From the IMG/VR virus record IMGVR_UViG_3300005253_001115, positions 202,641-266,640 of that record: DNA of 64,000 nt; one strand, given 5' to 3'. A program made the position numbers and the translations under genes. Source of the DNA: a virus. The notes beneath the pieces are model-generated. The model was not told where the DNA came from and ran no database searches. It worked only from the letters and a program-made list of their open reading frames with translations. Positions 1 to 64,000 of the stretch are shown one piece after another; the stretch's first letter is position 1; the number at the start of each line of letters is the position of its first letter.

Positions 1-1327
1 CCACGACCTCTGTTGTGGTGGTCTTCAGAGCTGACTTCATGGTCCTGGCCATTCCCTCGGCCTTGGTAAGCTGCTCGGCAATGGCTTCGGTATCGAGCGG
101 CTGTCCACAAGTGGGGCACTCCGACTCTGTGAGTTTGGCTAGCTTGGTAATGTTTGTCTTGGACTCCTCAAGCTGGTGCTCGATGACGCTCAACGCGCCT
201 TGTGCATCCTTCAAACGTTCGGGCACGTCGTCACCGATTTGTCTTACCTGGGGGAGCTTCTCCTCCAGAACAATACGCCGCCTAATGCCATCAAGCTCCG
301 CTTGCAGCTTAGCCAGACGGGTCTGAGACCTGCCTAGAGACGCAGCCGCCTCTTGTTCCGTCATGCCTACGTCTGAATCGTAGGCTGCCTCCAACTCGGT
401 CTTCTCAGAAACTAGAGCCTCAAGCTCTTCCAGTTTCGAGATGCGAGCGTTGAGCTTGCGCAACTTGGCTTGCCGTGTTTCGGACACGTCATTCACATCT
501 AGTTCATCCCACTTGGGAAACATCAGGTCTAGCTTCTGCCGGACACCCTTACGGTCCGCATAGCGCGATAGAGTCGAATCGGCTTCCTTGATGCGAGCAC
601 CCCACACGGCGTTTTTGTCATGTACGAACTGGGACGTGTTCTCGATACTGTCGGACATGGCCGCGAAGTCGGCGGAAGACATGGGGAGGGCAGCAAGCTG
701 GGATTCTACCTCGTCCCTTACAGCAGCCTTCTCTGATAGAGCTGCAATCTGTGCCTTAACTGCCTCCAGCTCGTCATCAACACCCTCCTTCACAAGGTCG
801 TAGCGGTCGAGGCTGAACAGGTCAGACAGGTAATTCCGCTTCTCTGCTCCCTTGCCAGAGATTAGTACGTGACCCGCGCCCTCCTGGGCTAGATACACGT
901 ACCCTCGGAATTCCTCTTCGGTGATCCCGATGATTTCCTTGATGTAGGTGATGCAATCGGCCATGTGACGAGTACCCTTAGGGGTAACGTCTACCTTGTC
1001 CTTGTAGATCTTGTAGCCGTTGGTGCGCTCTTGCTTCTTGGCACCACGGAACTGAAGGATCTTGTACTCGTGGGAATCGACTTCTAGGATCAACTCTGCG
1101 AAGTAGCCGTCACCAGCGAACTGGTTCCGGGCGAAGCCTTTGGAGGTGGAAGAGAACAGGATGTGCTGTAGCACCTCGAAGATGGTACTCTTGCCAGCGC
1201 CGTTGCTGCCGCCGGTATCCTTGTTATCGCCCTTGAGAAACACCCGTCCCTGGTGCTCCAAAGGGATCAATACAGTTTCTTGGAATGTAACGGCGTTCTT
1301 ATACCGCAGACTTTTGAATCGAATCAT
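1..1327 (-). CDS. Rad50/SbcC-like ATPase, N-terminal part (partial)
   Basis: Large subunit of an Mre11-Rad50 (SbcCD-type) DNA end-processing nuclease. The N-terminus has a Walker A loop GGSNGAGKST near residue 50. A long coiled coil follows, then a zinc-hook CPTCG near residue 420. The C-terminal half with Walker B lies beyond the left edge. The ATG at 1327 sits 29 bp inside the end of the upstream gene. The likely Mre11 partner lies at 8098-9129, separated by nucleotide genes. Family assignment is firm; the in vivo role (recombination, end resection or host DNA breakdown) is inferred. Confidence 0.93.
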   Translation of the reverse strand, partial: MIRFKSLRYKNAVTFQETVLIPLEHQGRVFLKGDNKDTGGSNGAGKSTIFEVLQHILFSSTSKGFARNQFAGDGYFAELILEVDSHEYKILQFRGAKKQERTNGYKIYKDKVDVTPKGTRHMADCITYIKEIIGITEEEFRGYVYLAQEGAGHVLISGKGAEKRNYLSDLFSLDRYDLVKEGVDDELEAVKAQIAALSEKAAVRDEVESQLAALPMSSADFAAMSDSIENTSQFVHDKNAVWGARIKEADSTLSRYADRKGVRQKLDLMFPKWDELDVNDVSETRQAKLRKLNARISKLEELEALVSEKTELEAAYDSDVGMTEQEAAASLGRSQTRLAKLQAELDGIRRRIVLEEKLPQVRQIGDDVPERLKDAQGALSVIEHQLEESKTNITKLAKLTESECPTCGQPLDTEAIAEQLTKAEGMARTMKSALKTTTTEVV

Positions 1328-2048
1328 ATCCGTATCTCATCATTGTCAACTGTGCAACTACTGGCAACATGGAAGTAGTGATTCTGGTGTTGGGCTCCCG
1401 GTGCCTGTTTGTAGTACAGGAAATGTCCCCGAGAACCGCTTTGATCTCTCCCTCACCTTTAGTGTGTTCGGGGTCGATCACCTTGCAAATATCCTGTAAC
1501 AGAGTCCAGTTCTCTGTTGTAAGGTCTTCGAGGCGGTACCTAATATACTGGAGGTCCGCACGCCGCAGGACCGCAGACTCAATCCACAGGTTCCAGTTCA
1601 TCCACCAGTGGATTAACCTCTGGATCTCCCCAGGCCCTTCATGTTCTTCTGCCGCACCCTCGGGCCATACCCAGTCCTGGGTGGTGTCCCAGATGAACCT
1701 CTTCCAGGGGATGCTCTTGTTGTACAGCGGGTCGGACTCCAGACCTGCATTCTCGTCCCAAGTCCTGAAGTAGCTATCACCATCCGGCGGGAGATTCGAG
1801 TTCAGCACGTTAATGGGATTCCGTAGCTGGTGGAACACAACGGTGCCGGGTGGCAGTCCTTTCAAGTAAGGCACAGACATCCAGCTCGCGTCGCCCCAGA
1901 TTCCATCCTCTGTCCGTTCCACAGTAGCTTTCTCGTACCCAAAGTGGCGCTCGTGGCCACAATCGAGACTCATACTCGTGAGAACCTTGGCTATATATTT
2001 GGTGCCGGACCTAGGAAGCCCGGCAACTACGTACCGGATATTGCCCAC
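1299..2048 (-). CDS. P-loop sulfotransferase-like protein
   Basis: 249 aa. The N-terminus GLPRSGTKY is the P-loop form used by PAPS-dependent sulfotransferases. A later RNPINVLNS segment resembles the 3'-phosphate-binding motif. The start is a GTG sharing one base with the TAG stop of the KH gene upstream. The acceptor substrate is unknown; modification of a surface glycan or virion component is only a guess. Other P-loop enzymes of similar fold cannot be excluded. Confidence 0.7.
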   Translation of the reverse strand: MGNIRYVVAGLPRSGTKYIAKVLTSMSLDCGHERHFGYEKATVERTEDGIWGDASWMSVPYLKGLPPGTVVFHQLRNPINVLNSNLPPDGDSYFRTWDENAGLESDPLYNKSIPWKRFIWDTTQDWVWPEGAAEEHEGPGEIQRLIHWWMNWNLWIESAVLRRADLQYIRYRLEDLTTENWTLLQDICKVIDPEHTKGEGEIKAVLGDISCTTNRHREPNTRITTSMLPVVAQLTMMRYGYDSIQKSAV

Positions 2049-2338
2049 TACTCCCCCTTCTTGTCCGGGATGTTGAGGATGGATCGAACGCCGAGCTTGC
2101 GACTGCTGGCACCCAGTATGTGGCGCAGGGCACCCGCCGTCTTTCCGCTTCGACCGATAAGCTTTCCAACGTCGTCCTTGTCCACATCCACCACGAACAG
2201 GAACGTAGGACCAATCCCCTTATCAGGATCTCCTGCCGCTTCTGTGTGAGCTATGTGAATCGCTTCTTCGTTGTCAACAAGAGCCATCACCATTGCAAGT
2301 AACAACTCTACTAGAATGTCCGCTGCGTGTCTTCCCAT
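2048..2338 (-). CDS. KH-domain RNA-binding protein, KhpA-like
   Basis: 96 aa, about the length of bacterial KhpA. The C-terminal half holds a single KH domain with the GxxG loop (IGRSGK) followed by a helix and a final strand. Such proteins bind RNA, often as partners of KhpB/Jag. Here it could act on phage or host transcripts. It lies between the ribonucleotide reductase and the sulfotransferase-like gene, overlapping the latter by one base. Confidence 0.8.
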   Translation of the reverse strand: MGRHAADILVELLLAMVMALVDNEEAIHIAHTEAAGDPDKGIGPTFLFVVDVDKDDVGKLIGRSGKTAGALRHILGASSRKLGVRSILNIPDKKGE

Positions 2339-2352
2339 TTATACATTCCCTT

Positions 2353-4509
2353 TCATCTATTATTGATATCGAACTCGATTGGGCAACCACCGCTGTCGCA
2401 TTCGAGTGCATCCCCTACGGCTTCATTCGTGTATCGGTCGATGTTGCCCGCGAGGCTCTCGTAATACTCTTTAGTGATTTTCTCCTCCGGCACATAGACA
2501 TACGCGCTTTTGGAGATGCTGGGCATGACAGCGCATGCCTTCACAGTAGGTTGATTCTCCAGAAGCATGTCAGCAAACTCTACGAAACTAACTACTTCCG
2601 GGTCATACTTCAGCGTGTAGCTAACTTGGTTATGGCATCCACGCCCCCCAAGCCAGTGCTTCTCCAGCAAACGAATCCATTCGTATTGCTCCATAGGAGA
2701 CGCCGCGCTAGCAATGGTAACGTCATCGCCCATCAGGTCTGAAATAGGCTGCCTCGTCGGAAACCCTATCGCGCAATGTCCAGAATATTGCTCGTCGATG
2801 TCCTTGACTGGGTAACCTCGCTTTTTGTGTGCCGCGACCTGCGAATCGCCCTTAGGGTACTGGACCCACCGGATGTACCAAAGCAGGGCAGCCAAGTGAG
2901 CACCCTCAGTGCAATTCATCACCTTACTGACTGTACCACTAGGCTTAATGGTAGTCATGGTATGGGGAATAGCCACACCAATCTCTTCGGCGTAGTCCAC
3001 CGCAGAGATCTCTACAGCTCGCCGCATTTCGTCAATGAACGACCAGAACTCAAGGGACTTCTCTTCGTCAAGGATATCTAGGAACGTCAGGCCGAATTGC
3101 TTGTAGGCAAACTCGTGAATTCCTGTAAGCCCAACACCAATACGATTTGTTCGTGTCACCTCGCTAGCGTATAACGAAGGCATGAGGTTGACTCTCATCA
3201 GGAATCGTGCCATTAGGCGTGCAGCGTTCAAGCAGTCCTGTGTGTTTTCGGCATTGGCCAGACACAGGTCACCAATAACGCAATAGCCTCCCATAAGAGA
3301 TATACAGATCTCTGCACAAGGGTTCACGATGAACTTGTATCTCTTCTTCTTGGCCCACCGTAGGGTGTGCTCAATCAACTCCATCGTCTTGGGGTGCAAA
3401 TCGAGCATCTTCTGCATCTTGGCACTGATGTAGGTGTCAGGTGTGATGTTATCTAGACCTGTCTCATTATTCGTGAGTAGATCCACATTGAGGAAGCCGG
3501 GCTCTCCTGTCTTGTCGAAGTACGCCGCTCCAACAGCAGCCTCATATACACGACGGGCATGAGAAGGCTCAGGACGCAGAGCACCAGCCCAAAACTCAGC
3601 ATCCACAGCAATAGAGTTATTCGCACTATAGAGCTTGGCTCTAGGCGATGCGACACGCTTAATGTCGATGAACTCGATGACATCCTTGTCTCTCCAGCTC
3701 TTCACTGCGATACGAGCAGACCTGCGAATACCACCGACAGCTACACAAGATGATAGGTAGTGGTCAATGAACATCGCCTGCTTCCAGGGCTTCATGCCAG
3801 CACCTTTGATGGTGGACACCTTGCCTAGAGAGTGCATGAAGGGAACAGGACCAGAAGCCGGTCGTCCCTGCTGTCCCTTAATAGGCTCACCCGCCCCGCG
3901 CACCTTAGAGAAGTCGAAGATATACAACTTGTCTTGATGCTTGGCCTGAGAAGAGGCAGTCTCAAGAATCTCTACGACCTTGACCCACCCCTCCCCAGAA
4001 TCCGCAACCTCGAACCAACGAACATCCTCAGACTCGCTATCGTACTTATGAACAGCCTCTTCTAGAGACTCAATTCCCTCTTGGTAGTCCGGGTGCTTCT
4101 CGGAAAGCACAAACCGGCAGTTCGGCATGAAGTCCCAGTTAACTCGACACAGATCCGAGTCGTAACAACGGCCTACACCAGAGCCCTTCAGCAAAAGCCA
4201 GAATTCAATAAAGCTGAACATAGCTGTAGAGCAATTGACGAATACCTCGCCAATCTTGTCCGGCTGCCGCAGATCTCCGTGCTGTAGATGACGACCCGAG
4301 AAGGGCATAATACCTGCTCTCGCAAGTTCCATGGTCTCCCGCATCTCTTCTTCGTAGTCGTCCCGTGTACGGGGGTCTAATAGAAAGTTGCCCTCTACAA
4401 CCTCAGTGACCCGCTCGCTCCACGTCTGGAAACCCGTATCGGTTTTCCGAGCGTATTTGTTCTCCCAAACCGATCGGGGCATTCCCTCCGGCACCTCAAA
4501 TACTTGCAT
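2353..4509 (-). CDS. Adenosylcobalamin-dependent ribonucleotide reductase, class II
   Basis: 718 aa, similar in length to monomeric B12-dependent ribonucleoside-triphosphate reductases. Seen: the finger-loop motif NPCAEI with the thiyl-radical Cys, an upstream NCSTAMFSF segment with a redox Cys, and a C-terminal pair in ECDSGGCPIEF that would re-reduce the active site. It would convert ribonucleotides to deoxyribonucleotides for phage DNA synthesis without oxygen or a separate radical subunit. Starts 4 bp after the clamp-loader stop with an AGGAG-type site. No intein or frameshift is seen. Confidence 0.93.
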   Translation of the reverse strand: MQVFEVPEGMPRSVWENKYARKTDTGFQTWSERVTEVVEGNFLLDPRTRDDYEEEMRETMELARAGIMPFSGRHLQHGDLRQPDKIGEVFVNCSTAMFSFIEFWLLLKGSGVGRCYDSDLCRVNWDFMPNCRFVLSEKHPDYQEGIESLEEAVHKYDSESEDVRWFEVADSGEGWVKVVEILETASSQAKHQDKLYIFDFSKVRGAGEPIKGQQGRPASGPVPFMHSLGKVSTIKGAGMKPWKQAMFIDHYLSSCVAVGGIRRSARIAVKSWRDKDVIEFIDIKRVASPRAKLYSANNSIAVDAEFWAGALRPEPSHARRVYEAAVGAAYFDKTGEPGFLNVDLLTNNETGLDNITPDTYISAKMQKMLDLHPKTMELIEHTLRWAKKKRYKFIVNPCAEICISLMGGYCVIGDLCLANAENTQDCLNAARLMARFLMRVNLMPSLYASEVTRTNRIGVGLTGIHEFAYKQFGLTFLDILDEEKSLEFWSFIDEMRRAVEISAVDYAEEIGVAIPHTMTTIKPSGTVSKVMNCTEGAHLAALLWYIRWVQYPKGDSQVAAHKKRGYPVKDIDEQYSGHCAIGFPTRQPISDLMGDDVTIASAASPMEQYEWIRLLEKHWLGGRGCHNQVSYTLKYDPEVVSFVEFADMLLENQPTVKACAVMPSISKSAYVYVPEEKITKEYYESLAGNIDRYTNEAVGDALECDSGGCPIEFDINNR

Positions 4510-4513
4510 TTAT

Positions 4514-5584
4514 TTACTCCTCTGGCTGTGCATTTCTTTTGATGATGGTTACAAGTCGCGCAGTCAGAGCCACAAGTACATGGTTAGCGTCTACGGTTCG
4601 TTCCTTTGCAAGGACCAAACTCTTGAGCATCTCGTCAAGAACTTCAGACATCACCTCTACAGAGATCGAGTCCCGAGTGATGCCCTTAGAGGTAAGCAAA
4701 GCAATCCAGCGATCAGAATATGATGTCAACAATTTCGAGCTAATGAAAGAGAACATGGCTTCCTTGTGCGTATCCATCGCACAAGACAGGAAGTAATCTA
4801 CGTTCTCTACAAGACCGGCTATACCCAGGGCAGTAGTGTACTTACCTCGGTAAATAGAGAGCATGTAACGGCGCAGGTAATCGCTAGGTGGTACTTGAAC
4901 AACCTGCTCCACTGCGGAGACTACGTTTTCAGCATTAGTAACGTCTCCCCCGCCAGCAATATAGTTGACGACCGCTTCAAGCGCTTGCAGTGCATCTCTT
5001 GGGTGTCCTTTGGTTAGACGTGCAATTTGCTTGAACACGTCCACGGGTAGATCTTGTCCCTCTTTCTCAGCAGTTCGCTTCAATAGGGCGAAGCAATCCT
5101 TGAGAGAAACCTTGCTGAGCCTGATCGGGTGGCACCTATTAATAATGGTATTCGGCAGCTTCTCGGGCTCGTTGGTGCAAAGGATGAAGATGGTCTTCGA
5201 CGGCGGCTCCTCAAGCATTTTGAGGAACGCCTGCTTGGCCTGGGGGGTCCATTGGTGGATCTCATCGAGAATGAAGACGCGGTAATTCCTCTTCGGAGCG
5301 TACTTCGCAGCCTTGATGAGCTGACGAACGTCGTCAATTCCCCGGGCCTCCGCTCCGTTCAGCTCTACTACGTCAACGAGCTTGGTAGCGTCGGCGGGGA
5401 GATCATTTGCCATTCTGGCGATGATTCTGGCGATAGTGGTCTTGCCGCTTCCCGTGGGGCCGGACAGGAGAATCGAGTTCGCAATATTCCCTGTGGAGAA
5501 CATTCCCTTGATTTGGAGGACGGCAGCTTCTTGGCCAACCAAATCTTCGAGCACGAGGGGGCGATATTTCAAGGCATATGACAT
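4514..5584 (-). CDS. Clamp-loader ATPase, DnaX/RFC-small-subunit-like
   Basis: 356 aa AAA+ protein. It starts with the family signature LKYRP, then Walker A GPTGSGKT (residues 42-49), Walker B VFILDEIH (103-110), a sensor-1 LCTNEP segment and an NRC box in place of the usual SRC. It would load the sliding clamp onto primed DNA for phage replication. It is the upstream neighbour of the RNR gene. A zinc module typical of bacterial DnaX is not obvious. Which clamp it serves is not visible here. Confidence 0.9.
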   Translation of the reverse strand: MSYALKYRPLVLEDLVGQEAAVLQIKGMFSTGNIANSILLSGPTGSGKTTIARIIARMANDLPADATKLVDVVELNGAEARGIDDVRQLIKAAKYAPKRNYRVFILDEIHQWTPQAKQAFLKMLEEPPSKTIFILCTNEPEKLPNTIINRCHPIRLSKVSLKDCFALLKRTAEKEGQDLPVDVFKQIARLTKGHPRDALQALEAVVNYIAGGGDVTNAENVVSAVEQVVQVPPSDYLRRYMLSIYRGKYTTALGIAGLVENVDYFLSCAMDTHKEAMFSFISSKLLTSYSDRWIALLTSKGITRDSISVEVMSEVLDEMLKSLVLAKERTVDANHVLVALTARLVTIIKRNAQPEE

Positions 5585-5659
5585 TACAGCTCCTTATCAA
5601 CTATCAGCTTAGGGTTTACATAACCCCTTGCACAACGTCTTTAGTCTCACCGCTCTCGG

Positions 5660-6190
5660 TTAGATCAGGGTGCTTAGCTTCGAGTGCAAATTCTCGTAAC
5701 TTGACCCCAAAATTAGGGCAAAAAGACGCTCGATTTTTTCGATCAGCTCCTCTTCCGTACCATTGTTGTCGATGATAATATCGCAATCGGTAGCCAGGAT
5801 TTTGCATGTCGGGTCCACTTGGGGTACTCTTTTCCCCGCCTCGACCCAGATCGCCATATCTGACAGATGCCTAGAGGCGATAAACTCAACCCTGCTCCGA
5901 ATTCCTACGTACATGTCGTAGCTTGCGAAAATCGCCGCAGACAGCTTAGACTCATCGTTCTCGTTGAAGGCCCGGATCGCATTGTACCACTCGACCCGGT
6001 GATTCACCCGGTCCTCGTAACACTCATCGAGAGAGTCGTAAGTGATTCCCAGCTTCTCCAACCAAGGGGTGACTACGTGCTCAGCACAGAACATCGAGGA
6101 GGACTCGAACGTCAGCCCCGTCATGTCCCTAATGACCTCCCCCACTGTGTCCTTCCCGTGCCGCCCGTGACCTATGACAAAGATTTTCAT
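5660..6190 (-). CDS. Deoxynucleoside monophosphate kinase-like P-loop protein
   Basis: 176 aa. The N-terminal GHGRHGKDT is a Walker A loop with the GKDT ending typical of phage dNMP kinases (T4 gp1 type). A charged lid-like region and a DCDIIIDNNGT segment follow. It probably phosphorylates dNMPs, fitting its place between RNR and GMP reductase genes. An alternative reading frame overlaps the last codons and runs to 5616 (see findings), so the exact C-terminus deserves care. Start overlaps the stop of the next gene upstream. Confidence 0.72.
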   Translation of the reverse strand: MKIFVIGHGRHGKDTVGEVIRDMTGLTFESSSMFCAEHVVTPWLEKLGITYDSLDECYEDRVNHRVEWYNAIRAFNENDESKLSAAIFASYDMYVGIRSRVEFIASRHLSDMAIWVEAGKRVPQVDPTCKILATDCDIIIDNNGTEEELIEKIERLFALILGSSYENLHSKLSTLI

Positions 6191-6540
6191 TACTCGAAGT
6201 CCTTCATGCGGGAATCAATTGCGCCCCATACGCTGATGAGCATTTCGTCCCGGTTAGGCCAATCTTGTGGGAGAGCAATCTCGAAGAGGAACTGATTAGC
6301 ACCGTTGAATGTGATGGACACTGGAACGGTTAAGCTAGACATTACCTTTTGCCGCAGGTTCTCCAGTGTACGTAGATCCTTTACTGTAAACAAGATGAAA
6401 GGGTGTTCCGGCAAGTTATGGTGACCTTCGTAGTCGTAGCCAGAACATGCCGACAGCACCGAGACAGACTTCAGCCCGTCCAATCTACCAAGTAAATTAG
6501 TGATGGGAGATCCCGGCTGCCTGCACTGCTTACATTTCAT
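6190..6540 (-). CDS. Hypothetical protein with N-terminal CxxC
   Basis: 116 aa from an ATG in an ATGA overlap with the GMP reductase stop, which is why the longer upstream reading was not used. It begins MKCKQC and contains two hydrophobic beta-like stretches (PFILFTV, FLFEIAL). No family is recognised. It is translated between GMP reductase and the dNMP-kinase-like gene, so a link to nucleotide metabolism is possible but not shown. Confidence 0.6.
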   Translation of the reverse strand: MKCKQCRQPGSPITNLLGRLDGLKSVSVLSACSGYDYEGHHNLPEHPFILFTVKDLRTLENLRQKVMSSLTVPVSITFNGANQFLFEIALPQDWPNRDEMLISVWGAIDSRMKDFE

Positions 6541-7559
6541 CCTTCCCGTACTCCGTTCTCTAGATTGGCTCCTGCGGACACGCTCCAAAAGTTGCCACGG
6601 CACTTTCTCTGAAGCTCGTACACGTCTCTGGCCCCACCGTAGGTCAGGGCGCTTCTGAGAGAGCCTGATAGATAATCGAGGTAGTCCTCGGCGGAGCCCC
6701 AAACCTCGGCGTACATGGACTCCCCTTCCGGGACAGTACCGGGACGCAGCCCTCCGTAGTATTCCAACTGGAACTCGGCGCTTGCTTGCCCGCGATACTT
6801 GGCAACGTAAGGGCCTGTTCGGTTTAGCTCTCCATCAAGGTGCCCCTTCCAGGCAGCACTCTCGTCGCAAACAGCGAACTGCTTGCCCATCATAACGGTA
6901 CTAGCACCCGCAGCCAGAGCCTTAGCGATATCATCAGGACCGCTGATACCTCCGTCTGCGATGAAGGGGACGTGTAGCTTCATAGCCTCTTTCCCGATCT
7001 CGTAGACGGCTGTGAATTGGGGTACCCCGAACCCGGTGATTTTGCGGGTGGTGCAGGCAGCACCCGGGCCGATTCCCACCTTAACGGCGTCGGCTCCCCA
7101 TTCTACCAAGTCCTTGTATCCATCAACCGAGCATACGTTGCCAGCGATTACCTTGGTTCCGGCTTGCTTCAGCGTCGCGATGGCGGGCTTCATGCGAGAA
7201 TCGTGACCATGGGCGATATCAATACAGACACCTGTCAAACCCATATCTACCAGACGAAGGGCTTCCTTGATCTCAGAATCTTTGATGCCTGACGAAATGA
7301 AGCAACCCTCGAAGTCGTTGATCCACCCTACCTTCGTATCGAAGTCGGTGAACCTGTGAAAGATCGGTACGCCGCCACGCTCGAAGATGATCTTAGCTAG
7401 CGCCGGTCCGATCACTGTGTCCATGTTGGCCGGGATGAACGGAAGCTCTGTTTCCACACCCACGGCTAATTTGGTAGTCAGGGTCGGCTCTCCGCGAGAA
7501 GCTACGTTGTTGTACACCGGCTCGATGCAAACGTCACTATAGGTATATGCCCGCCTCAC
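6537..7559 (-). CDS. GMP reductase / IMP dehydrogenase family enzyme
   Basis: 340 aa TIM barrel without CBS domains. The catalytic loop reads [11 protein letters not shown], with the Cys that attacks the purine C2. The phosphate-binding segment ADGGIS and the late GGLRPG resemble GMP reductase more than IMP dehydrogenase. The enzyme would interconvert GMP and IMP, or IMP and XMP, adjusting the purine pool during replication. Flap residues that decide between the two reactions cannot be assigned with certainty by eye. Confidence 0.87.
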
Positions 7560-7783
7560 GTCTTCACCCCTACAATCAGACCAGCCTTCTCGCCCTCAGT
7601 CTGAATAGCTTCACACTTCACTCGGACTTTGGCTCCGGGTAGTGCCGCCATGCCCTTCAGGGATGTCAGGGGAGCCTCCATTGCAGATGCCGTGTCTTCT
7701 GCGGCCATCTTGATAGGGTCCGGGTCTGTGTAAGTCTCAGGGTCCACTTCGTATTCGACCTGAAAGGACAGAATGAATCTCAT
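7556..7783 (-). CDS. Hypothetical small protein
   Basis: 75 aa if started at the ATG at 7783, which has an AGAGG site 6 nt upstream. Earlier in-frame starts (ATG 7819, GTG 7852) have poorer ribosome sites. The sequence begins MRFILSFQVEYEV and has an acidic middle. Its stop overlaps the GMP reductase start. No family is recognised. Confidence 0.55.
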   Translation of the reverse strand: MRFILSFQVEYEVDPETYTDPDPIKMAAEDTASAMEAPLTSLKGMAALPGAKVRVKCEAIQTEGEKAGLIVGVKT

Positions 7784-7897
7784 CTTCTGCCTCTTGGGTC
7801 CACTAATGATCTTCGTCATCTTAGATCTCAAATCCTCTATTGATTTTCTCACACCAATCCACCTTTATCCCTATTGGGACTGCCCATTGCATGAATC

Positions 7898-8101
7898 TCA
7901 TTCTCGTGCCCATCCCATCACTTTGTATTTTAGGAATTCCCCAGCTCTACGAGCTATGTCGCAGTGACTCTTGTTAACCCCGTATGTCGTACAATGTTCA
8001 CGACCACTGTCACCAACTTTTCGAGCGATTATGATTACCTGATCGTAATCATACTTTTCCGCTATTTCCTTTGCAGCAGCTATCGGTATATCTTGAGTCA
8101 T
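7898..8101 (-). CDS. Small phage protein with EHCTTYG motif
   Basis: 67 aa. The pattern IIIARKVGD...EHCTTYG...HCDIARRAGEFLK resembles a small protein seen in many phages and prophages, of unknown function, with conserved His and Cys residues. Its ATG overlaps the stop of the Mre11-like gene (ATGA), so the two are probably coupled. Confidence 0.72.
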   Translation of the reverse strand: MTQDIPIAAAKEIAEKYDYDQVIIIARKVGDSGREHCTTYGVNKSHCDIARRAGEFLKYKVMGWARE

Positions 8102-9129
8102 TTTACGTATTTCTCCTGCACCCAGCGAACACCCTCTTCTTGAAGCTCCGCTGATACTCCTTTAGTGTGGAGGAAGTCTGTGAGGCCCTCTGTCAGAGAG
8201 TCCGTGAACTCCATCTGGACAGGTCCGTCTTCTGAATCCTCGCCTTCTGCCTCAGGAGCGACTCCTTCAGTCTTTATGACGTTTTCGGGCAGCTCCATCA
8301 GGCTCTCTAGGGGACCCAAATACCTGATGTAACAGTCCGTGGGCCACTCCTCAGGCAGCTCTGTAATCGTAACTAGGGACTTGATGCCATCCAGCTCGAC
8401 CAGCTCCGTGGTGGGGTTTCCGTCTTTTTCGGCCCCTACGACCAGAACGCCCTTTGGCTGGTGATCGCCGAAATCGTGCTGGATCGGGCTACCGCTGTAC
8501 CAAGCATTGTGCCCAATCTCCTGGGATCGGTGAATGTCCCCAACAGCCCAATAATCCACAAATGCCAGGTCAGGAATACGGGGTCCTCCGCTGATATTGT
8601 AGCCGATATCTGTGTTCGCGCCACTGATGGTGGCATGTAGCATCACCACGAAAGGTCGTTCGTCTTCGATGGTGCCGTGCCACATTCTTGTTACTTCAGC
8701 CGCCAACTCCTTGGTCGTCATGTTGTTGTTCACAACGGGGATGACGGCAATGTCGAAATCTGGCAGGTTGATTACACGGGGATCTCCGTCAATAATGTAG
8801 GTTCGCTTCAGACCACCAGCCTTCTCCACCATGGCAGGGAGCCAAAGATGCGACACACCTGTAGCCAATTCGTCATGGTTGCCGTTGCAAATGACCGTGG
8901 TGAAGCCATTGGCGTCGGCCTCGAACATCTTCTCCATGAAGAGTTGCTGCTCTTCCCACTTGATGTTCTTCGACTCGAAGATGTCACCGGCCATAAGGAC
9001 GGTCTTGATGCCTCTGGCTTTGGCTACCTTGTAGATTCCATCCAGCATTAGCTCCTGCCGCTCCAGATAATCCGGTAGCGTCCGGCTCTTGCCGATGTGC
9101 AGGTCCGCTGTGTGGATGAATTTGGTCAT
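8098..9129 (-). CDS. Mre11/SbcD-like metallophosphoesterase nuclease
   Basis: 343 aa. Calcineurin-type motifs appear in order: TADLHIGK, MAGDIFE, CNGNHDE, a His in MLHATISG, and VGDIHRSQ. These coordinate two metal ions for nuclease activity. The C-terminal third is acidic and may form the cap that contacts Rad50. The Rad50-like partner starts at 1327. Together they would form an SbcCD-like complex acting on double-strand ends or hairpins. Confidence 0.92.
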   Translation of the reverse strand: MTKFIHTADLHIGKSRTLPDYLERQELMLDGIYKVAKARGIKTVLMAGDIFESKNIKWEEQQLFMEKMFEADANGFTTVICNGNHDELATGVSHLWLPAMVEKAGGLKRTYIIDGDPRVINLPDFDIAVIPVVNNNMTTKELAAEVTRMWHGTIEDERPFVVMLHATISGANTDIGYNISGGPRIPDLAFVDYWAVGDIHRSQEIGHNAWYSGSPIQHDFGDHQPKGVLVVGAEKDGNPTTELVELDGIKSLVTITELPEEWPTDCYIRYLGPLESLMELPENVIKTEGVAPEAEGEDSEDGPVQMEFTDSLTEGLTDFLHTKGVSAELQEEGVRWVQEKYVK

Positions 9130-10118
9130 TACTTACACTCGTCGCATATCAATCTGGGCTTGCCGAAGCTATACATGTACGAGAAGTTCTTCTTACACTT
9201 CTTGCACGTAACTTCCTTTAGAGAATGGGGCTTGTATGTGAGCTTCCTCTTCGGCTTCTCAGTAGGTTCATCGAGATCTATTGTCTCTGATGACGCCACG
9301 TCGATTTTTACGGCCTTTGCGGGCTCTTTCTTGGGCTTGGATGCCTTACGCCTATTCTTAGGTTCCTTCTCTTCCGTGCTCCATGTGCTCAGCCAAGCGC
9401 CAGCAAAGTAAACCCCTACAGCTTCGATATCGCCGTCATAGTGACCGGCTACTCGCATGGATCTTGTGTCCAGCGGTGTGATGCCACGCTGCTCTAGATT
9501 TGATAGTCTGTCAAATATGACAATGGCTTTGGCGTGGTGTTTAAGGCCATCCACGTAATTCCAGTATGCTCCGTAGCTGAAGTTAGATACGTTATATGCG
9601 GCTTGAGATCCGTCATAAGGCGGATCAAGAATAGCTACCCTACCGTGCGCGAGACCGTAGGGCAGCTCAGAATAGTGCATGTCCGTAACAATAGGCTTCA
9701 GCTCTTCCCATCTGGCTAGAGCCTCAGCGTACTCCTCTACAACACTTACAGGACCGATAGGTTCTCCATCTTTGGATTTCTTTATGGGTACGTTGTATCC
9801 GTTCTTGCTGTACCTAAACACGCCGGAGAAGCTCATTCTTTGCAAGCAGTACGCATGCCTCCACCAGTCCGGCTCACTGCGTACCCTGTAGTAATCGTGA
9901 GACGAAAACGTCTCTGGAACCTCCTGCCTGTTGAAGTATTTCAGAATTTTATAGATTTCGGGATCTATGTCATTCAAAATAGCTTTGCTGGCCAAATTGG
10001 CCGATAGGACTGCGCTCCCGCAGAAATACTCAATGAACTCGTCGCCCTTGAATAAAGGTGCAAGACGATCAACCCACTGCTTCTTGCTTCCCACGTATGA
10101 GGGGAGAAACTTTATCAT
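9129..10118 (-). CDS. DNA adenine methylase, D12 (Dam) class, with C-terminal zinc ribbon
   Basis: 329 aa. Motifs: PSYVGSKKQW near the N-terminus, EYFCGSAVLS (SAM binding) and LDPPY (catalytic). The residues shared with class D12 N6-adenine methylases are present. After about residue 240 a Lys/Glu/Pro-rich linker leads to a terminal zinc ribbon (CKKCKKNF...ICDEC), an unusual addition that may aid DNA binding. It lies beside a PD-(D/E)XK-like gene, so a modification/restriction pair is possible; host-restriction evasion is the simpler role. Confidence 0.88.
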   Translation of the reverse strand: MIKFLPSYVGSKKQWVDRLAPLFKGDEFIEYFCGSAVLSANLASKAILNDIDPEIYKILKYFNRQEVPETFSSHDYYRVRSEPDWWRHAYCLQRMSFSGVFRYSKNGYNVPIKKSKDGEPIGPVSVVEEYAEALARWEELKPIVTDMHYSELPYGLAHGRVAILDPPYDGSQAAYNVSNFSYGAYWNYVDGLKHHAKAIVIFDRLSNLEQRGITPLDTRSMRVAGHYDGDIEAVGVYFAGAWLSTWSTEEKEPKNRRKASKPKKEPAKAVKIDVASSETIDLDEPTEKPKRKLTYKPHSLKEVTCKKCKKNFSYMYSFGKPRLICDECK

Positions 10119-10669
10119 TTAGGCTTTCCTAGTGGCGTGCCAATAGCAGACAATGGATGCTGCCTGAAGCCCTCGCATTCTTTTATATCGTCGATAGGGA
10201 TTGGACGAAATAGAGTGTTATTGGGTTGTGTGTCATTAACGTGGGGGCCTAGTAGCGAATACTGTTGTTCTGCGTTTGCTTCACGATACCAGTCCCTTAA
10301 AGGTCCCATTGTCATAGAGAACATCTTGGGGATCTTTATGTCGTACTTTGATTGGCTGTTGGGCTCCAACCCCACAGCATACAGCAGAAGGGTGTCATCA
10401 TTTAGGGTTTCGAACCACCCTGGAGAGTTGAGATCGTGCCCCTCTTCAATGAAGTTCGACCAAATCTCTATAGCAAGGTTTCCATGATAGTTCTTCTCCG
10501 CCTTGACCTCCAGATTCCAGATCTTACCGTCTTTGCTTACTAGGAAATCTCCTCTTGGATCCTTTTTAGGGTGTTTTTCGACGGTGTAGCCCTTCCGTGC
10601 AAGCCACGGCAAAAAGTGATCTCTGTTCATGCGCGCTTCAAAAGCTAAGTCCGCGTCAAACTGGCTCAT
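10115..10669 (-). CDS. PD-(D/E)XK-like protein (putative endonuclease)
   Basis: 184 aa. The segment DPRGDFLV...WNLEVKAEKN has the D-x(n)-ExK pattern of restriction-endonuclease-fold proteins, followed by an IEIWSN strand. The stop overlaps the Dam methylase start, so a functional pairing with the methylase is possible. The substrate is unknown. The call rests on a short motif and overall layout only. Confidence 0.5.
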   Translation of the reverse strand: MSQFDADLAFEARMNRDHFLPWLARKGYTVEKHPKKDPRGDFLVSKDGKIWNLEVKAEKNYHGNLAIEIWSNFIEEGHDLNSPGWFETLNDDTLLLYAVGLEPNSQSKYDIKIPKMFSMTMGPLRDWYREANAEQQYSLLGPHVNDTQPNNTLFRPIPIDDIKECEGFRQHPLSAIGTPLGKPK

Positions 10670-10968
10670 TTCAAATCCTCCTCAATCTTGCGCAGAAACT
10701 CTCGCCAGTCTTTTGGAGAGGAGTTCATGTCTGCTTCGTTCTCTACAGGATTGGAAATAGTTGGACCCAGATATTCGAAGTCATCGCCCTCTGGAAACCC
10801 AAATTGGCTATACCCAGGAATGCGGGCAGCGTACATGGCATCCCACTGCTCTAGTTCTTCTTCGATCTGGGCTTCCGTGTCTGCCTGGGCCTCTGCCTGG
10901 GCCTCTGCCTGGGCCTCTGCCTGGGCCTCTGCATCGTCTTGTATAGCCTTCGGGTGTCTAGACATCAT
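10666..10968 (-). CDS. Acidic protein with AEAQ tandem repeat
   Basis: 100 aa. Residues 13-29 are four copies of AEAQ, from a 12-bp tandem repeat at about 10880-10930. The rest is acidic with aromatic residues (YSQFGFPEGDDFEYLG). It overlaps genes at both ends. No family is recognised. The repeat may vary in copy number between relatives. Confidence 0.6.
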   Translation of the reverse strand: MMSRHPKAIQDDAEAQAEAQAEAQAEAQADTEAQIEEELEQWDAMYAARIPGYSQFGFPEGDDFEYLGPTISNPVENEADMNSSPKDWREFLRKIEEDLK

Positions 10969-11720
10969 CTAGCCTTGAACACATAATCTCCGTGGCCTAC
11001 ACCGTTACCTACGGACTCGTAGATAAGCTGTAGACCCGCTAACTCACACATCATCTTTAGTGCTTTTTGCGAAAAGATTATTGGGTGAACCTGAAAGTGA
11101 TACTCGGTAAGATGCCAGCGTGTCAGACCATCCGTGTCGTTGAGTGGAGTCCTTAGGAAAATCACGCCGTTATGATTCAACAAGCTCTTCATCTTCAGTA
11201 ATGCGACCACCGGCTCGTGGAAATGCTCGATGACATGCACCATCGAGATAAGGTCAAACCGCTTAGGTCCGAAGTCGTGCTCCATGAAGTCTGCTTGGAT
11301 CATTGGCACACCCAGCTCGTTGCCATAGGTCTCAGCATAGGGGCTACCATCCACCCCTAGGGTGGTCAAAACGCCCTTGTCCTGCATGTACTTCAGCAGT
11401 AGTGGATAACTAGGTCCAATGTCCAGAACGGAGTCTGGATCGTATTCCTTCACTAGGAAGTCAGCAAGCCACTGGAAGTGGCCTGCCTCTGACAGTATGC
11501 CAGCTTTCATACCTGCTTCGCTTTTGTCGTCCGCTTCGTACTGGAATGGCGGCGGAGGGAACTGAAGCCAGAGCCCGCACCGAGAACAAGCCTCGTAGGG
11601 CAGAACGTCCGGTACGTTCTGTCGAACGGCCTCTTGGGCTTCAGTCAGTTGGACAGGATTCAACTTAGTGGTACCACAAATGGTACACCGGATCACTTTT
11701 ATTTCAACAGCAACGTCCAT
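10965..11720 (-). CDS. Class I SAM-dependent methyltransferase with zinc-finger N-terminus
   Basis: 251 aa starting at the ATG that shares its A with the RecA stop (TAATG). Residues about 10-60 hold two CxxC pairs (CTICG, CSRCG). Then comes the Rossmann motif VLDIGPSYP, an acidic GVDGS strand end, and FDLISMVHVIEHF, the motif common in small-molecule and glycan methyltransferases. The substrate cannot be told. Confidence 0.78.
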   Translation of the reverse strand: MDVAVEIKVIRCTICGTTKLNPVQLTEAQEAVRQNVPDVLPYEACSRCGLWLQFPPPPFQYEADDKSEAGMKAGILSEAGHFQWLADFLVKEYDPDSVLDIGPSYPLLLKYMQDKGVLTTLGVDGSPYAETYGNELGVPMIQADFMEHDFGPKRFDLISMVHVIEHFHEPVVALLKMKSLLNHNGVIFLRTPLNDTDGLTRWHLTEYHFQVHPIIFSQKALKMMCELAGLQLIYESVGNGVGHGDYVFKAR

Positions 11721-13084
11721 TATGCGTTTCCATCCTGGGGGGTATTGAAGTATCGCTGGAATCCATCGCCTTCGCGCATTTGGGTCCAGCACGCCTGTCG
11801 AAGCGCGTCCTTGTTGGCGGGATCGAGCACCAGAGCCTTGAAGCCAGCACTGTCTACCTGGGTCTCGTGCCCAGGAAGCTCGATACCGAACTTGGTTCCG
11901 CTCTTAGAGAGCTGCCCCGTCATCTTGAGGTACTGGAACGTGTCGAACACGGGATCAATACCGGGTCCCGGAGCGCCATTGGCTTCGAACCACCAACGTA
12001 CCCATGCGACCTTGTGCGGCATGAAGTCCTTCGACTTCTCGCTCTTCAGGATCGAGAACGTGTAGCGGTCCTTGCCTTTGCCGTCCCAGCAGGTCTCCTC
12101 TTGGATACCGCTAGTGCCAGACCAGCCTGCGGGCGGAGCCCGCTTGGTCATCTTCACACGGTTATCGTGGGAGTGTGCCAGCATGTGACCACCCGGTGCG
12201 TAACCCGGGTCACCATAGGTGACGCCCGGCTTCTCACGGAACTGGTTGGTAACCACGAGGGTGAACCGCTTCTCCACCATGGCTGACGTGATACCTGCAA
12301 GGTGGTTCGATAGAGTTCTGGCCAGAAGTGCTTGAGCACCCGTGCCGTCCTTCCATTCATCCTTTTTCTTCTTACCAATCATCGCTTCCGGCTTCATAGC
12401 CGCAATCGAATCGATGTAAATGACAGCCTGGGCTCGTCCATCCTCAGCGGGTACCCAGACACCGGCACCGCATTCGCGGGTGACCTTCGGGTCGAAAGGA
12501 ATGTTCTGGGCCTTCGCTTCCTTTTGGGTCATCCCCAACATGACGTAGTACCACTGATCGTTGTACTGCCTCTTGTCCGGGTAGCTGTGCATGAGTCTGC
12601 TGATGAACTTCAGGGACTTCTCCGCAGAATCAGGAGCGTAGTACCGGAGGTTCGGACCAGCCGAGAACCCCTGTGCGGTCTTGGCCTCTTGCTGCGCTTC
12701 ATCGTCCTTGAAGTTACCGTAAAGCTCTATGCCAATGCGTCCCCAGTACCCCGGATCAGCAGAACCCTCGTGATCGAAAAAGATCGACCGGATTCCACGC
12801 TTCTGGGATTGAGCGATGCTACTGGCACAGGCGGTGGACTTTCCACCAGCCTCAGGACCGTACTGGCCGCAGAAGCGACCGGGCCCAAAGCCACCACCCA
12901 CAGCAAGGTCATAGGCAAGAAGCCCTGTGGACACGCAATTTTTTACGTGGTCCGACCTGTCTAGGGAGATGGGGACAAGACCGACGCTCTGGCTGATAGC
13001 CTCGTCAATCGTGTCATAATCAGGAGTCCAGGCGGCGGGAGCCTCCTCGACTGCCTCAGTCTTCTTTTTCTTGCGTGCTGCCAT
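11720..13084 (-). CDS. RecA/UvsX-like recombinase
   Basis: 454 aa. Walker A GPEAGGKST lies at residues 76-84 and a Walker B-like AVIYIDS at about 220. A QFREKPG segment sits at the position of DNA-binding loop 2. The N-terminus is Lys-rich. It would catalyse strand exchange in recombination-dependent replication with the SSB-like protein encoded just upstream. Longer than host RecA, with insertions after Walker A. A terminator hairpin lies between it and the SSB gene. Confidence 0.93.
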   Translation of the reverse strand: MAARKKKKTEAVEEAPAAWTPDYDTIDEAISQSVGLVPISLDRSDHVKNCVSTGLLAYDLAVGGGFGPGRFCGQYGPEAGGKSTACASSIAQSQKRGIRSIFFDHEGSADPGYWGRIGIELYGNFKDDEAQQEAKTAQGFSAGPNLRYYAPDSAEKSLKFISRLMHSYPDKRQYNDQWYYVMLGMTQKEAKAQNIPFDPKVTRECGAGVWVPAEDGRAQAVIYIDSIAAMKPEAMIGKKKKDEWKDGTGAQALLARTLSNHLAGITSAMVEKRFTLVVTNQFREKPGVTYGDPGYAPGGHMLAHSHDNRVKMTKRAPPAGWSGTSGIQEETCWDGKGKDRYTFSILKSEKSKDFMPHKVAWVRWWFEANGAPGPGIDPVFDTFQYLKMTGQLSKSGTKFGIELPGHETQVDSAGFKALVLDPANKDALRQACWTQMREGDGFQRYFNTPQDGNA

Positions 13085-13124
13085 GACAATTCCTCCTTCG
13101 ATGGGTTATACGGGCAGGGAAGAA

Positions 13125-13144
13125 GGCGGGGCCGAAGCCCCGCC
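13125..13144 (-). terminator. Rho-independent terminator with UUCG tetraloop
   Basis: Perfect 8-bp stem GGCGGGGC/GCCCCGCC with a TTCG loop on the minus strand, followed by TTCTTCCCT. It lies between the SSB-like stop and the RecA start, so it should lower RecA expression relative to the SSB-like gene. Confidence 0.8.
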
Positions 13145-13155
13145 AACTCTAGTTC

Positions 13156-14259
13156 CTACTCGAAATCGTCATCATCGAAATCGAACTCGTCATCGTCGTC
13201 TTCGACGACTTCGGCCTTAGCCTTGGACTTCTTGGTCTTTGCCTTGGACTTTGCCTTGACGGGCTCCTCATCGAACTCGTCGTCGTCATCGTCGTCGGCA
13301 ACTTCGGAATCATCGTCCAGTCCGAGATCATCGTCCTCGTCCTCAAACGAATCATCCTCTTCGACAACAGGCTTGGAAGCCTTGGCGGGGGTCTCCTCCG
13401 CACCCTCGTCGTCGTCGTCGAGAAGCTCAGCGCCCCCCTTCATGGTGGACTTGCTTACCTTCGTAGACGAACCAGCCGCCGCAACCTCTGCGGGGTCCTC
13501 ATCCGGCTCCACGATAATGTAACCGTGTCGCTTGAGGGAAGCCGCGATCTTCTCGGGGCTGTCCTTCGGGTAGATGCTGACCGACTCAGGGATCAATTCG
13601 CACTGCTTCATCTCAGCCTTGGTAAGCTCCACAGCATCGCCAAGCATGATGTTGTACTTAGCTTCTGCCGCTGCCGAGGAGTCGAACTTGAAGAAGAGAT
13701 CGAAACCGTCCTTAGGATCGGTCGGATCTGCCGTGCTCTTGGTCTTCTTCTCGAACATCTCGATGGCGTTCTGGACCTCGCGTGCGAATGCCGTCGGAAC
13801 AGTTGCGCACTTGATGTCACTGAACTTGACCGGCTGCTGGAACTTCTTCTTGAGGGGGATGCCCTCAGTCTCTTCCTGACGCTCGCGGTCGATGAAGAAG
13901 ATGAGGTAGTTCTTCGTGGGCTTCAAGCGCCCCCACGATGTAGAACCGTCATCCTCTATCTTCGGGTAGTGAGCCTTGCGGTAGAGACAATCGTTCGCAT
14001 TGAACTCTTCCGTTTCGGCATCGAAGTCCATGCAGATCGACGGGTACATCTTGCACTTCGTCTTGTACGGATCGTAAGCCTTCTTGGCTTCGGTAGGAAC
14101 CCAGAACCGCATGAACGGCTCGATGTGTCCGACAAGTCGGATACCGTGGTACTCACCCTTGGCAATCTGGCGGATATCCACCAGTTCGAAGGGAAGTTCG
14201 TCTTCCCACTTGTCGCCGTCGTCTACCTTGGTTTTTGCTGTCTTGAATGTCTTACCCAT
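13156..14259 (-). CDS. Single-stranded DNA-binding protein, gp32-like
   Basis: 367 aa. The N-terminus is basic. A middle zinc-binding-like region has CKMYPSIC and NDCLYRKAHY. The last 100 residues are almost wholly Asp/Glu with a Lys/Ala interruption, ending DFDDDDFE, the acidic tail by which phage SSBs recruit partners. Position beside RecA and sigma factor fits the main replication SSB. Identity rests on layout and tail, as no full fold match can be made by eye. Confidence 0.72.
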   Translation of the reverse strand: MGKTFKTAKTKVDDGDKWEDELPFELVDIRQIAKGEYHGIRLVGHIEPFMRFWVPTEAKKAYDPYKTKCKMYPSICMDFDAETEEFNANDCLYRKAHYPKIEDDGSTSWGRLKPTKNYLIFFIDRERQEETEGIPLKKKFQQPVKFSDIKCATVPTAFAREVQNAIEMFEKKTKSTADPTDPKDGFDLFFKFDSSAAAEAKYNIMLGDAVELTKAEMKQCELIPESVSIYPKDSPEKIAASLKRHGYIIVEPDEDPAEVAAAGSSTKVSKSTMKGGAELLDDDDEGAEETPAKASKPVVEEDDSFEDEDDDLGLDDDSEVADDDDDDEFDEEPVKAKSKAKTKKSKAKAEVVEDDDDEFDFDDDDFE

Positions 14260-14307
14260 TGTCTCTTTCCTTTTCTCGTGTTTATGCCCAGTTGGCGTTT
14301 TGATGAG

Positions 14308-14325
14308 ATCGGCATGGGTGCCGAT
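14308..14325. promoter_or_regulatory. Palindrome upstream of SSB-like gene
   Basis: Inverted repeat ATCGGCA / TGCCGAT with a 4-nt spacer, in the 79-nt gap between the sigma-factor stop and the SSB start. It could be an operator or an mRNA leader hairpin controlling SSB. No T-run follows it. Confidence 0.4.
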
Positions 14326-14338
14326 GTCAAAGAGATCT

Positions 14339-15541
14339 TTATTCTACTGTATGGAAGCGCATGAGCGCGAGCGTTTGTCTGAGTTGCTCCTTTAGAATGT
14401 CCGGTTCAGTAAGGGCCTCATCGGCCTCTATATGAGAGATAACACCGAATTTCAGGCAGATGAACTTCTGGGACGTAGAATCAAGCGAGGTAAGCATTTT
14501 TCCGATCGCCATCCCCAACTCCCTCTCCGCAACGTCTTCCTCGTAGTCGGCATCAATCAAGGTATCTAGCAATTTGGCTATTTCTTCACCCTGTTGGACA
14601 GGCTGCTCAAGCGGAACCAACTTAATGACACTCACGTACTGACGAATCTTCTCGCTATTTTCGTCAACCTTTTCGCCTCTTTCTATCTTGTTGTACACAT
14701 GCCACACGGCACCGGGGATGCGAAAGAAGCTGACCTCTTCCTTCAGAGAGAGGAGAATTGCCTGCCGGACCCACCACCGGGCGTAGGAAGAAAAGTACGT
14801 CTGGCGGCTCAGGAAAAAGGTCGAGATGGACCTGATAAGGCCAAATACCCCAGACTGGAACACGTCCTCGAAAATAGACCTCTGGTCCCCGGAAAGTTTT
14901 CCTGCCTCAGCGAAAACAAGTCTCAGGTAAGGCTGGATGATAATGTTCCTCAGTTCCAGATAGCGATCGTAATGATACTGTACTCCGCTGATGGTTCCGT
15001 AGAGTCGCTCTTGAGAGAGCCCTGTGGCTCTCTCAATGGCGTCCTTGCCCAATCGGATGCTGCCTAGCTTGGCCCCCAGAGCGGGCCGCAGAGAGGCACA
15101 CAGGATGGCCTCGTCGGCGCACATTTCCTTATAGCCCTCTGTGATCCGCAGAAAGTCATCAGCTAGTTCCTCGAACAGTAGGCGTACCCAACACATCTTC
15201 CGAAGAAGCTTCTTCGTTTCACGTATGTTAGAATACGTCTTTCGGCTAGCCGTGAGGTGTAGAAGTTCCCCGCCCAGAGCGTGCCACTGATCTTGGCTAG
15301 CTTCGGTTTTGTTAAATAGAACCCTATTGTAGGTCATATTGCCCATCGAGCGTATCGTCACCTCAGACAAGCGGTTCTCCACGAAGCGCGTGGGGGCGTC
15401 CAGCATGTACCCCATACACTTCCAGATCTCCTCATCCATCATCTCGAAGGTGCTGTTGCTCTTTTCTCGGCTCAAAAGATCGTCGTTTCCGAAGACTCCT
15501 GCCCGGATGTGTTCTAGTGCGTCGGTTGTTTGTAATTCCAT
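14339..15541 (-). CDS. Phage RNA polymerase sigma factor (sigma-70 family)
   Basis: 400 aa. Region 2 is clear at about residues 224-290: EDVFQSGVFGLIRS, then FSSYARWWVRQAILLSLKE, the core-binding and -10-melting helices, followed by a region 3-like stretch. A long N-terminal helical part of about 200 residues has no clear match. It would redirect host polymerase to phage promoters, possibly those of sigma-28 type found in this window. Transcribed divergently from the SWIM gene, 12 bp apart. Confidence 0.87.
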   Translation of the reverse strand: MELQTTDALEHIRAGVFGNDDLLSREKSNSTFEMMDEEIWKCMGYMLDAPTRFVENRLSEVTIRSMGNMTYNRVLFNKTEASQDQWHALGGELLHLTASRKTYSNIRETKKLLRKMCWVRLLFEELADDFLRITEGYKEMCADEAILCASLRPALGAKLGSIRLGKDAIERATGLSQERLYGTISGVQYHYDRYLELRNIIIQPYLRLVFAEAGKLSGDQRSIFEDVFQSGVFGLIRSISTFFLSRQTYFSSYARWWVRQAILLSLKEEVSFFRIPGAVWHVYNKIERGEKVDENSEKIRQYVSVIKLVPLEQPVQQGEEIAKLLDTLIDADYEEDVAERELGMAIGKMLTSLDSTSQKFICLKFGVISHIEADEALTEPDILKEQLRQTLALMRFHTVE

Positions 15542-15553
15542 TATCTCTCTACT

Positions 15554-16270
15554 ATGACCATGTTGACTTTAGGACAGCTTCTCAAGGCCACCCAGTCAGC
15601 CTCCCAGAGAGGCAGCGGGCGGAGTGTCTCCGAGCGTGCCTCCAAGGTTTCTATTTCAGGTGTTAAGACAGGCTTCCGCGATGGCTGGAAGGTCCCTGAC
15701 ACTGCTTACTGGGGTTCCCCCGGGGTGCAGGAAATCCTCTTTGTGACCCAGGCTTCGGACTCCAAGACCGACCGGCGTTTCAGGAAGCCCTACCGGACGA
15801 TGTATAGGTTCCCACTGAATCAGGCGTCTGGGAGCCCCTACCCGTCCGGTGCTAGTGCTAATGACTTGCCAGTATGGGTCAACTGCACTTGTCCCGCATT
15901 CCGGTATTACAGTGAAGTCGCCCTCACCAAGAAGAACAGCTCCGATGTCATCGAGTCTGACGGCTCCCTCCCCAGGCAGAACAATCCCCAGATGGAGCCC
16001 TACATTTGCAAGCACCTCTACGCCACTGCCAAAATGGCTATGGACAAGAGACGTACTATCGGGGTGACTGCCTCTATTGCTACTCTGCAAGATGATCCCA
16101 TGAAGCCCAAGGGTCGAGACCCTGAAAGAGTTGATACCCAGACGCCGAAATCCCAGAAGGGTCGTAAGACCCCCAAGGTCAGTGCTACTGCTGCTAAGCC
16201 CACCACCATCCCTCAAACGTGGTTGGGCCGTTTGGCTTACATTCTCTTTAATGAACGGGCTGGACGCTAG
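15554..16270 (+). CDS. SWIM-type zinc-finger protein
   Basis: 238 aa. The middle holds CTCPAFRYY and, about 50 residues later, ICKHLYA, which together match the SWIM pattern CxC...CxH, a metal-binding module found in DNA- and protein-binding proteins. The ends are Ser/Thr/Lys-rich and probably disordered. It is one of few plus-strand genes here and overlaps the next minus-strand gene by 4 bp. Role unknown. Confidence 0.75.
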   Translation: MTMLTLGQLLKATQSASQRGSGRSVSERASKVSISGVKTGFRDGWKVPDTAYWGSPGVQEILFVTQASDSKTDRRFRKPYRTMYRFPLNQASGSPYPSGASANDLPVWVNCTCPAFRYYSEVALTKKNSSDVIESDGSLPRQNNPQMEPYICKHLYATAKMAMDKRRTIGVTASIATLQDDPMKPKGRDPERVDTQTPKSQKGRKTPKVSATAAKPTTIPQTWLGRLAYILFNERAGR

Positions 16271-16548
16271 GCGAACGCATCCCGATAGGATCGAAGCAGA
16301 CCCACCACCTCGTCCCACATTAACATCACTATCTGTTCCCTACCTGTACAACTGGCGACTTGTAGATTCAGGTCCCGGATATCTTGTCCGAGCAGAGAAT
16401 CCACATCAACGTGAATTCGCAGTTTGTTCAACATTACAACGCCTATTCTAAGTAGGCTAGCTTTTTCTTCTTCTTTGTCCGCGTTATCACAAAAGACCAA
16501 AAATCGGTCGAGAACGTTCTTGAACCGAATCCGGCTAATCTGATCCAT
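16267..16548 (-). CDS. Hypothetical small helical protein
   Basis: 93 aa, predicted mostly helical (MDQISRIRFKNVLDRFL...). It overlaps the exonuclease gene by 14 bp upstream and is convergent with the SWIM gene. No family is recognised. Confidence 0.6.
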   Translation of the reverse strand: MDQISRIRFKNVLDRFLVFCDNADKEEEKASLLRIGVVMLNKLRIHVDVDSLLGQDIRDLNLQVASCTGREQIVMLMWDEVVGLLRSYRDAFA

Positions 16549-17491
16549 CCGTCTCCTCTCCGAGCACCTCTCGCTCGGCTTTCTTGATCTTAATGAGTTC
16601 CCTGCGTTTTCCCTTCAGGAACTTAGTCCGGTCCGGTCGGAAACATTGACCGGCGAACTCACAATAGCGCATCTTACGCGCATATTTCTCGTTGGGGCAG
16701 ATGGCCCTGGCATCCTCGATGTTGCCCTTCTTCATGATCTCCTTGACCTCGGGGTACTCGACCCGGAAGTCCTCTAGCGCCTGGGGCGCAAGATCATGGA
16801 ACATGAAGCGCATCTTATTGGGGTAATCCCTCGGAATGTAACAGAAAGCGATTCCCTCGATATCCTGATCCAGACCCCAATCCCTCGGGGTGCAGAGTTC
16901 GGCGTATGTTCCCGCTTGGGCTACGTGTGGGGGATCAGGCTCCTTCAGGGCTCTCACAACAGACGAGGACGCCTTCGTTTTGACCTCAAGTAGGTACAGG
17001 TGCCCCCCGATAAGAATGAGGCCGTCACAGGAGCCCTTGAGCCCTGAGACGGGATCTATCAGCTCGAACTCGACGTACCGAGTAGCGAAACCCTTGCAGC
17101 AAGGGCCTTCCTCGGGTCCGATAGGGTTGCCTTCCCTGTCCTCCCCACGGGTCCATTCTGACCGATGATCCCCGCAATAGGGTGTCCCCAGACCCGGGGA
17201 TGAGGTATACCAGCACTTCTTGCACTTCCACCTACCGTAAAGGAGCCCTACGCGCCCCAGGTAAGTCTGGATGACCTCATGGGTCGCAGTTCCGATATTG
17301 ACGAAGATCTTTCCCATGAAATTGTCACCCACGGAGGCGTTAATGGGGTCCAACATCGCGAAAAGGTACTCGATTTGACAGAAGGGGAACGAAGATGGCC
17401 GAATCCGCACCTTGTACGGGGCCTTCCAGCTCTCGTTCTCAAGCAGCTCCTTCGAGACGTTCTCAAGGATCTTGTCATGGTTCGCTGTCAT
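16535..17491 (-). CDS. RecB/Cas4-type PD-(D/E)XK exonuclease
   Basis: 318 aa. Nuclease core: THEVIQ helix, then GSCDGLILIGGHLYLLEVK with Asp and ExK catalytic residues, and a later HVAQAGTYAEL (the QxxxY motif of RecB nucleases). A late run of Cys (CPNEK...CEFAGQC) could bind an iron-sulfur cluster as in Cas4 and AddB. An extra zinc-ribbon-like insert (CKKCWY...CGDH) lies in the first third. Likely a 5' exonuclease for recombination. Confidence 0.86.
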   Translation of the reverse strand: MTANHDKILENVSKELLENESWKAPYKVRIRPSSFPFCQIEYLFAMLDPINASVGDNFMGKIFVNIGTATHEVIQTYLGRVGLLYGRWKCKKCWYTSSPGLGTPYCGDHRSEWTRGEDREGNPIGPEEGPCCKGFATRYVEFELIDPVSGLKGSCDGLILIGGHLYLLEVKTKASSSVVRALKEPDPPHVAQAGTYAELCTPRDWGLDQDIEGIAFCYIPRDYPNKMRFMFHDLAPQALEDFRVEYPEVKEIMKKGNIEDARAICPNEKYARKMRYCEFAGQCFRPDRTKFLKGKRRELIKIKKAEREVLGEETDGSD

Positions 17492-17499
17492 GCAACTTC

Positions 17500-17512
17500 T
17501 TTAGTCTAAAGG
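17500..17512. promoter_or_regulatory. Palindromic shared ribosome-site region of divergent genes
   Basis: CTTTAG-T-CTAAAG, a perfect 13-bp palindrome between divergent starts. On each strand it gives a purine-rich stretch just before the ATG of the exonuclease and primase genes. It may double as a binding site, but that is not shown. Confidence 0.4.
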
Positions 17513-17518
17513 CTTGTC

Positions 17519-18460
17519 ATGGAACGAAAACCAAAACCCGAACTAGACAGAGATTTTATTGTTGACCAGTTGGAGCGAGTTTGCTCAGATACCAAGATCC
17601 ACCGGCATGATATAGCCATCCCCTGTCCATTCAAGGCCCACTCCAATCCCAAGCCGTCCTGCATGGTACACCTATCCGGCCACAAGACCGGAGTGGGCGT
17701 GTTCCATTGCTGGAAGTGCGATGCTAAGGGCGGGTGGCCCCGACTAGCCGAGGCTCTGGGCCTGGAATACGGCGAGAACTACGCTCCCCAGAACCCCTTT
17801 AGTGCAAAAAGCCGCGCCATGAAGCAAATTCGGGCGGATGCCGACGAGCAGCTTGAGGCCCGGTATCGCGATTTCATGCCTCTTGGGGTGACACCTTGGG
17901 AGCATGGAGCCTTTCGAGGGCTGCCAGAAGAGTTTCTAGTCAAGGTCGGGGCGAAGAGGTTCTACGACGACCAGACCGAGTGTTACCGAATCGTATTCCC
18001 CGTTAAGAACAAGAACGGGACCACGTTGGGTAGCGTTGCTCGAAGGACTGACAAGGGCACCTTCATGCCCTGGCTTAACGCTCCCGGACCCTGGGCTCGG
18101 CGAGCGCTGTTCCCTCTACACATCTTGGATCGGCCCCTGGAAACCGTGGTTCTGGTTGAGGGTTCTTTCGACTCTCTGCGCCTCTGCTATCTGGGAATCC
18201 CTGCCCTCTCCATCCTCGGAGCATCTAATTGGACGCCCACCAAACTGAGTACACTGCAAGGTATGGGCTGCAAGAAGCTCATCATCTGTATGGACGGTGA
18301 TAAAGCAGGTCGAATAGCTGAGGCACAGATCTTCGAGGAAACAGCAGACAAGATCAAGCGCAAGAGGTTCCGGTTGCCCATCAACGTAGCAGATCCCGTT
18401 GACCCAGGTAACATGAACGAGGAGTTGATCGAGGCTCTCAGAGAGTTCGGCGGCTTTTAG
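17519..18460 (+). CDS. DnaG-type primase with CHC2 zinc finger and TOPRIM domain
   Basis: 313 aa. Zinc finger at residues about 36-69 (CPFKAHSNPKPSC...FHCWKCDAKG). TOPRIM motifs VLVEGSFDSL and CMDGDKAGR give the catalytic Glu and Asp residues. It would make RNA primers for phage replication. No helicase domain is fused. It is divergent from the exonuclease and convergent with the LamG gene, overlapping it by 4 bp. Confidence 0.92.
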   Translation: MERKPKPELDRDFIVDQLERVCSDTKIHRHDIAIPCPFKAHSNPKPSCMVHLSGHKTGVGVFHCWKCDAKGGWPRLAEALGLEYGENYAPQNPFSAKSRAMKQIRADADEQLEARYRDFMPLGVTPWEHGAFRGLPEEFLVKVGAKRFYDDQTECYRIVFPVKNKNGTTLGSVARRTDKGTFMPWLNAPGPWARRALFPLHILDRPLETVVLVEGSFDSLRLCYLGIPALSILGASNWTPTKLSTLQGMGCKKLIICMDGDKAGRIAEAQIFEETADKIKRKRFRLPINVADPVDPGNMNEELIEALREFGGF

Positions 18461-21400
18461 GGGGAATCTATAGTTCGGTTAGACACGTCCATGTTGACAC
18501 CGCTCAAATCAATCAGCGTGCTGTGGTTGCCCGTATCCTCACCAATATTAGCGATATTTTGGCCTAGCTGCCACCAGTGCAGCAGAGTGGCGGAAGACAC
18601 GTAACTGCCAGAGTCAGTGAGCAAGTCGAATCCCGTAGAGCCGCCATTGTAAATTGCGGTCACCTCACCCGCCGTTAGTGCATTGCTCCACATGGACATT
18701 TGGTGATTGACACCCGGCCATTCAGTGCCACCGAAAGCGGCAGTGCCGCCTATTTCCACAAGCCGAACGATGGTATTGTCCTGAGGCCCAAGATTGTCCT
18801 TAGAAGCAGAATCCGCCACTCCTTGGTCAACTCCGTCAATGTAGAGTGTTACAGGGTCCCCGCCAACTGCTCCGTCGTAGGTGAATACGAAGTGAATCCA
18901 AGTGTCATCTGGTATCACATTGAACCATTCCAAATCCTTGAACTCAAAACCCCCAGGTTGGTTCGCATTGATTTGGATGCGTCCATTGGGCTGTGCAAGA
19001 ACAGGTGTCTTGGTTTGGATAGTGATCGAGTTCCCTGCCGCCGTGGCTCGCCACAATACGTCAAATGTGGAAGAGGTAATTTGATCGTTCTTGATCCAAC
19101 CCATGATGCTCCAAGCATCCACTGAACCCAGATCCTTGGCGATCCCTCCGGTCATGTACTCGTCAGTACCGTTGAAGACCAGACTGAAACTGGTCGGGGA
19201 TGAACCGTCCACAGACCCGGGAGCGTCTCCCAGAACGATGACTGTTCCGTTCTCTACCGTCATTGATCTGACGTTTATGCCGCGCATAGTGTTCATGAAG
19301 TCCCTTCCCTTCAGAAAGGTATCTTCGCCCAGCTTGTGGTAGTGTTGTAGGTTAGCTCCACTAACGTACTCATTCTTGTTATACCGGAGGTCAAGACCGT
19401 GACCTAGTGATGCAACTGTGCGCGCTTCGTTTGCACTTAGAGCCGAGTCCCACATCCCCACATGGCTGATCTTACCGGTGAAGGCTAGACCGGCCGAAGC
19501 TGCTAGCACCTCGTTAGAACCGCCCAGCTCCACGAAGCGTGACGAGTCAATCATAGTACCGGCGTTTGTTGTATCCACAACAGGAGCTACGAACCCTCCG
19601 TTATAGTACATCGTGATAAAGTTGTCGAACCATACCATGGTGACATGTTGCCACTCTCCCTCCACTAGAAGGTTGTTGTACCTAACACGCTGCAACACTG
19701 TACCTGCCGAATCGGTGACTTGCAGGATAAGTGGCTTTTGTGCGTCGTCGGCGTCAATTTGCCATGTGATCTCATTGGCGGACAGACCTGCTTGTGCTGG
19801 TCCCACGAACACGGGGTACTGCATGCCTGCACTAAGATCGTTCGGCTTTATCCAGGCTGAAATAGTCCACGAGTTGACCAAACCAATGGGAAGGGCTGTT
19901 GCGGTTGCAAGGTTGGCAGTGTCATCAAAGTCTGCGCAGTTACCCACTAGGCTGGTCTCGATGATGCCACGGTTACGCATCTCGGCACCAACCCCAGTCT
20001 GTTCCGTGGAGATGGTGTATCCACCCGGTACACGATCAGGGAACTGTGTATCTCCTGCGGGATGTGTTAGGCTGGCTGAAGGGTCTCCAAGCACCCACCA
20101 GTGTACCAAGGACGGAGCCTCACCGTAGCACGGGTGCTCTACACGAAGATCTAGATTCTTCCAACCACCACTATAGACTGCCTTAACCCCGTTTTCCGTT
20201 ACAGGAACAGACCACAGAGCTACAGAGTGTAGATCACCGTCAAACTGGTCGTTGACGCCTCGGCCATCGTAAAGGAAGTGGGTGCTTCGGGAAACGTTCG
20301 TTGTCGAGACAATACCACCGATCACAGGAGGCAGGTCATCCAGCCCATTAACAAAGAACCTAGCCGAGAACGTATCCTGCTTGCAGCCGAGGATATGGTA
20401 CCACTGATCCTCTACTACCGGAGTGGTTCCTGTCAGAACGTTGAACGTCCCTGCCGCGTTGGAGAACTCGTACTCCCAAAAAGACACGCCGCCAGATGTG
20501 ACAAGACTGAGAGCGATCTGGTCGAAGTTGCTGATGCCGTTAGTGACTCGCCAAACTTCCCGAGTAACGCCCTCAGCAGGAAGGCTTGTGGGCTTGACCC
20601 AGGCGGCAACTGTATGAGCGTTACCGACACCCTGAAACTTGTCGGTCTCGCCAACGGTACCTGCTGCATCCTTACGGTAGAAAGATCCTTCAGGAGCAGA
20701 ACGACGAACCTTTTCCGCTGTCTGCGTGCTATCAACATCAGGGATAGCTGTAGGAGCAAAGTTTGTGTGGACGGCACTACTAGGGGAGTCCCCATACCTG
20801 TACCACGTCTCTAGGTTGCCGTTACTGACGTAATCTCCGTGCCCCAGATTGAAATCGACATCGGTGCCAGAACCAGCATTGTAAATGGTTGAGATCTCGG
20901 CTTGCCCCAGTGGAAGGTTCCAGTGTGCGTGCGAATGGATGAAACCTTCAAACTTCTGGGCGAGGGAGGGGGTGTGAAGATTCCCCGCCGTGATGGACCG
21001 CAGTGTGTTGGTCTGGCTACCTGAGATGTCCGTCACGTTCGTCATGTAGGAGTTCATGTTAAGGCCGTTACGATAGACCGTCAGGGTCGCGCCGTCCCAG
21101 GTAACAACAATCTGGTGCCAGGAATTAACCCCGAAGAAGAACCCGTCTACTCCCGCCGTGTCGGTGTCTTCGACAGCGATCTGTCGCTTCTTGAAGACGG
21201 TGCCACCAGAGTTGTACATTGTGACGGAGAAGATGCCGCCCGTCTCAATAGCGATATCTAAAGAATTGGTAAGGCCACCGTTAAGAGTACCCATGCTGTA
21301 GATGGTTTGGTTGCTGGCAGGGGACAGAGAGGTGGGGGCGCACCAAACCATGTGGGTCCAAGCGTTAGTTACGTTTAGATCCGAGTCACCAGAAATAACA

Positions 21401-21552
21401 GCGGAGTCGCTGGTGCCGTTGAAGAACATGGCGGCGTTGTGGTGCGTCTTGGACTGGGGGTTCGCCAAAAAACTGTTCGAGCGATTACACGACTGGGTAG
21501 GCTGGCCACCTCCGAGTAGTCGGTACGGGATATCTCCTGCAAGTCTAGGCAT
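18457..21552 (-). CDS. Large protein with four LamG/concanavalin-like domains
   Basis: 1031 aa. Four related beta-sandwich blocks can be aligned at about 40-250, 275-500, 525-765 and 785-1015. Each has an FNGT/FDD-type start, a W-x(3)-W segment (AWIKP, GWIKN), a WYHI/WQHV/WIHF strand, an LYIDG/YNGG hairpin and a closing W..L..xE..xIYNGG. Such proteins are usually carbohydrate-binding virion or tail-associated parts. There is no obvious signal peptide. It is the only clear virion candidate of this size here; adhesion is inferred. Confidence 0.82.
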   Translation of the reverse strand: MPRLAGDIPYRLLGGGQPTQSCNRSNSFLANPQSKTHHNAAMFFNGTSDSAVISGDSDLNVTNAWTHMVWCAPTSLSPASNQTIYSMGTLNGGLTNSLDIAIETGGIFSVTMYNSGGTVFKKRQIAVEDTDTAGVDGFFFGVNSWHQIVVTWDGATLTVYRNGLNMNSYMTNVTDISGSQTNTLRSITAGNLHTPSLAQKFEGFIHSHAHWNLPLGQAEISTIYNAGSGTDVDFNLGHGDYVSNGNLETWYRYGDSPSSAVHTNFAPTAIPDVDSTQTAEKVRRSAPEGSFYRKDAAGTVGETDKFQGVGNAHTVAAWVKPTSLPAEGVTREVWRVTNGISNFDQIALSLVTSGGVSFWEYEFSNAAGTFNVLTGTTPVVEDQWYHILGCKQDTFSARFFVNGLDDLPPVIGGIVSTTNVSRSTHFLYDGRGVNDQFDGDLHSVALWSVPVTENGVKAVYSGGWKNLDLRVEHPCYGEAPSLVHWWVLGDPSASLTHPAGDTQFPDRVPGGYTISTEQTGVGAEMRNRGIIETSLVGNCADFDDTANLATATALPIGLVNSWTISAWIKPNDLSAGMQYPVFVGPAQAGLSANEITWQIDADDAQKPLILQVTDSAGTVLQRVRYNNLLVEGEWQHVTMVWFDNFITMYYNGGFVAPVVDTTNAGTMIDSSRFVELGGSNEVLAASAGLAFTGKISHVGMWDSALSANEARTVASLGHGLDLRYNKNEYVSGANLQHYHKLGEDTFLKGRDFMNTMRGINVRSMTVENGTVIVLGDAPGSVDGSSPTSFSLVFNGTDEYMTGGIAKDLGSVDAWSIMGWIKNDQITSSTFDVLWRATAAGNSITIQTKTPVLAQPNGRIQINANQPGGFEFKDLEWFNVIPDDTWIHFVFTYDGAVGGDPVTLYIDGVDQGVADSASKDNLGPQDNTIVRLVEIGGTAAFGGTEWPGVNHQMSMWSNALTAGEVTAIYNGGSTGFDLLTDSGSYVSSATLLHWWQLGQNIANIGEDTGNHSTLIDLSGVNMDVSNRTIDSP

Positions 21553-21916
21553 TCTTTTCCCATCTCCCGGGCTTTGGATTCTCTACCAGAAAAGACAGCA
21601 GGCCATTGAAGCTTCCATCGAATCTGTAACCCCTGTCGTCTACGTAAATTGCGGCCTCAGGCTTCTCAAGGCTCACCGGAATAGGGGGGAACCCCCAGTG
21701 TTGTAACCAATTCTCGATCGCTTCGACCCCGCCCGGCTCATTTGCTCTTGCGGAGAAGATCACCAGATTGTATCTTTGCCCCATCCACGCTACTGCGCCT
21801 TTGGCTCCGGGAACCGGCTTGCCCCCTGGGGTAGGAAAGTTCTCTTCTCGCTCTTTGTATTCGTGCAGCACACCGTCAAAGTCTAAAGCAATGGTGAGGT
21901 CTCGGTCGTAAGTCAC
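21545..21916 (-). CDS. HAD-like phosphatase
   Basis: 123 aa. The N-terminal IALDFDGVLHEY is HAD motif I, with nucleophile and acid Asp. VIFSARA fits motif II and IYVDDRGYRF motif IV. Small phage HAD proteins of this kind have been suggested as nucleotidases or polynucleotide 3'-phosphatases; the substrate here is unknown. It overlaps the LamG gene by 8 bp. Confidence 0.8.
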   Translation of the reverse strand: MTYDRDLTIALDFDGVLHEYKEREENFPTPGGKPVPGAKGAVAWMGQRYNLVIFSARANEPGGVEAIENWLQHWGFPPIPVSLEKPEAAIYVDDRGYRFDGSFNGLLSFLVENPKPGRWEKNA

Positions 21917-21977
21917 TTGATTCTCCGCTATTTGAAAGATAACAGGCCCTACCCCCTCTTTACTCTAAAGGAGTAGC

Positions 21978-22166
21978 ATGTCTAGAAAAGTCCAAATTCG
22001 GGTCGATCTCCCCCAGGAAGAATACGAGGCAGTCAAGCTGGTGGCGGGAAGCTCCGCTAGCGTCCCGGGCTACATGAGAAATGCTCTGAAGGAGCACATC
22101 GAGAGATGGCGAAGAAGTCTGGCTGGCACAAGCTCTTCGGTAGAGCCTACCACAAGGCAACGCTAA
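21978..22166 (+). CDS. Ribbon-helix-helix-like small protein
   Basis: 62 aa. VQIRVDLPQEEYEAVKLVA followed by a second helix matches the strand-helix-helix layout of MetJ/Arc-type DNA binders. The AAAGGAG site before the ATG is strong. It may regulate this short plus-strand operon. Its TAA overlaps the next ATG (TAATG). Confidence 0.6.
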   Translation: MSRKVQIRVDLPQEEYEAVKLVAGSSASVPGYMRNALKEHIERWRRSLAGTSSSVEPTTRQR

Positions 22167-22396
22167 TGGCACCTGTGTATGAATATCTGTGTAACAAAGG
22201 CCACGAGACCGAGATAGAACAGCGAATCGTAGAGGATGCCCTCACGGTATGCCCTAAGAAGGGGTGCAGATGTAAGGCTAAGCGCCTGATTTCCCGAACG
22301 AATTTTCAGTTGAAGGGCAACGGCTGGTTCAACCAGGGCTACTCTGGTTCCAGCAACGTGGCCCCGACAACCAGGGCAAAAGCGAAGGGTAAATAG
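22166..22396 (+). CDS. FmdB-type zinc-ribbon protein
   Basis: 76 aa from the ATG coupled to the previous stop. The start MAPVYEYLCNKGHE, the later CPKKGCRCKAKRLIS and GNGWFNQGY match small FmdB-family zinc ribbons, whose role is poorly known (suggested regulators). An earlier in-frame ATG at 22106 is less likely because FmdB proteins start at the YEY strand. Confidence 0.72.
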   Translation: MAPVYEYLCNKGHETEIEQRIVEDALTVCPKKGCRCKAKRLISRTNFQLKGNGWFNQGYSGSSNVAPTTRAKAKGK

Positions 22397-22413
22397 GGGG
22401 TTATCTCTACGAT

Positions 22414-22776
22414 ATGTACTGGGGCGGTGTTACACCTGAAATGCTGGCAGCAATGCAGAGAGGCACCTATGTGTCTCCTGCCTCGAAGGAGGCGAAGGAG
22501 AAGGCTGAGCAAGTTGCTGCCGACGCCAAGAAAACGCCTGATGAGAAGTTGCGGGACGGGTTTCGGTCTTGCAAAGAGGCCGGAAAGAAGCTACCAAGAA
22601 GGCTCCTTGGGATCGTAGATCGCGAGACCGGAAAGATGACCGACCAGTACACTGTCATGGAAGGCCATGAGAAAGAAGTTTCCAAGATCATCATGGATGC
22701 GTTCCTAGAACAGCTTGACATTGAACTGCTGGAACGAGGCTTGATTGTAGATGAAAAGCAGGAACAAGCACGATAG
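22414..22776 (+). CDS. Hypothetical charged helical protein
   Basis: 120 aa, rich in Lys and Glu, with helical segments (KEAKEKAEQVAADAKK) and a C-terminal IIMDAFLEQLDIELLERGL helix. It starts 17 bp after the FmdB-like gene. No family is recognised. Confidence 0.6.
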   Translation: MYWGGVTPEMLAAMQRGTYVSPASKEAKEKAEQVAADAKKTPDEKLRDGFRSCKEAGKKLPRRLLGIVDRETGKMTDQYTVMEGHEKEVSKIIMDAFLEQLDIELLERGLIVDEKQEQAR

Positions 22777-23010
22777 CTCATGCGCGTACTCGGAGGGGCT
22801 AGGGCCTTCAATCCCATCGCCCGAGGGATCATGCCCCTCTATGCGCTCCACTAACCCGATCCTGGGGACATTATCATGTCCCAGGCTCATCAAGAAGATC
22901 ATCTAAAATGTCCATCACCTGAAGACAGACACCGTAGCCGCGAGCCGCCCTAGTTGTTCGATACGATCAATGTACTCTGTACACCAATCGAACATCTAAG
23001 GAGCGCTAAA
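22777..23010. other. Intergenic stretch with hairpin
   Basis: 234 bp with no convincing gene. It holds a hairpin at 22861-22885 (CCTGG/CCAGG continuing into GACAT/ATGTC with one bulge) that could end the upstream transcript, and a looser GAGGGGC/GCCCCTC pairing at about 22794-22840. The last bases carry the ribosome site of the next gene. Confidence 0.45.
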
Positions 23011-23451
23011 ATGCGTACTGAAACAATCCGTGAAAACGGCTACTTCTACATCAAAGTCAAGATCCTCTCCCTGGCCGCAGAGGCCAAAATCATCCGCAAA
23101 CAAGAGCAGAAGGCTCGCGCACACGGGAATCGTTCCCTGCGCATTGGCCTTGCCGACCACCGTCGGGGCATCGTGCGTCACGAGGCGCGTCATGCCCAAC
23201 TGGCGTATGGCTTCCTTCGTGGTATGCCCTACAAGAGGATGGAGGCCAAGTGCCACCCCGGTTGTGGGCCGGACTTCGCCAAGGTGAAGTCTTCCATCGA
23301 GCGGTACGTCTGTGCCCGCCGGGAGATCGGCACAGAAGTGGACGAGTACGGCTACACTGTCACTAAGTGGGAGCCCATCGAGGAGTTCAATGCGCGTAAG
23401 GCGCAGCTCCTAGCTGACTTCGACAAGTGGGTGGCCGAAGCCAAGGCGTAG
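23011..23451 (+). CDS. Hypothetical basic protein
   Basis: 146 aa. The ATG at 23011 is chosen for its AAGGAG site 9 nt upstream. The protein is Arg/Lys-rich, with a His-rich middle (LADHRRGIVRHEARHAQ) and a CHPGCG pair. No family is recognised; nucleic-acid or metal binding is possible. A bidirectional terminator follows. Confidence 0.65.
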   Translation: MRTETIRENGYFYIKVKILSLAAEAKIIRKQEQKARAHGNRSLRIGLADHRRGIVRHEARHAQLAYGFLRGMPYKRMEAKCHPGCGPDFAKVKSSIERYVCARREIGTEVDEYGYTVTKWEPIEEFNARKAQLLADFDKWVAEAKA

Positions 23452-23458
23452 CGAGAAG

Positions 23459-23479
23459 CCCGGGAGGGTGCCTCCCGGG
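23459..23479. terminator. Bidirectional terminator hairpin
   Basis: Perfect 9-bp stem CCCGGGAGG/CCTCCCGGG with a GTG loop, lying in the gap between convergent genes at 23451 and 23484. Confidence 0.75.
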
Positions 23480-23483
23480 TTAC

Positions 23484-24086
23484 CTACCCCACGCGAGAGG
23501 TAAAGACGTACTGTGCCATCACAGTGCTTCGTCCCATGTAGCAATAGTATTCGTAGTCCCGATTGAACCAGATATCTCTTTCCTTCTGAGAAAGCTTCTC
23601 TCCCAAGTTGTGAATGAAGTCTTCGGAATTCCAGCGATCATTGGAATACGCTGGGTTATTCAGCATAACGTTGACGCATAGCATGGTATTAAACGGGCAC
23701 CTGTGCATAGTGTTTACGGTCATGCTAACCAGTGCTGACGAGATAGCTGTACTGGTGGTATCCAAATACACCAAGGCGGGGTTAAATGCTGACAGGTTCG
23801 TTGACAGCACCATATCCCACATGCCGTAAAACCATTCGGCCTCAGGCCAACACAGCCTGTTACCTAGAATGAACTCTTCATTGTTATCCACACCCCGAAG
23901 CTGCTCGGCGGTGGCCAAACCAGAAGCCACAATCTGTGCAGATTCAGAATTGGTTCTGGTTTGCTTGTTGCACAAGAACCAGTATTGGCGGTCCAGCGGA
24001 ATAACGTAACCGAACACTTTCATGTACAGATTGAACAGCCACGCTCGGGCCGCTATCTTTTCATCGTTGTTGTATTCTTCTAGCAT
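23484..24086 (-). CDS. Hypothetical protein
   Basis: 200 aa from the ATG at 24086, which has GAGGAG 6 nt upstream and follows the previous stop by one base. The protein is rich in Trp, Tyr, Phe and Asn (LCWPEAEWFYGMWDM). No transmembrane segment is clear and no family is recognised. It is last in the minus-strand run that holds the repeat proteins and helicase. Confidence 0.6.
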   Translation of the reverse strand: MLEEYNNDEKIAARAWLFNLYMKVFGYVIPLDRQYWFLCNKQTRTNSESAQIVASGLATAEQLRGVDNNEEFILGNRLCWPEAEWFYGMWDMVLSTNLSAFNPALVYLDTTSTAISSALVSMTVNTMHRCPFNTMLCVNVMLNNPAYSNDRWNSEDFIHNLGEKLSQKERDIWFNRDYEYYCYMGRSTVMAQYVFTSRVG

Positions 24087-24087
24087 A

Positions 24088-24954
24088 TTATGCTCCTCTG
24101 GTGTTGAAGACATCAGTGTATCCTCGTTTTTTAGCGAGCTTCAAGAGCTTAGGTCCGTAGAGAGGCCAACCATCTTTGTTGTTCTTTTTCTTCTCTCTCA
24201 TAGTAGAGAGCTTATTTCCTAGGGACTTCTCTACATGATCCTTAGAGACAGTGCTAGGAGCCCTGTCTTCGTGAGAATTCATCCACAGGAAAAGCTCTTC
24301 AGCCCATTCTAGAGCTTCACGGGTTAGATCGACCCTATTGAAAACAGCAGGGTAACCCCGTTTCTTAGCAAGCTTCATGAGCTTAGAACCATAGATAAGC
24401 CAGCCTCTTTTGTTGTTCTTTTTGATGTCTCTCATAGTAGAGAGTTTGCTTCCGAGAGCTTTCTCTACTGTGTCTTTAGACACAGCGCTAGGAGTCTTAC
24501 TTTCGTGAGAATCCATCCACTCGAAAAGTTCTTCGGCCCGGGCCATAGCTACCTTGGTAAGATCGGTTCTGTTGAAGACATCAAGATAACCACGTTTTTT
24601 AGAGAGCTTTAGAAGCTCTGATCCGTAGATAGGCCAGCCCTCTTTGTTGTTCTTCTTGTTGGTTCTCATCTTAGAAAGCTTTCTACCTAGAACCTTTTCT
24701 GTCCGGTCTTTGGATTTCTGACTAGGAATCTTGCCTCCGTGGGAATCCATAAAGGAGAAAAGAGTTTTGGCCCACTCTATCGCTGAAGCAGTAAGATCCC
24801 CATCAGAGTCAGACAAGAACCACGCCAAGTCTTCGGCGTTTCTTTCCCAATACACCATGTCTTCGGGTCTATGTGAAGACGGCAAGCCTTTGTCGTACCT
24901 GTGTCTCTGGTTCCTAAGGTACACGGCGTAGTTGTCGTATGCTTCAGTGTTCAT
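24088..24954 (-). CDS. Helicase-associated-like repeat protein, 3 repeats
   Basis: 288 aa. A 50-residue head (RNQRHRYDKGLPSSHRPED...) is followed by three repeats of about 78 residues. Each runs as a helix with WM(D/N)SH, a P, KD..EK.LG.KLS.MR, KKNN, GW..YG..L.KL.KKRGY and VFN. The spacing W..SH(G)..P...LG..LS..R...L...G resembles helicase-associated (HA) domains, which are thought to bind nucleic acid. It is the last of three paralogous genes downstream of an SF2 helicase. Function is inferred only. Confidence 0.78.
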   Translation of the reverse strand: MNTEAYDNYAVYLRNQRHRYDKGLPSSHRPEDMVYWERNAEDLAWFLSDSDGDLTASAIEWAKTLFSFMDSHGGKIPSQKSKDRTEKVLGRKLSKMRTNKKNNKEGWPIYGSELLKLSKKRGYLDVFNRTDLTKVAMARAEELFEWMDSHESKTPSAVSKDTVEKALGSKLSTMRDIKKNNKRGWLIYGSKLMKLAKKRGYPAVFNRVDLTREALEWAEELFLWMNSHEDRAPSTVSKDHVEKSLGNKLSTMREKKKNNKDGWPLYGPKLLKLAKKRGYTDVFNTRGA

Positions 24955-25826
24955 CTGGAGCCTCTGGTGTTGAAGACACGGGGATAACCACGTTGCTTAG
25001 CAAGCTTCAACAGTTTTGCACCGTAGGTGGTCCAACCATCTTTGTTGTTCTTTTTTCTTCTTTTCATATTAGAAAGCTTAGTTCCTAGAACCTTTTCTAC
25101 TGGGTCTGTAGACATCTGGCTGGGAGCCTTTCCACCGTGGGAATCCATCCAATCAAAAATCTCACCAGCTCCCTTTAGGGCTTCACTGTTTAGATCAATA
25201 GTGTCAAAGACATCTTGGTAACCACGTTTCTTAGCGAGCTTCAAGAGCTTAGGTCCGTAGAGTTTCCAACCACCCCTGTTGTTCTTTTTCTTCCTTCTCA
25301 TGTCGGAGAGCTTACTTCCTAGAGCTTTTTCTACCGGGTCTTTAGAAGACATTCTAGGAGTTTTTTCGTCGTGAGAGTCCATCCAACCGAAAAGCTCTTT
25401 TGCCCACTCTAGAGCTTCTCTGGTTAGATCTGTGGTGTTGAAGACATCAGGGTAACCACGTTTCTTAGCGAGCGTCAGAAGCTCTGATCCGTAGGTAGTA
25501 GTCCAACCACCCCTGTTGTTCTTTTTGTTATGTCTCCAATATGACAGCTTAGTTCCTAGAACCTTTTCTACTTGGTCTATAGACCCCTGGGTGGGAGCCT
25601 TTCCGCCGTGGGAATCCATCCAATCAAAAACCTCACCAGCTCCCCTTAGAGCTGAGGTAACAAGTCCCACGTCAGTGTCGGACAAGAACCACGCCAAGTC
25701 CTCAGGATTCCTTTCCCAGTACACTATGTCTTCTGGTTTGTGCGAAGACGGCAAGCCGTTGTCATACCGGCGTCTCTGGTTCCTCAAGTGTAGAGCATAG
25801 TTGTCGTATTTGTCGGAGGCTAGCAT
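24951..25826 (-). CDS. Helicase-associated-like repeat protein, 3 repeats
   Basis: 291 aa. Same head and repeat as its neighbours, with three 78-residue repeats. The first has an extra Thr before YGSELL. The final repeat ends FNTRGSR, close to the tail of the gene downstream, showing recent duplication. It overlaps both neighbours by 4-7 bp, so the three genes are co-translated. Confidence 0.78.
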   Translation of the reverse strand: MLASDKYDNYALHLRNQRRRYDNGLPSSHKPEDIVYWERNPEDLAWFLSDTDVGLVTSALRGAGEVFDWMDSHGGKAPTQGSIDQVEKVLGTKLSYWRHNKKNNRGGWTTTYGSELLTLAKKRGYPDVFNTTDLTREALEWAKELFGWMDSHDEKTPRMSSKDPVEKALGSKLSDMRRKKKNNRGGWKLYGPKLLKLAKKRGYQDVFDTIDLNSEALKGAGEIFDWMDSHGGKAPSQMSTDPVEKVLGTKLSNMKRRKKNNKDGWTTYGAKLLKLAKQRGYPRVFNTRGSR

Positions 25827-27178
25827 TTGGAGCCTCCGGTATTGAAGACACAGGGGTAACCTCGTTGCTTGGCGAGCTTCAGAAGCTTAGAACCGTAGGT
25901 GGTCCAACCATTTTTGTTGTTCTTTTTGTTCTTTCTCATATTGGAGAGCTTAATCCCTAAAGCCTTTTCTACTGGGTCTTTGGACCTCCTGCTAGGAAAT
26001 TTCTCTTCGTGAGCATACATCCAATCGAAAAGTTCGTCAGCCCACTCTAGAGCCTCGCTGGTTAGATCAACCCTGTTGAAGACACGGGGGTAACCACGTT
26101 TCTTAGCAAGCTTCAAGAGCTTAGAGCCGTAGGTAGTCCAGCCATCTTTGTTGTTCTTTTTGTTCTTTCTCATATTGGAGAGCTTACTGATAAGAGCTTT
26201 TTCCACTGGATCTTTGGACCTTTCCTTAGGAACTTTGCCTCCATGGGAAGCCATCCAATCAAAAAGCTCCTCTGCCCATATTAGAGCCTCGCTGGTTAGA
26301 TCAACCCTGTTGAAGACACGGGGGTAACCACGTTTCTTAGCAAGCTTCAAGAGCTTAGAACCATAGGTAGTCCATCCTCTATCGTTATTCTTTTTGATCT
26401 GTTTCATAGCGGAGAGCTTGACCCCTAAAGACTTTTCTACAGGGTCTTTAGCCGTCGTAATTGGAGCTTTACCTTCGTGCGAGTCCATCCAAAGGAAAAG
26501 CTCTTCAGCCCACTCTAGAGCGTTATAGGTTAGATCAGCCATGTTGAAAACATCAGGATAATCACGTTTCTTAGCAAGCTTCAGAAGCTCTGATCCGTAG
26601 ATGGGCCAGCCTCTATTGTTGCTCATTTGATTCTGCCTCATAGTAGAAAGCTTACTACCTAGAGATTTTTCTATAAGATCTTTGGACTTCTTGCTAGGAA
26701 GCTTGTCCTCGTGCGAGTCCATCCAAAGGAAAAGCTCTTCAGCCCACTCTAGAGTTTCGCTGATGGGGTCACGACTATTGAAAACATCAGGATAACCCCG
26801 CTTCTTAGCGCTCTTTAAGAGGCTGGAACCGTAGGTAGTCCAACCATTTTTGTTGCTTTTTTTATCTTGTTTCGTATTGGAGAGCTTACTACCTAGAGCT
26901 TTTTCTACAGGGTCTTTGCTTCCATCGCGGGGAGCCTTGCCCTCGTTAGAGTCCATCCAAAGGAAAAGCTCTTCAGCCCGCTCTAGAGCTGAAGCGGTAA
27001 GGTCCCCACTAGAGTCAGACAAGAACCATGCTAGGTCTTCGGCGTTTCTTTCCCAGTACACGATGTCTTCGGGTATGTGAGAAGATGGCAAGCCATTTTC
27101 GTACCTGACACGCTCGTTGCGCAGGAACTTAGCCTTGGCGTCGAAAAAGTCTTCCTTGCTCTTCTCAGTCCTACGCAT
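25820..27178 (-). CDS. Helicase-associated-like repeat protein, 5 repeats
   Basis: 452 aa with the same head and five 78-residue repeats. Repeats 4 and 5 are nearly identical to each other at the DNA level around the KNKKNNK and YPRVFNRVD segments. The gene overlaps the helicase stop by 8 bp. HA-type repeats are often fused to helicases; here they are separate but adjacent. The array may wrap DNA or RNA for the helicase. Confidence 0.78.
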   Translation of the reverse strand: MRRTEKSKEDFFDAKAKFLRNERVRYENGLPSSHIPEDIVYWERNAEDLAWFLSDSSGDLTASALERAEELFLWMDSNEGKAPRDGSKDPVEKALGSKLSNTKQDKKSNKNGWTTYGSSLLKSAKKRGYPDVFNSRDPISETLEWAEELFLWMDSHEDKLPSKKSKDLIEKSLGSKLSTMRQNQMSNNRGWPIYGSELLKLAKKRDYPDVFNMADLTYNALEWAEELFLWMDSHEGKAPITTAKDPVEKSLGVKLSAMKQIKKNNDRGWTTYGSKLLKLAKKRGYPRVFNRVDLTSEALIWAEELFDWMASHGGKVPKERSKDPVEKALISKLSNMRKNKKNNKDGWTTYGSKLLKLAKKRGYPRVFNRVDLTSEALEWADELFDWMYAHEEKFPSRRSKDPVEKALGIKLSNMRKNKKNNKNGWTTYGSKLLKLAKQRGYPCVFNTGGSKC

Positions 27179-29057
27179 TGGAGGGCCTTATTCTCTTACG
27201 GTCCCAGAACTCATCACGCCAGTCCTTGCAAATTTCGTAGAACTTCTTCAACTCTTTCTCTGAAAAGCTTCCGTAGTGTGTGGTCTTGTCCTTATCAATC
27301 CTCTCGAACAACACCTCACCGTATTTCTTCAAGAACTCAGCAAGCTCTTTGTAGCAGGCCACACGGATCTTCTTGGCACCGAACAAATTCAAGAGCTTGA
27401 GCTTGAAATGGTCGGCAGCATGCTGCATGTGCTCCTCTGGGGTGTTGTATTGCACCAAGAGCTTCTCGATAAACAGGACTATATGCTCCATGTCCGTCAG
27501 ACCCTCGGGCTTCGGGGCACATCTATACTCTTCCAGAACAGCCCCCAGAAGCCTCTGGTACACCTCATGACCGTACATATCCTCGATTGTAGTGGCGTCG
27601 GGATCGCTCTCGCCCCGAGCTGACTTAGTTTTCATCGAAGGCAGCATACAAGGGTACGCCAAATTATCAACAATCAGGAAGAACAGCAGAATACGAGTAC
27701 GGTGCCCCAGAAGCTCCGCTCGGCTAGAGCAGCCTTTAGGGATTACGAACTTGGGAATGTAAGCCACGTACTTGACTGTAGTCTTTCCGTGAAACGATCG
27801 GAACATTCGACCCATCGTCTGGATGTTGTTCGTAATGGACTTCTTGGGAGCCGACTCGTGAATACGGTCGCAAATGACCCAATCTGTACCCTCACGCACG
27901 ATGTCGCAAGCAACCACGATGTCGAAAGCGTGCGCGTCCCCTCGCTGGAGAGCTTCGTTGTCCTCCAGCAAAAGGTGCTTGTTAAAGTCTCGTTCGGATG
28001 CTGACAACCCTTCTCTGATTACCAGATCACAAATTCGCCCAGGCTTTAGAGCCTTGAGCCCTTTGATTAGCTTTCGCAGTAGCTTTTCTCCCTTGGCACC
28101 CTTCCTCCACGCTTCTCCCGTTCGCGGACAAGGCAGCAGGTGATATCTGTTAGGCTCCTGTGCTACAGCGTCAAGCATCATCTGCACAGGGTCTCTATTG
28201 TACTCCGTGTATTCCATCTTGAATGATCGAATACCCAAAGTCTTCCAGTTGTCCAGCCATTTGTGTTCGTACACCGTGAACTGTACGTCGTCCGGGAAGA
28301 TCTTCTGGCAATCCCCACGAAACGGAGTAGCAGTGCTGTAGCAGACCTTGTACGACTTGCACCGGCTAGCGAACAAAAACCGATAGAATCGCCCCAGACC
28401 GTTAATGTCTGATTCGTCAGAAGAGGCAATGTGGTGCATTTCGTCGGGGCGGAATGTGGTGTTCTTGGGGATGCTATTGAGGCGCGCTCTTGCGGCCTTT
28501 CGCTCAGCCGCGCTCCCTTCCAGGGTCCGTGCCACCAATCTGTCGAACACAGCAACCAGTAGCGCATTTGAACATACTGCCACGAGCCCCCTGAAGCTGT
28601 CAGGGTCCTTACATGCTCCACGCTTTGCGGCGGACGTAAGGCACATCCAGTGCTCCAGAGCGTCCATCTTGGACTCTAAAGAGGAAAAGTCTCGCGTGAA
28701 GTTCTCGCTGTCGCTCACCATGTATTTGTATACTGGACCATCAACATCAAATTGGAAGTCTTGCTTCTTGACGAAGCCGAAGCCAATGTGCAGTTGGGGG
28801 ACTGGGATCAACTGGGCTTGGGTGAAGTTACTATCCACCATGTCTAGAATTGACATGAAGATCTGAAATGTGGTCTTACCACATCCGCAGGGTGCAATTA
28901 TCCCACACAAGCGGCAGCCATGCAGAGCTTCAACGCCCATTCGCTGCCATTCGCGAGGCCAACGCTTCTTCATGTATTCGGAGAAAGAGGGGAGTGGAGG
29001 CTTGTGCAGTTTCCAGTCCGGGTTGTCCAGAGCAACTGTAGCGAGATTCTTTGGCAT
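27171..29057 (-). CDS. SF2 helicase (DEAD/DEAH-like)
   Basis: 628 aa. Motif I APCGCGKTT (55-63), motif II as PDEMHH, motif III YSTATPF, motif V ACDIVREGTDW and motif VI QTMGRMFRSF are all present, as in restriction-type or UvsW-like SF2 helicases. The C-terminal 200 residues are helical without a known nuclease. It is preceded by a sigma-28-like promoter with the ATG 7 nt after the -10, and followed by three HA-like repeat genes. It probably remodels DNA; a defence or anti-defence role is possible. Confidence 0.85.
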   Translation of the reverse strand: MPKNLATVALDNPDWKLHKPPLPSFSEYMKKRWPREWQRMGVEALHGCRLCGIIAPCGCGKTTFQIFMSILDMVDSNFTQAQLIPVPQLHIGFGFVKKQDFQFDVDGPVYKYMVSDSENFTRDFSSLESKMDALEHWMCLTSAAKRGACKDPDSFRGLVAVCSNALLVAVFDRLVARTLEGSAAERKAARARLNSIPKNTTFRPDEMHHIASSDESDINGLGRFYRFLFASRCKSYKVCYSTATPFRGDCQKIFPDDVQFTVYEHKWLDNWKTLGIRSFKMEYTEYNRDPVQMMLDAVAQEPNRYHLLPCPRTGEAWRKGAKGEKLLRKLIKGLKALKPGRICDLVIREGLSASERDFNKHLLLEDNEALQRGDAHAFDIVVACDIVREGTDWVICDRIHESAPKKSITNNIQTMGRMFRSFHGKTTVKYVAYIPKFVIPKGCSSRAELLGHRTRILLFFLIVDNLAYPCMLPSMKTKSARGESDPDATTIEDMYGHEVYQRLLGAVLEEYRCAPKPEGLTDMEHIVLFIEKLLVQYNTPEEHMQHAADHFKLKLLNLFGAKKIRVACYKELAEFLKKYGEVLFERIDKDKTTHYGSFSEKELKKFYEICKDWRDEFWDRKRIRPSNA

Positions 29058-29064
29058 GTCAGGT

Positions 29065-29091
29065 ATATCGACCCCGAGCTGAGAATCTTGA
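29065..29091 (-). promoter_or_regulatory. Sigma-28-like promoter of helicase gene
   Basis: Minus strand: TCAAGATT - 11 nt - GTCGATAT, then 7 nt to the helicase ATG. It lies in non-coding DNA between a terminator-like hairpin and the gene. Confidence 0.6.
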
Positions 29092-29130
29092 GCTAAATCT
29101 TAGACAAGTGGCTGCTGAGACGAAAGAAAC

Positions 29131-29151
29131 GGCCCCGGGAGACCGGGGGCC
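29131..29151 (-). terminator. Terminator-like hairpin
   Basis: Minus strand GGCCCCCGG/CCGGGGCC stem with one bulge and TCTC loop, followed by GTTTCTTTC. It lies after the stop of the ParB/DndB-like gene and before the helicase promoter. Confidence 0.65.
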
Positions 29152-29164
29152 ACGGGCGCGTCGC

Positions 29165-30190
29165 CTAGGAAAGGAGCTTTTCAATCCTCTCTTCCGTTCG
29201 TTCGCGCTTCCCGCTCTTTCCCGACGTGATGTCAGGGATCAACCCATCCAGCTTGAAGCCGTGCTTGTTGAGCTTCGCCGCGAAAATCTTCGTGGACCGG
29301 ACGCTCAGGCACTTTTTGCCAGCGACGTGCCACATCATCAGCAGCCCGATGAAAGCCGTCTTTTTGAGAGGGATGGCACCAGAGTTCTTGTCCACATTGG
29401 CGCAAACACCCTCGATCCACTGCATCGCAGCAATGATCTTCTGGCGATTGGCGGGGGAAAGGCCAACAGGGGAGACGGTAGCGGACTCGCCTGCCTGCGG
29501 ACCCACCTGACTACGCAAAGGAAACACATCTGAATAGTTGCCGGATACGGGAACGCTTCCCCTGGTCGCCAGGTACTCGATGATGTAAGCAAGCTGGATG
29601 GTCTCCGTCTTTCCTACTTGGGCGATGCCCGCCCTGATCGCCATGTCTAGGATGATATCCCCGTAGCGAAGAAGGGGATTGGAGGTCTTCTCACCCGTGT
29701 TGTGCGACCGGTTGGTATTGAGGATCGAGTAGACTTGCTGGAACTCCGTAGCAGGAACAATGGAAAGCGAAACAACAGTCCGCAGGTCGGAGGCCGACAA
29801 CACACCTGCCTCGTAGGCTGCCATCAGCCCGCCAATGGTTCGATTGTGTCCATCAGCCAGCTTGATGTAAGGCTTTCCCTGCTCGTCCTTGAACACGGCC
29901 CCTGTGATTTGTCCGAAGGCTGCCGCACAGAAGTCCGAGACCATCTTTTTGATGAGCCTGGGACTGAATTGGTCTCCAGTCCCTCGATTGAACTCGAACG
30001 GCTTGATGCGCCTGTGAATGATGTTCTGGATCAGAGCGTCCAGAGTAAACACCCAAAGGTTTTTGGAGCCACCTTCTTTGATAGAAGCCGCTTTGGCGAA
30101 GCCAGGAGTGAGGGGAAAATCGTGCAGACAGTCGAACCCTTTGATGGCTTTCGCAGCCGCTTCTACGTCAATGTAGGTCTTACCACTCAT
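29165..30190 (-). CDS. ParB/DndB-like protein (DGHxR motif)
   Basis: 341 aa. The motif LADGHNRTIG, followed by a helix and an SIVP strand, resembles the DGQHR/ParB-Srx nucleotide-binding fold seen in DndB and ParB relatives. A later NTNRSHNTGEKTSN segment also fits DGQHR-type proteins. It overlaps a DNA methyltransferase start upstream, so a role in DNA modification or its control is plausible. Partitioning is less likely because there is no ParA nearby. Confidence 0.55.
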   Translation of the reverse strand: MSGKTYIDVEAAAKAIKGFDCLHDFPLTPGFAKAASIKEGGSKNLWVFTLDALIQNIIHRRIKPFEFNRGTGDQFSPRLIKKMVSDFCAAAFGQITGAVFKDEQGKPYIKLADGHNRTIGGLMAAYEAGVLSASDLRTVVSLSIVPATEFQQVYSILNTNRSHNTGEKTSNPLLRYGDIILDMAIRAGIAQVGKTETIQLAYIIEYLATRGSVPVSGNYSDVFPLRSQVGPQAGESATVSPVGLSPANRQKIIAAMQWIEGVCANVDKNSGAIPLKKTAFIGLLMMWHVAGKKCLSVRSTKIFAAKLNKHGFKLDGLIPDITSGKSGKRERTEERIEKLLS

Positions 30191-30945
30191 CCTTGTTCTC
30201 CTTCGGCTTTCAGCCTATTTTCAGCAATTTCAAAAAAACTCTCGTCCATCTCGAAACCCAGTCCAACCCTGTTGGTTCTCTGGGCTGCCAGAAGCGTCGT
30301 ACCCGATCCTGCGAATGGATCGAGCACTGTAGCACCTTCTTGGGTCATCCACAAGAGGAATTGTTTAGCGAGCGCCACCGGTTTCTGTGTGGGGTGTCCG
30401 CACTTCTCCTTGCTTCCCAGAGTAAACACCCAATCTTCAATCTCCGATATTCTCTTGCGCTCTACTAACTCACCTTTCCTCTTCACATCTATGGGGTTGA
30501 GAGAAGGCTTGCCTTTGGCAAGGTAGATAATTGGTTCCCAGTCCCGCTTCGCGGCACCTTTCAAATCACCGCCGATAGCGAACCGCTTGTTCCAGGCGAT
30601 TGTTCCTTTGTACGTGAACCCCGACCGTTTTATGTTCTCCCAACGCTGTCCCAAGAAGGGCGGATTAGCGTGCAGCACGCAATAACTGTCGTCTTTCAAC
30701 ACCCTGAAGCACTCTGAGAAGAAGTCGTCCCAGGCAATAGCGGCGTTCTCTTCCGGTTCGTCCCCCGCGATGGGTTTTGAGAAACGGCTCTTAGATTCGC
30801 CGGATTTGTTCCAATTTTTCGATCCGGGTATATTTGAAACGTACCCAAGGCCATACGGTGGGTCCGTCAATACCAGATCCACAGACCCCTCTGTCACCTT
30901 CGGCAACAGGTCTTCCCACCTACCCCAGTGCATTCCGTTTAGCAT
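30187..30945 (-). CDS. DNA methyltransferase, N4-cytosine/N6-adenine beta class
   Basis: 252 aa. Catalytic LTDPPYGLGY comes before the SAM-binding LDPFAGSGTT, the beta-class order. HPTQKPVAL is typical of these enzymes. It would methylate phage DNA at a specific site, probably against host restriction. It is coupled to the ParB/DndB-like gene downstream and has an AAGAGGAG ribosome site. Confidence 0.88.
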   Translation of the reverse strand: MLNGMHWGRWEDLLPKVTEGSVDLVLTDPPYGLGYVSNIPGSKNWNKSGESKSRFSKPIAGDEPEENAAIAWDDFFSECFRVLKDDSYCVLHANPPFLGQRWENIKRSGFTYKGTIAWNKRFAIGGDLKGAAKRDWEPIIYLAKGKPSLNPIDVKRKGELVERKRISEIEDWVFTLGSKEKCGHPTQKPVALAKQFLLWMTQEGATVLDPFAGSGTTLLAAQRTNRVGLGFEMDESFFEIAENRLKAEGEQG

Positions 30946-30958
30946 ACTCCTCTTTAGT

Positions 30959-31678
30959 CTACCACTCTACAAGAGTGCCGAGGGATGTTTTTGCTTCTTC
31001 AAGAATCTTCTCCGCTTCCTCCAAAGAAGTAAAAGTGCCAAGAGAAAGGACAACCCGGTACTGGTCTTCGAGCCCAGCCACCCGTTTTTTTCCTTTGTGG
31101 CTAAGGGGTTTTGTGGTAGCTTTTTGCCTGTAAATCCCCGGAGGTAAATCTCTGTTAAGGGTTGTGCGCCTGTTGAGTGTTTGTTGCCTATGTGTTGCCC
31201 ACCGCAAATTACCGGGTTCATAGTTTCCGTCGTTGTTAATTCGATCAAGAGAGTGCTCTTCGGGGCGTGGTCCCAGGTTTTCCTCCAGCCACCGTATAAA
31301 CGCGCCTGCGTCGTCTATCCACGGCTCATACATCTTAATGCCACGAGCACTGTAGTAGGCATGATACTTGCGACTTTTTCCACCACATCTTTCTTTAATG
31401 GAACACCACAGAGAGTACATAGGATTCTTTCCTCCTACTGGACTATATCCGTGCTTCTGTCTGTGCATATTTGCGCCGCAACTTTTGGTTACACCACTCA
31501 CACAATTGCCCAAATATACAATTTTCTCGACACCGCATTCACATATAGTGGCGACCTGACGACCGTTCTTTATTGTGGGAAACACCTCGTGTAGTACGGT
31601 CAGGGTTCCATAGACATTCCCCACCACATCCTTAGGCAAGGAACTACGTCGGCGCTTCCAGTTTTCTCCTCGGGGCAT
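30959..31678 (-). CDS. HNH endonuclease (homing type)
   Basis: 239 aa from the ATG at 31678 with an AGGA site. An N-terminal CECG...KSCGA zinc pair is followed by SLDRINNDGNYEPGNLRWA, the core of phage HNH proteins, and a C-terminal AP2-like region (GIYRQKATTK...YRVVLSLGTF). Such genes are mobile within phages. A related gene lies at 52014-52640. Confidence 0.85.
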   Translation of the reverse strand: MPRGENWKRRRSSLPKDVVGNVYGTLTVLHEVFPTIKNGRQVATICECGVEKIVYLGNCVSGVTKSCGANMHRQKHGYSPVGGKNPMYSLWCSIKERCGGKSRKYHAYYSARGIKMYEPWIDDAGAFIRWLEENLGPRPEEHSLDRINNDGNYEPGNLRWATHRQQTLNRRTTLNRDLPPGIYRQKATTKPLSHKGKKRVAGLEDQYRVVLSLGTFTSLEEAEKILEEAKTSLGTLVEW

Positions 31679-31695
31679 GTAAATTCCTAGTTCGC

Positions 31696-32121
31696 CTATA
31701 TCTTCGCCACCTTCGCACATTTGTCGCACTTCTGCCTATGGATTTTGGCGTACCCAAATAGCTCATGGCTACAGTCAGTACCTGTGCAGAACACTCGGTG
31801 CTCGCCAGCGTTGGGCGTAATGGCAAACAGGTCTCCGGGTCCAGCCTCCGAGGGTTTCACCTTCGTGAACCACCCATCGGCGTTCAAGTCTGCCAGGAAC
31901 CGGGAGAGCTTGCCTCGCGTGGACAGATGCCCGCCCCCGCTCTTGAAGCCAGAAATGCGCTCGTAATCGCCTTTCTTCAACTTCTCAATCCAGATGTAAA
32001 CAAAAGTCCGCTCGCCGTTCATGTCCGTGATCCAAAGGCTATCGGGATTGATCCCGAACTCCTTGGCAATGAAGTCAGTCCATTTGTGAGTGAACTCTTT
32101 TGCTTTCTTTGTAACGGGCAT
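31696..32121 (-). CDS. Hypothetical protein with C-terminal zinc-finger-like region
   Basis: 141 aa from the ATG overlapping the Nudix stop. The N-terminus is Lys-rich and helical. The C-terminus has CTGTDCSHELFG and HRQKCDKC, which could bind zinc. The middle is a mixed fold (TFVYIWIEKLKKGDYERISGF shortened here). No family is recognised. Confidence 0.6.
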   Translation of the reverse strand: MPVTKKAKEFTHKWTDFIAKEFGINPDSLWITDMNGERTFVYIWIEKLKKGDYERISGFKSGGGHLSTRGKLSRFLADLNADGWFTKVKPSEAGPGDLFAITPNAGEHRVFCTGTDCSHELFGYAKIHRQKCDKCAKVAKI

Positions 32122-32588
32122 TAGCGATACACCTGCATTGTAGGTAGCGGCTGCGGATCGAGAGACAACGGGATCAGCCAACGCAGATTGAATAGCACAG
32201 ACCCAGGCAGTTGGTCAACATACGTGATGACAACTTTCTCGTCTGTCGTGGATTTCAGTTGCTCAAGCGGGATGTTGAAAGCCTTGAAGCACTCTACCTG
32301 CCACGAGTCGTTACCCATTATATGGAATGATTGCCAGACCTCGACTTGCGTACTGAATCCGGTTTCTTCTCGAAACTCCCGAACCATGGCCTCTAGACCG
32401 GCACAGCTAGCGCCATGATCGCGATCGAAGTCCTCTATCATACCACCGATGCCATTCAGGTGCCCTGCCTGCCACTCAGGCTTGATTTTGCGGATCAATG
32501 CCACCCTACCCCGTTGGGGCCACATGTTTGGCTTAGGCTGGGGGATGTCGAATGCGAATCCGAGACAGTAACTCGTGAATTCTGTCAT
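32121..32588 (-). CDS. Nudix hydrolase
   Basis: 155 aa. The Nudix box is GIGGMIEDF...AMVREFREETGF; the REFREETG core that binds metal is intact, with a few extra residues between the two halves. It would hydrolyse a nucleoside diphosphate linked to another group (dNTP, NAD-like or RNA cap-like substrates). It is coupled to both neighbours by overlaps. Confidence 0.85.
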   Translation of the reverse strand: MTEFTSYCLGFAFDIPQPKPNMWPQRGRVALIRKIKPEWQAGHLNGIGGMIEDFDRDHGASCAGLEAMVREFREETGFSTQVEVWQSFHIMGNDSWQVECFKAFNIPLEQLKSTTDEKVVITYVDQLPGSVLFNLRWLIPLSLDPQPLPTMQVYR

Positions 32589-32962
32589 TCGCTGACCTTG
32601 CGGTCAGGGTTGCGGGCGCTCCACTTCTTGCCCCTCTGGGCACGGCGGCGCTCCTCGAATGCAGACTGCCCATCGTCACCAAGAGGGTGACGGTCGGACA
32701 TGGCAATCTTCGTATTGACAGCCGCAGCCATCCCTTTCACCGCATCCTTGAGGCCACGGATGCGATCCTTCTCATCGCCGTCCATGTTGCCCGTCCAGAT
32801 ACGGAGGGTATTCTTGCGGAACTTACGACGACGCGCAACGTCCGGGTCCCCGGAGGACATGGGGACAGCATCAAGGAAAACTGCCGAGGGGTCAATCCCG
32901 AGGAACGTAGCGACATCATCAACAAGGCCGACCTGCTTTCTGCGAGACTTGGGCACGGGCAT
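32585..32962 (-). CDS. Hypothetical basic protein
   Basis: 125 aa, starting MPVPKSRRKQ, with a basic C-terminal half (FEERRRAQRGKKWSARNP). No family is recognised. A sigma-28-like promoter (12-nt spacer) ends 7 nt before the ATG, so it probably heads a transcript that continues into the Nudix gene. Confidence 0.6.
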   Translation of the reverse strand: MPVPKSRRKQVGLVDDVATFLGIDPSAVFLDAVPMSSGDPDVARRRKFRKNTLRIWTGNMDGDEKDRIRGLKDAVKGMAAAVNTKIAMSDRHPLGDDGQSAFEERRRAQRGKKWSARNPDRKVSE

Positions 32963-32969
32963 CTCTTAC

Positions 32970-32997
32970 TCCTCGGTCTCTGCGGCTCAGAACTTTA
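32970..32997 (-). promoter_or_regulatory. Sigma-28-like promoter (12-nt spacer)
   Basis: Minus strand: TAAAGTTC - 12 nt - ACCGAGGA, then 7 nt to the ATG at 32962. In non-coding DNA. Confidence 0.5.
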
Positions 32998-33075
32998 GCG
33001 AAAACTTATACCGGGTGTGGTTTCCCACTTGAACGGCTTCTCAGCGGTTTCCCGCTCCACCACGCAGCCCGGCGG

Positions 33076-33327
33076 CTACGAAGGGTTTGTGTATCTCTCC
33101 ACGAGGAGAGGCGCGGCATCAAGGATCGACATGATATCCTTCTTGCCAACCCCCGTTGCGTCGTGCAACAGTAGCACAATCGCTCGTCTTTTCAAGCCAG
33201 ATTCGTTGATCTGGTCGAAGCCGTCTGCCACTTTGTGGAGGCTGGAGACTATGATGCTGAGCGGCTCCTCAGTATCGTTATCGACCGTAACATGGGAGTT
33301 CTTGAGTTCTTTCTTAGGTCTGGGCAT
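33076..33327 (-). CDS. Hypothetical small protein
   Basis: 83 aa, MPRPKKELK start, mixed helical content. Its GAGGAAG ribosome site and ATG lie inside the last codons of the upstream gene, so the pair is coupled. No family is recognised. Confidence 0.55.
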   Translation of the reverse strand: MPRPKKELKNSHVTVDNDTEEPLSIIVSSLHKVADGFDQINESGLKRRAIVLLLHDATGVGKKDIMSILDAAPLLVERYTNPS

Positions 33328-33589
33328 TCTTCCTCGCTTTCTGCGCCTCTATTGCTGCTCGTCTACCTGTAGATGCGGCGTTCTTGGGCGTGGCCTCTGC
33401 AAGATCGCTGGGCCAGTGTTTCGGGTTGTCCGTCCAGTCATTGCCATCTTGATGCAAGAAGACACCCCACATCTTACCTTCATGCTCTGTCTTAGCAAAA
33501 CAGTCCAGCCCTTGACTGTGCCCTTTGGGTCGGATACATCCCAGACCCAGACTGGGATAGCCCATGCTGCACAGTTCACCGCCCGGCAT
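33314..33589 (-). CDS. Hypothetical protein with RRxAIxAQK tail
   Basis: 91 aa from the ATG at 33589 (GAGGAAAA site). Two Cys, a GYPSLGLGCIRPKGHS segment and a WGVFLHQDGNDW region; it ends TGRRAAIEAQKARKNAQT. The tail matches those of four other proteins in this window (33576-33758, 44415-44603, 44791-45027, 57840-58316). The tail codons also carry the ribosome site of the next gene. Function unknown. Confidence 0.6.
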   Translation of the reverse strand: MPGGELCSMGYPSLGLGCIRPKGHSQGLDCFAKTEHEGKMWGVFLHQDGNDWTDNPKHWPSDLAEATPKNAASTGRRAAIEAQKARKNAQT

Positions 33590-33758
33590 TTTTCCTCGCT
33601 TTCTGCGCCGCGATTGCTGCTCGTCTGCCTGTCGGCTCGACCTTAGGTAGCTCGGTCTTCGCCTTGGGCATGGTACTGATAGCCTCAGCACACAGATTAA
33701 ACGCCCAGATGGCGTAGTCCCCAGGATACGATACGTCTTCATTCTTTTTATACGGCAT
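33576..33758 (-). CDS. Hypothetical small protein with RRxAIxAQK tail
   Basis: 60 aa ending TGRRAAIAAQKARKNAGR, nearly the same in DNA as the tail of the gene downstream. The body (SYPGDYAIWAFNLCAEAI) is unrelated to it. It overlaps genes on both sides. Function unknown. Confidence 0.6.
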   Translation of the reverse strand: MPYKKNEDVSYPGDYAIWAFNLCAEAISTMPKAKTELPKVEPTGRRAAIAAQKARKNAGR

Positions 33759-33933
33759 TTTTCCACCACTCCTTGTCTATCTTCTCAAGCTCCGGCCCGA
33801 GTTTACTAGGAAAGACCACGGCGTAGCCCTCATCGTCGTTGATCTCGATGTGGTCGTGGTTGGTAGTGAGACGTGCAACTGCCTTGTAGAAAGCGCGCAA
33901 CTTATCTAGTTCGGCTGCTTCTTTCTCAGTCAT
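33748..33933 (-). CDS. Hypothetical small protein
   Basis: 61 aa, acidic, starting MTEKEAAELDKLRAFYKAV, then a short beta-like stretch (IEINDDEGYAVVF). No family is recognised. Confidence 0.55.
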   Translation of the reverse strand: MTEKEAAELDKLRAFYKAVARLTTNHDHIEINDDEGYAVVFPSKLGPELEKIDKEWWKNAV

Positions 33934-33943
33934 TTGCGTCTCA

Positions 33944-34156
33944 TCAATGTAACAGCGCTCTACGCTGCAACACCTGCGCCATGGCAGCCTTGAAGTTGGC
34001 TGCTGCGATCAGTATGTCCTGGGTGTTTCGGTCTTTCACCACCTGTACCAACTCATCGAGAGGCAGTGGCTCCAACGATTCTGCGAACGTAACGAACGCC
34101 CGAGACAGCGTGGGCAGATCTGCAAGTACATCGTTAACTGATAGATTCTTCATCAA
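33944..34156 (-). CDS. Hypothetical small helical protein
   Basis: 70 aa, leucine-rich helices (ADLPTLSRAFVTFAESL). It overlaps the upstream gene by 23 bp. No family is recognised. Confidence 0.55.
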   Translation of the reverse strand: MMKNLSVNDVLADLPTLSRAFVTFAESLEPLPLDELVQVVKDRNTQDILIAAANFKAAMAQVLQRRALLH

Positions 34157-34448
34157 AAAACTGCCTCAAGACCACTTTGGTACGGTCGGCAATGACCATA
34201 CCCATCGCTTCCACCACGGCTTCCACCGGACCGTTGTATGAGCCTACTAGCAAGTTTCCCGCCAACACCCGGGAAGGACCCTCGTCCCGTATGTGGACAG
34301 TGTATCCCTTGATCGTCAGGATTCCGGTTGAGGAGTCTGCCTTGACGTGGAAGTCGTGAGAGTCCTCAGGACCGCCCTCAAACAGCTCCACTGCCCTTTC
34401 GGCTGCCATCAGGGCCTTGCTGAAATTACTCATCTTGCTCTGGTCCAT
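34134..34448 (-). CDS. Hypothetical protein
   Basis: 104 aa; an N-terminal helix, then beta-rich middle (TGILTIKGYTVHIRDEG). It may start at the inner Met (MSNFSKAL). No family is recognised. Overlaps both neighbours. Confidence 0.55.
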   Translation of the reverse strand: MDQSKMSNFSKALMAAERAVELFEGGPEDSHDFHVKADSSTGILTIKGYTVHIRDEGPSRVLAGNLLVGSYNGPVEAVVEAMGMVIADRTKVVLRQFFDEESIS

Positions 34449-34650
34449 ACTGAACTCCCATTCGCTCCTCGTAGGAGGGCGTCTTAGGGTAGAGATCTTT
34501 TACCCTTTGTTGGCGTTTTTCTTCCTCATCCCACGCAACCGCTCTATTTTTTGCGTCCTGCCACAAAAGAAAATGCACCCAGCCAAACACAGAGATGACG
34601 ATCCCTGCGGGAAGCCATGCAACTACAGTGACCCAGACCTCAGCGTTCAT
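34426..34650 (-). CDS. Small membrane protein
   Basis: 74 aa with one N-terminal membrane segment (about residues 5-28, WVTVVAWLPAGIVISVFGWV) and a charged cytoplasmic-type tail. It could be an inner-membrane protein; holin or spanin roles are not supported by context. Confidence 0.55.
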   Translation of the reverse strand: MNAEVWVTVVAWLPAGIVISVFGWVHFLLWQDAKNRAVAWDEEEKRQQRVKDLYPKTPSYEERMGVQYGPEQDE

Positions 34651-34960
34651 GACGCTTTCTCAGGCCGAACCAGAACTCTTGCATCTTGCCCAGCATGTAG
34701 TGGGTGATCTCCCCCACGCTGAGTTTGGCGATCACTGAATCGATGCCACAAAAGGGGCACAGTGCCGTGGCGTTACCGTGCATACCTGCATCCGGCATGC
34801 GAGATAAGAACGGGGTATCGTCAATCCACTCCTTGATAGGAAAATCCAGAGGGTCCCAGATGCGCTCGCAACAGAAACACCCCACCTGATTCGATGCCTC
34901 GATGGCGTGTCGATTCAGAGTGGACTTGCTGTGGATCTCGTGAAGCTGGCTTTCATTCAT
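34640..34960 (-). CDS. Cys-rich putative zinc-binding protein
   Basis: 106 aa. The pattern NRHAIEAS...GCFCCERIW...TALCPFCGIDSVI resembles a small bacterial cytoplasmic protein family with two Cys pairs and unknown role. Coupled to genes on both sides by overlaps. Confidence 0.68.
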   Translation of the reverse strand: MNESQLHEIHSKSTLNRHAIEASNQVGCFCCERIWDPLDFPIKEWIDDTPFLSRMPDAGMHGNATALCPFCGIDSVIAKLSVGEITHYMLGKMQEFWFGLRKRHER

Positions 34961-35190
34961 GAGTTACCTTTAGACAAGCTGAAAAAGTTTGGCTCCAATC
35001 CCGAATTTCTAAAAAGCTGGCGTATCTCTGTGGTAGTTCCGGGAACGATCAACCCGGGTACGATAGCAGCAGACGTGGAGAATGTACGGAGTTCTCTCCC
35101 GATGGCCACTGGCGCTGCGCCAATAGGCGATTCTGGTTTTGGGGCGTCTCCCTGAGGTCCAGATGAATTGTATCCAAAGACCAGAGACAT
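34957..35190 (-). CDS. Hypothetical small protein (uncertain)
   Basis: 77 aa, Pro/Ser/Gly-rich. The stop overlaps the next ATG (ATGA), which supports it, but no ribosome site is seen and other frames are also open here. Treat as tentative. Confidence 0.4.
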   Translation of the reverse strand: MSLVFGYNSSGPQGDAPKPESPIGAAPVAIGRELRTFSTSAAIVPGLIVPGTTTEIRQLFRNSGLEPNFFSLSKGNS

Positions 35191-35317
35191 CTGCGAGGAC
35201 TAGGGCAACCAGAGAACAACTGCTCCACTGTAACACATGATATCACCCCAATATTGATATGAAATAGAGTAGATAGCATGACTCTGATACACAAGCCACC
35301 CACCAACTTGAAGGAAT

Positions 35318-35845
35318 ATGATAGTGAAATCACTCAAAGAAATGATGGAATTAGGACATACTGTACAACTCGATGATGCCGAAGAGGAGATATATGCGGC
35401 ACTCGCTGGCTCTGGTCACCTTGATTCGCACATGTTGACACTTGCCGGACCGCTCGACGGGAAGCCTCGGCCACCTGAATGGTTTCGGGAGGAATTCCAC
35501 ACTATGTGTGCCGCTTACTTGCGCATGTACGACGAAAACCCTCAATGGCACATGGTGATAAATCGAGGCTGGTCCGGCACTGGTCAATGGAGTGCGCACG
35601 TAACTTGGGTGAACGAGAAGCCCCGGAAATTGAAATTCTTCACTTGGTGGTGGAATAAGCGTTTCGGCACGATGCGTTGTGTGCTATCTGTACACTCGAA
35701 TGGTCTCCGGTATATCGTAAAGAACATGGTGCAACCCGACGCCCGGACCTACGAAGGAGCACGAAATCGCCGAAATACCAAAAAAAGAGGTAAAGGTTTC
35801 CGTGGGGTTACCGATAAAGAGACCGATGCCGAAATCGAAGGATGA
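35318..35845 (+). CDS. Hypothetical protein
   Basis: 175 aa on the plus strand with a GAAGGAAT site. Trp-rich middle (FFTWWWNKRFGTMRC) and a basic C-terminus. No family is recognised. It forms a short plus-strand pair with the next gene, inserted between minus-strand runs. Confidence 0.6.
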   Translation: MIVKSLKEMMELGHTVQLDDAEEEIYAALAGSGHLDSHMLTLAGPLDGKPRPPEWFREEFHTMCAAYLRMYDENPQWHMVINRGWSGTGQWSAHVTWVNEKPRKLKFFTWWWNKRFGTMRCVLSVHSNGLRYIVKNMVQPDARTYEGARNRRNTKKRGKGFRGVTDKETDAEIEG

Positions 35846-36110
35846 CCCCAGAGAATTCAAGAACGAGAGCCTGCGAGACTGCTCAATGGACCGAGACGCC
35901 CAAGATATCCGCCGTCACGGGGAGCTTGAGAAGGCCAAGGACCGGGGCACCGCCAACATCGCCGAATACTTCTCTGGGATTCCGGCCGATCTGCTGACTG
36001 GGCTACCGGAGGTCATCAAGTCCCTTCCTGGGAAACTCGATGAGGACATGCTCGATATTTTGGCTGGTGCTCAACAAGCTCTGGAGATGCGGGACGCAGA
36101 AGACGACTAG
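35826..36110 (+). CDS. Hypothetical protein
   Basis: 94 aa from the ATG at 35826 with an AAAGAG site; a GTG 24 bp earlier is a possible alternative. Charged N-terminus, then an amphipathic region (EYFSGIPADLLTGLPEVI). No family is recognised. Overlaps the upstream gene by 20 bp and the convergent gene by 4 bp. Confidence 0.58.
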   Translation: MPKSKDDPREFKNESLRDCSMDRDAQDIRRHGELEKAKDRGTANIAEYFSGIPADLLTGLPEVIKSLPGKLDEDMLDILAGAQQALEMRDAEDD

Positions 36111-36298
36111 GGCCTGTGCTGCCAACACTGGATAACGTCCTCGATATCCTCCCGCTGGCGTTTGCATCTCGAACCGGCCCGGGTATCTTCAACGCAGCGC
36201 ATCAAGTCTGCCTCAAGATACTCCATGATGTGCTTGAGACGAGTACGCAACTCGTTCGTGACGCGCTCGGAATCCCAGTCTAAATCGCTGTCGGCCAT
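36107..36298 (-). CDS. Hypothetical small helical protein
   Basis: 63 aa, mostly one long charged helix with three Cys. No family is recognised. Confidence 0.5.
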   Translation of the reverse strand: MADSDLDWDSERVTNELRTRLKHIMEYLEADLMRCVEDTRAGSRCKRQREDIEDVIQCWQHRP

Positions 36299-36314
36299 GC
36301 TGCCTCGCTCCCTA

Positions 36315-36656
36315 TTAGTGTATCCTACCTTTCATGGTCGCAGTTGAGACTGAAGTGGTGTCCTTCAGCGGATCTTGTCCTGCGGGAACGATGTAATCGA
36401 AACCCCGTATTTCTTGCTTTACTTTATTCAAGGTCGCTACCACACCATCCCAATACATCGAGAGATCCGGTGGCATGTCCCCGCCAGAGACCACTACGTG
36501 GTAGGCATTCGTCCTGATCTTCTGCTCAATCGCGAATCCAAGCTGGTGAGGGCCGGTGATAATGGAACCCATCTGGCCCAGCTTGTCATTCCAGTTGACG
36601 ATCTCGTAATCGAGGTATCCGATGCCTTTGCCGTTTAGCGTGAATCTGATACGCAT
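36315..36656 (-). CDS. Hypothetical protein
   Basis: 113 aa, beta-rich start (MRIRFTLNGKGIGYLDYEI) and a mixed rest. Its start overlaps the stop of the metallopeptidase gene, so it is probably coupled to it. No family is recognised. Confidence 0.58.
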   Translation of the reverse strand: MRIRFTLNGKGIGYLDYEIVNWNDKLGQMGSIITGPHQLGFAIEQKIRTNAYHVVVSGGDMPPDLSMYWDGVVATLNKVKQEIRGFDYIVPAGQDPLKDTTSVSTATMKGRIH

Positions 36657-38917
36657 TAGTAGCCCCTCAGCGTGGCGATGATAAGGGCCATGTGCTCAGG
36701 GTCGTCCCGAACCATAGCACCCCACATGTGCTCGTTGTAGAATGCCTGGACCCCCATAGAGACTAGCTCGCCATGCCCTTCCCGGTCACCGTAGCTCTTA
36801 CCACAGTAGACAGAGAAGAAGTGGTCAGGAATGAACTCCTCGTTTTTGTCATAGTGCCTCAGGTCAGGATACGGCTGCCCTGTTTTGGGGTCAATATCCC
36901 CGTTCCTGACGAGGGGCTGGCCTTCTGTCCGGTTCTTGTAGAAACCAGAGAAACGTCGAGCTGTATCGGGGTTGCTAAACTCCATGTGGTGCGCGAATTC
37001 GTGGATGGCGATATCGTCCCTGTCCGAAGCCGACCCCCCGCTGTACTTGCGTGTGGTGTCCCACATCTCATGCTTAGGTACCTTCTTGAGGTCCGCCCCT
37101 ACACTGAGGCAGATACGCCCGTCGGACGAGCTGGCGTAGGCTCGCACCATAACCTCCGATTCCCATGTTATGCCCACCATCCCCGGCCCACCCACCACAT
37201 CACGGTGGGCAATCGAGAACAGGTCTTGTAGGCTCTCTTGGATCTTAGCGGAATTCGGATAGCGTGAGCTTTCCTCCAGCGTCTCCTTGGATATCTGGTC
37301 TCGGTGCTTCTGTCTCAAGACCAACAGCTTCTTTCCTGTCAAGCCAGCGATGCCCTTGCCTTTCGCGACTGTGTAGTCCTCATCTTTTTCGTTAATCTCA
37401 GCCCACGCAGCATTCCCTACATTGTGCAGTATTTCACCAGCGCTTTCGGCATCAATTTGGGTGTATTGGTTGACTTTCCTCATTGCATTTTTGATGGGTT
37501 GGCGAATTTTCTCCGCCTCCTTCAGGATCTTTTCGCTCGCCCGTAGTACGCCCATGTGCGCGTTTCTTCCGAGTTGGTCGATGGCATCTTTGTCGTCTTC
37601 TAGGTCAGAGACCAGTTTAGCGAATTCACCCGTCTCCAGAGACTTGCTGTCTCTACGCTTTAGGATGTCAGCCTTTCTAGTTTGGTACTCCTTTTCGAAT
37701 TCCTCAGAAGCGTATTCTGCCTCTGCCAGGGCGGACCCTGCCAGCATGTAAGCTCTTTGTGCCGCGTCGATACCAGACCAATCAGCCCACTGCTTCATTT
37801 CCGTGGTCGCTTTCTCAGCAGCTTTGCGGTGATCGTGAAGATAGGAGTTCGGTGTCCATGATTCACTTAGACCGAAGCTCTCCCACAACATCCTGTTCGC
37901 CGACTCATCTCCAACTCTGGCCGAGCGGTCTAGTATTGCCATCGCCAGCTTCGTATTAGTCTCGAAGGGGGACCTTTCAACGGGGTCGATTTGTTGCCCC
38001 ATTCGCATTCGAAGCAAGTTCTGAAGAGTAACGGGTGCATCGGGATCATCCACGAACATCCTAGCTAAGTCGGCTCCTCCGAGTGTGGGCGACTCCCGCC
38101 AACTCGCCAGAAGCTCTTTCATTTTCGTTATCTTGCGGTAGGCGAGGTCCCGCCCAGAGTCCGGGATAGCGTCCATGTCAAAATTAGACAACTGTAGTAG
38201 ATCTTCTACCTCTAGAGTTTCCGGTCTATTTTGTACCTTGTCCCAGGTTTGAATGTCTCGCGGGTCGTCAGCCTTGATCGAGCTATTGAACTGATCCACA
38301 GCGAACTGGGCTTTGTCTACTTTCTTTTTGAAGTAGTTACCGCCTCTCTTGCTGGGCGGAATATCCTTATTGCTAATAAACTCCAGCGCCTCGTTTACAG
38401 CGGCTTGTAGCGCCTCGACGGCCTTCAGGTTCTCGGCCCTGTCGTCGCTTTGGAGAGCCTGGGCAGCCTCTTTCAGCTTGATGGCTTTGGTGTTGCCCTT
38501 CGGGGTTCTAACCAGTACAGCCTGAAGGGACTCAAGAGCTTGAGCCACCATGTCCTTCTGGCGTGCCCACTGTCCTTCCGGCACCAACTCAATAGCCTCC
38601 GCAGAGGGGCCAGGCTCCTCAGGAGCGGGCTCGCTGGGCTTGTTGTCATCCCAGTCCACATCCCGCTCGTTACGCTCGTCAGCGGAGTTCTCGTCGGTCC
38701 AGTAAGGGTTCTCTCCTGGCTCTGGTCGGTGAGCTTCTCCGTCGTGGCAGTCCTTGTCTTTTGAGATCCACCCGTCACCACAAGGGATATCGTCGGGACT
38801 GTTAGGTACTTTGTCGCCCGCGTAAGCAGGGTCCTCGTCTTCCGTAATGAAGCTGTCCCAATTCAAAAAATCACGCATCGGTAGCCACCTAAAGGGGTTT
38901 ACACTAGAAATAACCAT
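36656..38917 (-). CDS. Large protein with C-terminal zinc metallopeptidase domain
   Basis: 753 aa. After an acidic, Pro-rich N-terminal 110 residues comes a long helical stretch, then a C-terminal domain with IHEFAHHME (HExxH zinc-protease motif near residue 640) and a downstream NEEFIPDHF that may give the third ligand. A similar domain is found in phage head-morphogenesis fusions and toxins. Start could be the inner ATG at 38878 (AGGTGG site). The J-domain gene upstream could be a folding partner. Function inferred from motif only. Confidence 0.65.
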   Translation of the reverse strand: MVISSVNPFRWLPMRDFLNWDSFITEDEDPAYAGDKVPNSPDDIPCGDGWISKDKDCHDGEAHRPEPGENPYWTDENSADERNERDVDWDDNKPSEPAPEEPGPSAEAIELVPEGQWARQKDMVAQALESLQAVLVRTPKGNTKAIKLKEAAQALQSDDRAENLKAVEALQAAVNEALEFISNKDIPPSKRGGNYFKKKVDKAQFAVDQFNSSIKADDPRDIQTWDKVQNRPETLEVEDLLQLSNFDMDAIPDSGRDLAYRKITKMKELLASWRESPTLGGADLARMFVDDPDAPVTLQNLLRMRMGQQIDPVERSPFETNTKLAMAILDRSARVGDESANRMLWESFGLSESWTPNSYLHDHRKAAEKATTEMKQWADWSGIDAAQRAYMLAGSALAEAEYASEEFEKEYQTRKADILKRRDSKSLETGEFAKLVSDLEDDKDAIDQLGRNAHMGVLRASEKILKEAEKIRQPIKNAMRKVNQYTQIDAESAGEILHNVGNAAWAEINEKDEDYTVAKGKGIAGLTGKKLLVLRQKHRDQISKETLEESSRYPNSAKIQESLQDLFSIAHRDVVGGPGMVGITWESEVMVRAYASSSDGRICLSVGADLKKVPKHEMWDTTRKYSGGSASDRDDIAIHEFAHHMEFSNPDTARRFSGFYKNRTEGQPLVRNGDIDPKTGQPYPDLRHYDKNEEFIPDHFFSVYCGKSYGDREGHGELVSMGVQAFYNEHMWGAMVRDDPEHMALIIATLRGY

Positions 38918-38938
38918 CTAATGAGGGCATCGGATTCC

Positions 38939-39475
38939 CTAGTTGCCCCTTTCTTTCATCTTTTTGGCCCACTTCTTCTGCCACTCGGACTGCGGAGTGT
39001 CGTTCAGAATATCCTCGACCGAAGCCGTAGCCCTGTGTGGCCCAGAGGCTCTTGTTTGCGATCTACGGGCTTTTCTCCTTCTAGGCGATGGCGGAGTGGC
39101 CTTAGCGAAGAGGTGGTCCCTCTGCTCGTCATAGTAACCGTCAGGGCCAGATTTGTAATACTTCAGGGTTGGATCGTTGGTTCCCCAGTTCGGCGGGGGC
39201 GGCTTCCTTCTGGCTTCCTTCCGCTTCTTCTCCCTATGGTGGTAAGAGGTCCCCGTGGGGGGTTTTGACCTTATCACCGGCTCTCGGTACGGACACTTCC
39301 CTGCCTTGGTGGGGTTGGTGATTGCTCGGTAGGCCCAATTGACCAATTGGAACTCCATATCTGGTAGATCCGGGTTCAGGTCAGGATGGGTTTCCCTGGA
39401 GAGCTTCCGGTAAGCGTTCTTGATCCGCTTCCTAGTGGAACCTCTTTCAATTTCGAGCACCTTGTACGGGTCCAT
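38939..39475 (-). CDS. J-domain (DnaJ-like) protein
   Basis: 178 aa. Residues 1-65 are a J-domain (DPYKVLEIERGSTRKRIKNA, then ETHPDLNPD) with the HPD triad that stimulates Hsp70. The rest is basic, Pro-rich and without the DnaJ zinc or peptide-binding domains. It probably recruits host DnaK to phage assembly or replication. An acidic/basic C-terminus ends EWQKKWAKKMKERGN. Confidence 0.85.
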   Translation of the reverse strand: MDPYKVLEIERGSTRKRIKNAYRKLSRETHPDLNPDLPDMEFQLVNWAYRAITNPTKAGKCPYREPVIRSKPPTGTSYHHREKKRKEARRKPPPPNWGTNDPTLKYYKSGPDGYYDEQRDHLFAKATPPSPRRRKARRSQTRASGPHRATASVEDILNDTPQSEWQKKWAKKMKERGN

Positions 39476-39499
39476 GCGTCTAAATAGCGCATTTAGATG

Positions 39500-39637
39500 T
39501 TACAGTCTCCAAAAGATAAAGCCTCCGAAGCCTAACATAGCCAAGAGCGCAATTACCTCAATTATGTCCATTAGTGACCAACCGCACCTCAGTAGATATA
39601 TTTCGGCGCGTACCAACCGTACACCTAAACTGTTCAT
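39500..39637 (-). CDS. Small membrane protein
   Basis: 45 aa, too short for usual gene finders. The ATG overlaps the upstream TGA and has a strong GAGGAG site. The C-terminal half (IALLAMLGFGGFIF) is a membrane segment. No family is recognised. Confidence 0.6.
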   Translation of the reverse strand: MNSLGVRLVRAEIYLLRCGWSLMDIIEVIALLAMLGFGGFIFWRL

Positions 39638-40038
39638 TTTCTCTCCTCTGCCGCGAAATGCTGCTGAACATCCGACAGAAGCTCGTCCAGCTTCCCCTCA
39701 AGGATGTCCTTGTAGCGATAGGTCTTCCCGGAACGGTGGTCCTTCACACGCTGATCGGACTCGTGATAAGTCCTTACACGTTCTGTACTTGTAGCCTCTA
39801 CTTGCGTTTTAGCGGCCTCTTTCATCAGAGGCACGAGGATATTCGTCATGCGCTTGAAGGCAGCCTTCTTGTTCTTTCCCTGCTCCTTATGCTCCTCGGC
39901 TTTAGCTGTAATCCCAGTTTCTACATGTGTTAATCGAACAGCCGTATCCCTTTTATTTCGATTTTGACCACCTTTGCCGCTAGCGCGGTAGTAGTCGATT
40001 CTGATGTCTTCTTTACGAACTGTCTGTGGCCACGCCAT
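39634..40038 (-). CDS. GGQ release-factor-like protein
   Basis: 134 aa from the ATG at 40038. Residues 17-45 hold SGKGGQNRNKRDTAVRLTH, the GGQ peptidyl-tRNA hydrolysis motif and its helix, followed by KAEEHKEQGKNKKAAF as in RF domain 3/ArfB/PrfH. The codon-recognition domains of RF1/RF2 are absent. A C-terminal YRYKDILEGKLDELL helix resembles RF1/2 ends. It may rescue stalled ribosomes during infection. Known in other large phages; the exact role is inferred. Confidence 0.83.
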   Translation of the reverse strand: MAWPQTVRKEDIRIDYYRASGKGGQNRNKRDTAVRLTHVETGITAKAEEHKEQGKNKKAAFKRMTNILVPLMKEAAKTQVEATSTERVRTYHESDQRVKDHRSGKTYRYKDILEGKLDELLSDVQQHFAAEERK

Positions 40039-40096
40039 TTTGTTTCTCACATGCTTATGTTTAGGAGGGAGTATTACTAAAGAAAGGATCATCTTT

Positions 40097-40900
40097 ATGT
40101 TACTATCATTGCCTTTTGAAGAGATAATTGCACGGTACCAGAAAGGAGAATCCCAAGCACAACTTGCTAATAGCTTTAGTGTAGACCGGCGAACTATTAG
40201 GAGAAGGCTGGTTAAAGCTGATATACCTCTTAGGTCTGGTGGAGAGGCTTCCAAGGTCCAAAAAAACAAAGCCTTTACTGCATCCACTGTGGTAAACGAA
40301 TTGGTCGATGGAATGTTATTAGGTGATGCTTGGATAGAGCAAGGACAAGACAACGCTCGCCTTGGTATTGAAGTGACCAAAAAATCCGAAGGGTGGATAG
40401 AACAGATATCTGATATCCTCACAGCGCACGAGGTCAAGCATTCCATAGGGTATAGAAAACCCAGAGAAAAAATAATAAACGGCATTCATACCCGATCAAA
40501 GGAAAGCGTTATGCTTAGGACCAGTCTATATCCTAATTTTGCTGTCCAAAGACTACGGTGGTATCCAGAAGGTACAAAAATAGTGCCCAGAGATTTAGAA
40601 CTTACTGCAAGTAGTATAGCTCATTGGTATTGGGGTGACGGATCAACCAGCAAGTATATGGTCCGTCTATACACGAACAATTTCTTAGAAAAAGACTGTG
40701 AATTCCTAGTAAGCTGTCTGTTGGAGTTCGGAGTAAGTTTTTCAATAAGCAAAAGTCGCAAAAATCCTGTTCTTAGTCTGTACAACAATTCTGAAAGAGA
40801 AAGGTTTCTGGACCTAGTTCGGGACCACGTTCCAGAATGTTTCGAATACAAAGTACAAAAACCTGTAATAGTGAGAAGAAGCAAGCCTACTCTTTTTTGA
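40097..40900 (+). CDS. LAGLIDADG homing endonuclease-like protein
   Basis: 267 aa from the ATG at 40097. An N-terminal helix-turn-helix (GESQAQLANSF...RRTIRRRL) is followed by the two LAGLIDADG-type helices (ELVDGMLLGDAW and IAHWYWGDGS) of a single-chain enzyme. The gene is A+T-rich with AGA and ATA codons, unlike its neighbours, which points to recent transfer. It lies directly upstream of the hairpin array with no terminator between. Confidence 0.82.
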   Translation: MLLSLPFEEIIARYQKGESQAQLANSFSVDRRTIRRRLVKADIPLRSGGEASKVQKNKAFTASTVVNELVDGMLLGDAWIEQGQDNARLGIEVTKKSEGWIEQISDILTAHEVKHSIGYRKPREKIINGIHTRSKESVMLRTSLYPNFAVQRLRWYPEGTKIVPRDLELTASSIAHWYWGDGSTSKYMVRLYTNNFLEKDCEFLVSCLLEFGVSFSISKSRKNPVLSLYNNSERERFLDLVRDHVPECFEYKVQKPVIVRRSKPTLF

Positions 40901-40906
40901 AAATTC

Positions 40907-40962
40907 CTGCGCCGTAGACACCATAGTACCGGATTACACTGTCATGTTGGTCTACGGCGCAG
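40907..40962 (+). repeat. Hairpin unit 1
   Basis: Perfect 13-bp stem CTGCGCCGTAGAC/GTCTACGGCGCAG around a 30-nt loop whose centre is GGATTACA with 11 nt on each side. Confidence 0.9.
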
Positions 40963-40965
40963 AAC

Positions 40966-41015
40966 GAGGCACGGCATTCTCCTTTTGGATTACACTGCTA
41001 TGTAGGACGTTCCTC
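40966..41015 (+). repeat. Hairpin unit 2
   Basis: 10-bp stem with two mismatches (GAGGCACGGC/GACGTTCCTC); 30-nt loop, core GGATTACA. The loop differs from that of unit 5 at two positions. Confidence 0.85.
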
Positions 41016-41027
41016 TTTGAAAATTCC

Positions 41028-41081
41028 TGCGCCGCAGACATCATAATGTCGGGTTACATCACCGAGTCGGTCTGCGGCGCA
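41028..41081 (+). repeat. Hairpin unit 3
   Basis: 12-bp stem TGCGCCGCAGAC/GTCTGCGGCGCA; 30-nt loop with core GGGTTACA. The stem differs from unit 1 by a compensated T-A to C-G change. Confidence 0.9.
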
Positions 41082-41092
41082 AGTTAAAATGT

Positions 41093-41145
41093 AGTAGACA
41101 CGGCAAGACCACTCGGGCTACAACTTCAACACGGCCGTGTCTACT
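41093..41145 (+). repeat. Hairpin unit 4
   Basis: Perfect 12-bp stem AGTAGACACGGC/GCCGTGTCTACT; loop of 29 nt with core GGGCTACA, the only loop one base short. Confidence 0.9.
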
Positions 41146-41157
41146 GTGTTAGAAAAG

Positions 41158-41207
41158 GAGGCGCGACATTCTCCTTTTGGGTTACACTGCTATGTGGGCC
41201 GTGCCTC
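41158..41207 (+). repeat. Hairpin unit 5
   Basis: 10-bp stem with one mismatch and one wobble (GAGGCGCGAC/GCCGTGCCTC); 30-nt loop with core GGGTTACA. An alternative AAAAGGAG/CTCCTTTT pairing lies at 41153-41178. Confidence 0.87.
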
Positions 41208-41218
41208 TTTGAAAATTC

Positions 41219-41276
41219 CTGCGCTGCATGGCACGGCTCTGGGGGGTTACAACATCGCTAAGGCCACACAGCGCAG
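41219..41276 (+). repeat. Hairpin unit 6
   Basis: 14-bp stem with a 2x2 internal mismatch (CTGCGCTGCATGGC/GCCACACAGCGCAG); 30-nt loop with core GGGTTACA. Confidence 0.88.
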
Positions 41277-41286
41277 GTTAAAATGT

Positions 41287-41340
41287 AGTAGACACGGCAT
41301 ATCCCAAACGGGTTACAACATTCTGCTGGCCGTGTCTACT
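41287..41340 (+). repeat. Hairpin unit 7
   Basis: Perfect 12-bp stem identical to unit 4; 30-nt loop with core GGGTTACA but different flanking 11-mers, showing that loop and stem vary separately. Confidence 0.9.
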
Positions 41341-41349
41341 TTCGTTAGA

Positions 41350-42174
41350 TCAATCCGATACCTTCCGCCACTGCTTCCACAGTTCCCGCAGGATGCGCTT
41401 CGACAGGAGCCTACGCTGGTGTAGGAAGATGTGGCCCGTTGTCCAGTCAGGGTGTGCAGCAGCAGCTTTGGCCTTCACTCCCTCAGAATATTGGTAGAAT
41501 TCATTGTTGGTCTTCTTGCCGTTCTGGTGAACAGTACCCTGCACAACGAACATCATGGATCTCCTGCTCGGGTTGTAACCGTGCAGTTTAGCCATTTCAG
41601 TGCCACGTCGAAGGCGCTGGCGAACCATGGGATCTTGCGCATTCTCGGACACCATACCTAGCCCAAAACGCTTCCACAATTTAGCGGGCGTGGCGAAATT
41701 ACGCAAGTCGGCTCCGGCTTCTGCCAATATCCTTCCTACAGCTAGGAGGCTCAGGCCGGGGGTTCCTTTACCGGGGCGACCAACCCACGAAGCGATCGGC
41801 ATACCTGCCACTATGGCAGTGATGTCTTTGTGGTATTGCCTTATTTGGGGGTCGAAGCCCCTGATAGCAGGGACCATAGCGAGCGCCATAATCTCCACTT
41901 TCGCAGCAAATACCTCTATTGGGTCGGTGGAGGTCCGATCAATCTCGTCAGGCTTCACATGCAACATCCACTTTTTGTGGACGGCAGTTGCCAGCGCTCC
42001 GTCTTTTGTGCAGAGAGCGTACTTCTTAACGAAGCACGTCTTACCTTTGCAGTGGTGGTCCTGCACAGCACGCTTGATGACGCCATGTAACTGCTGGTTG
42101 AGGGACTCTCTTGCTCTCTCAAGATTCAGACAATCTCTATGGAGGCCGAGGAGTTTAGTGATTTCGTTGTGCAT
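41350..42174 (-). CDS. IS110-type (Transposase_20) protein lacking the RuvC-like domain
   Basis: 274 aa. From about residue 130 it follows the C-terminal domain of IS110/IS1111 recombinases: GTPGLSLLAVGRILAEAGAD, FATPAKLWKRFGLGMV, an SRRS segment, YQYSEGVKAKA and a final LLSKRILRELWKQW helix. The N-terminus is a coiled helix plus a basic Cys/His stretch, without the DEDD RuvC-like nuclease block that normally precedes it. The gene sits between hairpin clusters, and unit 8 lies just before its start (AAGGA site). It could bind or recombine the hairpins; catalytic competence is uncertain. Confidence 0.72.
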   Translation of the reverse strand: MHNEITKLLGLHRDCLNLERARESLNQQLHGVIKRAVQDHHCKGKTCFVKKYALCTKDGALATAVHKKWMLHVKPDEIDRTSTDPIEVFAAKVEIMALAMVPAIRGFDPQIRQYHKDITAIVAGMPIASWVGRPGKGTPGLSLLAVGRILAEAGADLRNFATPAKLWKRFGLGMVSENAQDPMVRQRLRRGTEMAKLHGYNPSRRSMMFVVQGTVHQNGKKTNNEFYQYSEGVKAKAAAAHPDWTTGHIFLHQRRLLSKRILRELWKQWRKVSD

Positions 42175-42189
42175 TTTCTAATCCTTGTA

Positions 42190-42245
42190 GGAGCGGCACG
42201 GAATGCTCCAAACGGGTTACACTGCATCTATGTCCGTGCCGCTCC
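42190..42245 (+). repeat. Hairpin unit 8
   Basis: Perfect 13-bp stem GGAGCGGCACGGA/TCCGTGCCGCTCC; 30-nt loop, core GGGTTACA. It occupies the leader of the IS110-type gene (opposite strand). Confidence 0.9.
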
Positions 42246-42252
42246 GTAATAT

Positions 42253-42308
42253 AGGGCGGTTGGTCAATGAGATTTCGGGTTACAAATGGGAGTTGGACCA
42301 ACCATCCT
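42253..42308 (+). repeat. Hairpin unit 9
   Basis: 13-bp stem with one mismatch and one wobble (AGGGCGGTTGGTC/GACCAACCATCCT); 30-nt loop, core GGGTTACA. Confidence 0.88.
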
Positions 42309-42316
42309 GTAAAGTT

Positions 42317-42372
42317 GGGGCGACGCCGCACAGCGGATTCGGGTTGCATGAGCGCATCGACAGCGTAGCCCC
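42317..42372 (+). repeat. Hairpin unit 10
   Basis: 13-bp stem with three mismatches (GGGGCGACGCCGC/ACAGCGTAGCCCC); 30-nt loop, core GGGTTGCA. Confidence 0.8.
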
Positions 42373-42384
42373 TTTGTAAGTTAT

Positions 42385-42438
42385 GAGCGGCGCGACACTC
42401 TCCCAAAGGGTTGCATCACGGCGGTGGTCGCGCCGCTC
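42385..42438 (+). repeat. Hairpin unit 11
   Basis: Perfect 12-bp stem GAGCGGCGCGAC/GTCGCGCCGCTC; 30-nt loop, core GGGTTGCA. Confidence 0.9.
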
Positions 42439-42456
42439 TGTTATATTGAGTATTTT

Positions 42457-42512
42457 AGTGAGGTTGGTCACTCTTCTAGAGGGTTACACCGGTCTTTTGG
42501 ACCAGCCTCACT
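42457..42512 (+). repeat. Hairpin unit 12
   Basis: 13-bp stem with one G-T wobble (AGTGAGGTTGGTC/GACCAGCCTCACT); 30-nt loop, core GGGTTACA. It ends just before the stop of the next minus-strand gene. Confidence 0.9.
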
Positions 42513-42517
42513 GTGAT

Positions 42518-43099
42518 TTACATGTAAGTCCTCTCGCGTAGTCTCTCGACAAACTCATCCTGAACGACTGAGCCTACCGTGCGCTTGTCTCCGGCGGAGA
42601 CGCCTTCGGCCTGCATCTTGTCTGCAATGGCGAAGAGCATCCGTGCGTCACGTCCGAAGGTGCCAGACTTCTTGTCTCGCATCTGCGCCTCGGTGGTCAC
42701 CTGATCGAACGTAGCAGAGCGCAACTTCACGCCCCCGTGGGTCAGGTAGAATGTGTCCATGTAGAGCGCAGCGACGGTCTCAGCACTTGCTGCGTCGGCT
42801 GCTGCTGTTCTCTTGGACTTGTTTGGCTTGGCGGCTCCGGTTGAGGGTGCCTGGGGCGTGATAGGCAGAACCCGAGACTGCGACCGAAGTCGCTGCACGA
42901 TGTTGTTGATCTGACTGTTGGCGAAGCGCTTCCAGACTTCCGTCTCGATAGCAGACGCCATCGCAGGGCTCAGATTATCAATCTCAGCATCAGCGACAGC
43001 AAGAAAGGCAGCTTTCGCCTTCTCCCAATCTCCGCTGCTTGCTGTCCACGCTGTCTCAGCCCACTTGGCAAAGACCTCTTCTATGTCTACGGAACTCAT
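42518..43099 (-). CDS. Hypothetical protein between hairpin clusters
   Basis: 193 aa. Helical N-terminal 70 residues, a Pro/Ser/Lys linker (TPQAPSTGAAKPNKSKRTAA), then a C-terminal block (YMDTFYLTHGGVKLRSATFD...RDARMLFAIADKM). No family is recognised. It is flanked by clusters of hairpin units on both sides and lies upstream of the IS110-type gene in the same direction, so it may belong to the same system. Confidence 0.65.
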   Translation of the reverse strand: MSSVDIEEVFAKWAETAWTASSGDWEKAKAAFLAVADAEIDNLSPAMASAIETEVWKRFANSQINNIVQRLRSQSRVLPITPQAPSTGAAKPNKSKRTAAADAASAETVAALYMDTFYLTHGGVKLRSATFDQVTTEAQMRDKKSGTFGRDARMLFAIADKMQAEGVSAGDKRTVGSVVQDEFVERLRERTYM

Positions 43100-43147
43100 A
43101 CGTTTTCCTTCTTTATCCCCGTGGCAAAATCGCCCGGTGGAAATGTA

Positions 43148-43199
43148 GCGGTCCTGACACCTTGAAAGTGGGTTACAAGTTCTTTATGGTCAGGACCGC
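43148..43199 (+). repeat. Hairpin unit 13
   Basis: Perfect 11-bp stem GCGGTCCTGAC/GTCAGGACCGC; 30-nt loop, core GGGTTACA. Confidence 0.9.
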
Positions 43200-43212
43200 C
43201 GTTGAAGTATAG

Positions 43213-43263
43213 CAGGTCGGTCAGTGGCGACAAGGGTTACAAACACAGAAAGGACCGACACTG
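43213..43263 (+). repeat. Hairpin unit 14
   Basis: 7-bp perfect inner stem GGTCGGTC-type pairing (GTCGGTC/GACCGAC) with an outer CAG/CTG pairing after a bulge; 30-nt loop, core GGGTTACA. Confidence 0.82.
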
Positions 43264-43291
43264 AATCCAATGAATAGGTAGCTTTCGAACA

Positions 43292-43747
43292 TCAGCTTTC
43301 AACCTCTTTCTTCTCCAAGTAGAAGAAATCCAGACCCTCAGGTTCTTTCTCTCCTCGAAAGATGAGAGCAGCAGCCCCCATGCAAATATTGTCACCTAGG
43401 ATCTTCTGTACCTTGGCAACCGCTTGCCCAGAAGACACCACATCGTCCACGATAAGGTACTTCTTTTTGCTGAACCCAGGGCCGCGCGTGCGGTTCTCCA
43501 GGGTTAGCACCTTCACTCGTGGCTTGTTGAGTATCCCGGCCACCACGAAGGCAAGCTCGATGCCGCCGATAATCGGGGTGGCGATAAAGTCTATCTCGTC
43601 TCGCAACGTTTCGGGGATCAACTCTGCAAGTTGCTCTGCATACTCTGTCGTAGCTCGGCTGTCGAGTAGATCGAAGTCGTAGTAATACGGAGAACTCCTA
43701 CCAGAGGTAAGTTCGTGGTCTTCTTTGATCCGGCATTCCTCGAACAT
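43292..43747 (-). CDS. Orotate phosphoribosyltransferase-like enzyme
   Basis: 151 aa type I PRTase. Starts with LTSGRSSPYYYDFD, as in OPRT, and has the PRPP-binding loop YLIVDDVVSSGQ. It is shorter than bacterial OPRT (about 210 aa). It would attach ribose-5-phosphate from PRPP to a pyrimidine-like base; a PRPP synthetase lies at 45915-46898, supporting a phage-boosted nucleotide pathway. Substrate not proven. Confidence 0.78.
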   Translation of the reverse strand: MFEECRIKEDHELTSGRSSPYYYDFDLLDSRATTEYAEQLAELIPETLRDEIDFIATPIIGGIELAFVVAGILNKPRVKVLTLENRTRGPGFSKKKYLIVDDVVSSGQAVAKVQKILGDNICMGAAALIFRGEKEPEGLDFFYLEKKEVES

Positions 43748-43759
43748 GCTGCCTACACC

Positions 43760-44080
43760 TTACGTATTTTCGATCCCTTTCGAGATGACCTTGTAAATTG
43801 TGTGTGGAGCATACGTTACCTTAGTTCCATCTGCAAGGGTGTGGGTATACCCTCGACGGATGATGGACGAAACCTTGCAATCAACCAGAATCTCGGCTGC
43901 TGTTTCCCACCGGTCATTCATGTTGGTCGAGTAAGACAGCGGCAGTTTGAAGACCTGAAGCGGTCTGGGAATTCCTTGGGCGGTACCTTCGCTCGTGACG
44001 AATACCGTCACGAGGTAGTCCGTCTTCGTGAGAGTCGGAGGGCTCAAGATACCGAGCCGAACTAGAATATGCCTAAACAT
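43760..44080 (-). CDS. Hypothetical protein
   Basis: 106 aa from the ATG at 44080 with an AAAGGAGA site. Beta-rich (DYLVTVFVTSEGTAQGIPR, ADGTKVTYAPHTIYKVI). No family is recognised. Its start lies within the end of the small membrane gene upstream. Confidence 0.6.
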   Translation of the reverse strand: MFRHILVRLGILSPPTLTKTDYLVTVFVTSEGTAQGIPRPLQVFKLPLSYSTNMNDRWETAAEILVDCKVSSIIRRGYTHTLADGTKVTYAPHTIYKVISKGIENT

Positions 44081-44204
44081 CACTTTCTCCTTTCGTTCCA
44101 ACGGAACGGATTTGGTTTGACCGTCGGAGCCGCGATCGAATGCTACAAACAAGGGTGATAATCGCGTAGGCCAATACGATTAGCGCGAATATCGTTGTTT
44201 TCAT
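44073..44204 (-). CDS. Small membrane protein
   Basis: 43 aa. One N-terminal membrane segment (TIFALIVLAYAIITLVC) and a basic tail. CAGGAG site 7 nt before the ATG. Overlaps the next gene by 8 bp. No family is recognised. Confidence 0.6.
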   Translation of the reverse strand: MKTTIFALIVLAYAIITLVCSIRSRLRRSNQIRSVGTKGESDV

Positions 44205-44225
44205 GCTGGTCTCCTGGGCGAATCG

Positions 44226-44405
44226 CTAGTCCGAATCACAGCGCAAGCTGGAAGTAACAACTACGATGTTGTTACGGGATTCTTCCCGGTCGTAGTCGTC
44301 CACATCCCGGTCTCCCGGTGAAAAGTATTTACGCAAGCACTCAGCTTCCGTTCCCTCTGTGCAAATGATACTTTCGTTTGCACCGCTGTATACTATCAGT
44401 CCCAT
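44226..44405 (-). CDS. Hypothetical small acidic protein
   Basis: 59 aa, MGLIVYSGANESIICTEG start, acidic centre (PGDRDVDDYDREE). AAGGAGA site before the ATG. No family is recognised. Confidence 0.58.
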   Translation of the reverse strand: MGLIVYSGANESIICTEGTEAECLRKYFSPGDRDVDDYDREESRNNIVVVTSSLRCDSD

Positions 44406-44414
44406 TTTGTCTCC

Positions 44415-44603
44415 TTAGGTGACAGGTGTAGTTTCCTCTTCGGCAGCCAGCCTCATAGCTTTAGCCTTTTTTTGAGCTTCTATGGCTTGCCTTCGACCGG
44501 ACTTTTTTAGCTCTGCTGGATAAGCATGGCCATAACAGATGATACGGTTGGGAATTGCCTCTGCCTTGCACCCCTTGACTTCGCAGGTTTTCCAAATTGC
44601 CAT
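44415..44603 (-). CDS. Small Cys/His protein with RRxAIxAQK tail
   Basis: 62 aa. Possible zinc site (CEVKGCKAEA...ICYGHAY) followed by SGRRQAIEAQKKAKAM, the tail motif shared by five proteins in this window, and a Glu/Thr end. Function unknown. Confidence 0.6.
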   Translation of the reverse strand: MAIWKTCEVKGCKAEAIPNRIICYGHAYPAELKKSGRRQAIEAQKKAKAMRLAAEEETTPVT

Positions 44604-44627
44604 GTCGCTTCTCCAGCGGGTAGATGC

Positions 44628-44804
44628 CTATTCCATGTCTCCTTCAACTTCAACCAGCTTTCGGTCTGTGTACTTGCCTCGAACTTTATTTACCTTGTCG
44701 GTCGCTTCGGCGATTTCTCTAGCCTCTTCGTCAGACAGGTCGTGATCCAGCACGAGCCTCTTCGCGGAGAACACAATTCTTTCGAATAGGTCAAGGACTT
44801 TCAT
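44628..44804 (-). CDS. Hypothetical small helical protein
   Basis: 58 aa, MKVLDLFERIVFSAKRLVLD then acidic helix. Its AAGGAG site and ATG lie inside the tail codons of the gene upstream. No family is recognised. Confidence 0.6.
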   Translation of the reverse strand: MKVLDLFERIVFSAKRLVLDHDLSDEEAREIAEATDKVNKVRGKYTDRKLVEVEGDME

Positions 44805-45027
44805 TTTTACGCTCCTTCTGAGCCATTATCGCCTGACGGCGACTGCTCATCCGTGGTTCCTCCTTAGCCTCCTTGAGAGCGTGCCCGCGATACGCAAGGT
44901 CACCGATCCATCCACTCGGGTTGTCTATATAGTGATACTCCCCGCGCAGGGGCTTACTGTCGTCGGCGACGTACACTGCACCTAACTTGCGCAGTAACAG
45001 GTTGCTGTCCTCTAGTTTAGCAGCCAT
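44791..45027 (-). CDS. Hypothetical protein with RRxAIxAQK tail
   Basis: 78 aa from the ATG at 45027. The body (LRKLGAVYVADDSKPLRGEY...GWIGDLAYRGHAL) is followed by SSRRQAIMAQKERKNESP. Coupled to the kinase gene upstream by a 16-bp overlap. Function unknown. Confidence 0.6.
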   Translation of the reverse strand: MAAKLEDSNLLLRKLGAVYVADDSKPLRGEYHYIDNPSGWIGDLAYRGHALKEAKEEPRMSSRRQAIMAQKERKNESP

Positions 45028-45608
45028 GCCAAACCCACACAGAGGGCACCCAAAGCCGCCCCTGCCGAGAAACCGACGAGGAGCGCTGCCCGCAATGCCT
45101 TCTGCATCCGCCCTACAACCTGAGCAGCGTGCTGCACCTTGGCAACCGTGACGCAATGCTGGGCAGGCTCCCAATCGAGAACCATCTGGTTGATGCACTC
45201 GATCGGAACACCGTGGGTGTTTCGCTGAGCGGCAACAATAGTCGCAGGGTGGGGGAGTTCCACAATAACTACGCGGTAACCCTCAGCCTCAGCAGCCTTT
45301 ATGTACGGGTGGTACTGTTCGGTCTTGACGTTCGTGTTGTCCACAATCACGCAAGGCTTCCCAGCGGCGCACGAGTCCTTGAAGTTCTGGAGGTTCTGGG
45401 CGTGCCGCTCCCCAGCCAGAGCCACATCGAACTTGTACTCGCCATCGACCATGCACAGATCGTCGGTCGAGTGGATCGCTGCGTCAGTCAACCGCCGACT
45501 GCCGTCCCTGCTCGTCTTACCGGGGAAACAGCCCCGGGCGATCATTTTGGCAACAGTGGATTTCCCAGAGCCCGGAATACCTCTCATTATGAATGCGAAT
45601 TTTTTCAT
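45012..45608 (-). CDS. P-loop kinase-like protein with C-terminal membrane segment
   Basis: 198 aa from the ATG at 45608. Walker A RGIPGSGKST, then STDDL and CVIVDNTNV as in polynucleotide-kinase or AAA_33-type proteins, and RNTHGVP. The last 25 residues (ALLVGFSAGAALGALCVGLA) form a membrane helix, unusual for this family, which would anchor the kinase. A sigma-28-like promoter ends 7 nt before the ATG. A GTG 18 bp upstream is an alternative start but would overlap the promoter -10. Confidence 0.75.
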   Translation of the reverse strand: MKKFAFIMRGIPGSGKSTVAKMIARGCFPGKTSRDGSRRLTDAAIHSTDDLCMVDGEYKFDVALAGERHAQNLQNFKDSCAAGKPCVIVDNTNVKTEQYHPYIKAAEAEGYRVVIVELPHPATIVAAQRNTHGVPIECINQMVLDWEPAQHCVTVAKVQHAAQVVGRMQKALRAALLVGFSAGAALGALCVGLAWLLN

Positions 45609-45615
45609 ACTTTCC

Positions 45616-45642
45616 TCATCGGTCACCTAGCGCAGAACATTA
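45616..45642 (-). promoter_or_regulatory. Sigma-28-like promoter
   Basis: Minus strand: TAATGTTC - 11 nt - ACCGATGA, then 7 nt to the ATG at 45608. Non-coding. The GAGGAAAG just before the ATG could also be a ribosome site. Confidence 0.5.
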
Positions 45643-45660
45643 GCTTTTTATATCCCTGGC

Positions 45661-45897
45661 TTATTCGGTCTTTGGTTCCGGCTTCCAGTCCCCGTCGGCG
45701 TCCAAGTGTTCCGGGGGCCAACCCTGCATCGTCACCTTTATTGTTCTGAGGATTCGGTTGGGCAACACGAAGAAAATCGTCCGTAGGAACTGAAAAGTGC
45801 ATAAAATCAGGAAGATAAGTCCCCAAAATGCGGTCCAGCCGAAAAATATCCAGTGTTCTCTACCCCACTCAACGAACGCCAGTAATACCTGATCCAT
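45661..45897 (-). CDS. Small membrane protein
   Basis: 78 aa. Hydrophobic from residue 15 to 45 (IFFGWTAFWGLIFLILCTF), then a charged tail rich in Pro, Asp and Glu. No family is recognised. Confidence 0.6.
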   Translation of the reverse strand: MDQVLLAFVEWGREHWIFFGWTAFWGLIFLILCTFQFLRTIFFVLPNRILRTIKVTMQGWPPEHLDADGDWKPEPKTE

Positions 45898-45914
45898 ATT
45901 TTATGCCAATTCCT

Positions 45915-46898
45915 TTAGATCGTTTCTCTGAAAAGCGAGGAGATGCTCTCTTCGTTGTTGGTGCGGCGAATTGCCTCACCCATTAGAGGTGCGATGCTTA
46001 CTACCTGCACCTTGTTGTAACCGTCGTTCTCGGCGTTACGCGGGATTGGGTCTCGGGCAATCAAAGCCACTGTATCGGTGGTGAGCAGCTTCGTGAGCCC
46101 CTTCGTGTTGCCCATAGTCTTGTAGGCGTTCCCCGAGAGAACCGGGTGTGTGATGGCCGCAATGGCGCTCGTTGCGCCCTGCTCCATCAGGGCATCGACG
46201 CCCTTGCACAAGGTACCGGCAGTGTCGATCATATCGTCAACAATCACGCAGACTTGACCCTCCACATCGCCTACGATATTCATGACTTCGTTCTCGTTGG
46301 AGCGAGCACGCCGCTTGTCGATGATGGCGATCGGTGCCTCAAGCCTCTTGGCGTAAGCCCGTGCCCTCTCTGTACCACCAGCATCCGGCGATATGATAGT
46401 GAAGGGGGTGAGTCCCACTTCCTTGCGGACAGATTCCAATAGAACAGGCTTGGCGTACAGGTTGTCTACCGGGCAATCGAAGAACGCCTGGATCTGCCCG
46501 GCATGCAGGTCCATGCACATTACACGGTCTGCGCCAGCCCTGTCGATCAGGGACGCTACCAGCTTGGAAGTGATGGGCATTCGAGCAGCGTTCTGCTGGT
46601 CCTGGCGAGAGTACCCGAAGTACGGGATGACTGCTGTGATGCGACCAGCAGAGGACCGACGCAAGGCGTCGATCATAATGAGCAGTTCCATCAGGTTCCG
46701 GTTGGTGTGGGGCGGGCAAGTCGGTTGGACGATGAAACAATCAGCGCCTCTTACGTTCTCCCCGATTGCTACCTTGATCTCACCGTCGCTGAAACGATCT
46801 ACCTCGGCCTTGCCTAGAGGGCGGTCCAGATAATCAGCCACGTCGTGGGCTAGCTGGGGGTTGGCGTTTCCAGTGAATACCCGGATATCACCCTTCAT
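45915..46898 (-). CDS. Ribose-phosphate pyrophosphokinase (PRPP synthetase)
   Basis: 327 aa from the ATG at 46898 (AAGGAG site). Family marks: RFSDGE, YFGYSRQDQ, MDLHAGQIQAFF and the PRPP loop CVIVDDMIDTAGT. It makes PRPP from ribose-5-phosphate and ATP, feeding purine, pyrimidine and NAD pathways. Full length compared with bacterial Prs. With the OPRT-like gene at 43292 it suggests a phage-encoded PRPP pathway. Confidence 0.93.
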   Translation of the reverse strand: MKGDIRVFTGNANPQLAHDVADYLDRPLGKAEVDRFSDGEIKVAIGENVRGADCFIVQPTCPPHTNRNLMELLIMIDALRRSSAGRITAVIPYFGYSRQDQQNAARMPITSKLVASLIDRAGADRVMCMDLHAGQIQAFFDCPVDNLYAKPVLLESVRKEVGLTPFTIISPDAGGTERARAYAKRLEAPIAIIDKRRARSNENEVMNIVGDVEGQVCVIVDDMIDTAGTLCKGVDALMEQGATSAIAAITHPVLSGNAYKTMGNTKGLTKLLTTDTVALIARDPIPRNAENDGYNKVQVVSIAPLMGEAIRRTNNEESISSLFRETI

Positions 46899-46909
46899 TC
46901 CTCGCTCCT

Positions 46910-47134
46910 TCATTTGTTGTACCATATGACGTGGGTGAATTCACCCCGGTTTTTTCCTTGCTTGAAGTCCGATGGGAGGAACTCGATACTGGTTTTGTGG
47001 GTGGCGGTTGCATAGTACGCAATACCGTCACTATCGATGATGGCCCCGCTCTCCAGTATAGAGGAAAACTCCTCTTTAGTAAAGTGATCCCCAAAGTCAG
47101 GCAGAGGGCTGAGGGTGAAGTTGTCGTCACTCAT
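46910..47134 (-). CDS. Hypothetical small protein
   Basis: 74 aa, MSDDNFTLSPLPDFGDHFTK start and a C-terminal FTHVIWYNK strand. Coupled to the gene upstream by overlap. No family is recognised. Confidence 0.58.
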   Translation of the reverse strand: MSDDNFTLSPLPDFGDHFTKEEFSSILESGAIIDSDGIAYYATATHKTSIEFLPSDFKQGKNRGEFTHVIWYNK

Positions 47135-47388
47135 TCGTCAATCTCCATTTTCGTGATGGTGTAATAGATGCCTAGGGGACTACCTTCACAATAGATCTCG
47201 CACCACAACTCAGTTTCCCCCTCGTCTCGGGGCTCGTGGACACAGAATGTGTACCCCGGTTCGCTCCAGCTTTCTTTGGAGTCAGCTACCGCTGCTAAAA
47301 CTGCCCTGAAGAAGTCAGAGTAGACTCCCGTGTAGCTGGCATCGTTGCAGTCCTCAAAGAACTGTCTTACGACATAGACTTCGGGCAT
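47131..47388 (-). CDS. Hypothetical small protein
   Basis: 85 aa, acidic, aromatic-rich (YVVRQFFEDCNDASYTGVY). No family is recognised. Its start lies within the end of the zinc-ribbon gene. Confidence 0.58.
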   Translation of the reverse strand: MPEVYVVRQFFEDCNDASYTGVYSDFFRAVLAAVADSKESWSEPGYTFCVHEPRDEGETELWCEIYCEGSPLGIYYTITKMEIDE

Positions 47389-47498
47389 ACTTCATCCTCT
47401 TCGTGGTCGCAGTCCGAGTGCTCACATTCGTACTCGTGGTCCACGTCGTAGTCGGTGTCGATGTGGGTATCGCAGTTGTGGCAGTAGATTACACTCAT
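47367..47498 (-). CDS. Small zinc-ribbon protein
   Basis: 43 aa. CHNCDTHID and CEHSDCDHEEDEVC give a Cys/His-rich, very acidic peptide. The ATG overlaps the upstream TGA (ATGA). Too short for usual gene finders; supported by the overlap and metal-ligand spacing. Confidence 0.58.
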   Translation of the reverse strand: MSVIYCHNCDTHIDTDYDVDHEYECEHSDCDHEEDEVCPKSMS

Positions 47499-47935
47499 CC
47501 TTTATCCTTTCGCTGGAGGTAGGCGTGCTCGTCGAATGGTACATCACTCAGCACCCTATCGTCAATGGCAACAATCGTTCCAGTCTTCATGTCAATGTGG
47601 AATTTCACCTCGTAGAGTGCGCCCACGAGACGCCTCCACAGCACCTCAAAGCGGGGATCATCGTCGTCGATGTTGAAACCGTACAGCTTGTCCGCTGCGC
47701 TCTCTTTGGAGCCGTGCAGGCAGGTTGTAATGATGAGCGGGAATTCTTCCATGTTGTCTTCGATTTGCTCATCAATTGCCGCCTTGGCTTCCTCTTTGGA
47801 GGCGGCATAACCCCAACGGTTGTCGCCTGCCCCGTCGAAGTCCTCGTGAGCAAAACCCCAGTCCATGGCGCGGCACGGTATAGGCTTCGCCCAATAGTAG
47901 ATCCGGTAGCCCCTGTATTCGGTTTTACCAGCCAT
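47495..47935 (-). CDS. Hypothetical protein
   Basis: 146 aa. Starts YRGYRIYYWAKPIPCRAMDW, then a helix of acidic residues and a beta-rich C-terminus. No family is recognised. Overlaps the spermidine-synthase-like gene by 11 bp. Confidence 0.6.
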   Translation of the reverse strand: MAGKTEYRGYRIYYWAKPIPCRAMDWGFAHEDFDGAGDNRWGYAASKEEAKAAIDEQIEDNMEEFPLIITTCLHGSKESAADKLYGFNIDDDDPRFEVLWRRLVGALYEVKFHIDMKTGTIVAIDDRVLSDVPFDEHAYLQRKDKG

Positions 47936-48560
47936 TTGATCGTTCCCTTCGTCGGTGATACTTGAGAAGTTCCTTGCCCCAGCTTCCCTGCCAGTCGCAA
48001 CGCCGCCCGTAGCGGCGGTGCAGGGTCGCCATTTCTTTCAGGTTGTCAGTACACAGACTTAACCATAGATCGTGCCAGACCACCGTGTACCGGACGCCCT
48101 TCGGGGGCTTGAACTCGTAGGCATCGGCCTCGATGATCTCGATCTTGCTGCCGAACTTCTCGGTCAGGCTAGGGCCGACGAGGGCGATGACCTCGGGCGA
48201 CTTCTCGATGATAGTCACCTTCGTGACATTCTCCAGAGCGGCTATGGCTCCGGCCACCATCCCGATGCCCAGTCCGTTGATGAGGACGTGTCCGCCGATC
48301 CGCTTGGCCTCGTAAATCGGGCTCAGGTGGTCCTTTATCTCGTCAGGGGTGTCGGACATCCACATGGAGCCGAAGTGGTAGAGCATCGTGTAGCGCCCAG
48401 CAGGCACAAACCGCCCCATACTCGACGGGTTACAGGCTCTCATGCGACCGCCCTTCTCATCCTCGTCTGAGACGATGATGTGCTCGATCTTCCAGTCGCC
48501 AATCGCAGCTTCCGGGACGTTCACCTTGTACTTGTCGTACCAGTGGATTCTGTCAGTCAT
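47925..48560 (-). CDS. Spermidine-synthase-like methyltransferase-fold protein
   Basis: 211 aa. Rossmann motif VLINGLGIGMVAGA, acidic strand end TIIEKSPEV and IIEADAYEF, as in the spermidine/spermine synthase branch of class I methyltransferases. The substrate is unknown. A clear sigma-28-like promoter ends 7 nt before the ATG. Confidence 0.7.
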   Translation of the reverse strand: MTDRIHWYDKYKVNVPEAAIGDWKIEHIIVSDEDEKGGRMRACNPSSMGRFVPAGRYTMLYHFGSMWMSDTPDEIKDHLSPIYEAKRIGGHVLINGLGIGMVAGAIAALENVTKVTIIEKSPEVIALVGPSLTEKFGSKIEIIEADAYEFKPPKGVRYTVVWHDLWLSLCTDNLKEMATLHRRYGRRCDWQGSWGKELLKYHRRRERSNGW

Positions 48561-48567
48561 GCCTTCC

Positions 48568-48594
48568 TATTCGGTCAGGGGCAGGAGAACTTGA
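48568..48594 (-). promoter_or_regulatory. Sigma-28-like promoter
   Basis: Minus strand: TCAAGTTC - 11 nt - ACCGAATA, then 7 nt to the ATG at 48560. Located in the gap before a divergent plus-strand gene. Confidence 0.6.
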
Positions 48595-48610
48595 GAGTTA
48601 TCTCTCCAAT

Positions 48611-49057
48611 ATGGACCTCGCATATCAGCTTTTGTGGAAGACACAGGCAATTGGGGAGGCTAACGACCTCTCCTGCCACGAGCTTATGCACACTTTGAAC
48701 CACGGCAGGTTTGCGCTGATCGCTGGAGGTGCAAATTTCGAGCAACTTCGTGCCCAACTCGATGGGGCTGGCTACAGAATAACCCCAGCCGTAGGTAGCT
48801 ACGGCGGTGGCGAAGAGAAGATGTTTATGGTTCACGATCCCAACGAGAAGGATATGCTGGCCTTAGCTGAACGGTACAAGCAACAATCGGTGATGCTGGC
48901 GGACAAGGGTCGAACCAAACTGATTGTCACAAACGGACCCCACAAGGGGCGTACCAGGGCTGGTCGCGGATGGAGCATAGCAACGGGACAAGACGGCAAT
49001 TTTACACAAATAGAGACTTCGGATGGGGAGACCGTCCGCTTCAGGCTCGACTTTTGA
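48611..49057 (+). CDS. DUF3293-like hypothetical protein
   Basis: 148 aa. The middle GRFALIAGGANFEQLRAQL...EEKMFMVHDPNEKDMLALAERYKQQSVM resembles DUF3293-type proteins of unknown role; a C-terminal 40 residues are extra. It is a lone plus-strand gene within a minus-strand run. Confidence 0.55.
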   Translation: MDLAYQLLWKTQAIGEANDLSCHELMHTLNHGRFALIAGGANFEQLRAQLDGAGYRITPAVGSYGGGEEKMFMVHDPNEKDMLALAERYKQQSVMLADKGRTKLIVTNGPHKGRTRAGRGWSIATGQDGNFTQIETSDGETVRFRLDF

Positions 49058-49069
49058 GAAGGGCTGCGT

Positions 49070-49330
49070 TCAGTACACCAGCGCCATCTTGTCGCACTTT
49101 TCGTGATACTCGTCCATAGCTTCGTGGTAAAGATCCCAAGCTACCTCTTGGTCCACTTCCTCTGACAGATTAAGCATGACAAAAGTAAGACCTTCTGTAA
49201 TGGCTGCTCTCCTCTTTCGGTTTTCTTTGGTCATCCATGCTAGGTCAGATGTAAACTTGCGGAACGTGTCCACTTCGCTTTGAAGCGTTTCGATGGAAAA
49301 GCACAAGCTCGGTACTCTTACACGTCCCAT
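49070..49330 (-). CDS. Hypothetical small helical protein
   Basis: 86 aa, predicted helical with a charged centre (TKENRKRRAAITEGL) and an acidic C-terminal half. No family is recognised. Confidence 0.58.
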   Translation of the reverse strand: MGRVRVPSLCFSIETLQSEVDTFRKFTSDLAWMTKENRKRRAAITEGLTFVMLNLSEEVDQEVAWDLYHEAMDEYHEKCDKMALVY

Positions 49331-49349
49331 ATTTACAGATAAGCTGGAA

Positions 49350-49946
49350 CTAGAATCGCTTCACTCCACTGTCCTCGTCCAGTCGCAACCGGTGGACCTC
49401 AACGCCCTCAAGACCCTCGAAGTAACCAGTCCACGCCTTGTAACCAGTGAACCGTTCCTTCTTGGTCTTTTTTCCGCTACGGCGGTAATCCCGGTCCGCG
49501 TCTATGTCGTCGGCCCGGATGTCCGAAGCGATAGAGTCAGCCTGGGCCTTTTCCTCGTAGCACCCAATGACGGTTACGTTCCCTGAGGACGAACCGAAAG
49601 TGTCCCCGGATGAATAGGTGACGACCACAAGGAAGACTTCGGCCCCAGTTACGGGCTCGAACTCCACGTCAATGCTCTCGTTGTACCTGCTCCAGCCTCG
49701 GCCGTCCTTGGCATCGCAGGAGTAGATACCCTGGACTTCGTGATCCTTGTACTCGGTCTCTCGGCTCGGATAGGAGCTATCCTCTTCGCCCTCGCAGATC
49801 TCCCCGCCGGAACAGCGAGTATACTCCCAATTCACCCAGACCCGGAACAGGTCTTCCTCGGGGGCAACCTTCTTGGTACCCTTGCCCTTGGCTTTCTTCG
49901 CTGCCTTGCGGGCAACCTTCTTGGAGACTGTTTTCTTTGCTGCCAT
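49350..49946 (-). CDS. Hypothetical protein with Lys/Ala-rich N-terminus
   Basis: 198 aa. The first 28 residues (AAKKTVSKKVARKAAKKAKG) look like a histone H1-type tail. The rest is acidic and beta-rich with three Cys. A strong hairpin lies in its leader at 49973-50005. The tail suggests nucleic-acid binding; the body matches no family. Confidence 0.6.
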   Translation of the reverse strand: MAAKKTVSKKVARKAAKKAKGKGTKKVAPEEDLFRVWVNWEYTRCSGGEICEGEEDSSYPSRETEYKDHEVQGIYSCDAKDGRGWSRYNESIDVEFEPVTGAEVFLVVVTYSSGDTFGSSSGNVTVIGCYEEKAQADSIASDIRADDIDADRDYRRSGKKTKKERFTGYKAWTGYFEGLEGVEVHRLRLDEDSGVKRF

Positions 49947-49972
49947 AGTTTCCTCTTCGTCTCGCCGCAGAA

Positions 49973-50005
49973 GACCCCGATAGGAAATTTATTCCTACCG
50001 GGGTC
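49973..50005. promoter_or_regulatory. Leader or terminator hairpin
   Basis: 14-bp stem with one mismatch (GACCCCGATAGGAA/TTCCTACCGGGGTC) and a short A/T loop, 26 bp before the start of the gene at 49946. It could be a terminator with read-through or an mRNA leader structure. Confidence 0.55.
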
Positions 50006-50038
50006 TATTACAATTGTACTATAGTTTCTCGTTATTTT

Positions 50039-50057
50039 AGATCGCCTGTCGCGATCT
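50039..50057. terminator. Short hairpin after gene at 50121
   Basis: AGATCGC/GCGATCT 7-bp stem with 5-nt loop. On the minus strand it is followed by AAAATAACG, so it is a weak terminator at best. Confidence 0.35.
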
Positions 50058-50120
50058 CTCACCCCCTACGTTTGGGGTCGGCTGTCCGGCCGTTAAATAG
50101 AAGCCGGGAGCACTTGTACT

Positions 50121-50348
50121 TTAGTCTACTAGGACCAAGTTGGCAACCTCCGCATTGCACCTATCGACCTTGAGCTTCTTCTCAGGGTCGTCCTGGGGAC
50201 GACTCAAGCAGGCCATGATGCTCCCGACCACTGGAAACGTGTGGGTAATCTCCCACTCGTGCTCCACGTCTTGCGACCTTCCCCCAGGAATAGTGTAGAG
50301 TACCTTGTCCCCTACCTTTAACTTCGGGCTAGATTTTTTTCGACCCAT
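50121..50348 (-). CDS. Hypothetical small protein
   Basis: 75 aa from the ATG at 50348. Basic start (MGRKKSSPKLKVGDKVLYTI) typical of a small beta-barrel. Overlaps the end of the lytic transglycosylase gene. No family is recognised. Confidence 0.58.
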   Translation of the reverse strand: MGRKKSSPKLKVGDKVLYTIPGGRSQDVEHEWEITHTFPVVGSIMACLSRPQDDPEKKLKVDRCNAEVANLVLVD

Positions 50349-50989
50349 GCGGGTTGCTCCGGGATGCGCTTGAGAATCTTCGCGGGGTATTGCACGGGGA
50401 GCGCTTCTCGCCGCTCTATTCGCTTGGCAATATGAGCCGGACCCCAATTGTAAGCCGCTAGGGCAGCGTGCTCATTACCAAAGCGATCAAGAAGCTCACG
50501 GAGATATGCGCAACCCATGCGCACATTAGTAGCAGGATCGTTCAAAGACGCCGAGGTGTAGTTCGCGATTTCTAGGCGCGCAGCGATCTCGGCTCCGGTC
50601 CTGGGCATGATCTGAGTCAGCCCGATGGCTCCTACGAGGGAGACGGCATTTGGGTTCCCAGCGCTCTCTACGCGAATGAGGGAGGCAATCAACCAGGGCG
50701 AGAGATCAAACTCACTGGAGGCATCCTCGATGGCCTGAGCGACGATCTCAGCAAGTTCTCGGTCCTTGATCCCGGTCTCGGCGGCAATAGCGTCCACGAA
50801 AAGGTTCCACATCTCTGCATCGCGCTTGGCGATGTACTTCTGGTGGCGGGCGCGGGTTTCGATCTGGTCGATGACGTGCTGAGGCACAACAGGCTGCTCG
50901 TTGATATCCCCGGGGGATACGACGCCCATGAGTACCAGCATGAAAATTCCAGTAAGGATCATGAGTCGTTGCATATGGCTGCGTTCCAT
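50318..50989 (-). CDS. Lytic transglycosylase (SLT type) with signal/anchor segment
   Basis: 223 aa from the ATG at 50989 (GGAG site). Residues 6-25 are hydrophobic (MQRLMILTGIFMLVLMGVV), an export signal or anchor. The catalytic Glu is in IRVESAGNPNAVS, then GLTQIMPRTG and AYNWGP, all typical of Slt/EmtA-type enzymes that cut peptidoglycan. In a phage this may serve lysis or DNA entry. The small membrane gene upstream could work with it. Confidence 0.88.
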   Translation of the reverse strand: MERSHMQRLMILTGIFMLVLMGVVSPGDINEQPVVPQHVIDQIETRARHQKYIAKRDAEMWNLFVDAIAAETGIKDRELAEIVAQAIEDASSEFDLSPWLIASLIRVESAGNPNAVSLVGAIGLTQIMPRTGAEIAARLEIANYTSASLNDPATNVRMGCAYLRELLDRFGNEHAALAAYNWGPAHIAKRIERREALPVQYPAKILKRIPEQPAWVEKNLARS

Positions 50990-51021
50990 CTGATTCTCCA
51001 TACCAAGAAATAATGGTGCTT

Positions 51022-51126
51022 TTATCCGAAAATGAAGTGTTTGAACACCGGGAGGAATACGACTCCAAAAATCACCACGAAGGCAAAGCAATAGAGAATG
51101 AATAGATCGAAGGCTGTTTTAAGCAT
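51022..51126 (-). CDS. Small membrane protein upstream of transglycosylase
   Basis: 34 aa from the ATG at 51126, 7 nt after a near-perfect sigma-28-type -10. The sequence is almost wholly hydrophobic (LFILYCFAFVVIFGVVFL). Small size and location before a cell-wall enzyme could suit a lysis role, which is only a guess. Confidence 0.6.
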   Translation of the reverse strand: MLKTAFDLFILYCFAFVVIFGVVFLPVFKHFIFG

Positions 51127-51133
51127 GCCTTTT

Positions 51134-51160
51134 ATATCGGCCAACCCCTCCAGAACTTTA
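51134..51160 (-). promoter_or_regulatory. Sigma-28-like promoter (best match)
   Basis: Minus strand: TAAAGTTC - 11 nt - GCCGATAT, almost the FliA consensus TAAAGTTT-N11-GCCGATAA. It ends 7 nt before the ATG at 51126 and probably drives the membrane protein and transglycosylase. Confidence 0.7.
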
Positions 51161-51186
51161 GCTTCAGATGCCCTTCCCCTAAGGGA

Positions 51187-51295
51187 CCTGGGTGCGTGAA
51201 GCGGGTTCAATGGAGCGACCATCCAGGGTAACAAATCCCTGGGACGCCTGTCGCGTAAACCTCTCCTCCGCCACTATCAGCTAACGCACCCCAGG
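51187..51295. ncRNA. Candidate structured RNA in intergenic region
   Basis: Nested inverted repeats: outer CCTGGGTGCGT/ACGCACCCCAGG (one bulge), middle GCGAC/GTCGC, inner CCAGGG/CCCTGG with an 8-nt loop at 51223-51242. No reading frame fits. The surrounding 51161-51510 (350 bp) has no gene. Strand and function are not known; it may be a terminator or processing structure ending the upstream minus-strand transcript. Confidence 0.45.
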
Positions 51296-51510
51296 GTACG
51301 ACTCTGCGAGTAGCCCGCTCTTTTGCCCCATCGACCGGTCATGACTCGGATTCCCGGAGCCGGGAGTTACGGCTCTCCCTACAATCTAGTTGCTGCCCTC
51401 CGTGGGAAGGGTAGTGATCGGCGCATTTGTCGGGCTACACGGGAGTGGCGGGAGCACGAACCGGAGCCTCACCACGAGGGATCAGAACAGTTGCTTCGCG
51501 GCATACGTCT

Positions 51511-52014
51511 TTACTTTTCGGTAGTTCCGTTTGCAACTTTAGCACTTTCTGCAACTTTATCAGCGGATTTCTCAGCAGTCTTTTCGAGTAGTTTCTTGGC
51601 GAGCTTCTCGGCCACACGGTCCACAGTCTCAGCAGCCTCTTCCACGAGGGCCTCGGCTATCTCTTCGGCCTCGGCTTCCTTCTCAGCCTCTTCCTTGACC
51701 GCAGTCGGTCCTACGGGTCCGGTAGATGCAGTGGAGCCTCCGGCTTCGATGATCTTACGCTCGAACACTGCATCCATAGGATCAGCGTCAGGCTCCTGGG
51801 TCCATATCCAATCAATTTTTGTTTTGCCGCCATGTCCGTGGATATTCTCTACGTTTTTTATTCCGGCATACACATTAGTGCTGCCGTTCGCACCCAGCCA
51901 TCTTACTATAGATGTCCCATCACTGGCTTCGAAAACGTCGGCAAGATGGTCTCCTGTACCGGAGACACCGTGTACATCTTCGTTGCGCATAATTTTCCCT
52001 ACGCGAACCGACAT
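51511..52014 (-). CDS. Hypothetical protein with Ala/Glu coiled-coil C-terminus
   Basis: 167 aa from the ATG coupled to the HNH stop (TAATG). The N-terminal 85 residues look like a small beta domain (NVYAGIKNVENIHGHGGKT). The C-terminal 75 residues are a long Ala/Glu/Lys helix. No family is recognised. Confidence 0.6.
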   Translation of the reverse strand: MSVRVGKIMRNEDVHGVSGTGDHLADVFEASDGTSIVRWLGANGSTNVYAGIKNVENIHGHGGKTKIDWIWTQEPDADPMDAVFERKIIEAGGSTASTGPVGPTAVKEEAEKEAEAEEIAEALVEEAAETVDRVAEKLAKKLLEKTAEKSADKVAESAKVANGTTEK

Positions 52015-52640
52015 TAGGCTTCTTCCTCTGTTACATTGCTCCAACTTTGTCTAGACAATACTCGCGAAATTTGATCTGGCCCCACAGAGAACAGTAGCGC
52101 AATTTGCTTTTGCGTATTTCCGTTTTTGTAGAGCGCTCTAATTTCCCTCACAGCTTCTTTTGTAAGCTTGTTGCATTTACGATTCTGTTGTTGTTGTTGC
52201 ACCGTTGCCCAGCGACAGTTTCCCGGCTCATAGTTTCCTTCCACATCTATGCGGTCCAAGGTGCAATCTTTTGGTCTTTCTCCCATATCTTTCAAGAATG
52301 CTTCAAAAGAATTTGTCCATCTATGACATATTTTTACGCATTTATAAGCCTGTCTTGCTTCGGAAGCATAAAGTCCGCATCGGGTTTTCATCATAGCCCA
52401 CGATTTATACGTGGGTGTATCTGACATTCCGTGAGAAGTCATTCTAATGGCTGATGATTCCTTTTGAAAACATCCGCAAGACGTAGTGTTACCCGATCTG
52501 AGAGATTTGCCTGAAACTGTAAGTTTCTCGCCACAAGAGCATAGGCATAGCCATACTATGGCTCCGTCTCCTGCTCTTTGTCCAGAGTCCTTCAACACTA
52601 ACAACCTGCCGTATTTGTTGCCTGTTTCATCTATGCTCAC
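52014..52640 (-). CDS. HNH endonuclease with C-terminal helix-turn-helix
   Basis: 208 aa. N-terminal GNKYGRLLVL and CLCSCGEKLTV...TSCGC zinc pairs, then TLDRIDVEGNYEPGNCRWA (HNH core) and a C-terminal HTH (GNTQKQIALLFSVGPDQIS). A relative of the gene at 30959-31678 with a different C-terminus. Probably a free-standing homing endonuclease. Confidence 0.87.
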   Translation of the reverse strand: MSIDETGNKYGRLLVLKDSGQRAGDGAIVWLCLCSCGEKLTVSGKSLRSGNTTSCGCFQKESSAIRMTSHGMSDTPTYKSWAMMKTRCGLYASEARQAYKCVKICHRWTNSFEAFLKDMGERPKDCTLDRIDVEGNYEPGNCRWATVQQQQQNRKCNKLTKEAVREIRALYKNGNTQKQIALLFSVGPDQISRVLSRQSWSNVTEEEA

Positions 52641-52656
52641 CTAGCTTTCTCCGTGA

Positions 52657-52881
52657 CTAATTTCGGGCATCGAATAGCTCTGCTCCTAGAGACTTTAGTC
52701 TAATCCGAGTCCGACCCCGAATAGATAGTATCCTTCGCCTGTGGTGCTCTTCAGGGATGCGCTCGTGGGCTACATCGACGTAACACCATGGCTTTATTGC
52801 GATGGCGCCCAATGAGCAAAACTGGCCGAACTCCTTGGGAGCCAAAGGCGAATACCCGTGCCCTTCGATCTCTTCGTTCAA
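52657..52881 (-). CDS. Hypothetical small protein
   Basis: 74 aa; an aromatic and Cys-containing N-terminal half, then an Arg-rich helix (EEHHRRRILSIRGRTRIRL). The ATG overlaps the upstream stop. No family is recognised. Confidence 0.55.
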   Translation of the reverse strand: MNEEIEGHGYSPLAPKEFGQFCSLGAIAIKPWCYVDVAHERIPEEHHRRRILSIRGRTRIRLKSLGAELFDARN

Positions 52882-53462
52882 TAGAGAATGACATTTCCGC
52901 TCCTCTGCACCCCAAAACAGGCAGTAGTGTAGTTGCCGCCGCCACCCGAGTCTCGACTGTCACGGTTGTGCTCATCGTTGCCGACGAACTCGCCGCCGGT
53001 CCCTCGGGTCCAAGTGATAGCACGGAGCCGCTGGAACAGCAACGCAACTACCGGATTCTCCCGTGCGCGCTCGACCGCTCGATTGTTTTCCCCTGAGGAG
53101 TAGGTCATGGCACGCTTCTTGTTGTCCAGCGTGATGGTGACTTCCTCAAGGTGCAAAACCACACTTTTCGACGTGGGCAGGATGGGGAAAGCCTTCTTCT
53201 TCGGCTTGTAGATCTTCTTGTCACCTCGGCGGGTGATGTACTGAGCCGCTTCCCAAAACCGCTCCGAGTCCTGAACCCAGTCGGCTCGCGAGAAGCCTCG
53301 CTGCCCTTTACCGGCCTTCTGTGCCGCTGCGTAGGCTTCGCAGGCTAGCCTGTACTTCTTCTCGCGAAGTTCATTCACCTTCTCGATGATGGCAGTCCTG
53401 AAAGCCACCCACTCGCTCATGGAGAACTTGACGCTACCCTCCTCCCAGTTGTTACAACTCAT
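52878..53462 (-). CDS. Hypothetical basic protein
   Basis: 194 aa. Helical N-terminal half with many Lys and Arg, a YKPKKKAFPI segment, then beta strands and a Gly/Asn-rich end. No family is recognised. Confidence 0.6.
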   Translation of the reverse strand: MSCNNWEEGSVKFSMSEWVAFRTAIIEKVNELREKKYRLACEAYAAAQKAGKGQRGFSRADWVQDSERFWEAAQYITRRGDKKIYKPKKKAFPILPTSKSVVLHLEEVTITLDNKKRAMTYSSGENNRAVERARENPVVALLFQRLRAITWTRGTGGEFVGNDEHNRDSRDSGGGGNYTTACFGVQRSGNVILY

Positions 53463-53685
53463 TGTTTTCTCCTACCTCCCCCCTAAAAGTTTCGATCGCG
53501 GCCATCTCTGGGTCAGGTCCGTGAGGGCCACCTCCCATAAAAGCGTCGATCGCGTCCATCTCCGGGTCCGGGCCAACATGGGGCGTAGCGGGGGCGTCAT
53601 TAGCATACCATGCCCAGAACACACTGACTGCTGTCAGCCCACAAAAGCACATCATAAACACTAAAAACCATGCAAAGGCAGTCAT
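53452..53685 (-). CDS. Small membrane protein with duplicated acidic motif
   Basis: 77 aa. N-terminal membrane segment (FLVFMMCFCGLTAVSVFWAW), then two copies of a GPDPEM-AI-F motif. No family is recognised. Confidence 0.6.
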   Translation of the reverse strand: MTAFAWFLVFMMCFCGLTAVSVFWAWYANDAPATPHVGPDPEMDAIDAFMGGGPHGPDPEMAAIETFRGEVGENNEL

Positions 53686-53694
53686 TGTTTTCTC

Positions 53695-54153
53695 CTAGAA
53701 ACTATCGTCGTAGTCGTACCCAGGTTCGCTTCGAGTCCGGTCGTCTGCTTGACGCTGCTCGACTGCTTCAAAAAGAATCTCCTCAATGGAGGCTTGCTCG
53801 TTGCCCAGGAGGATCTCGTCGCCGAGAGACTTGAACCGGAACATCGCGTTGTCGCTGAAGGACTCCCAGTTTTTGCCAAAAAGGGTTCCCCGAAAGAAAT
53901 CCTTTATTTTGCGGGAGAAGGAACGAAAGTCGCCGTCGAGTATAATGGTAATGTCCTCAACACATGAGAAATCCATGCGACACCCTCGGTTCCCGTCTGC
54001 GTCGGCTCCGTAGTTGTGGTCAATGTCGATATTGACGAAACCCTCAACTTCAAGCTCGAAATAGTCAAGCTCGCCTTTGTAGGCGTCCATATCAACAATT
54101 TCGCCCGTCCAACCCCCGGGACGCTCAAACTCGTAGTGTGCGGTTGCTTGCAT
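53695..54153 (-). CDS. Hypothetical acidic protein
   Basis: 152 aa. Beta-rich N-terminal half (ELDYFELEVEGFVNIDID), possibly a small sandwich domain, then a helical part. A sigma-28-like promoter ends 7 nt before its ATG. No family is recognised. Confidence 0.6.
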   Translation of the reverse strand: MQATAHYEFERPGGWTGEIVDMDAYKGELDYFELEVEGFVNIDIDHNYGADADGNRGCRMDFSCVEDITIILDGDFRSFSRKIKDFFRGTLFGKNWESFSDNAMFRFKSLGDEILLGNEQASIEEILFEAVEQRQADDRTRSEPGYDYDDSF

Positions 54154-54160
54154 GTATTAC

Positions 54161-54187
54161 TCTTCGGCTCCTGTGACGGATTCTTTA
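54161..54187 (-). promoter_or_regulatory. Sigma-28-like promoter
   Basis: Minus strand: TAAAGAAT - 11 nt - GCCGAAGA, then 7 nt to the ATG at 54153. Confidence 0.55.
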
Positions 54188-54209
54188 GCAGAAAGAGAAA
54201 TAATGAGCG

Positions 54210-54248
54210 AAGCCCCCGGAGAGCGCCAGAACACTCAACCAGGGGCTT
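54210..54248 (-). terminator. Terminator-like hairpin
   Basis: AAGCCCCCGG/CCAGGGGCTT stem (one mismatch) with a 19-nt loop, between the stop of the phosphatase-like gene and the next promoter. Confidence 0.55.
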
Positions 54249-54268
54249 GCTTAATGCCGCCTAAGCGG

Positions 54269-54691
54269 CTATTTCGAGAACTGTGCGCGCCAATACTTGT
54301 TCATCAAGCCACGGCGCACACGGCTGTTACAGTGCTCATCAGAGTGAGTCTCATGGAGGTTCAGGTCGGCCCCATGAACCTCACGCATGAACGAACCTAC
54401 CGCAACTGACCGGCTTACGCCAGCGCTACAGTGGATCATGAAGTCACTCTCGATGTAGCTCTCGATGAACTCATGCAGGATCTCAGCATGTTCGATCGAG
54501 AACGCAATGATGTTGTGCCCTGTCATGCCTGTGGGGATCTTCACAACGTCATCGAACTCGATGCGCAGAATGTCGTCCCAACCCTCTTTCAACTCGTAGC
54601 TTTCCCCGGGGCTACCGATGGAAATCACCACTGTCCTGGGACGTGGCTCGATCTCGGCCGCATGGTACTTGCTGTAAACGTCCACCCTCAT
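54269..54691 (-). CDS. Tyrosine/dual-specificity phosphatase-like protein
   Basis: 140 aa. HCSAGVSRS at residues 87-95 is the Cx5R active-site loop of protein tyrosine phosphatases, preceded by a strand and followed by a helix as in the fold. A general-acid Asp is likely in the FDDVVKIP segment. It could act on host phosphoproteins or on phosphorylated nucleotides or RNA. Coupled by a 4-bp overlap to the L7/L12-like gene upstream. Confidence 0.8.
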   Translation of the reverse strand: MRVDVYSKYHAAEIEPRPRTVVISIGSPGESYELKEGWDDILRIEFDDVVKIPTGMTGHNIIAFSIEHAEILHEFIESYIESDFMIHCSAGVSRSVAVGSFMREVHGADLNLHETHSDEHCNSRVRRGLMNKYWRAQFSK

Positions 54692-55143
54692 TGTACTTCC
54701 TTCGACAAAGCCTCTGTAATCATTTCCCGGAGCTTGTCCATTACGGATGGAGTATTAGCGGTAGAGTGGACCAGTTCAGCACGTCCTCCGTTCTCTTCGA
54801 TCACCTTGCAGAACGACTCACACGCAGACTCAAGTTTACCTGCCGTTTCGATGAATCCGTGCGGAGCCTCCTCGACCAGTTCCTTGGAATCCTTGAGGCC
54901 CAGCCCCGTGAAAGCGCGCACTTCCTTGATGCACTGAATCTTCCTCTCACCGAAGGATATGAAGGTGATGCCTGCCGGTCGCCCCTCAGTCAGTGCCGGT
55001 AGCTTCGCGCGCAGAAAGTCGTTCACGTCAAGCTCGACGCTAAGACGATCGGCCCTCAGTACCTCGGGGCCGATGGTACATTCCAGTCCCTCGACTTCCA
55101 GCTTGAGGATGTTGTCTTTGAAGCTCAATTTCGATGCAGGCAT
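54688..55143 (-). CDS. Protein with ribosomal L7/L12 C-terminal-like domain
   Basis: 151 aa. Residues 68-127 (KIQCIKEVRAFTGLGLKDSK, then ELVEEAP) match the L7/L12 C-terminal domain, which contacts translation factors. The flexible hinge and N-terminal dimer domain of L7/L12 are absent; instead there is a beta-rich N-terminal half. A sigma-28-like promoter ends 7 nt before the ATG. It might modify factor recruitment to the ribosome. Confidence 0.78.
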   Translation of the reverse strand: MPASKLSFKDNILKLEVEGLECTIGPEVLRADRLSVELDVNDFLRAKLPALTEGRPAGITFISFGERKIQCIKEVRAFTGLGLKDSKELVEEAPHGFIETAGKLESACESFCKVIEENGGRAELVHSTANTPSVMDKLREMITEALSKEVQ

Positions 55144-55150
55144 GGTTTAC

Positions 55151-55177
55151 TCTTCGGCCTCCCGACCGAAAACTTTA
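55151..55177 (-). promoter_or_regulatory. Sigma-28-like promoter
   Basis: Minus strand: TAAAGTTT - 11 nt - GCCGAAGA, then 7 nt to the ATG at 55143. The -35 overlaps the stop codon of the small gene upstream. Confidence 0.65.
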
Positions 55178-55297
55178 GGCATCCATCGGAAAAGCACCAC
55201 ATGTCGGGCAGTGGCGGGGCCGAGCCTTGCGCGCCTTCAAAACCAGCTTAACTGCGATCACGAGCAACTCGTCAGCCAAATCATACCGAGCGAACAT
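55175..55297 (-). CDS. Small protein with CPTCG motif
   Basis: 40 aa, starting 1 base after the stop of the HD gene. A helical start (ARYDLADELLVIAVKLVLKA) leads to RHCPTCGAF, a possible half zinc ribbon. Too short for usual gene finders; supported by its tight spacing. Confidence 0.5.
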   Translation of the reverse strand: MFARYDLADELLVIAVKLVLKARKARPRHCPTCGAFPMDA

Positions 55298-55298
55298 C

Positions 55299-55805
55299 TT
55301 AACGTGCCCTCTCATGTGCCAGAAGCGCCTTTGTAACCTTCGCCATGGCCGGAATGTACCGCTCCAGAGCTAATCGAATGTGATGCTCCGTCCGTCCCGG
55401 CTTCGGTGCAGCGTTCCGCTGAATGTCGGCCAGTTTGACGACGGTGGTGTCCCGATCGAGAATCGCCCGATCGAGAAACTCGTTGTAGGTTTCTTTGCCG
55501 AAGTAGTGCCGGGTCAACCCCGTCAGAATCTCATGGACCCGAACGAGGTCATGCTTCTCAAGGAACAGGGAGATCCGGCTCTCACTCTGTGGGTGGTCCT
55601 CCATCGCGTCGTGGAGAATCGCGGCAACCTGAACTTCGATCGACTCGTCCTGCTCCTGTACCGTCTTGAGAACCTGAAGTAGGTGGAAGATGTAGGGACC
55701 ACCACCGTAAAGGTCATCCTTGTGGATGTCGGCGGCGAGTGCGATTGCCTTTCCTAGTACCTTGTCCGTCGTAAAGCGCTTTACTAAAGCTAGTACCTTC
55801 GTCAT
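55299..55805 (-). CDS. HD-domain hydrolase, SpoT/MESH1-like
   Basis: 168 aa. YIFHLLQVL, AAILHDAMEDH (HD motif) and VVKLADIQRN follow the order of the (p)ppGpp hydrolase domain of RelA/SpoT and stand-alone MESH1. Length fits a single-domain hydrolase. It may lower the alarmone level during infection, or act on NADPH as reported for MESH1. A promoter-like element lies upstream. Confidence 0.8.
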   Translation of the reverse strand: MTKVLALVKRFTTDKVLGKAIALAADIHKDDLYGGGPYIFHLLQVLKTVQEQDESIEVQVAAILHDAMEDHPQSESRISLFLEKHDLVRVHEILTGLTRHYFGKETYNEFLDRAILDRDTTVVKLADIQRNAAPKPGRTEHHIRLALERYIPAMAKVTKALLAHERAR

Positions 55806-55826
55806 GGTGTGTTCCCTTCACCCTAT

Positions 55827-55853
55827 CTATCGGTCCTCACCCGTGGAACTTGA
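55827..55853 (-). promoter_or_regulatory. Sigma-28-like promoter with leader
   Basis: Minus strand: TCAAGTTC - 11 nt - ACCGATAG. The ATG at 55805 is 21 nt downstream, with an AGGGAA site, so this transcript has a short leader. The -35 overlaps the end of the upstream gene. Confidence 0.55.
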
Positions 55854-56079
55854 GGCTTTTCCCTATGGAAGCGAATGCTGCCTTTGTTTCACACTGGTTG
55901 CTACAAAAATCTCGTGTGGTTTCATGGCCGCAGAAGTTGCACTTCCCCTGCTTGCTCTTGTACTCCTGTTCGACGTAACGCTCAGCGTTCACGCGGTCGT
56001 CCATACGGCGCTGGATTTCCAGCGGGGCAGGAACAAGTTTGGCTATCATCCAGTTAACCTCTTCTTTATCTAGTCCCAT
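55837..56079 (-). CDS. Small zinc-ribbon protein
   Basis: 80 aa. Helical N-terminal half and a C-terminal CNFCGHETTRDFCSNQC zinc ribbon with a following helix. No named family. It overlaps the gene upstream by 14 bp. Confidence 0.62.
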   Translation of the reverse strand: MGLDKEEVNWMIAKLVPAPLEIQRRMDDRVNAERYVEQEYKSKQGKCNFCGHETTRDFCSNQCETKAAFASIGKSLKFHG

Positions 56080-56551
56080 GTTCTCTACCTTCGGTCCGAG
56101 CCTTGATTGCCTTGAGGTTTTTCTCGTACCCTGGCGAATTGTAGTCGTTCGCCGAAAAGCCTACTACAAAATTGCTGAACTCCTGCTCTAGCAGTTCCCA
56201 CACGCTGCGGTAGGTGGTGTGGAAAGTTGGCTCCCAGTCTCGGTAGTCAGCGCTCTGGCGTCTCTGGGGCTCCCAGTCTCGGTAAACCGGGTCGTTGACA
56301 AACTGAACCTGATTTGTGGCCTGCTCATGACGCTCGGTCATTTCGCGAGGATCGTCCAGTACGTGCCCACCCGGAGTACAAAACCCGTAACATCCCATGG
56401 CATTGGAAAACCGCAGGTTGTGCGCATCGCAGAATGGTTGCAGTACATTCTTCTCGAAATACTGCACATGGCTATCGAAAGCCTTCTCCATGCGATCAGC
56501 GATTCTCTCGCTGTGCTTCTGCACCTTCCCAATGCCCTCTTCTAGACTCAC
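56066..56551 (-). CDS. Hypothetical protein with YRDWEP repeat
   Basis: 161 aa from a GTG in a GTGA overlap with the previous stop. A helical N-terminus is followed by two YRDWEP copies spaced by 9 residues and a C-terminal FVVGFSANDYNSPGYEKN segment. No family is recognised. Confidence 0.58.
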   Translation of the reverse strand: MSLEEGIGKVQKHSERIADRMEKAFDSHVQYFEKNVLQPFCDAHNLRFSNAMGCYGFCTPGGHVLDDPREMTERHEQATNQVQFVNDPVYRDWEPQRRQSADYRDWEPTFHTTYRSVWELLEQEFSNFVVGFSANDYNSPGYEKNLKAIKARTEGREHGTR

Positions 56552-56799
56552 GGGGTGACTTTCGGGAGCTTCCACTCCATGCGGTCGCCGTAGGCGTTCT
56601 TGATGAGCGTCTGCTCGCTGATAGCCGCCGCCAAAGCCTTGCGGGCATTCCGGGCAGTGGCACCGAACCCACACGCACCTCGCAGCATGGCACCTTCCTT
56701 CACCTCGCACCTACGCAGGCTGGCGACCTTCTGGTTCGTTGCAGTCTCGGTGACTTTTACCTTGCTGTCGGTCATGTACTCGACTTCTTTCAATCTCAT
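56548..56799 (-). CDS. Hypothetical small protein
   Basis: 83 aa (or 75 from the second Met). Beta start (TDSKVKVTETATNQKVASLR), two Cys, and an Ala-rich helix. No family is recognised. Confidence 0.58.
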   Translation of the reverse strand: MRLKEVEYMTDSKVKVTETATNQKVASLRRCEVKEGAMLRGACGFGATARNARKALAAAISEQTLIKNAYGDRMEWKLPKVTP

Positions 56800-56816
56800 G
56801 CGTATGCCTTTCCTAT

Positions 56817-56999
56817 TTAGCGGTTCCGATGTACCAGCCGGGCCAGCTTTGACCGTGACTGCTCGATCTCTTCGTCACTCATTGGAGTCTGGACGAACCG
56901 GCGTTCGGTCTCATTGAACCCAGGGAAATCGCCGTGCTCTTCGAGACCTTTGTGGAAGGGATCGGTCGCGATGTTGTCCTTGACTTTTTCGTCTTCCAT
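56817..56999 (-). CDS. Hypothetical small charged protein
   Basis: 60 aa, acidic N-terminal half, basic end (SRSKLARLVHRNR). A sigma-28-like promoter ends 7 nt before the ATG and there is no ribosome site. No family is recognised. Confidence 0.58.
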   Translation of the reverse strand: MEDEKVKDNIATDPFHKGLEEHGDFPGFNETERRFVQTPMSDEEIEQSRSKLARLVHRNR

Positions 57000-57006
57000 A
57001 CTTTAT

Positions 57007-57033
57007 TCTTCGGTCGTTTCTCCAGAAACTTGA
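57007..57033 (-). promoter_or_regulatory. Sigma-28-like promoter
   Basis: Minus strand: TCAAGTTT - 11 nt - ACCGAAGA, then 7 nt to the ATG at 56999. Confidence 0.62.
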
Positions 57034-57046
57034 GGGAAAAATGGCC

Positions 57047-57128
57047 GCTCCGGGCCGGTCCCTGTCAACATGCCACCCGGTCAACCCTACAACCAAAGGG
57101 TGGGTGCGTCGGAAATGCAGCCCGGAGC
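57047..57128. ncRNA. Structured intergenic element
   Basis: Outer stem GCTCCGGGC/GCCCGGAGC (9 bp, perfect) encloses about 64 nt with a further CCACCC/GGGTGG pairing. It lies between the stop at 57134 and a promoter. It may act as terminator or as a processed RNA. Confidence 0.45.
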
Positions 57129-57133
57129 GACGA

Positions 57134-57367
57134 CTACTGTGGCTTTAGGATAGCCTCGCCGTGGGTCGCGAACGCTTCGGCCTGCTTCTGGAACCAGAAG
57201 TCCTCTTCCATCTCGTGGACCTCGGCTTTGAGGTCGTCCATGTAGGCTTGCGTCATCGGCACGAGATTACCGGACTCGTTTCGGACCATCACTCCGAACT
57301 CGCCGAAGTCCTCACGCTGGAGGGGTCGAAAGGCGTCTTGAATCATGCTGAGTAGTCTGCGCATCAC
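57134..57367 (-). CDS. Hypothetical small protein
   Basis: 77 aa; MMRRLLSMIQDAF start, acidic helix in the C-terminal half. ATGA overlap with the gene upstream. No family is recognised. Confidence 0.58.
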   Translation of the reverse strand: MMRRLLSMIQDAFRPLQREDFGEFGVMVRNESGNLVPMTQAYMDDLKAEVHEMEEDFWFQKQAEAFATHGEAILKPQ

Positions 57368-57801
57368 CAGACCTCTACGAGAGCATCGGAGGGCATCTTC
57401 GGCACTGCGATCCGAGCGTCTTCGGCAAGGTCATCTGCCACGGCGCTCGACTCGATCATGTTGAGAATGATGTCCCTGACCGAAAGCTCGAACACGCGAG
57501 ATACTGCGTCCCCGAGAATGTCGTAGTCACCACGATGCACCTCGTCGGTACTCTCGGGATCATCGAACGTAGCATGGAAGGGCACGACCGTGAACACCTG
57601 CCACTTCGGACCGCGAACCTCGCGCCCGCCCATACCAAAGCGCAGCGTGCCGTCTGTTTCGATCAGCAGGTTGATGCCCAGACCGGGCAGGTTGACCAGA
57701 AACTCGGTGTCGGACTTCTGCTCGACCTCGATGGTGCTCGTCATGCCCAGCGTCTTGATGCCTGCTTCGAGGAACTTGATTGTCTGCTTTACGCTTTCCA
57801 T
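57364..57801 (-). CDS. Hypothetical protein
   Basis: 145 aa. An N-terminal helix, beta-rich centre (GINLLIETDGTLRFGMGG) and acidic helical C-terminus. Ribosome site AAGGGAG. A sigma-28-like promoter lies upstream with a short leader. No family is recognised. Confidence 0.6.
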   Translation of the reverse strand: MESVKQTIKFLEAGIKTLGMTSTIEVEQKSDTEFLVNLPGLGINLLIETDGTLRFGMGGREVRGPKWQVFTVVPFHATFDDPESTDEVHRGDYDILGDAVSRVFELSVRDIILNMIESSAVADDLAEDARIAVPKMPSDALVEVW

Positions 57802-57824
57802 TTTGCTTGCTCCCTTTCCTTTAT

Positions 57825-57851
57825 GTATCGGACACTTGGTCAGGATCTTGA
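57825..57851 (-). promoter_or_regulatory. Sigma-28-like promoter with leader
   Basis: Minus strand: TCAAGATC - 11 nt - TCCGATAC, with the ATG at 57801 23 nt downstream. The -35 overlaps the last codons of the upstream gene. Confidence 0.55.
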
Positions 57852-58316
57852 GGCTTTCTTAGCCTTTTGTGCCCGGATCGCTCCCCGTCTATTCGTCATT
57901 TCTCGGCCCGTGCCGTCGGTCTGCACCCCACCGGTTCGCTCATGCTTCGGGACGTAGTTGTCTACGAGTTTCTGCAACTCGTCATGGAAGTGGTCGCCAC
58001 GCCACGCTATATCGGCGTTCCCTTCACGGAGATCTTGCACACGAAGGACCGCCACGCACGCCTCGACAGTGGAGAACTCGTCACTGTCATCTGCGGGGTT
58101 ATCGGGCTCCCGGGGAAAGAATGTAGCAACGAAGCGGAAACCGGCAATTGTAGTGATTTCGGCATCGTCGTGCCCCACGAACAAAATCGTCCAGAATCCA
58201 CGCCCGCTTACTCCGTTTCGGTGGTAACTCATGTCGAGCACCTCACCCACGAGCCTGCCAGATTTCGGGATGCGCTTAGCCAATTTCGACTCGATTTCGG
58301 CCACCGTTTTTGGCAA
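57840..58316 (-). CDS. Hypothetical protein with RRxAIxAQK tail
   Basis: 158 aa if started at the TTG at 58316 (GAGG site), which keeps the GRLVGEVLDMSYHRNG strand whole; an ATG at 58232 with GAGGTG is the alternative. Beta-rich body (GFWTILFVGHDD, AGFRFVATFFP), then TNRRGAIRAQKAKKASRS, the shared tail. It overlaps the GGDEF gene end. Function unknown. Confidence 0.58.
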   Translation of the reverse strand: MPKTVAEIESKLAKRIPKSGRLVGEVLDMSYHRNGVSGRGFWTILFVGHDDAEITTIAGFRFVATFFPREPDNPADDSDEFSTVEACVAVLRVQDLREGNADIAWRGDHFHDELQKLVDNYVPKHERTGGVQTDGTGREMTNRRGAIRAQKAKKASRS

Positions 58317-58830
58317 CGTAAAGAGCCTCGTCTGCCCGCTTGGCGAGCTTTTCGGCTGTATCCCTAATGCGGGCCATTGCGACACCGACGCTCACTGTAA
58401 CAGCAGGGTCGTCGCTCTGGTGGCTATCCTCGATGGAGGACCGGATCTTCTCTGCGAGAAGGGAAGCGCCCCGATAACTGGTAACAGCGACCACCGACAT
58501 CTCTTCGCCACCTTGCCGGAAGGCCGCATCTCCACCCCGGATAACTTGCTGGATAACTGCGGCGACGCGCATTAGGACCGCATCCCCTACACCGTGCCCG
58601 TGGGTATCGTTTACCCTTTTGAAATGGTCAATGTCTATGGCAACGAAGGTTAGGTCGGTCTGTTGCCGATCGGCCTGAGACAGTGCTCGGCCCAGGTACT
58701 CGTTGAGCCCACGACGATTGCCGAGCCCCGTAAGCTCATCCAGGGTCGCCAGCTTCTCAAGGTGGCCGATGCGTTGATACGCCGCACCTAGCTCGAATTC
58801 GAGGTCTCTGATTGTATCACTCTCACTCAT
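58276..58830 (-). CDS. GGDEF-domain protein with GGEEM signature
   Basis: 184 aa. Almost the whole protein is one GGDEF domain: DELTGLGNRRGL, then DIDHFKRVND, and the active-site loop RQGGEEMSVV at 106-114, where the final aromatic of GGDEF/GGEEF is Met. Short N-terminal coiled coil. It might make cyclic di-GMP or a related signal, or be an inactive GTP binder. Sigma-28-like promoter with the ATG 7 nt downstream. Confidence 0.85.
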   Translation of the reverse strand: MSESDTIRDLEFELGAAYQRIGHLEKLATLDELTGLGNRRGLNEYLGRALSQADRQQTDLTFVAIDIDHFKRVNDTHGHGVGDAVLMRVAAVIQQVIRGGDAAFRQGGEEMSVVAVTSYRGASLLAEKIRSSIEDSHQSDDPAVTVSVGVAMARIRDTAEKLAKRADEALYVAKNGGRNRVEIG

Positions 58831-58837
58831 ACTTTAT

Positions 58838-58864
58838 GTATCGGCGGCACCCTGGGAAACTTGA
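58838..58864 (-). promoter_or_regulatory. Sigma-28-like promoter
   Basis: Minus strand: TCAAGTTT - 11 nt - GCCGATAC, then 7 nt to the ATG at 58830; no ribosome site in between. Confidence 0.68.
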
Positions 58865-58978
58865 GCCCAATTCATTCGGCCGCTGCGAAATCGTTCTCCT
58901 CGAAAACCTAGTCCGTTTCTCTCTTGTAAGGCACAATATCTGGAGTCATCTTCCTGTATTTGTTTTGGTCATGCCTCT

Positions 58979-59072
58979 TCCACAGTGTGCAACTTTGCGC
59001 TGCCGCTCCAGCCTCAAGACCCGGGACGCTTTCGCGCCCCGGGTCCGGGAGGCGGGTGACCACACTCTGTGG
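58979..59072. ncRNA. Rod-like structured intergenic element
   Basis: Three nested stems: CCACAGTGTG/CACACTCTGTGG (2-nt bulge), GCCGCTCC/GGAGGCGG, and a perfect GACCCGGG/CCCGGGTC at 59018-59045. The stretch 58865-59092 has no gene. It follows the stop at 59093 and precedes the GGDEF promoter. Strong terminator or structured RNA. Confidence 0.5.
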
Positions 59073-59092
59073 TCAACCCCTTGGCAAACCTC

Positions 59093-59237
59093 TTAGCGAC
59101 CGTATCCGCCAGATGGCACTCCTCGTTCCTTGCAAATACGTTCTACACACAAGCGTAGGTGACAATCGCTGCAAATGTCCTTGCTACCCTGATTCGTGGC
59201 ATAGCTCACAGCCTCTTGAATCGTCTAGTCCGGTCAT
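59093..59237 (-). pseudogene. Small zinc ribbon split by a +1 frameshift
   Basis: The ATG at 59237 overlaps the upstream TGA. Frame 0 reads 17 residues with CELC then hits TAG. One base further on, the +1 frame continues with SKDICSDCHLRLCVERICKE and ends at 59093. Joined, they give a CxxC...CxxC zinc ribbon of about 47 residues. The shift is at TCA GGG TAG. It may be programmed frameshifting, a real mutation, or a base-count error in the GGG run. Confidence 0.5.
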
Positions 59238-59671
59238 ACAACCTCCGGTTGCGTCCACTTGGGTTTGACCTTGACGGTGGTTCCGTGCCCATGCGTGCCC
59301 TCGGTGGGGAACTGGTACTCTCCCCATCCCTGCTCCGGGTCGTCATTGCTGACGGTCACGTTCTCCATGTCGCCGTCGAAGCAACCAGAGTGGTAGGCTG
59401 CGATTCCGCTGTAGCTGCAACCGTTGTAGTGCAGGCTTACAATATCGCCCCAATCCATCGCGGTCCATAGGTAACTCGCCTCGTCGCCGCAGTGCGGCCC
59501 GAGACCTTTCGTTTCGACCTTGAACACGCGCCCGTAGGAGTCATACTGCCCCTGCATCCATTCTAGCACTACCCCTTCCTTCACTAGCATGAGGATGCAG
59601 TGCTCGCCCGAGAAACTGTCTGAGCAAATCGGATGCTCACACTCGGGGCAAATGTACGAAACACAACCCAT
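59234..59671 (-). CDS. Cys-rich hypothetical protein
   Basis: 145 aa. N-terminal YICPECEHPICSD zinc-like knuckle, then a Trp/Tyr-rich body with more Cys and His. AAAGGA ribosome site. No family is recognised. Confidence 0.6.
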   Translation of the reverse strand: MGCVSYICPECEHPICSDSFSGEHCILMLVKEGVVLEWMQGQYDSYGRVFKVETKGLGPHCGDEASYLWTAMDWGDIVSLHYNGCSYSGIAAYHSGCFDGDMENVTVSNDDPEQGWGEYQFPTEGTHGHGTTVKVKPKWTQPEVV

Positions 59672-59674
59672 TTT

Positions 59675-60037
59675 CTATCCTTTCCGCCGATTACGCCCAG
59701 TCCGGCGTTCGTACCCGTAACCCCGAAGGGCACTGTAGAACAGATTTTCCTTCTCGGCTTCATTCATTTGAATGAACCTCGACTCACGAATCTCTTCCGT
59801 AAACCCAACTACCTCTTCGGCAGCGGGTTCCAAAACCTGAGTGTTATCCTCGCTCATGTTGGCCACCTGCTCGCCCTTCTGAGGTCGTGAATCACTTCCT
59901 CGGTCGTCCTTTCGGTCCAGAGCCTTCTGCCAGCGCTCCATGAAGTAAGTCAAGCGCTCGCGGATAATTTCGGGGTCTCCCGAGAATACCGCAGCATCGA
60001 TAGTCTGTAGTGCCTCTTCGTCTGAGGGGTGAATCAT
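59675..60037 (-). CDS. Hypothetical charged protein
   Basis: 120 aa; helical first 45 residues, a low-complexity linker, then a helical end with basic tail (YERRTGRNRRKG). ATGA overlap with the gene upstream. No family is recognised. Confidence 0.58.
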   Translation of the reverse strand: MIHPSDEEALQTIDAAVFSGDPEIIRERLTYFMERWQKALDRKDDRGSDSRPQKGEQVANMSEDNTQVLEPAAEEVVGFTEEIRESRFIQMNEAEKENLFYSALRGYGYERRTGRNRRKG

Positions 60038-60492
60038 GCTTTCCTCCGCTTCTCGTAGATGGCTCGAACCTTATCCGATGCCTGTAGCTCGCCCGTGAAG
60101 AGGGCAAAACCACAGTCGCACTCGCGTAGGCCGATGCCCCCCGCTGGGAAGATGTTGCACGCATCCTCGTGGCGACCGTAGCGGAGCATAGCACTTGCGT
60201 AGTCATTGCCGGATAGCTCCAGAAGTCGCTCGACCTCTTCGGCCTCGATGCCTTCGTGGGCGAGCCGGATAGCCTCTAGCGCGAGGCTGAGGTGATACTC
60301 TCGCTCACTGTCCTCGAACATGCCGTCGCCCACGGTGGTGGCAGAGTAAACTGTCTCGCCACCACAGCCGGGGTAGTCGGCCCTAAAACCGCCATGCCGC
60401 AGCCTGAGGTAGCCCACCTGCTCGTCGTTCTCATCGAGAACGTCGTACTGCTCGGGGCAGGCACCGCATGTCTGTACGAGTCTGAAGCTCAT
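60034..60492 (-). CDS. Hypothetical Cys-containing protein
   Basis: 152 aa. Beta-rich N-terminus (CGACPEQYDVLDENDEQVGY), then helices (LEAIRLAHEGIEAEEVERLL), and CDCGFALF near the end. No family is recognised. Confidence 0.6.
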   Translation of the reverse strand: MSFRLVQTCGACPEQYDVLDENDEQVGYLRLRHGGFRADYPGCGGETVYSATTVGDGMFEDSEREYHLSLALEAIRLAHEGIEAEEVERLLELSGNDYASAMLRYGRHEDACNIFPAGGIGLRECDCGFALFTGELQASDKVRAIYEKRRKA

Positions 60493-60551
60493 TACTGCCC
60501 CTCTTCGGCTCGGTCCAAGTCCTGTTGGGTATACTTTATCGGTCTCTCCCT

Positions 60552-61097
60552 TTATCCGCTTCTAATGACCAGTTCGATAGCCATTCCGTCGATGCGGATC
60601 CGGCGTTGCGGCAAAGTGCCGGAATTCTCAAAAAATCCGTCGCTTACGATTCGAATCCGGGTAAAACCCTTCTCTTTCGCATGGACGAGAACAGACTCAA
60701 GCTTGGTGCCGCCTCCCGCTTCCGCTGGCCTCTGTTCACTGACAAACGTAGTGAACCAAAAAGTTTGTCCGATGTTCTCGGAGGCCACGAGAGCGTCCAG
60801 ATCGTGTCCGTGCATCGACCCACTACAATCAAAGTAGGTTGCTTCTACAGCCGTGCCAGCAGCCCACTCGCCTGTAGCCCACTCGTCCACGGTGCCTTTG
60901 ACGCTGAACCTGATCGTATCAGGGTCCACGATCTTGACGGCTTCGATCACTAGACCGCCCATCTCGTCCACTCCGACTTTCTTCTCGAAGAGCGCTCGAA
61001 GCTCATCCTGCCCCCCGAAAAGCTCCGCGAGTGTCATATCAACAGTTGTGTCAATCGCCTTTCCCTGGCTCTCTGCCGAGGGTTCGTTGTCAAACAT
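60552..61097 (-). CDS. Mini von Willebrand A-like protein
   Basis: 181 aa. After an acidic N-terminal 45 residues comes YFDCSGSMHG (residues 88-97), the DxSxS metal-site motif of vWA domains, then a TFV strand, GGGTKLESVL and IRIVSDGFF, which fit the later MIDAS residues. Smaller than most vWA proteins. Possible protein-binding role; partner unknown. Confidence 0.68.
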   Translation of the reverse strand: MFDNEPSAESQGKAIDTTVDMTLAELFGGQDELRALFEKKVGVDEMGGLVIEAVKIVDPDTIRFSVKGTVDEWATGEWAAGTAVEATYFDCSGSMHGHDLDALVASENIGQTFWFTTFVSEQRPAEAGGGTKLESVLVHAKEKGFTRIRIVSDGFFENSGTLPQRRIRIDGMAIELVIRSG

Positions 61098-61111
61098 GTT
61101 TCTTCTCCTGG

Positions 61112-61270
61112 TTACTTTTCTTCCTCATCGGACAAAACCACCCGAACCTTGAGCTTTCCTTTCGCTCCGTAGTGGAAAACCGCCCACATTCCCAACCGGC
61201 CCAGGAAGGAAATCCCCGCGCCGAAAGCCATGATGGCAATCACGATCCAAAACTGGGTTTCAGCGTCCAT
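61112..61270 (-). CDS. Small membrane protein
   Basis: 52 aa. Membrane segment FWIVIAIMAFGAGISFLG, then a basic and acidic tail ending SDEEEK. Too short for usual gene finders. It overlaps the gene upstream by 8 bp. Confidence 0.6.
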   Translation of the reverse strand: MDAETQFWIVIAIMAFGAGISFLGRLGMWAVFHYGAKGKLKVRVVLSDEEEK

Positions 61271-61397
61271 TGAGTTGCTCCCTGATCCAGTCGGCTGCGT
61301 CGTACATGCCTTCGCGCTCTGCGAGAGCAGCTAGGTCACGCAGTTGCTCGTAGGCTATCTTGCCGTTGCGGCTCGGCCATTCAGATCTTCTCCACAT
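61263..61397 (-). CDS. Hypothetical small helical protein
   Basis: About 44 aa; the C-terminal KIAYEQLRDLAALAEREGMY helix looks real, but the start (ATG 61397 or 61400) is uncertain. Overlaps both neighbours. Confidence 0.45.
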
Positions 61398-61638
61398 CAT
61401 TGATGTCGGCCTCGCTCCAGTAGCCACCCGTGCCAGCCCACACAATTGTGGGGTTCGCCTCGGCGACGCCGCTGATTGTCACGCCAGAGAGAATGTGATG
61501 CACTTTCACTGTGTAAGAGCGACAAGCGAGCTTGGTACCCGTCCGGTAATTCTTGACAAGCGTTCCCTTGGCGATTTTCACCCTGTCCCCCGCTTGAATG
61601 GGCAAGTCTTTTCGATCGTAAAAGCCTTCGTATCGCAT
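61381..61638 (-). CDS. Hypothetical small beta-rich protein
   Basis: 85 aa. AGDRVKIAKGTLVKNYRTGT and TVKVHHILSGVTIS suggest an SH3-like small barrel. No family is recognised. It is the last well-formed minus-strand gene before the junction near 61.70 kb. Confidence 0.58.
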   Translation of the reverse strand: MRYEGFYDRKDLPIQAGDRVKIAKGTLVKNYRTGTKLACRSYTVKVHHILSGVTISGVAEANPTIVWAGTGGYWSEADINDVEKI

Positions 61639-61641
61639 GTT

Positions 61642-61700
61642 CTACCTCTTTGCCTTCTTCGCTGGCTTCTTCCTGAGGGTAACCCCGTACTTGGGAACGA
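61642..61700 (-). pseudogene. Possible C-terminal remnant of a minus-strand gene
   Basis: The minus strand reads YGVTLRKKPAKKAKR then a stop, 3 bp before the next start, and looks like a basic gene end. Upstream of about 61.70 kb this frame stays open but its content looks unnatural. It may be cut by the junction. Confidence 0.35.
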
Positions 61701-61995
61701 TGGCCTGCCGAGGCAGGAGTGGGGCGACGTAGCGCAGGGGTGCTGGCAGTTGGTAGCACTGGAGGGTGTCGGGTCGGTGGAGGAAGTGGACACGGAGTTC
61801 ATGGGGCATCTGTGTGGACTGGCCGAGGGTAAGGACGAGCGGGCCTTCTACGAGGCTGCGTTCGGTGATCCACAGGTAACGGCCAAGCCTGATGTGGTTC
61901 AGGCTATCACGGATAGGAAGCTGCTCCAAACGTTGCTGGATGCTGGGAGGTTGACGCGAGGGTCGGACGGCATACTGCACAAGGGCGAGGCATAG
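61699..61995 (+). CDS. 5'-truncated plus-strand gene
   Basis: The plus strand reads a protein-like sequence (GLPRQEWGDVAQGCWQL, GKDERAFYEAAFGD, ITDRKLLQTLLDAGRL) up to a stop 2 bp before the next ATG. No start or ribosome site is seen near 61.70 kb, and further upstream the frame is only the reverse of a real minus-strand gene. Probably a gene lacking its 5' end. Function unknown. Confidence 0.5.
   Translation, partial: DGLPRQEWGDVAQGCWQLVALEGVGSVEEVDTEFMGHLCGLAEGKDERAFYEAAFGDPQVTAKPDVVQAITDRKLLQTLLDAGRLTRGSDGILHKGEA
61703..61716. repeat. Palindrome at the strand-switch junction
   Basis: CCTGCC-GA-GGCAGG, a perfect 6-bp inverted repeat exactly where minus-strand genes give way to plus-strand genes. 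Confidence 0.5.
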
Positions 61996-61997
61996 CC

Positions 61998-62237
61998 ATG
62001 GCTGAGATGGGAACCGCAATGGAGCGTCCTAATCTACCGAAGCGCCTTGAGAACATCGAGGCCCTGCTACAGTCGTCCCGTGAGATTGTAAGTAGGATAC
62101 AAAGTCCTGATGAAGAAAAGGCAGAGCTGGCTCCAGAGGCCAACGGTATCGAGGCAGCAGCAGCCCATATTGAGCAGGGCCTACAACGCCTCAACGCTCG
62201 GCTCATAGGAATTGCTGACCGAATAGGGCAGTTGTAA
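61998..62237 (+). CDS. Hypothetical coiled-coil protein
   Basis: 79 aa, nearly all helix (RLENIEALLQSSREIVSRIQ, GLQRLNARLIGIADRIGQL). The stop overlaps the next ATG (TAATG). No family is recognised. Confidence 0.58.
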   Translation: MAEMGTAMERPNLPKRLENIEALLQSSREIVSRIQSPDEEKAELAPEANGIEAAAAHIEQGLQRLNARLIGIADRIGQL

Positions 62238-62404
62238 TGGATAGGCTAGAACTCACACTGGTTTACAAGAAGGCCACCAAAGGCAAGTATGTGTATGAGG
62301 AGGAGGGAGAGCAGCCTACCATCCAGTCCCTCTACATCGAGAAGTCTGTGATGGAGGGAAGCCCACCTTCTCGCGTACAAGTCATAGTCTACCAACTGGC
62401 GTAG
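62237..62404 (+). CDS. Hypothetical small beta-rich protein
   Basis: 55 aa. Alternating strands (LELTLVYKKATKGKYVYEEE, SRVQVIVYQLA). Coupled to the previous gene. Too short for usual gene finders. No family is recognised. Confidence 0.55.
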   Translation: MDRLELTLVYKKATKGKYVYEEEGEQPTIQSLYIEKSVMEGSPPSRVQVIVYQLA

Positions 62405-62416
62405 GAGGGACGTTCG

Positions 62417-62857
62417 ATGGAGAGAAGAGGGAACCGACACCACAAACCCCTGCTGGAAATCTTTGAGTCAAGGGTTGATGAGGTCAGCAATGAGTGTTGG
62501 AGGTGGCCTGGATACCAACATCCTGAGACAGGGTACAGCTTTATCCGCACCAACTACAAGCTGCATAGGGTTCATCGCCTTGCCTATGAGAGGCGCTTTG
62601 GCCCAGTACCTAAAGGAATAGACCTACATCACCTCTGTTTCCACAGGTGGTGTTGGAACCCTCTTCATCTCCTACCTGTCAATCGCAAGGAGCACTCACC
62701 CGAGGGCCTTGTGAACCAGTATGTTGGCAGGACACACTGCTCCAAAGGACATAACTACAAGGAGGATGGTTACTCATACACTAACCCCCAGGGTAAGACT
62801 TGTAGGCGGTGTAGGGCATGTAATAAGGAGTCCAGAGGTGCGTTGGCAGGAAGATAG
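62417..62857 (+). CDS. HNH endonuclease (homing type)
   Basis: 146 aa. CWRWPGY, then HRVHRLAYERRFGPVPKG and IDLHHLCFHRWCWNPLHL form the HNH core with zinc Cys. A C-terminal CSKGH...CRRCRACNK zinc ribbon is typical of phage HNH proteins. It differs in type from the two minus-strand HNH genes. Confidence 0.87.
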   Translation: MERRGNRHHKPLLEIFESRVDEVSNECWRWPGYQHPETGYSFIRTNYKLHRVHRLAYERRFGPVPKGIDLHHLCFHRWCWNPLHLLPVNRKEHSPEGLVNQYVGRTHCSKGHNYKEDGYSYTNPQGKTCRRCRACNKESRGALAGR

Positions 62858-63488
62858 TTCCTTAGCTCGCCGTATGCTCGATGACCTAGAGAGTGAGATG
62901 TGGATTGATAAGAAGCTACCACACCTCACAGAACTCATCTACTGCCTCACTGCGAGTTGGTGCCGAAGGGTCCAGCCACTTCCCTACACCCCTCAGGAAG
63001 TGTCCCTATTTGCTGTCGGTGTAGGTGTGGAGAAGGTACTACTCCGCTCTCACCGGCAGCATCTAGAGGGTGTGTGTGATGGGATTTACTACGATGCGGA
63101 CTTCCTAGACTACAACAACAATGTAGGGGAGTTTAAATGCACTAGGAAAAGCATGAAGTACATGCCAGAGGAATTTCCCTGGGGATGGGAGATGCAGGTC
63201 AAGGGGTACATGTATGCGTTGGGGAAGGACCAGGCTACGCTTGCAGCAATGTGCCTCATGGGGGATTATCGGCCACCGTTTCCTCAGTTAGGAGCCTGGC
63301 ATGGTAGTGCTAGTGAACAGGAGTTGGCTAATACCTGGCAGTGGATGTGCTGGAGGAAAGAAGTGTACCTGGATCACTTGGAGAGGAAGGTGATGCCCAG
63401 ACAGTTTACCTATAACCAGGACTACGAGTGTCAGTATTGCAGTTTTAAGGTATTGTGCGATGCACGGGAGGTGATTGAACGTGATTAA
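62838..63488 (+). CDS. Cas4/RecB-like PD-(D/E)XK nuclease
   Basis: 216 aa from a GTG at 62838 with AAGGAG 7 nt upstream, overlapping the HNH gene by 20 bp. GVCDGIYYDADFL and VGEFKCTRKS give the D...ExK residues, then WEMQVKGYMYAL (QxxxY-like), and a C-terminal CQYCSFKVLCDA likely for an Fe-S cluster. It is a second such nuclease in the window, unlike that at 16535. Confidence 0.82.
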   Translation: MRWQEDSSLARRMLDDLESEMWIDKKLPHLTELIYCLTASWCRRVQPLPYTPQEVSLFAVGVGVEKVLLRSHRQHLEGVCDGIYYDADFLDYNNNVGEFKCTRKSMKYMPEEFPWGWEMQVKGYMYALGKDQATLAAMCLMGDYRPPFPQLGAWHGSASEQELANTWQWMCWRKEVYLDHLERKVMPRQFTYNQDYECQYCSFKVLCDAREVIERD

Positions 63489-63654
63489 GGACAAGAATGA
63501 CATAGAGCACCTGCCGCTTTGGACAATTGTATTTAGGTATAACCGTTGCAGGATTCTTCTAGAGGGAGCAAAGGAGCGGAAAACACTTCTTGGCGGTTGG
63601 GACAAGGTATATCTTGAAGCCGCCCTGGAGATACTACAAGACGATAGGCCATAG
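63481..63654 (+). CDS. Hypothetical small protein
   Basis: 57 aa from a GTG with GGAGG 9 nt upstream, overlapping the nuclease stop. Helical, basic (RYNRCRILLEGAKERKTLLG). No family is recognised. Confidence 0.52.
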   Translation: MIKDKNDIEHLPLWTIVFRYNRCRILLEGAKERKTLLGGWDKVYLEAALEILQDDRP

Positions 63655-63666
63655 GAGGGCAGGACG

Positions 63667-63879
63667 ATGATAAAATATGAGGTTAGTAAGCAATCAAGGC
63701 GACGGGTATGGCTAGAGGTAGAGCCAAGGGCTGCCCTGGTGGAGTTGGTGGAGGAGACTAGGCTACCCCCAGCGTTAGCGCCTGGGCCGGAAGCCTGGGA
63801 CCGCCATTCCATACAGGTGTCATTGAACGGGTTAAGGAACGCCCTAGACCAGGTTGCTATCCAGCACGAGGTGGGATGA
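63667..63879 (+). CDS. Hypothetical small protein
   Basis: 70 aa with an AGGAGG site. MIKYEVSKQSRRRVWLEVE start, Pro-rich centre. ATGA overlap with the next gene. No family is recognised. Confidence 0.58.
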   Translation: MIKYEVSKQSRRRVWLEVEPRAALVELVEETRLPPALAPGPEAWDRHSIQVSLNGLRNALDQVAIQHEVG

Positions 63880-64000
63880 TGGTTGGATGTACCTGTCTAC
63901 CACGTAGCCACGACGATCAGTGCCCTCGGCATGGGCGCGAAGCGTATCGTAGAGAGACTACCCTGGGCACACGTGAGGAGTGGCTCAGTGAGTGTTGCAG
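63876..64000 (+). CDS. Cys-rich hypothetical protein (partial, 3' end off window)
   Basis: At least 41 aa. Begins MMVGCTCLPRSHDDQCPRHG, with a Cys/His cluster that may bind zinc. The window ends inside it. Confidence 0.5.
   Translation, partial: MMVGCTCLPRSHDDQCPRHGREAYRRETTLGTREEWLSECC

What the first reader, a model, noticed from the sequence alone, without database searches (positions are those of the whole stretch)
40907..43263. Fourteen-unit array of stem plus fixed 30-nt loop hairpins with a constant central 8-mer
Seen: 14 units in three clusters (40907-41340, 42190-42512, 43148-43263). Each has inverted-repeat arms of 7-14 bp closing a loop of 30 nt (29 in unit 4). The loop is always 11 nt, then GGGTTACA (variants GGATTACA, GGGCTACA, GGGTTGCA), then 11 nt. 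All are on the plus strand. The loop starts with A and ends with G in nearly all. Arms change in a compensated way (unit 1 T-A to unit 3 C-G) while loop 11-mers change independently of arms (units 4 and 7 share a stem, not loops). A/T-rich linkers such as GTTAAAATGTAG separate some units. Fixed geometry with variable segments suggests selected structure: guide-like RNAs, protein-bound RNA hairpins or DNA recombination sites. I know of no described family with this layout.
Basis: seen in the sequence. Interest (0 to 1): 0.97.

Follow-up and report, generated by a model that had tools for sequence, protein, structure and literature searches.

The report
Jumbo-phage TIGR-Tas stem-loop guide array
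The fourteen hairpins are almost certainly the guide-RNA array of a TIGR-TasA system, a recently described CRISPR-like but nuclease-free RNA-guided DNA-binding system, here in a large phage genome; it is a clear new member of a known family, not a new one.

Summary
In detail: 14 hairpins in three clusters, 30-nt loops (29 in unit 4), constant central 8-mer. It has a name: a TIGR stem-loop array (Faure et al., Science 2025, PMC12045711). The gene between clusters 1 and 2 (41350-42174, minus) encodes a 274-aa Nop-domain protein; it matches NCBIfam TIGR_Tas (E 1e-10), and the profile of its relatives matches solved TasH. It has no nuclease domain, so it is a TasA. The same unit occurs 128 times on the tas strand and once on the other in 58 Tas loci (13 here, 115 in 27 others), and in cultured phages (Gordonia Morrissey, Mycobacterium Rich). 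The published example has a TasA and 13 stem-loops in three subarrays; this locus has 14 in three. Likely action: guided, nuclease-free DNA binding; targets unknown. New side observations: units sharing a stem carry unrelated spacers, and many related arrays keep the tas reading frame open.

The parts
41350..42174 (-). tasA gene: 274-aa solo Nop-domain protein (IS110/Nop5-like RNA-binding domain, N-terminal coiled coil, no nuclease domain)
   Evidence: NCBIfam NF052498 TIGR_Tas E 1.1e-10; family profile matches PDB 9mty (E 4e-21) and TasH 21kl (E 7e-11); AlphaFold2 pLDDT 89.7, best folds IS621/ISCro4/Nop56-58/Nop5/Prp31 with weak E-values
40907..41340 (-). stem-loop subarray of 7 units (1-7), downstream of tasA in the direction of transcription
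   Evidence: 36-nt cores: 40917-40952, 40973-41008, 41037-41072, 41102-41136 (29-nt loop), 41165-41200, 41230-41265, 41296-41331
42190..42512 (-). stem-loop subarray of 5 units (8-12), just upstream of tasA
   Evidence: 36-nt cores: 42200-42235, 42263-42298, 42327-42362, 42394-42429, 42467-42502
43148..43263 (-). stem-loop subarray of 2 units (13, 14)
   Evidence: 36-nt cores: 43156-43191, 43220-43255
42518..43099 (-). 193-aa protein of unknown function between subarrays 2 and 3; membership in the system not shown
   Evidence: no family above threshold; no relative in named phages nor in the other Tas loci

Best explanation
[quoted passage not shown] The minus strand is transcribed through tasA and the three subarrays. 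The long RNA is cut in the A/T-rich linkers into single hairpins (tigRNAs). In each, the stem end (C-C/A on the 5' side, U-G on the 3' side) and the central UG-N4-CC form two equivalent box C/D pairs that bind the two protomers of a TasA dimer; the two spacers of about 9 nt between them stay free. Spacer A pairs with one strand and spacer B with the other strand of adjacent halves of a DNA target of about 18 bp, which is opened and bent. Having no nuclease, TasA most likely blocks the bound DNA (transcription or replication of a rival element, or gene regulation) instead of cutting it. Shown here: anatomy, homology, strand, box and spacer layout. Inferred from published experiments on relatives: processing, dimer binding, tandem targeting. 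Not known: the targets and the benefit to the phage.
For: tasA matches the TIGR_Tas family; all 34 aligned members do so, and their profile matches solved TasH and a TasR-like chain. [quoted passage not shown] Invariant bases in the 13 full-length loops are C1, U12-G13, C18-C19 and U30, plus a conserved A-rich tetraloop; TasR boxes are UG and CCA with 9-nt spacers. The same 30-nt unit recurs beside Tas genes in 27 other loci: in all 128 sense, 1 antisense, 1 in shuffled sequence, with box C reading CCA in about 75%. A Tas relative in Microcystis phage Mvi-JY20 is followed by a classic dual-repeat TIGR array (UGCGAGCC / CGAAACCC) on the same strand. L026 has the identical repeat UGUAACCC around and within its tas. 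Stems change in a compensated way.
Against: The match of this TasA to NF052498 (41.9 bits) is below that model's equivalog cut-off of 100, and its branch is long. Fold matches have weak E-values (best 0.039, probability 0.98). No target was found: spacer-pair hits in the phage's own genome equal those of shuffled spacers. No RNA data exist for this phage; the G:U wobble test for the strand was not decisive (4 against 3). The third base of box C is loose here (A in 7 of 13 at the edge and 3 of 13 in the loop).
Confidence: 0.93

Rival explanations
1. A degenerate IS110-type transposon whose bridge RNA multiplied, so that the hairpins guide (or once guided) DNA insertion.
For: The protein carries the IS110-like C-terminal RNA-binding domain (PHROG 'transposase') and its best fold matches are IS621/ISCro4.
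Against: No DEDD catalytic domain in 274 aa; one protein copy in the genome; 14 two-spacer units with box C/D rather than one two-loop bridge RNA; NCBIfam gives TIGR_Tas and does not list IS110 for this protein.
Confidence: 0.02
2. Box C/D-type guide RNAs that direct modification or binding of RNA rather than DNA.
For: Nop domain and box C/D layout are shared with snoRNPs; published TIGR stem-loop units are called snoRNA-like.
Against: No fibrillarin was seen (but only part of the genome was annotated); boxes are the short UG/CC(A) of TIGR, with no K-turn; studied TIGR effectors target DNA and TasR did not act on RNA.
Confidence: 0.04
3. DNA-level elements (recombination or protein-binding sites), or RNA hairpins acting as terminators or processing signals between genes.
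For: They lie in the gaps between minus-strand genes and have a constant central 8-mer.
Against: Stems vary with compensation, the loop halves are not inverted repeats, there is no excess of terminator patterns, and the same units accompany Tas genes in unrelated phages on one strand only.
Confidence: 0.01

Closest known systems
TIGR-TasA with stem-loop array, Peromyscus leucopus gut contig (Faure et al. 2025, Fig. 7)
   Same: TasA without nuclease; 13 stem-loops in three subarrays against 14 in three here; two spacers between box C and box D; palindromic stems; linkers between units
   Different: Sequences could not be compared (not held). Here the central segment is constant (UGUAACCC) and the spacers are ~9 nt in a fixed 30-nt loop, the form the paper regards as a possible intermediate to dual-repeat arrays
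Dual-repeat TIGR-Tas (TaTasR, SpTasH, FpTasA; here Microcystis phage Mvi-JY20)
   Same: UG...CC(A) boxes, 9-nt spacer pairs, related Tas protein, array on the tas strand
   Different: Edge repeats replaced by 7-15-bp stems of variable sequence
IS110 family transposase with bridge RNA (IS621)
   Same: Nop-like RNA-binding domain; tandem guides in an RNA loop
   Different: No DEDD domain, no insertion element, many units
Archaeal/eukaryotic box C/D snoRNP (Nop5, Nop56/58)
   Same: Nop domain, two guides between C and D boxes
   Different: No L7Ae-type K-turn, no fibrillarin seen; DNA rather than RNA is the expected target

Membership tests
TIGR-Tas | Tas protein with Nop domain of the TIGR family next to the array | tested here: met
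   NF052498 E 1.1e-10, though below the equivalog cut-off; profile matches PDB TasH and 9mty; AlphaFold model resembles IS110/Nop proteins with weak E-values
[quoted passage not shown]
   C..UG..CC..U invariant in 13 of 13 full-length units, two spacers of 9 (10) nt
[quoted passage not shown]
   125 of 140 own-arm pairs, 0 of 20,000 shuffles
TIGR-Tas | Array up- and/or downstream of the tas gene (same strand in all relatives seen here) | tested here: met
   7 units downstream, 7 upstream, sense; 128:1 across relatives
TasA subtype | No nuclease domain | tested here: met
   274 aa, all-helical model, no Pfam nuclease
TIGR-Tas | Array transcribed and processed into unit-size tigRNAs bound by Tas | not testable with these tools
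   needs RNA sequencing
TIGR-Tas | Spacers A and B bind opposite strands of adjacent target DNA | tested here: inconclusive
   no own-genome site above chance; host and true targets unknown
IS110 transposase | DEDD (RuvC-like) catalytic domain plus C-terminal domain | tested here: not met
   no such domain

The most novel reading that the evidence does not exclude
Stem-loop TIGR arrays have an unrecognised spacer-exchange process: pre-existing stems are kept while both spacers of a unit are replaced as a whole. In many relatives the array is, moreover, read as part of the tas coding frame. The jumbo-phage TasA would then be a re-programmable, nuclease-free DNA silencer.
Probability: 0.25. Interest if true: 0.75.

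Novelty: new member of a known kind. Interest (0 to 1): 0.45.

Why it matters
TIGR-Tas was published in 2025 mostly from metagenome contigs, and neither natural targets nor the way spacers change is known. This locus adds a jumbo-phage member with a strictly regular 30-nt loop. The same search turned up stem-loop arrays in phages that can be grown on laboratory hosts (Gordonia phage Morrissey, Mycobacterium phage Rich on M. smegmatis mc2 155, Rhizobium phage RHph_X2_25), so expression, targets and knock-outs can be tested directly. The complete spacer difference between units with one and the same stem bears on the open question of how these arrays grow.

Tried and rejected
Own-genome targets: spacer A plus reverse complement of B (gap 0-2, the order I derived from the published 8-nt 3' overhangs) and the reverse order gave no more hits than shuffled spacers; 239 spacer pairs from all loci against 1.06 Mb of fetched DNA gave no excess over re-paired controls. 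Strand by G:U wobbles: 4 against 3, not decisive. Rfam: no hit. DNA similarity to named phages: none. Relative search with the TasA alone: none; it needed the alignment with L026 and Mvi-JY20. A phage-type PeSL (promoter plus stem-loop cassette) reading, recalled from memory, was dropped: promoter-like hits are at chance level. attC/dif-like recombination sites were dropped: the loop halves are not inverted repeats of each other.

Full report
WHAT IS THERE. The window is part of a 266,640-base virus record (G000:C1:202641-266640) with phage genes such as ribonucleotide reductase, clamp loader, UvsX-like recombinase, sigma factor and a virion structural protein. In three gaps between minus-strand genes lie 7, 5 and 2 hairpins with stems of 7-15 bp around loops of 30 nt (29 in unit 4). 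Chance is excluded for loop length, 8-mer and arm pairing (125 of 140 pairs; shuffles mean 65, maximum 106 of 20,000). No other part of the record has such units.

THE PROTEIN. The ORF at 41350-42174 (minus) has a weak PHROG hit to a transposase family. NCBIfam names it better: NF052498 TIGR_Tas, E 1.1e-10, below the equivalog cut-off of 100 bits; the relative in L026 just passes the cut-off and the one in Microcystis phage Mvi-JY20 passes it widely. All 34 aligned members hit this model. Their profile matches two solved sequences: 9mty (331 aa, deposited as IS116/IS110/IS902 C-terminal domain protein; the length equals that given for TaTasR in PMC12045711, so I take it to be TasR) and TasH (21kl and others). 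The AlphaFold2 model (pLDDT 89.7, pTM 0.85) is nearly all-helical with a long N-terminal helix; the best structural matches are IS621, ISCro4, Nop56/58-type proteins of the SSU processome, Nop5 and Prp31, with weak E-values (0.04-1.4) but Foldseek probabilities up to 0.98; unrelated helical proteins also appear lower in the list. There is no nuclease domain. This is a TasA.

THE UNIT AND ITS STRAND. On the tas strand each unit reads stem-C-N10-UG-NNNN-CC-N10-U-stem; the apical stem pair is C-G in 12 of 14. PMC12045711 gives box D as UG and box C as CCA in TasR, with 9-nt spacers. Among units beside Tas genes of other phage contigs, the base after CC (or after the stem-closing C-C) is A in about three quarters, so box C is CCA and the spacers are 9 nt. 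The layout is found 128 times on the tas strand (13 here, 115 in 27 other loci), once on the other strand and once in shuffled sequence. In this phage the A of box C is loose (7 of 13 at the edge, 3 of 13 in the loop). The core, 3 stem bases + 30 + 3 stem bases, is 36 nt, the tigRNA length of dual-repeat systems; stem-loop tigRNAs are cut further out, in the linkers.

COMPARISON WITH THE KNOWN SYSTEM. [quoted passage not shown] The present locus, TasA plus 14 stem-loops in three subarrays, meets each sequence-level criterion. L026 (IMGVR_UViG_3300049893_002378) carries the same central UGUAACCC but very short edges with conserved linkers, in appearance an intermediate between the two array types. 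Mvi-JY20 has a relative of this TasA followed by a plain dual-repeat array (UGCGAGCC / CGAAACCC, 9-nt spacers) and a terminator-like hairpin.

HOW IT MOST LIKELY WORKS. By homology: transcription through the array, processing at A/T-rich linkers such as CUACAUUUUAAC, binding of each hairpin by a TasA dimer through the two box C/D pairs, and tandem pairing of spacer A and spacer B to opposite strands of adjacent DNA halves. The paper suggests blocking of transcription or replication, or aid to recombination, for TasA. None of these steps was tested in this phage. Target searches were negative, which says little while the host is unknown.

NEW OBSERVATIONS. (a) In 48 pairs of units in one locus that share a stem (15 or more of 16 arm bases), spacer identity is near the random level (means about 2.6 and 2.5 of 9) and in no pair are 7 or more of 9 bases alike in either spacer. 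In this window units 4 and 7 have identical 12-bp stems and linkers but unrelated spacers, while units 2 and 5 share both spacers and differ in their stems. So either spacers are exchanged within standing stems or they diverge very fast. (b) In related loci, units upstream of the conserved Tas domain have 16 stop codons in the tas frame against 51 and 72 in the other two frames (159 units, 2350 codons per frame); several tas ORFs run open through 5-11 units (L088, L073, L080, L096) or continue through them at the C-terminus (L111, L105). The main text of the paper has no mention of in-frame arrays under the terms searched; its supplements were not read. In the window the array is not in the tas frame. 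(c) Stem-loop arrays lie beside the Tas relatives of Gordonia phage Morrissey (7 units), Mycobacterium phage Rich (3), Rhizobium phage RHph_X2_25 (4) and perhaps Arthrobacter phage Talia1610; all these proteins are annotated as hypothetical.

VERDICT. A well-supported new member of the TIGR-TasA stem-loop systems; ordinary in kind, but recent, little studied, and now tied to phages that can be grown.

Noticed in passing
L088, L090, L073, L080, L096, L068, L105, L111 (Tas loci); L026:367-1557; Mycobacterium phage Rich gp50 (L124:2548-3531): Stem-loop guide arrays lie inside the open tas reading frame; upstream units show 16 stops in the tas frame against 51 and 72 in the other frames. The arrays may be translated as part of Tas.
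   Followed up: partly
window units 4/7 and 48 unit pairs in related loci: Units with the same stem carry completely unrelated spacers, pointing to spacer exchange or very fast spacer change.
   Followed up: partly
L122 (Gordonia phage Morrissey gp42), L124 (Mycobacterium phage Rich gp50), L121 (Rhizobium phage RHph_X2_25), L123 (Arthrobacter phage Talia1610 gp255): Cultured phages with Tas proteins annotated 'hypothetical' and stem-loop units with the 30-nt (Talia1610: 31-nt) loop around them.
   Followed up: partly
L062:4505-4850 (Microcystis phage Mvi-JY20): Unannotated dual-repeat TIGR array with a terminator-like hairpin directly after the tas gene XAI95461.
   Followed up: partly
L108, L105, L109, L111: Variants with longer loops (34-47 nt) in which the central segment itself forms a small hairpin, e.g. 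UG-CCGAAAGG-CC.
   Followed up: no
window 40004-40900 (+): Free-standing LAGLIDADG homing endonuclease whose reading frame overlaps the antisense end of a release-factor-like (RF-1 domain) gene and ends 7 bases before the array.
   Followed up: no
window 43292-43747 (-), 45915-46925 (-): A possible phosphoribosyltransferase and a ribose-phosphate pyrophosphokinase near the array.
   Followed up: no

Follow-up and report, generated by a model that had tools for sequence, protein, structure and literature searches.

A predicted sensor-less diguanylate cyclase encoded by a virus placed distantly among PaBG-like jumbo phages

The final 64 kb of a 266,640-bp virus contig from IMG/VR (64,000 nucleotides, the whole stretch analysed here and referred to as the window) encode, at 58276-58830 on the minus strand, a stand-alone 184-aa protein composed of a coiled-coil helix and a GGDEF domain. 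Its sequence supports a phage enzyme resembling the diguanylate cyclases, with which bacteria make the signal cyclic di-GMP, and its catalytic residues are all kept. It is fairly probable that this protein works as a cytosolic, sensor-less and constitutively active c-di-GMP synthase, limited by its inhibitory site (I-site) and acting on host receptors, and through it the virus may raise c-di-GMP in the host. The always-on anatomy, predicted from sequence and model, is the most interesting feature of the cyclase. Small, probably soluble, sensor-less and predicted to be constitutive, the enzyme offers a direct test case for the rewiring of the host by jumbo phages through c-di-GMP; if constitutive, it would also be a natural example of the coiled-coil register rule described for enzymes under the control of light or Rec domains and for engineered GCN4 fusions. 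A search of the open-access full-text literature (PMC only) retrieved no study on phage diguanylate cyclase function.

The open reading frame matched the GGDEF profile PF00990 over its entire length (positions 1-161 of 161, E 2.7e-41), and the match was not attributable to chance, since it reached 141 bits against a Pfam cut-off of 23.8 bits. The best phmmer match was the GGDEF domain of WspR/GCN4-WspR (3i5c, E 3.2e-31). An earlier sequence-only reading had located a phage GGDEF protein at precisely this position, which was confirmed by the ORF check of the window, and had proposed a comparison with CBASS enzymes, to which no relation was seen: Pfam gave no CD-NTase domain in the cyclase, only GGDEF and a sub-threshold match to the Cas10 palm. 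This was the only GGDEF gene in the whole 266,640-bp record. The terminase of the phage, with ~31-35% identity to those of PaBG-like jumbo phages, places it putatively, and distantly, among them. A promoter/terminator scan yielded nothing exceeding chance. One 13-mer, CCGATACATAAAG, had only two exact copies in the window (57819-57831 and 58832-58844, minus strand), which preceded the gene at 57364-57801 and the cyclase, and possibly represents a shared promoter or leader.

The AlphaFold2 model of the cyclase (pLDDT 97.3, pTM 0.88; 62-row alignment as input) showed the GGDEF fold, which was retrieved by Foldseek with E 1e-19. The best architecture match was the coiled coil plus GGDEF domain of Caulobacter DgcB (6ttr, TM 0.88-0.93); PadC, GCN4-WspR (3i5c) and PleD were also matched. 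Among the viral folds of BFVD, Bacillus phage G gp350 was the top match, together with the SP-15 diguanylate cyclase. No sensor domain was found in the cyclase, a 28-residue N-terminal helix standing before the GGDEF domain. DSSP on the model delimited this dimerisation-type helix to residues 3-28 (58747-58824, minus strand), preceding the DxLT wide turn (D31ELT), and its core positions (I7, L14, I21 and A28; L10, A17 and L24) corresponded to the “stimulating” coiled-coil register.

The helix ahead of DxLT can pack in two alternative registers in cyclases under sensor control; the stimulating “a” positions of IsPadC are S505, N512, N519 and A526, and S505V/A526V is constitutively active (PMC6005682). 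Aligned with the cyclase, and with the IsPadC numbering anchored by the structure of the A526V variant (6et7), these positions lie at D-24, -17, -10 and -3 from the DxLT Asp. The phage protein had a mean Kyte-Doolittle hydropathy of 3.65 at the stimulating positions (I7 to A28) vs. -1.23 at the inhibiting ones (T6, E13, R20 and L27). The corresponding means in 76 cellular homologues were 0.29 and 0.36, the expected “slippery” pattern, and a bias as strong as that of the phage cyclase was present in one of the 76. Helix shuffling gave a p value of 0.014; this test was post hoc and concerned a single short helix. The same lean was observed in the short IMG/VR GGDEF proteins L031 and L098, and was absent in L058 and L089. 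GCN4-GGDEF and register-stabilised sensor-less cc-GGDEF proteins are constitutively active (PMC12805367, PMC8041772); Ms-ccGGDEF, a natural sensor-less construct, gained activity only after stabilisation of its register (PMC12805367). The lack of a sensor, the stimulating register and these published constructs lead us to predict, post hoc and from one helix, a constitutive enzyme limited by its expression and by its I-site.

Residue conservation was scored by aligning 62 GGDEF sequences drawn from bacterial and viral contigs. All the invariant columns were kept in the cyclase: D31; D66, D68, K71, N74, H79 and D83, within the metal- and guanine-binding segment DIDHFKRVNDTHGHGVGD (residues 66-83; 58582-58635, minus strand); and R105, G107, G108, E110, D167 and K174. 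The DELTGLGN stretch of the DxLT wide turn (residues 31-38; 58717-58740, minus strand) was followed by R39, and L33, T34, N38 and R39 were near-invariant positions. The GG[D/E]E core (G107 G108 E109 E110) and the GGRN of the KNGGRN motif were also present. The RGGD I-site (residues 98-101; 58528-58539, minus strand) conserved R98 and D101 of the RxxD motif, each found in 61 of the 62 sequences. The metal/GTP residues D66, K71, N74, D83, E110, K174 and R178 were all in place, and we take them to be the counterparts of PleD D327, K332, N335, D344, E371, K442 and R446; the guanine-reading Asn74 and Asp83 were those of the canonical c-di-GMP type (PleD N335/D344). The alignment, the AlphaFold2 model and Foldseek agreed with the previous description of intact catalytic residues and an intact DELTGLGNR motif (DELTGLGNRR in the translated frame).

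The RQGGEEM active-site hairpin (residues 105-111; 58498-58518, minus strand; beta-hairpin E102-107/E110-115 in the model) departed from the consensus on both sides of the core. The replacement of the final Phe by Met, already pointed out from the sequence as GGEEM, was read in the ORF (Met111, in place of the consensus Phe/Tyr), and Gln106, just before GG, occupied a position at which most aligned sequences have an aromatic residue (Tyr, Trp or Phe). Met was present at the fifth loop position in 3 of the 62 alignment rows. In 160 sampled homologues, picked by the DxDxFK pattern, this position was Phe in 76 of the 80 viral sequences (Met in 2, Leu in 1, Ile in 1) and in 78 of the 80 genome sequences (Leu in 2); GGEEM was also found in the record of the Microcystis phage MaAM05, and GGEEI in MT835869. 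Judging from these frequencies, Met111 is a minor, uncommon but natural variant. Phe or Tyr at this position is a consensus rather than a strict feature of the family, and Met111 does not by itself settle membership. Gln106 and Met111, both flanking the GGEE core, could reduce activity; no evidence was found linking either of them to product specificity.

These two residues, atypical beside the loop core, would suit a weak or dead GGDEF domain whose role is to bind GTP or c-di-GMP, as a receptor of the host's c-di-GMP or as its decoy or sponge. Binding of c-di-GMP would be possible through the intact I-site, and cyclic-nucleotide sponges are a known phage strategy (PMC12657218). Such a role is nonetheless unlikely, given that all catalytic residues were retained in the 62-sequence alignment and that Met, Leu or Ile are found at the fifth loop position of other GGDEF proteins. 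Degenerate GGDEF receptors typically lose residues of the GGDEF loop or of the metal site, whereas GGEE, D66 and K174 were retained here, and the pattern of catalytic loop/metal loss with a conserved I-site was not seen. The non-standard loop is also the sole point in favour of a promiscuous Hypr-type enzyme producing 3',3'-cGAMP or another dinucleotide, which is very improbable: Hypr enzymes making cGAMP carry a Ser in place of the canonical base-reading Asp (PMC6456294), and the cyclase has Asp83; Asn74 was kept, as was Arg39, a residue proposed to read the guanine of the partner subunit and reported to be unconserved in promiscuous enzymes (PMC8041772). The suggestion that the protein, and in particular its Met, might point to a different cyclic dinucleotide thus found no support, Asn74, Asp83 and Arg39 being of the GTP-specific type and Met, Leu or Ile standing at the fifth loop position of other GGDEF proteins as well.

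The gene might alternatively be a passenger of bacterial origin, little expressed and without benefit to the phage. No GGDEF was found in PaBG, NCTB, AD1, Tunturi_5 and GR7B, nor in three partial IMG/VR relatives, which are fragments and hence weak evidence; the cyclase gene is considered accessory because of its absence from these best-matching named relatives and partial records. The viral GGDEFs were as scattered among the bacterial ones in the tree as shuffled labels (20 viral/cellular label changes vs. 18.9), and for this reason repeated independent captures appear more likely than a single phage lineage; with 38 of the 61 branches open, neither host nor donor was given by the tree. The nearest sampled homologues had at most 47% identity, so no donor can be named, and so the gene is not a recent copy of any sampled gene. 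The passenger explanation is quite unlikely considering, in addition, that the reading frame was intact (no stop codons), with a codon-model score comparable to those of adjacent phage genes, and that the protein was trimmed to coiled coil and catalytic domain, a short architecture shared by L031, L071 and L098. The best reading of the cyclase is that it may alter host signalling.

Viral contigs were scanned with the cyclase and with three of its neighbours, one protein at a time, which gave no close relative and none with the same neighbourhood, and a DNA search of three terminase relatives was empty. Terminase-like genes were present in 5 of the 13 GGDEF-bearing viral contigs checked, and some of the homologue-bearing contigs may come from a prophage or from a host. 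MaAM05 (L016, MW495066.1) was dropped as phage evidence because the genes around its GGDEF gene (kdgA, pgi, icd and hemW) look bacterial, which also makes the “complete phage genome” label of this record doubtful; vB_EcoS-683R6 was dropped as a host DgcM region.

Phage GGDEF proteins were already known, one gene being present in SP-15 and one in phage G, and the cyclase adds a member to this experimentally unexplored kind; the rarity previously attributed to such enzymes holds in that they are uncommon in true phages (10 BFVD matches with E<=0.001), but these precedents exist. SP15_150 of SP-15 (A0A127AWB9) is likewise a stand-alone GGDEF protein (183 aa) of a >200-kb phage, with 33-35% identity to the cyclase and canonical GGEEF and DIDHFK motifs, but its N-terminus is hydrophobic and probably anchors it in the membrane, whereas the cyclase has a soluble heptad helix there; unlike the cyclase, SP15_150 also sits in a carbohydrate-gene cluster (PMC5977210). 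Phage G gp350 (G3MA91) is also a single-GGDEF-domain protein from a giant phage, but it is larger (254 aa) and extends further on its N-terminal side, has a GGDEF loop and shares about 30% identity with the cyclase. Caulobacter DgcB shares the fold and the helix-GGDEF order, but is a bacterial enzyme with 32% identity. In GCN4-WspR a coiled coil ahead of GGDEF drives constitutive activity (PMC8041772); natural WspR has a Rec sensor, whereas the phage cyclase has none and its zipper is native rather than fused. L031, L071 and L098 also have a short N-terminal helix and GGDEF, but with identities of at most about 45%, separate positions in the tree and GGEEF/GGDEF loops.

As a constitutive synthase, the cyclase would form a dimer via its N-terminal coiled coil; the register of the hydrophobic core would hold both GGDEF active sites face to face and thereby keep the enzyme on whenever expressed. 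Two GTP would be converted to 3',3'-cyclic di-GMP, with the intact RxxD I-site capping synthesis through product feedback. The expected targets of the product are host receptors, because no EAL or PilZ proteins were found in the phage record and no Rfam families, c-di-GMP riboswitches included, in the 64-kb window. The infected host would most likely be pushed to a high-c-di-GMP state, with less flagellar motility and altered surface polysaccharide and pili, and the phage might benefit from the retention of cells or from blocking the adsorption of further phages.

An HD-domain protein similar to the small hydrolases of (p)ppGpp/(p)ppApp (55299-55805, minus strand; 7smg, E 6.6e-6; RelA/SpoT family, 8.7e-7; phrog_990, 1.6e-20) was encoded 2.5 kb downstream of the cyclase on the same strand. 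Small alarmone hydrolases have already been proposed as jumbo-phage counter-defence (PMC7824862). A functional link between both proteins is speculation, and it is doubtful that an always-on cyclase and an alarmone hydrolase-like protein jointly override two guanine second messengers of the host, raising c-di-GMP and lowering (p)ppGpp, and change its lifestyle or surface in the course of infection. Other genes nearby encoded a phage protein carrying the C-terminal domain of ribosomal protein L7/L12 (54688-55143, minus strand; PF00542, 1.1e-13) and a protein whose CSAGVSRS loop resembles those of tyrosine/dual-specificity phosphatases (54269-54691, minus strand; weak DSPc match, phrog_5614). 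Elsewhere in the window, three adjoining ORFs (24088-27178, minus strand) consisted of many ~65-aa repeats (ALEWAEELFLWMDSHEGKAP...LGSKLSNMRKNKKNN...YGSKLLKLAKKRGYP.VFN) and adjoined a helicase-like ORF (27171-29057).
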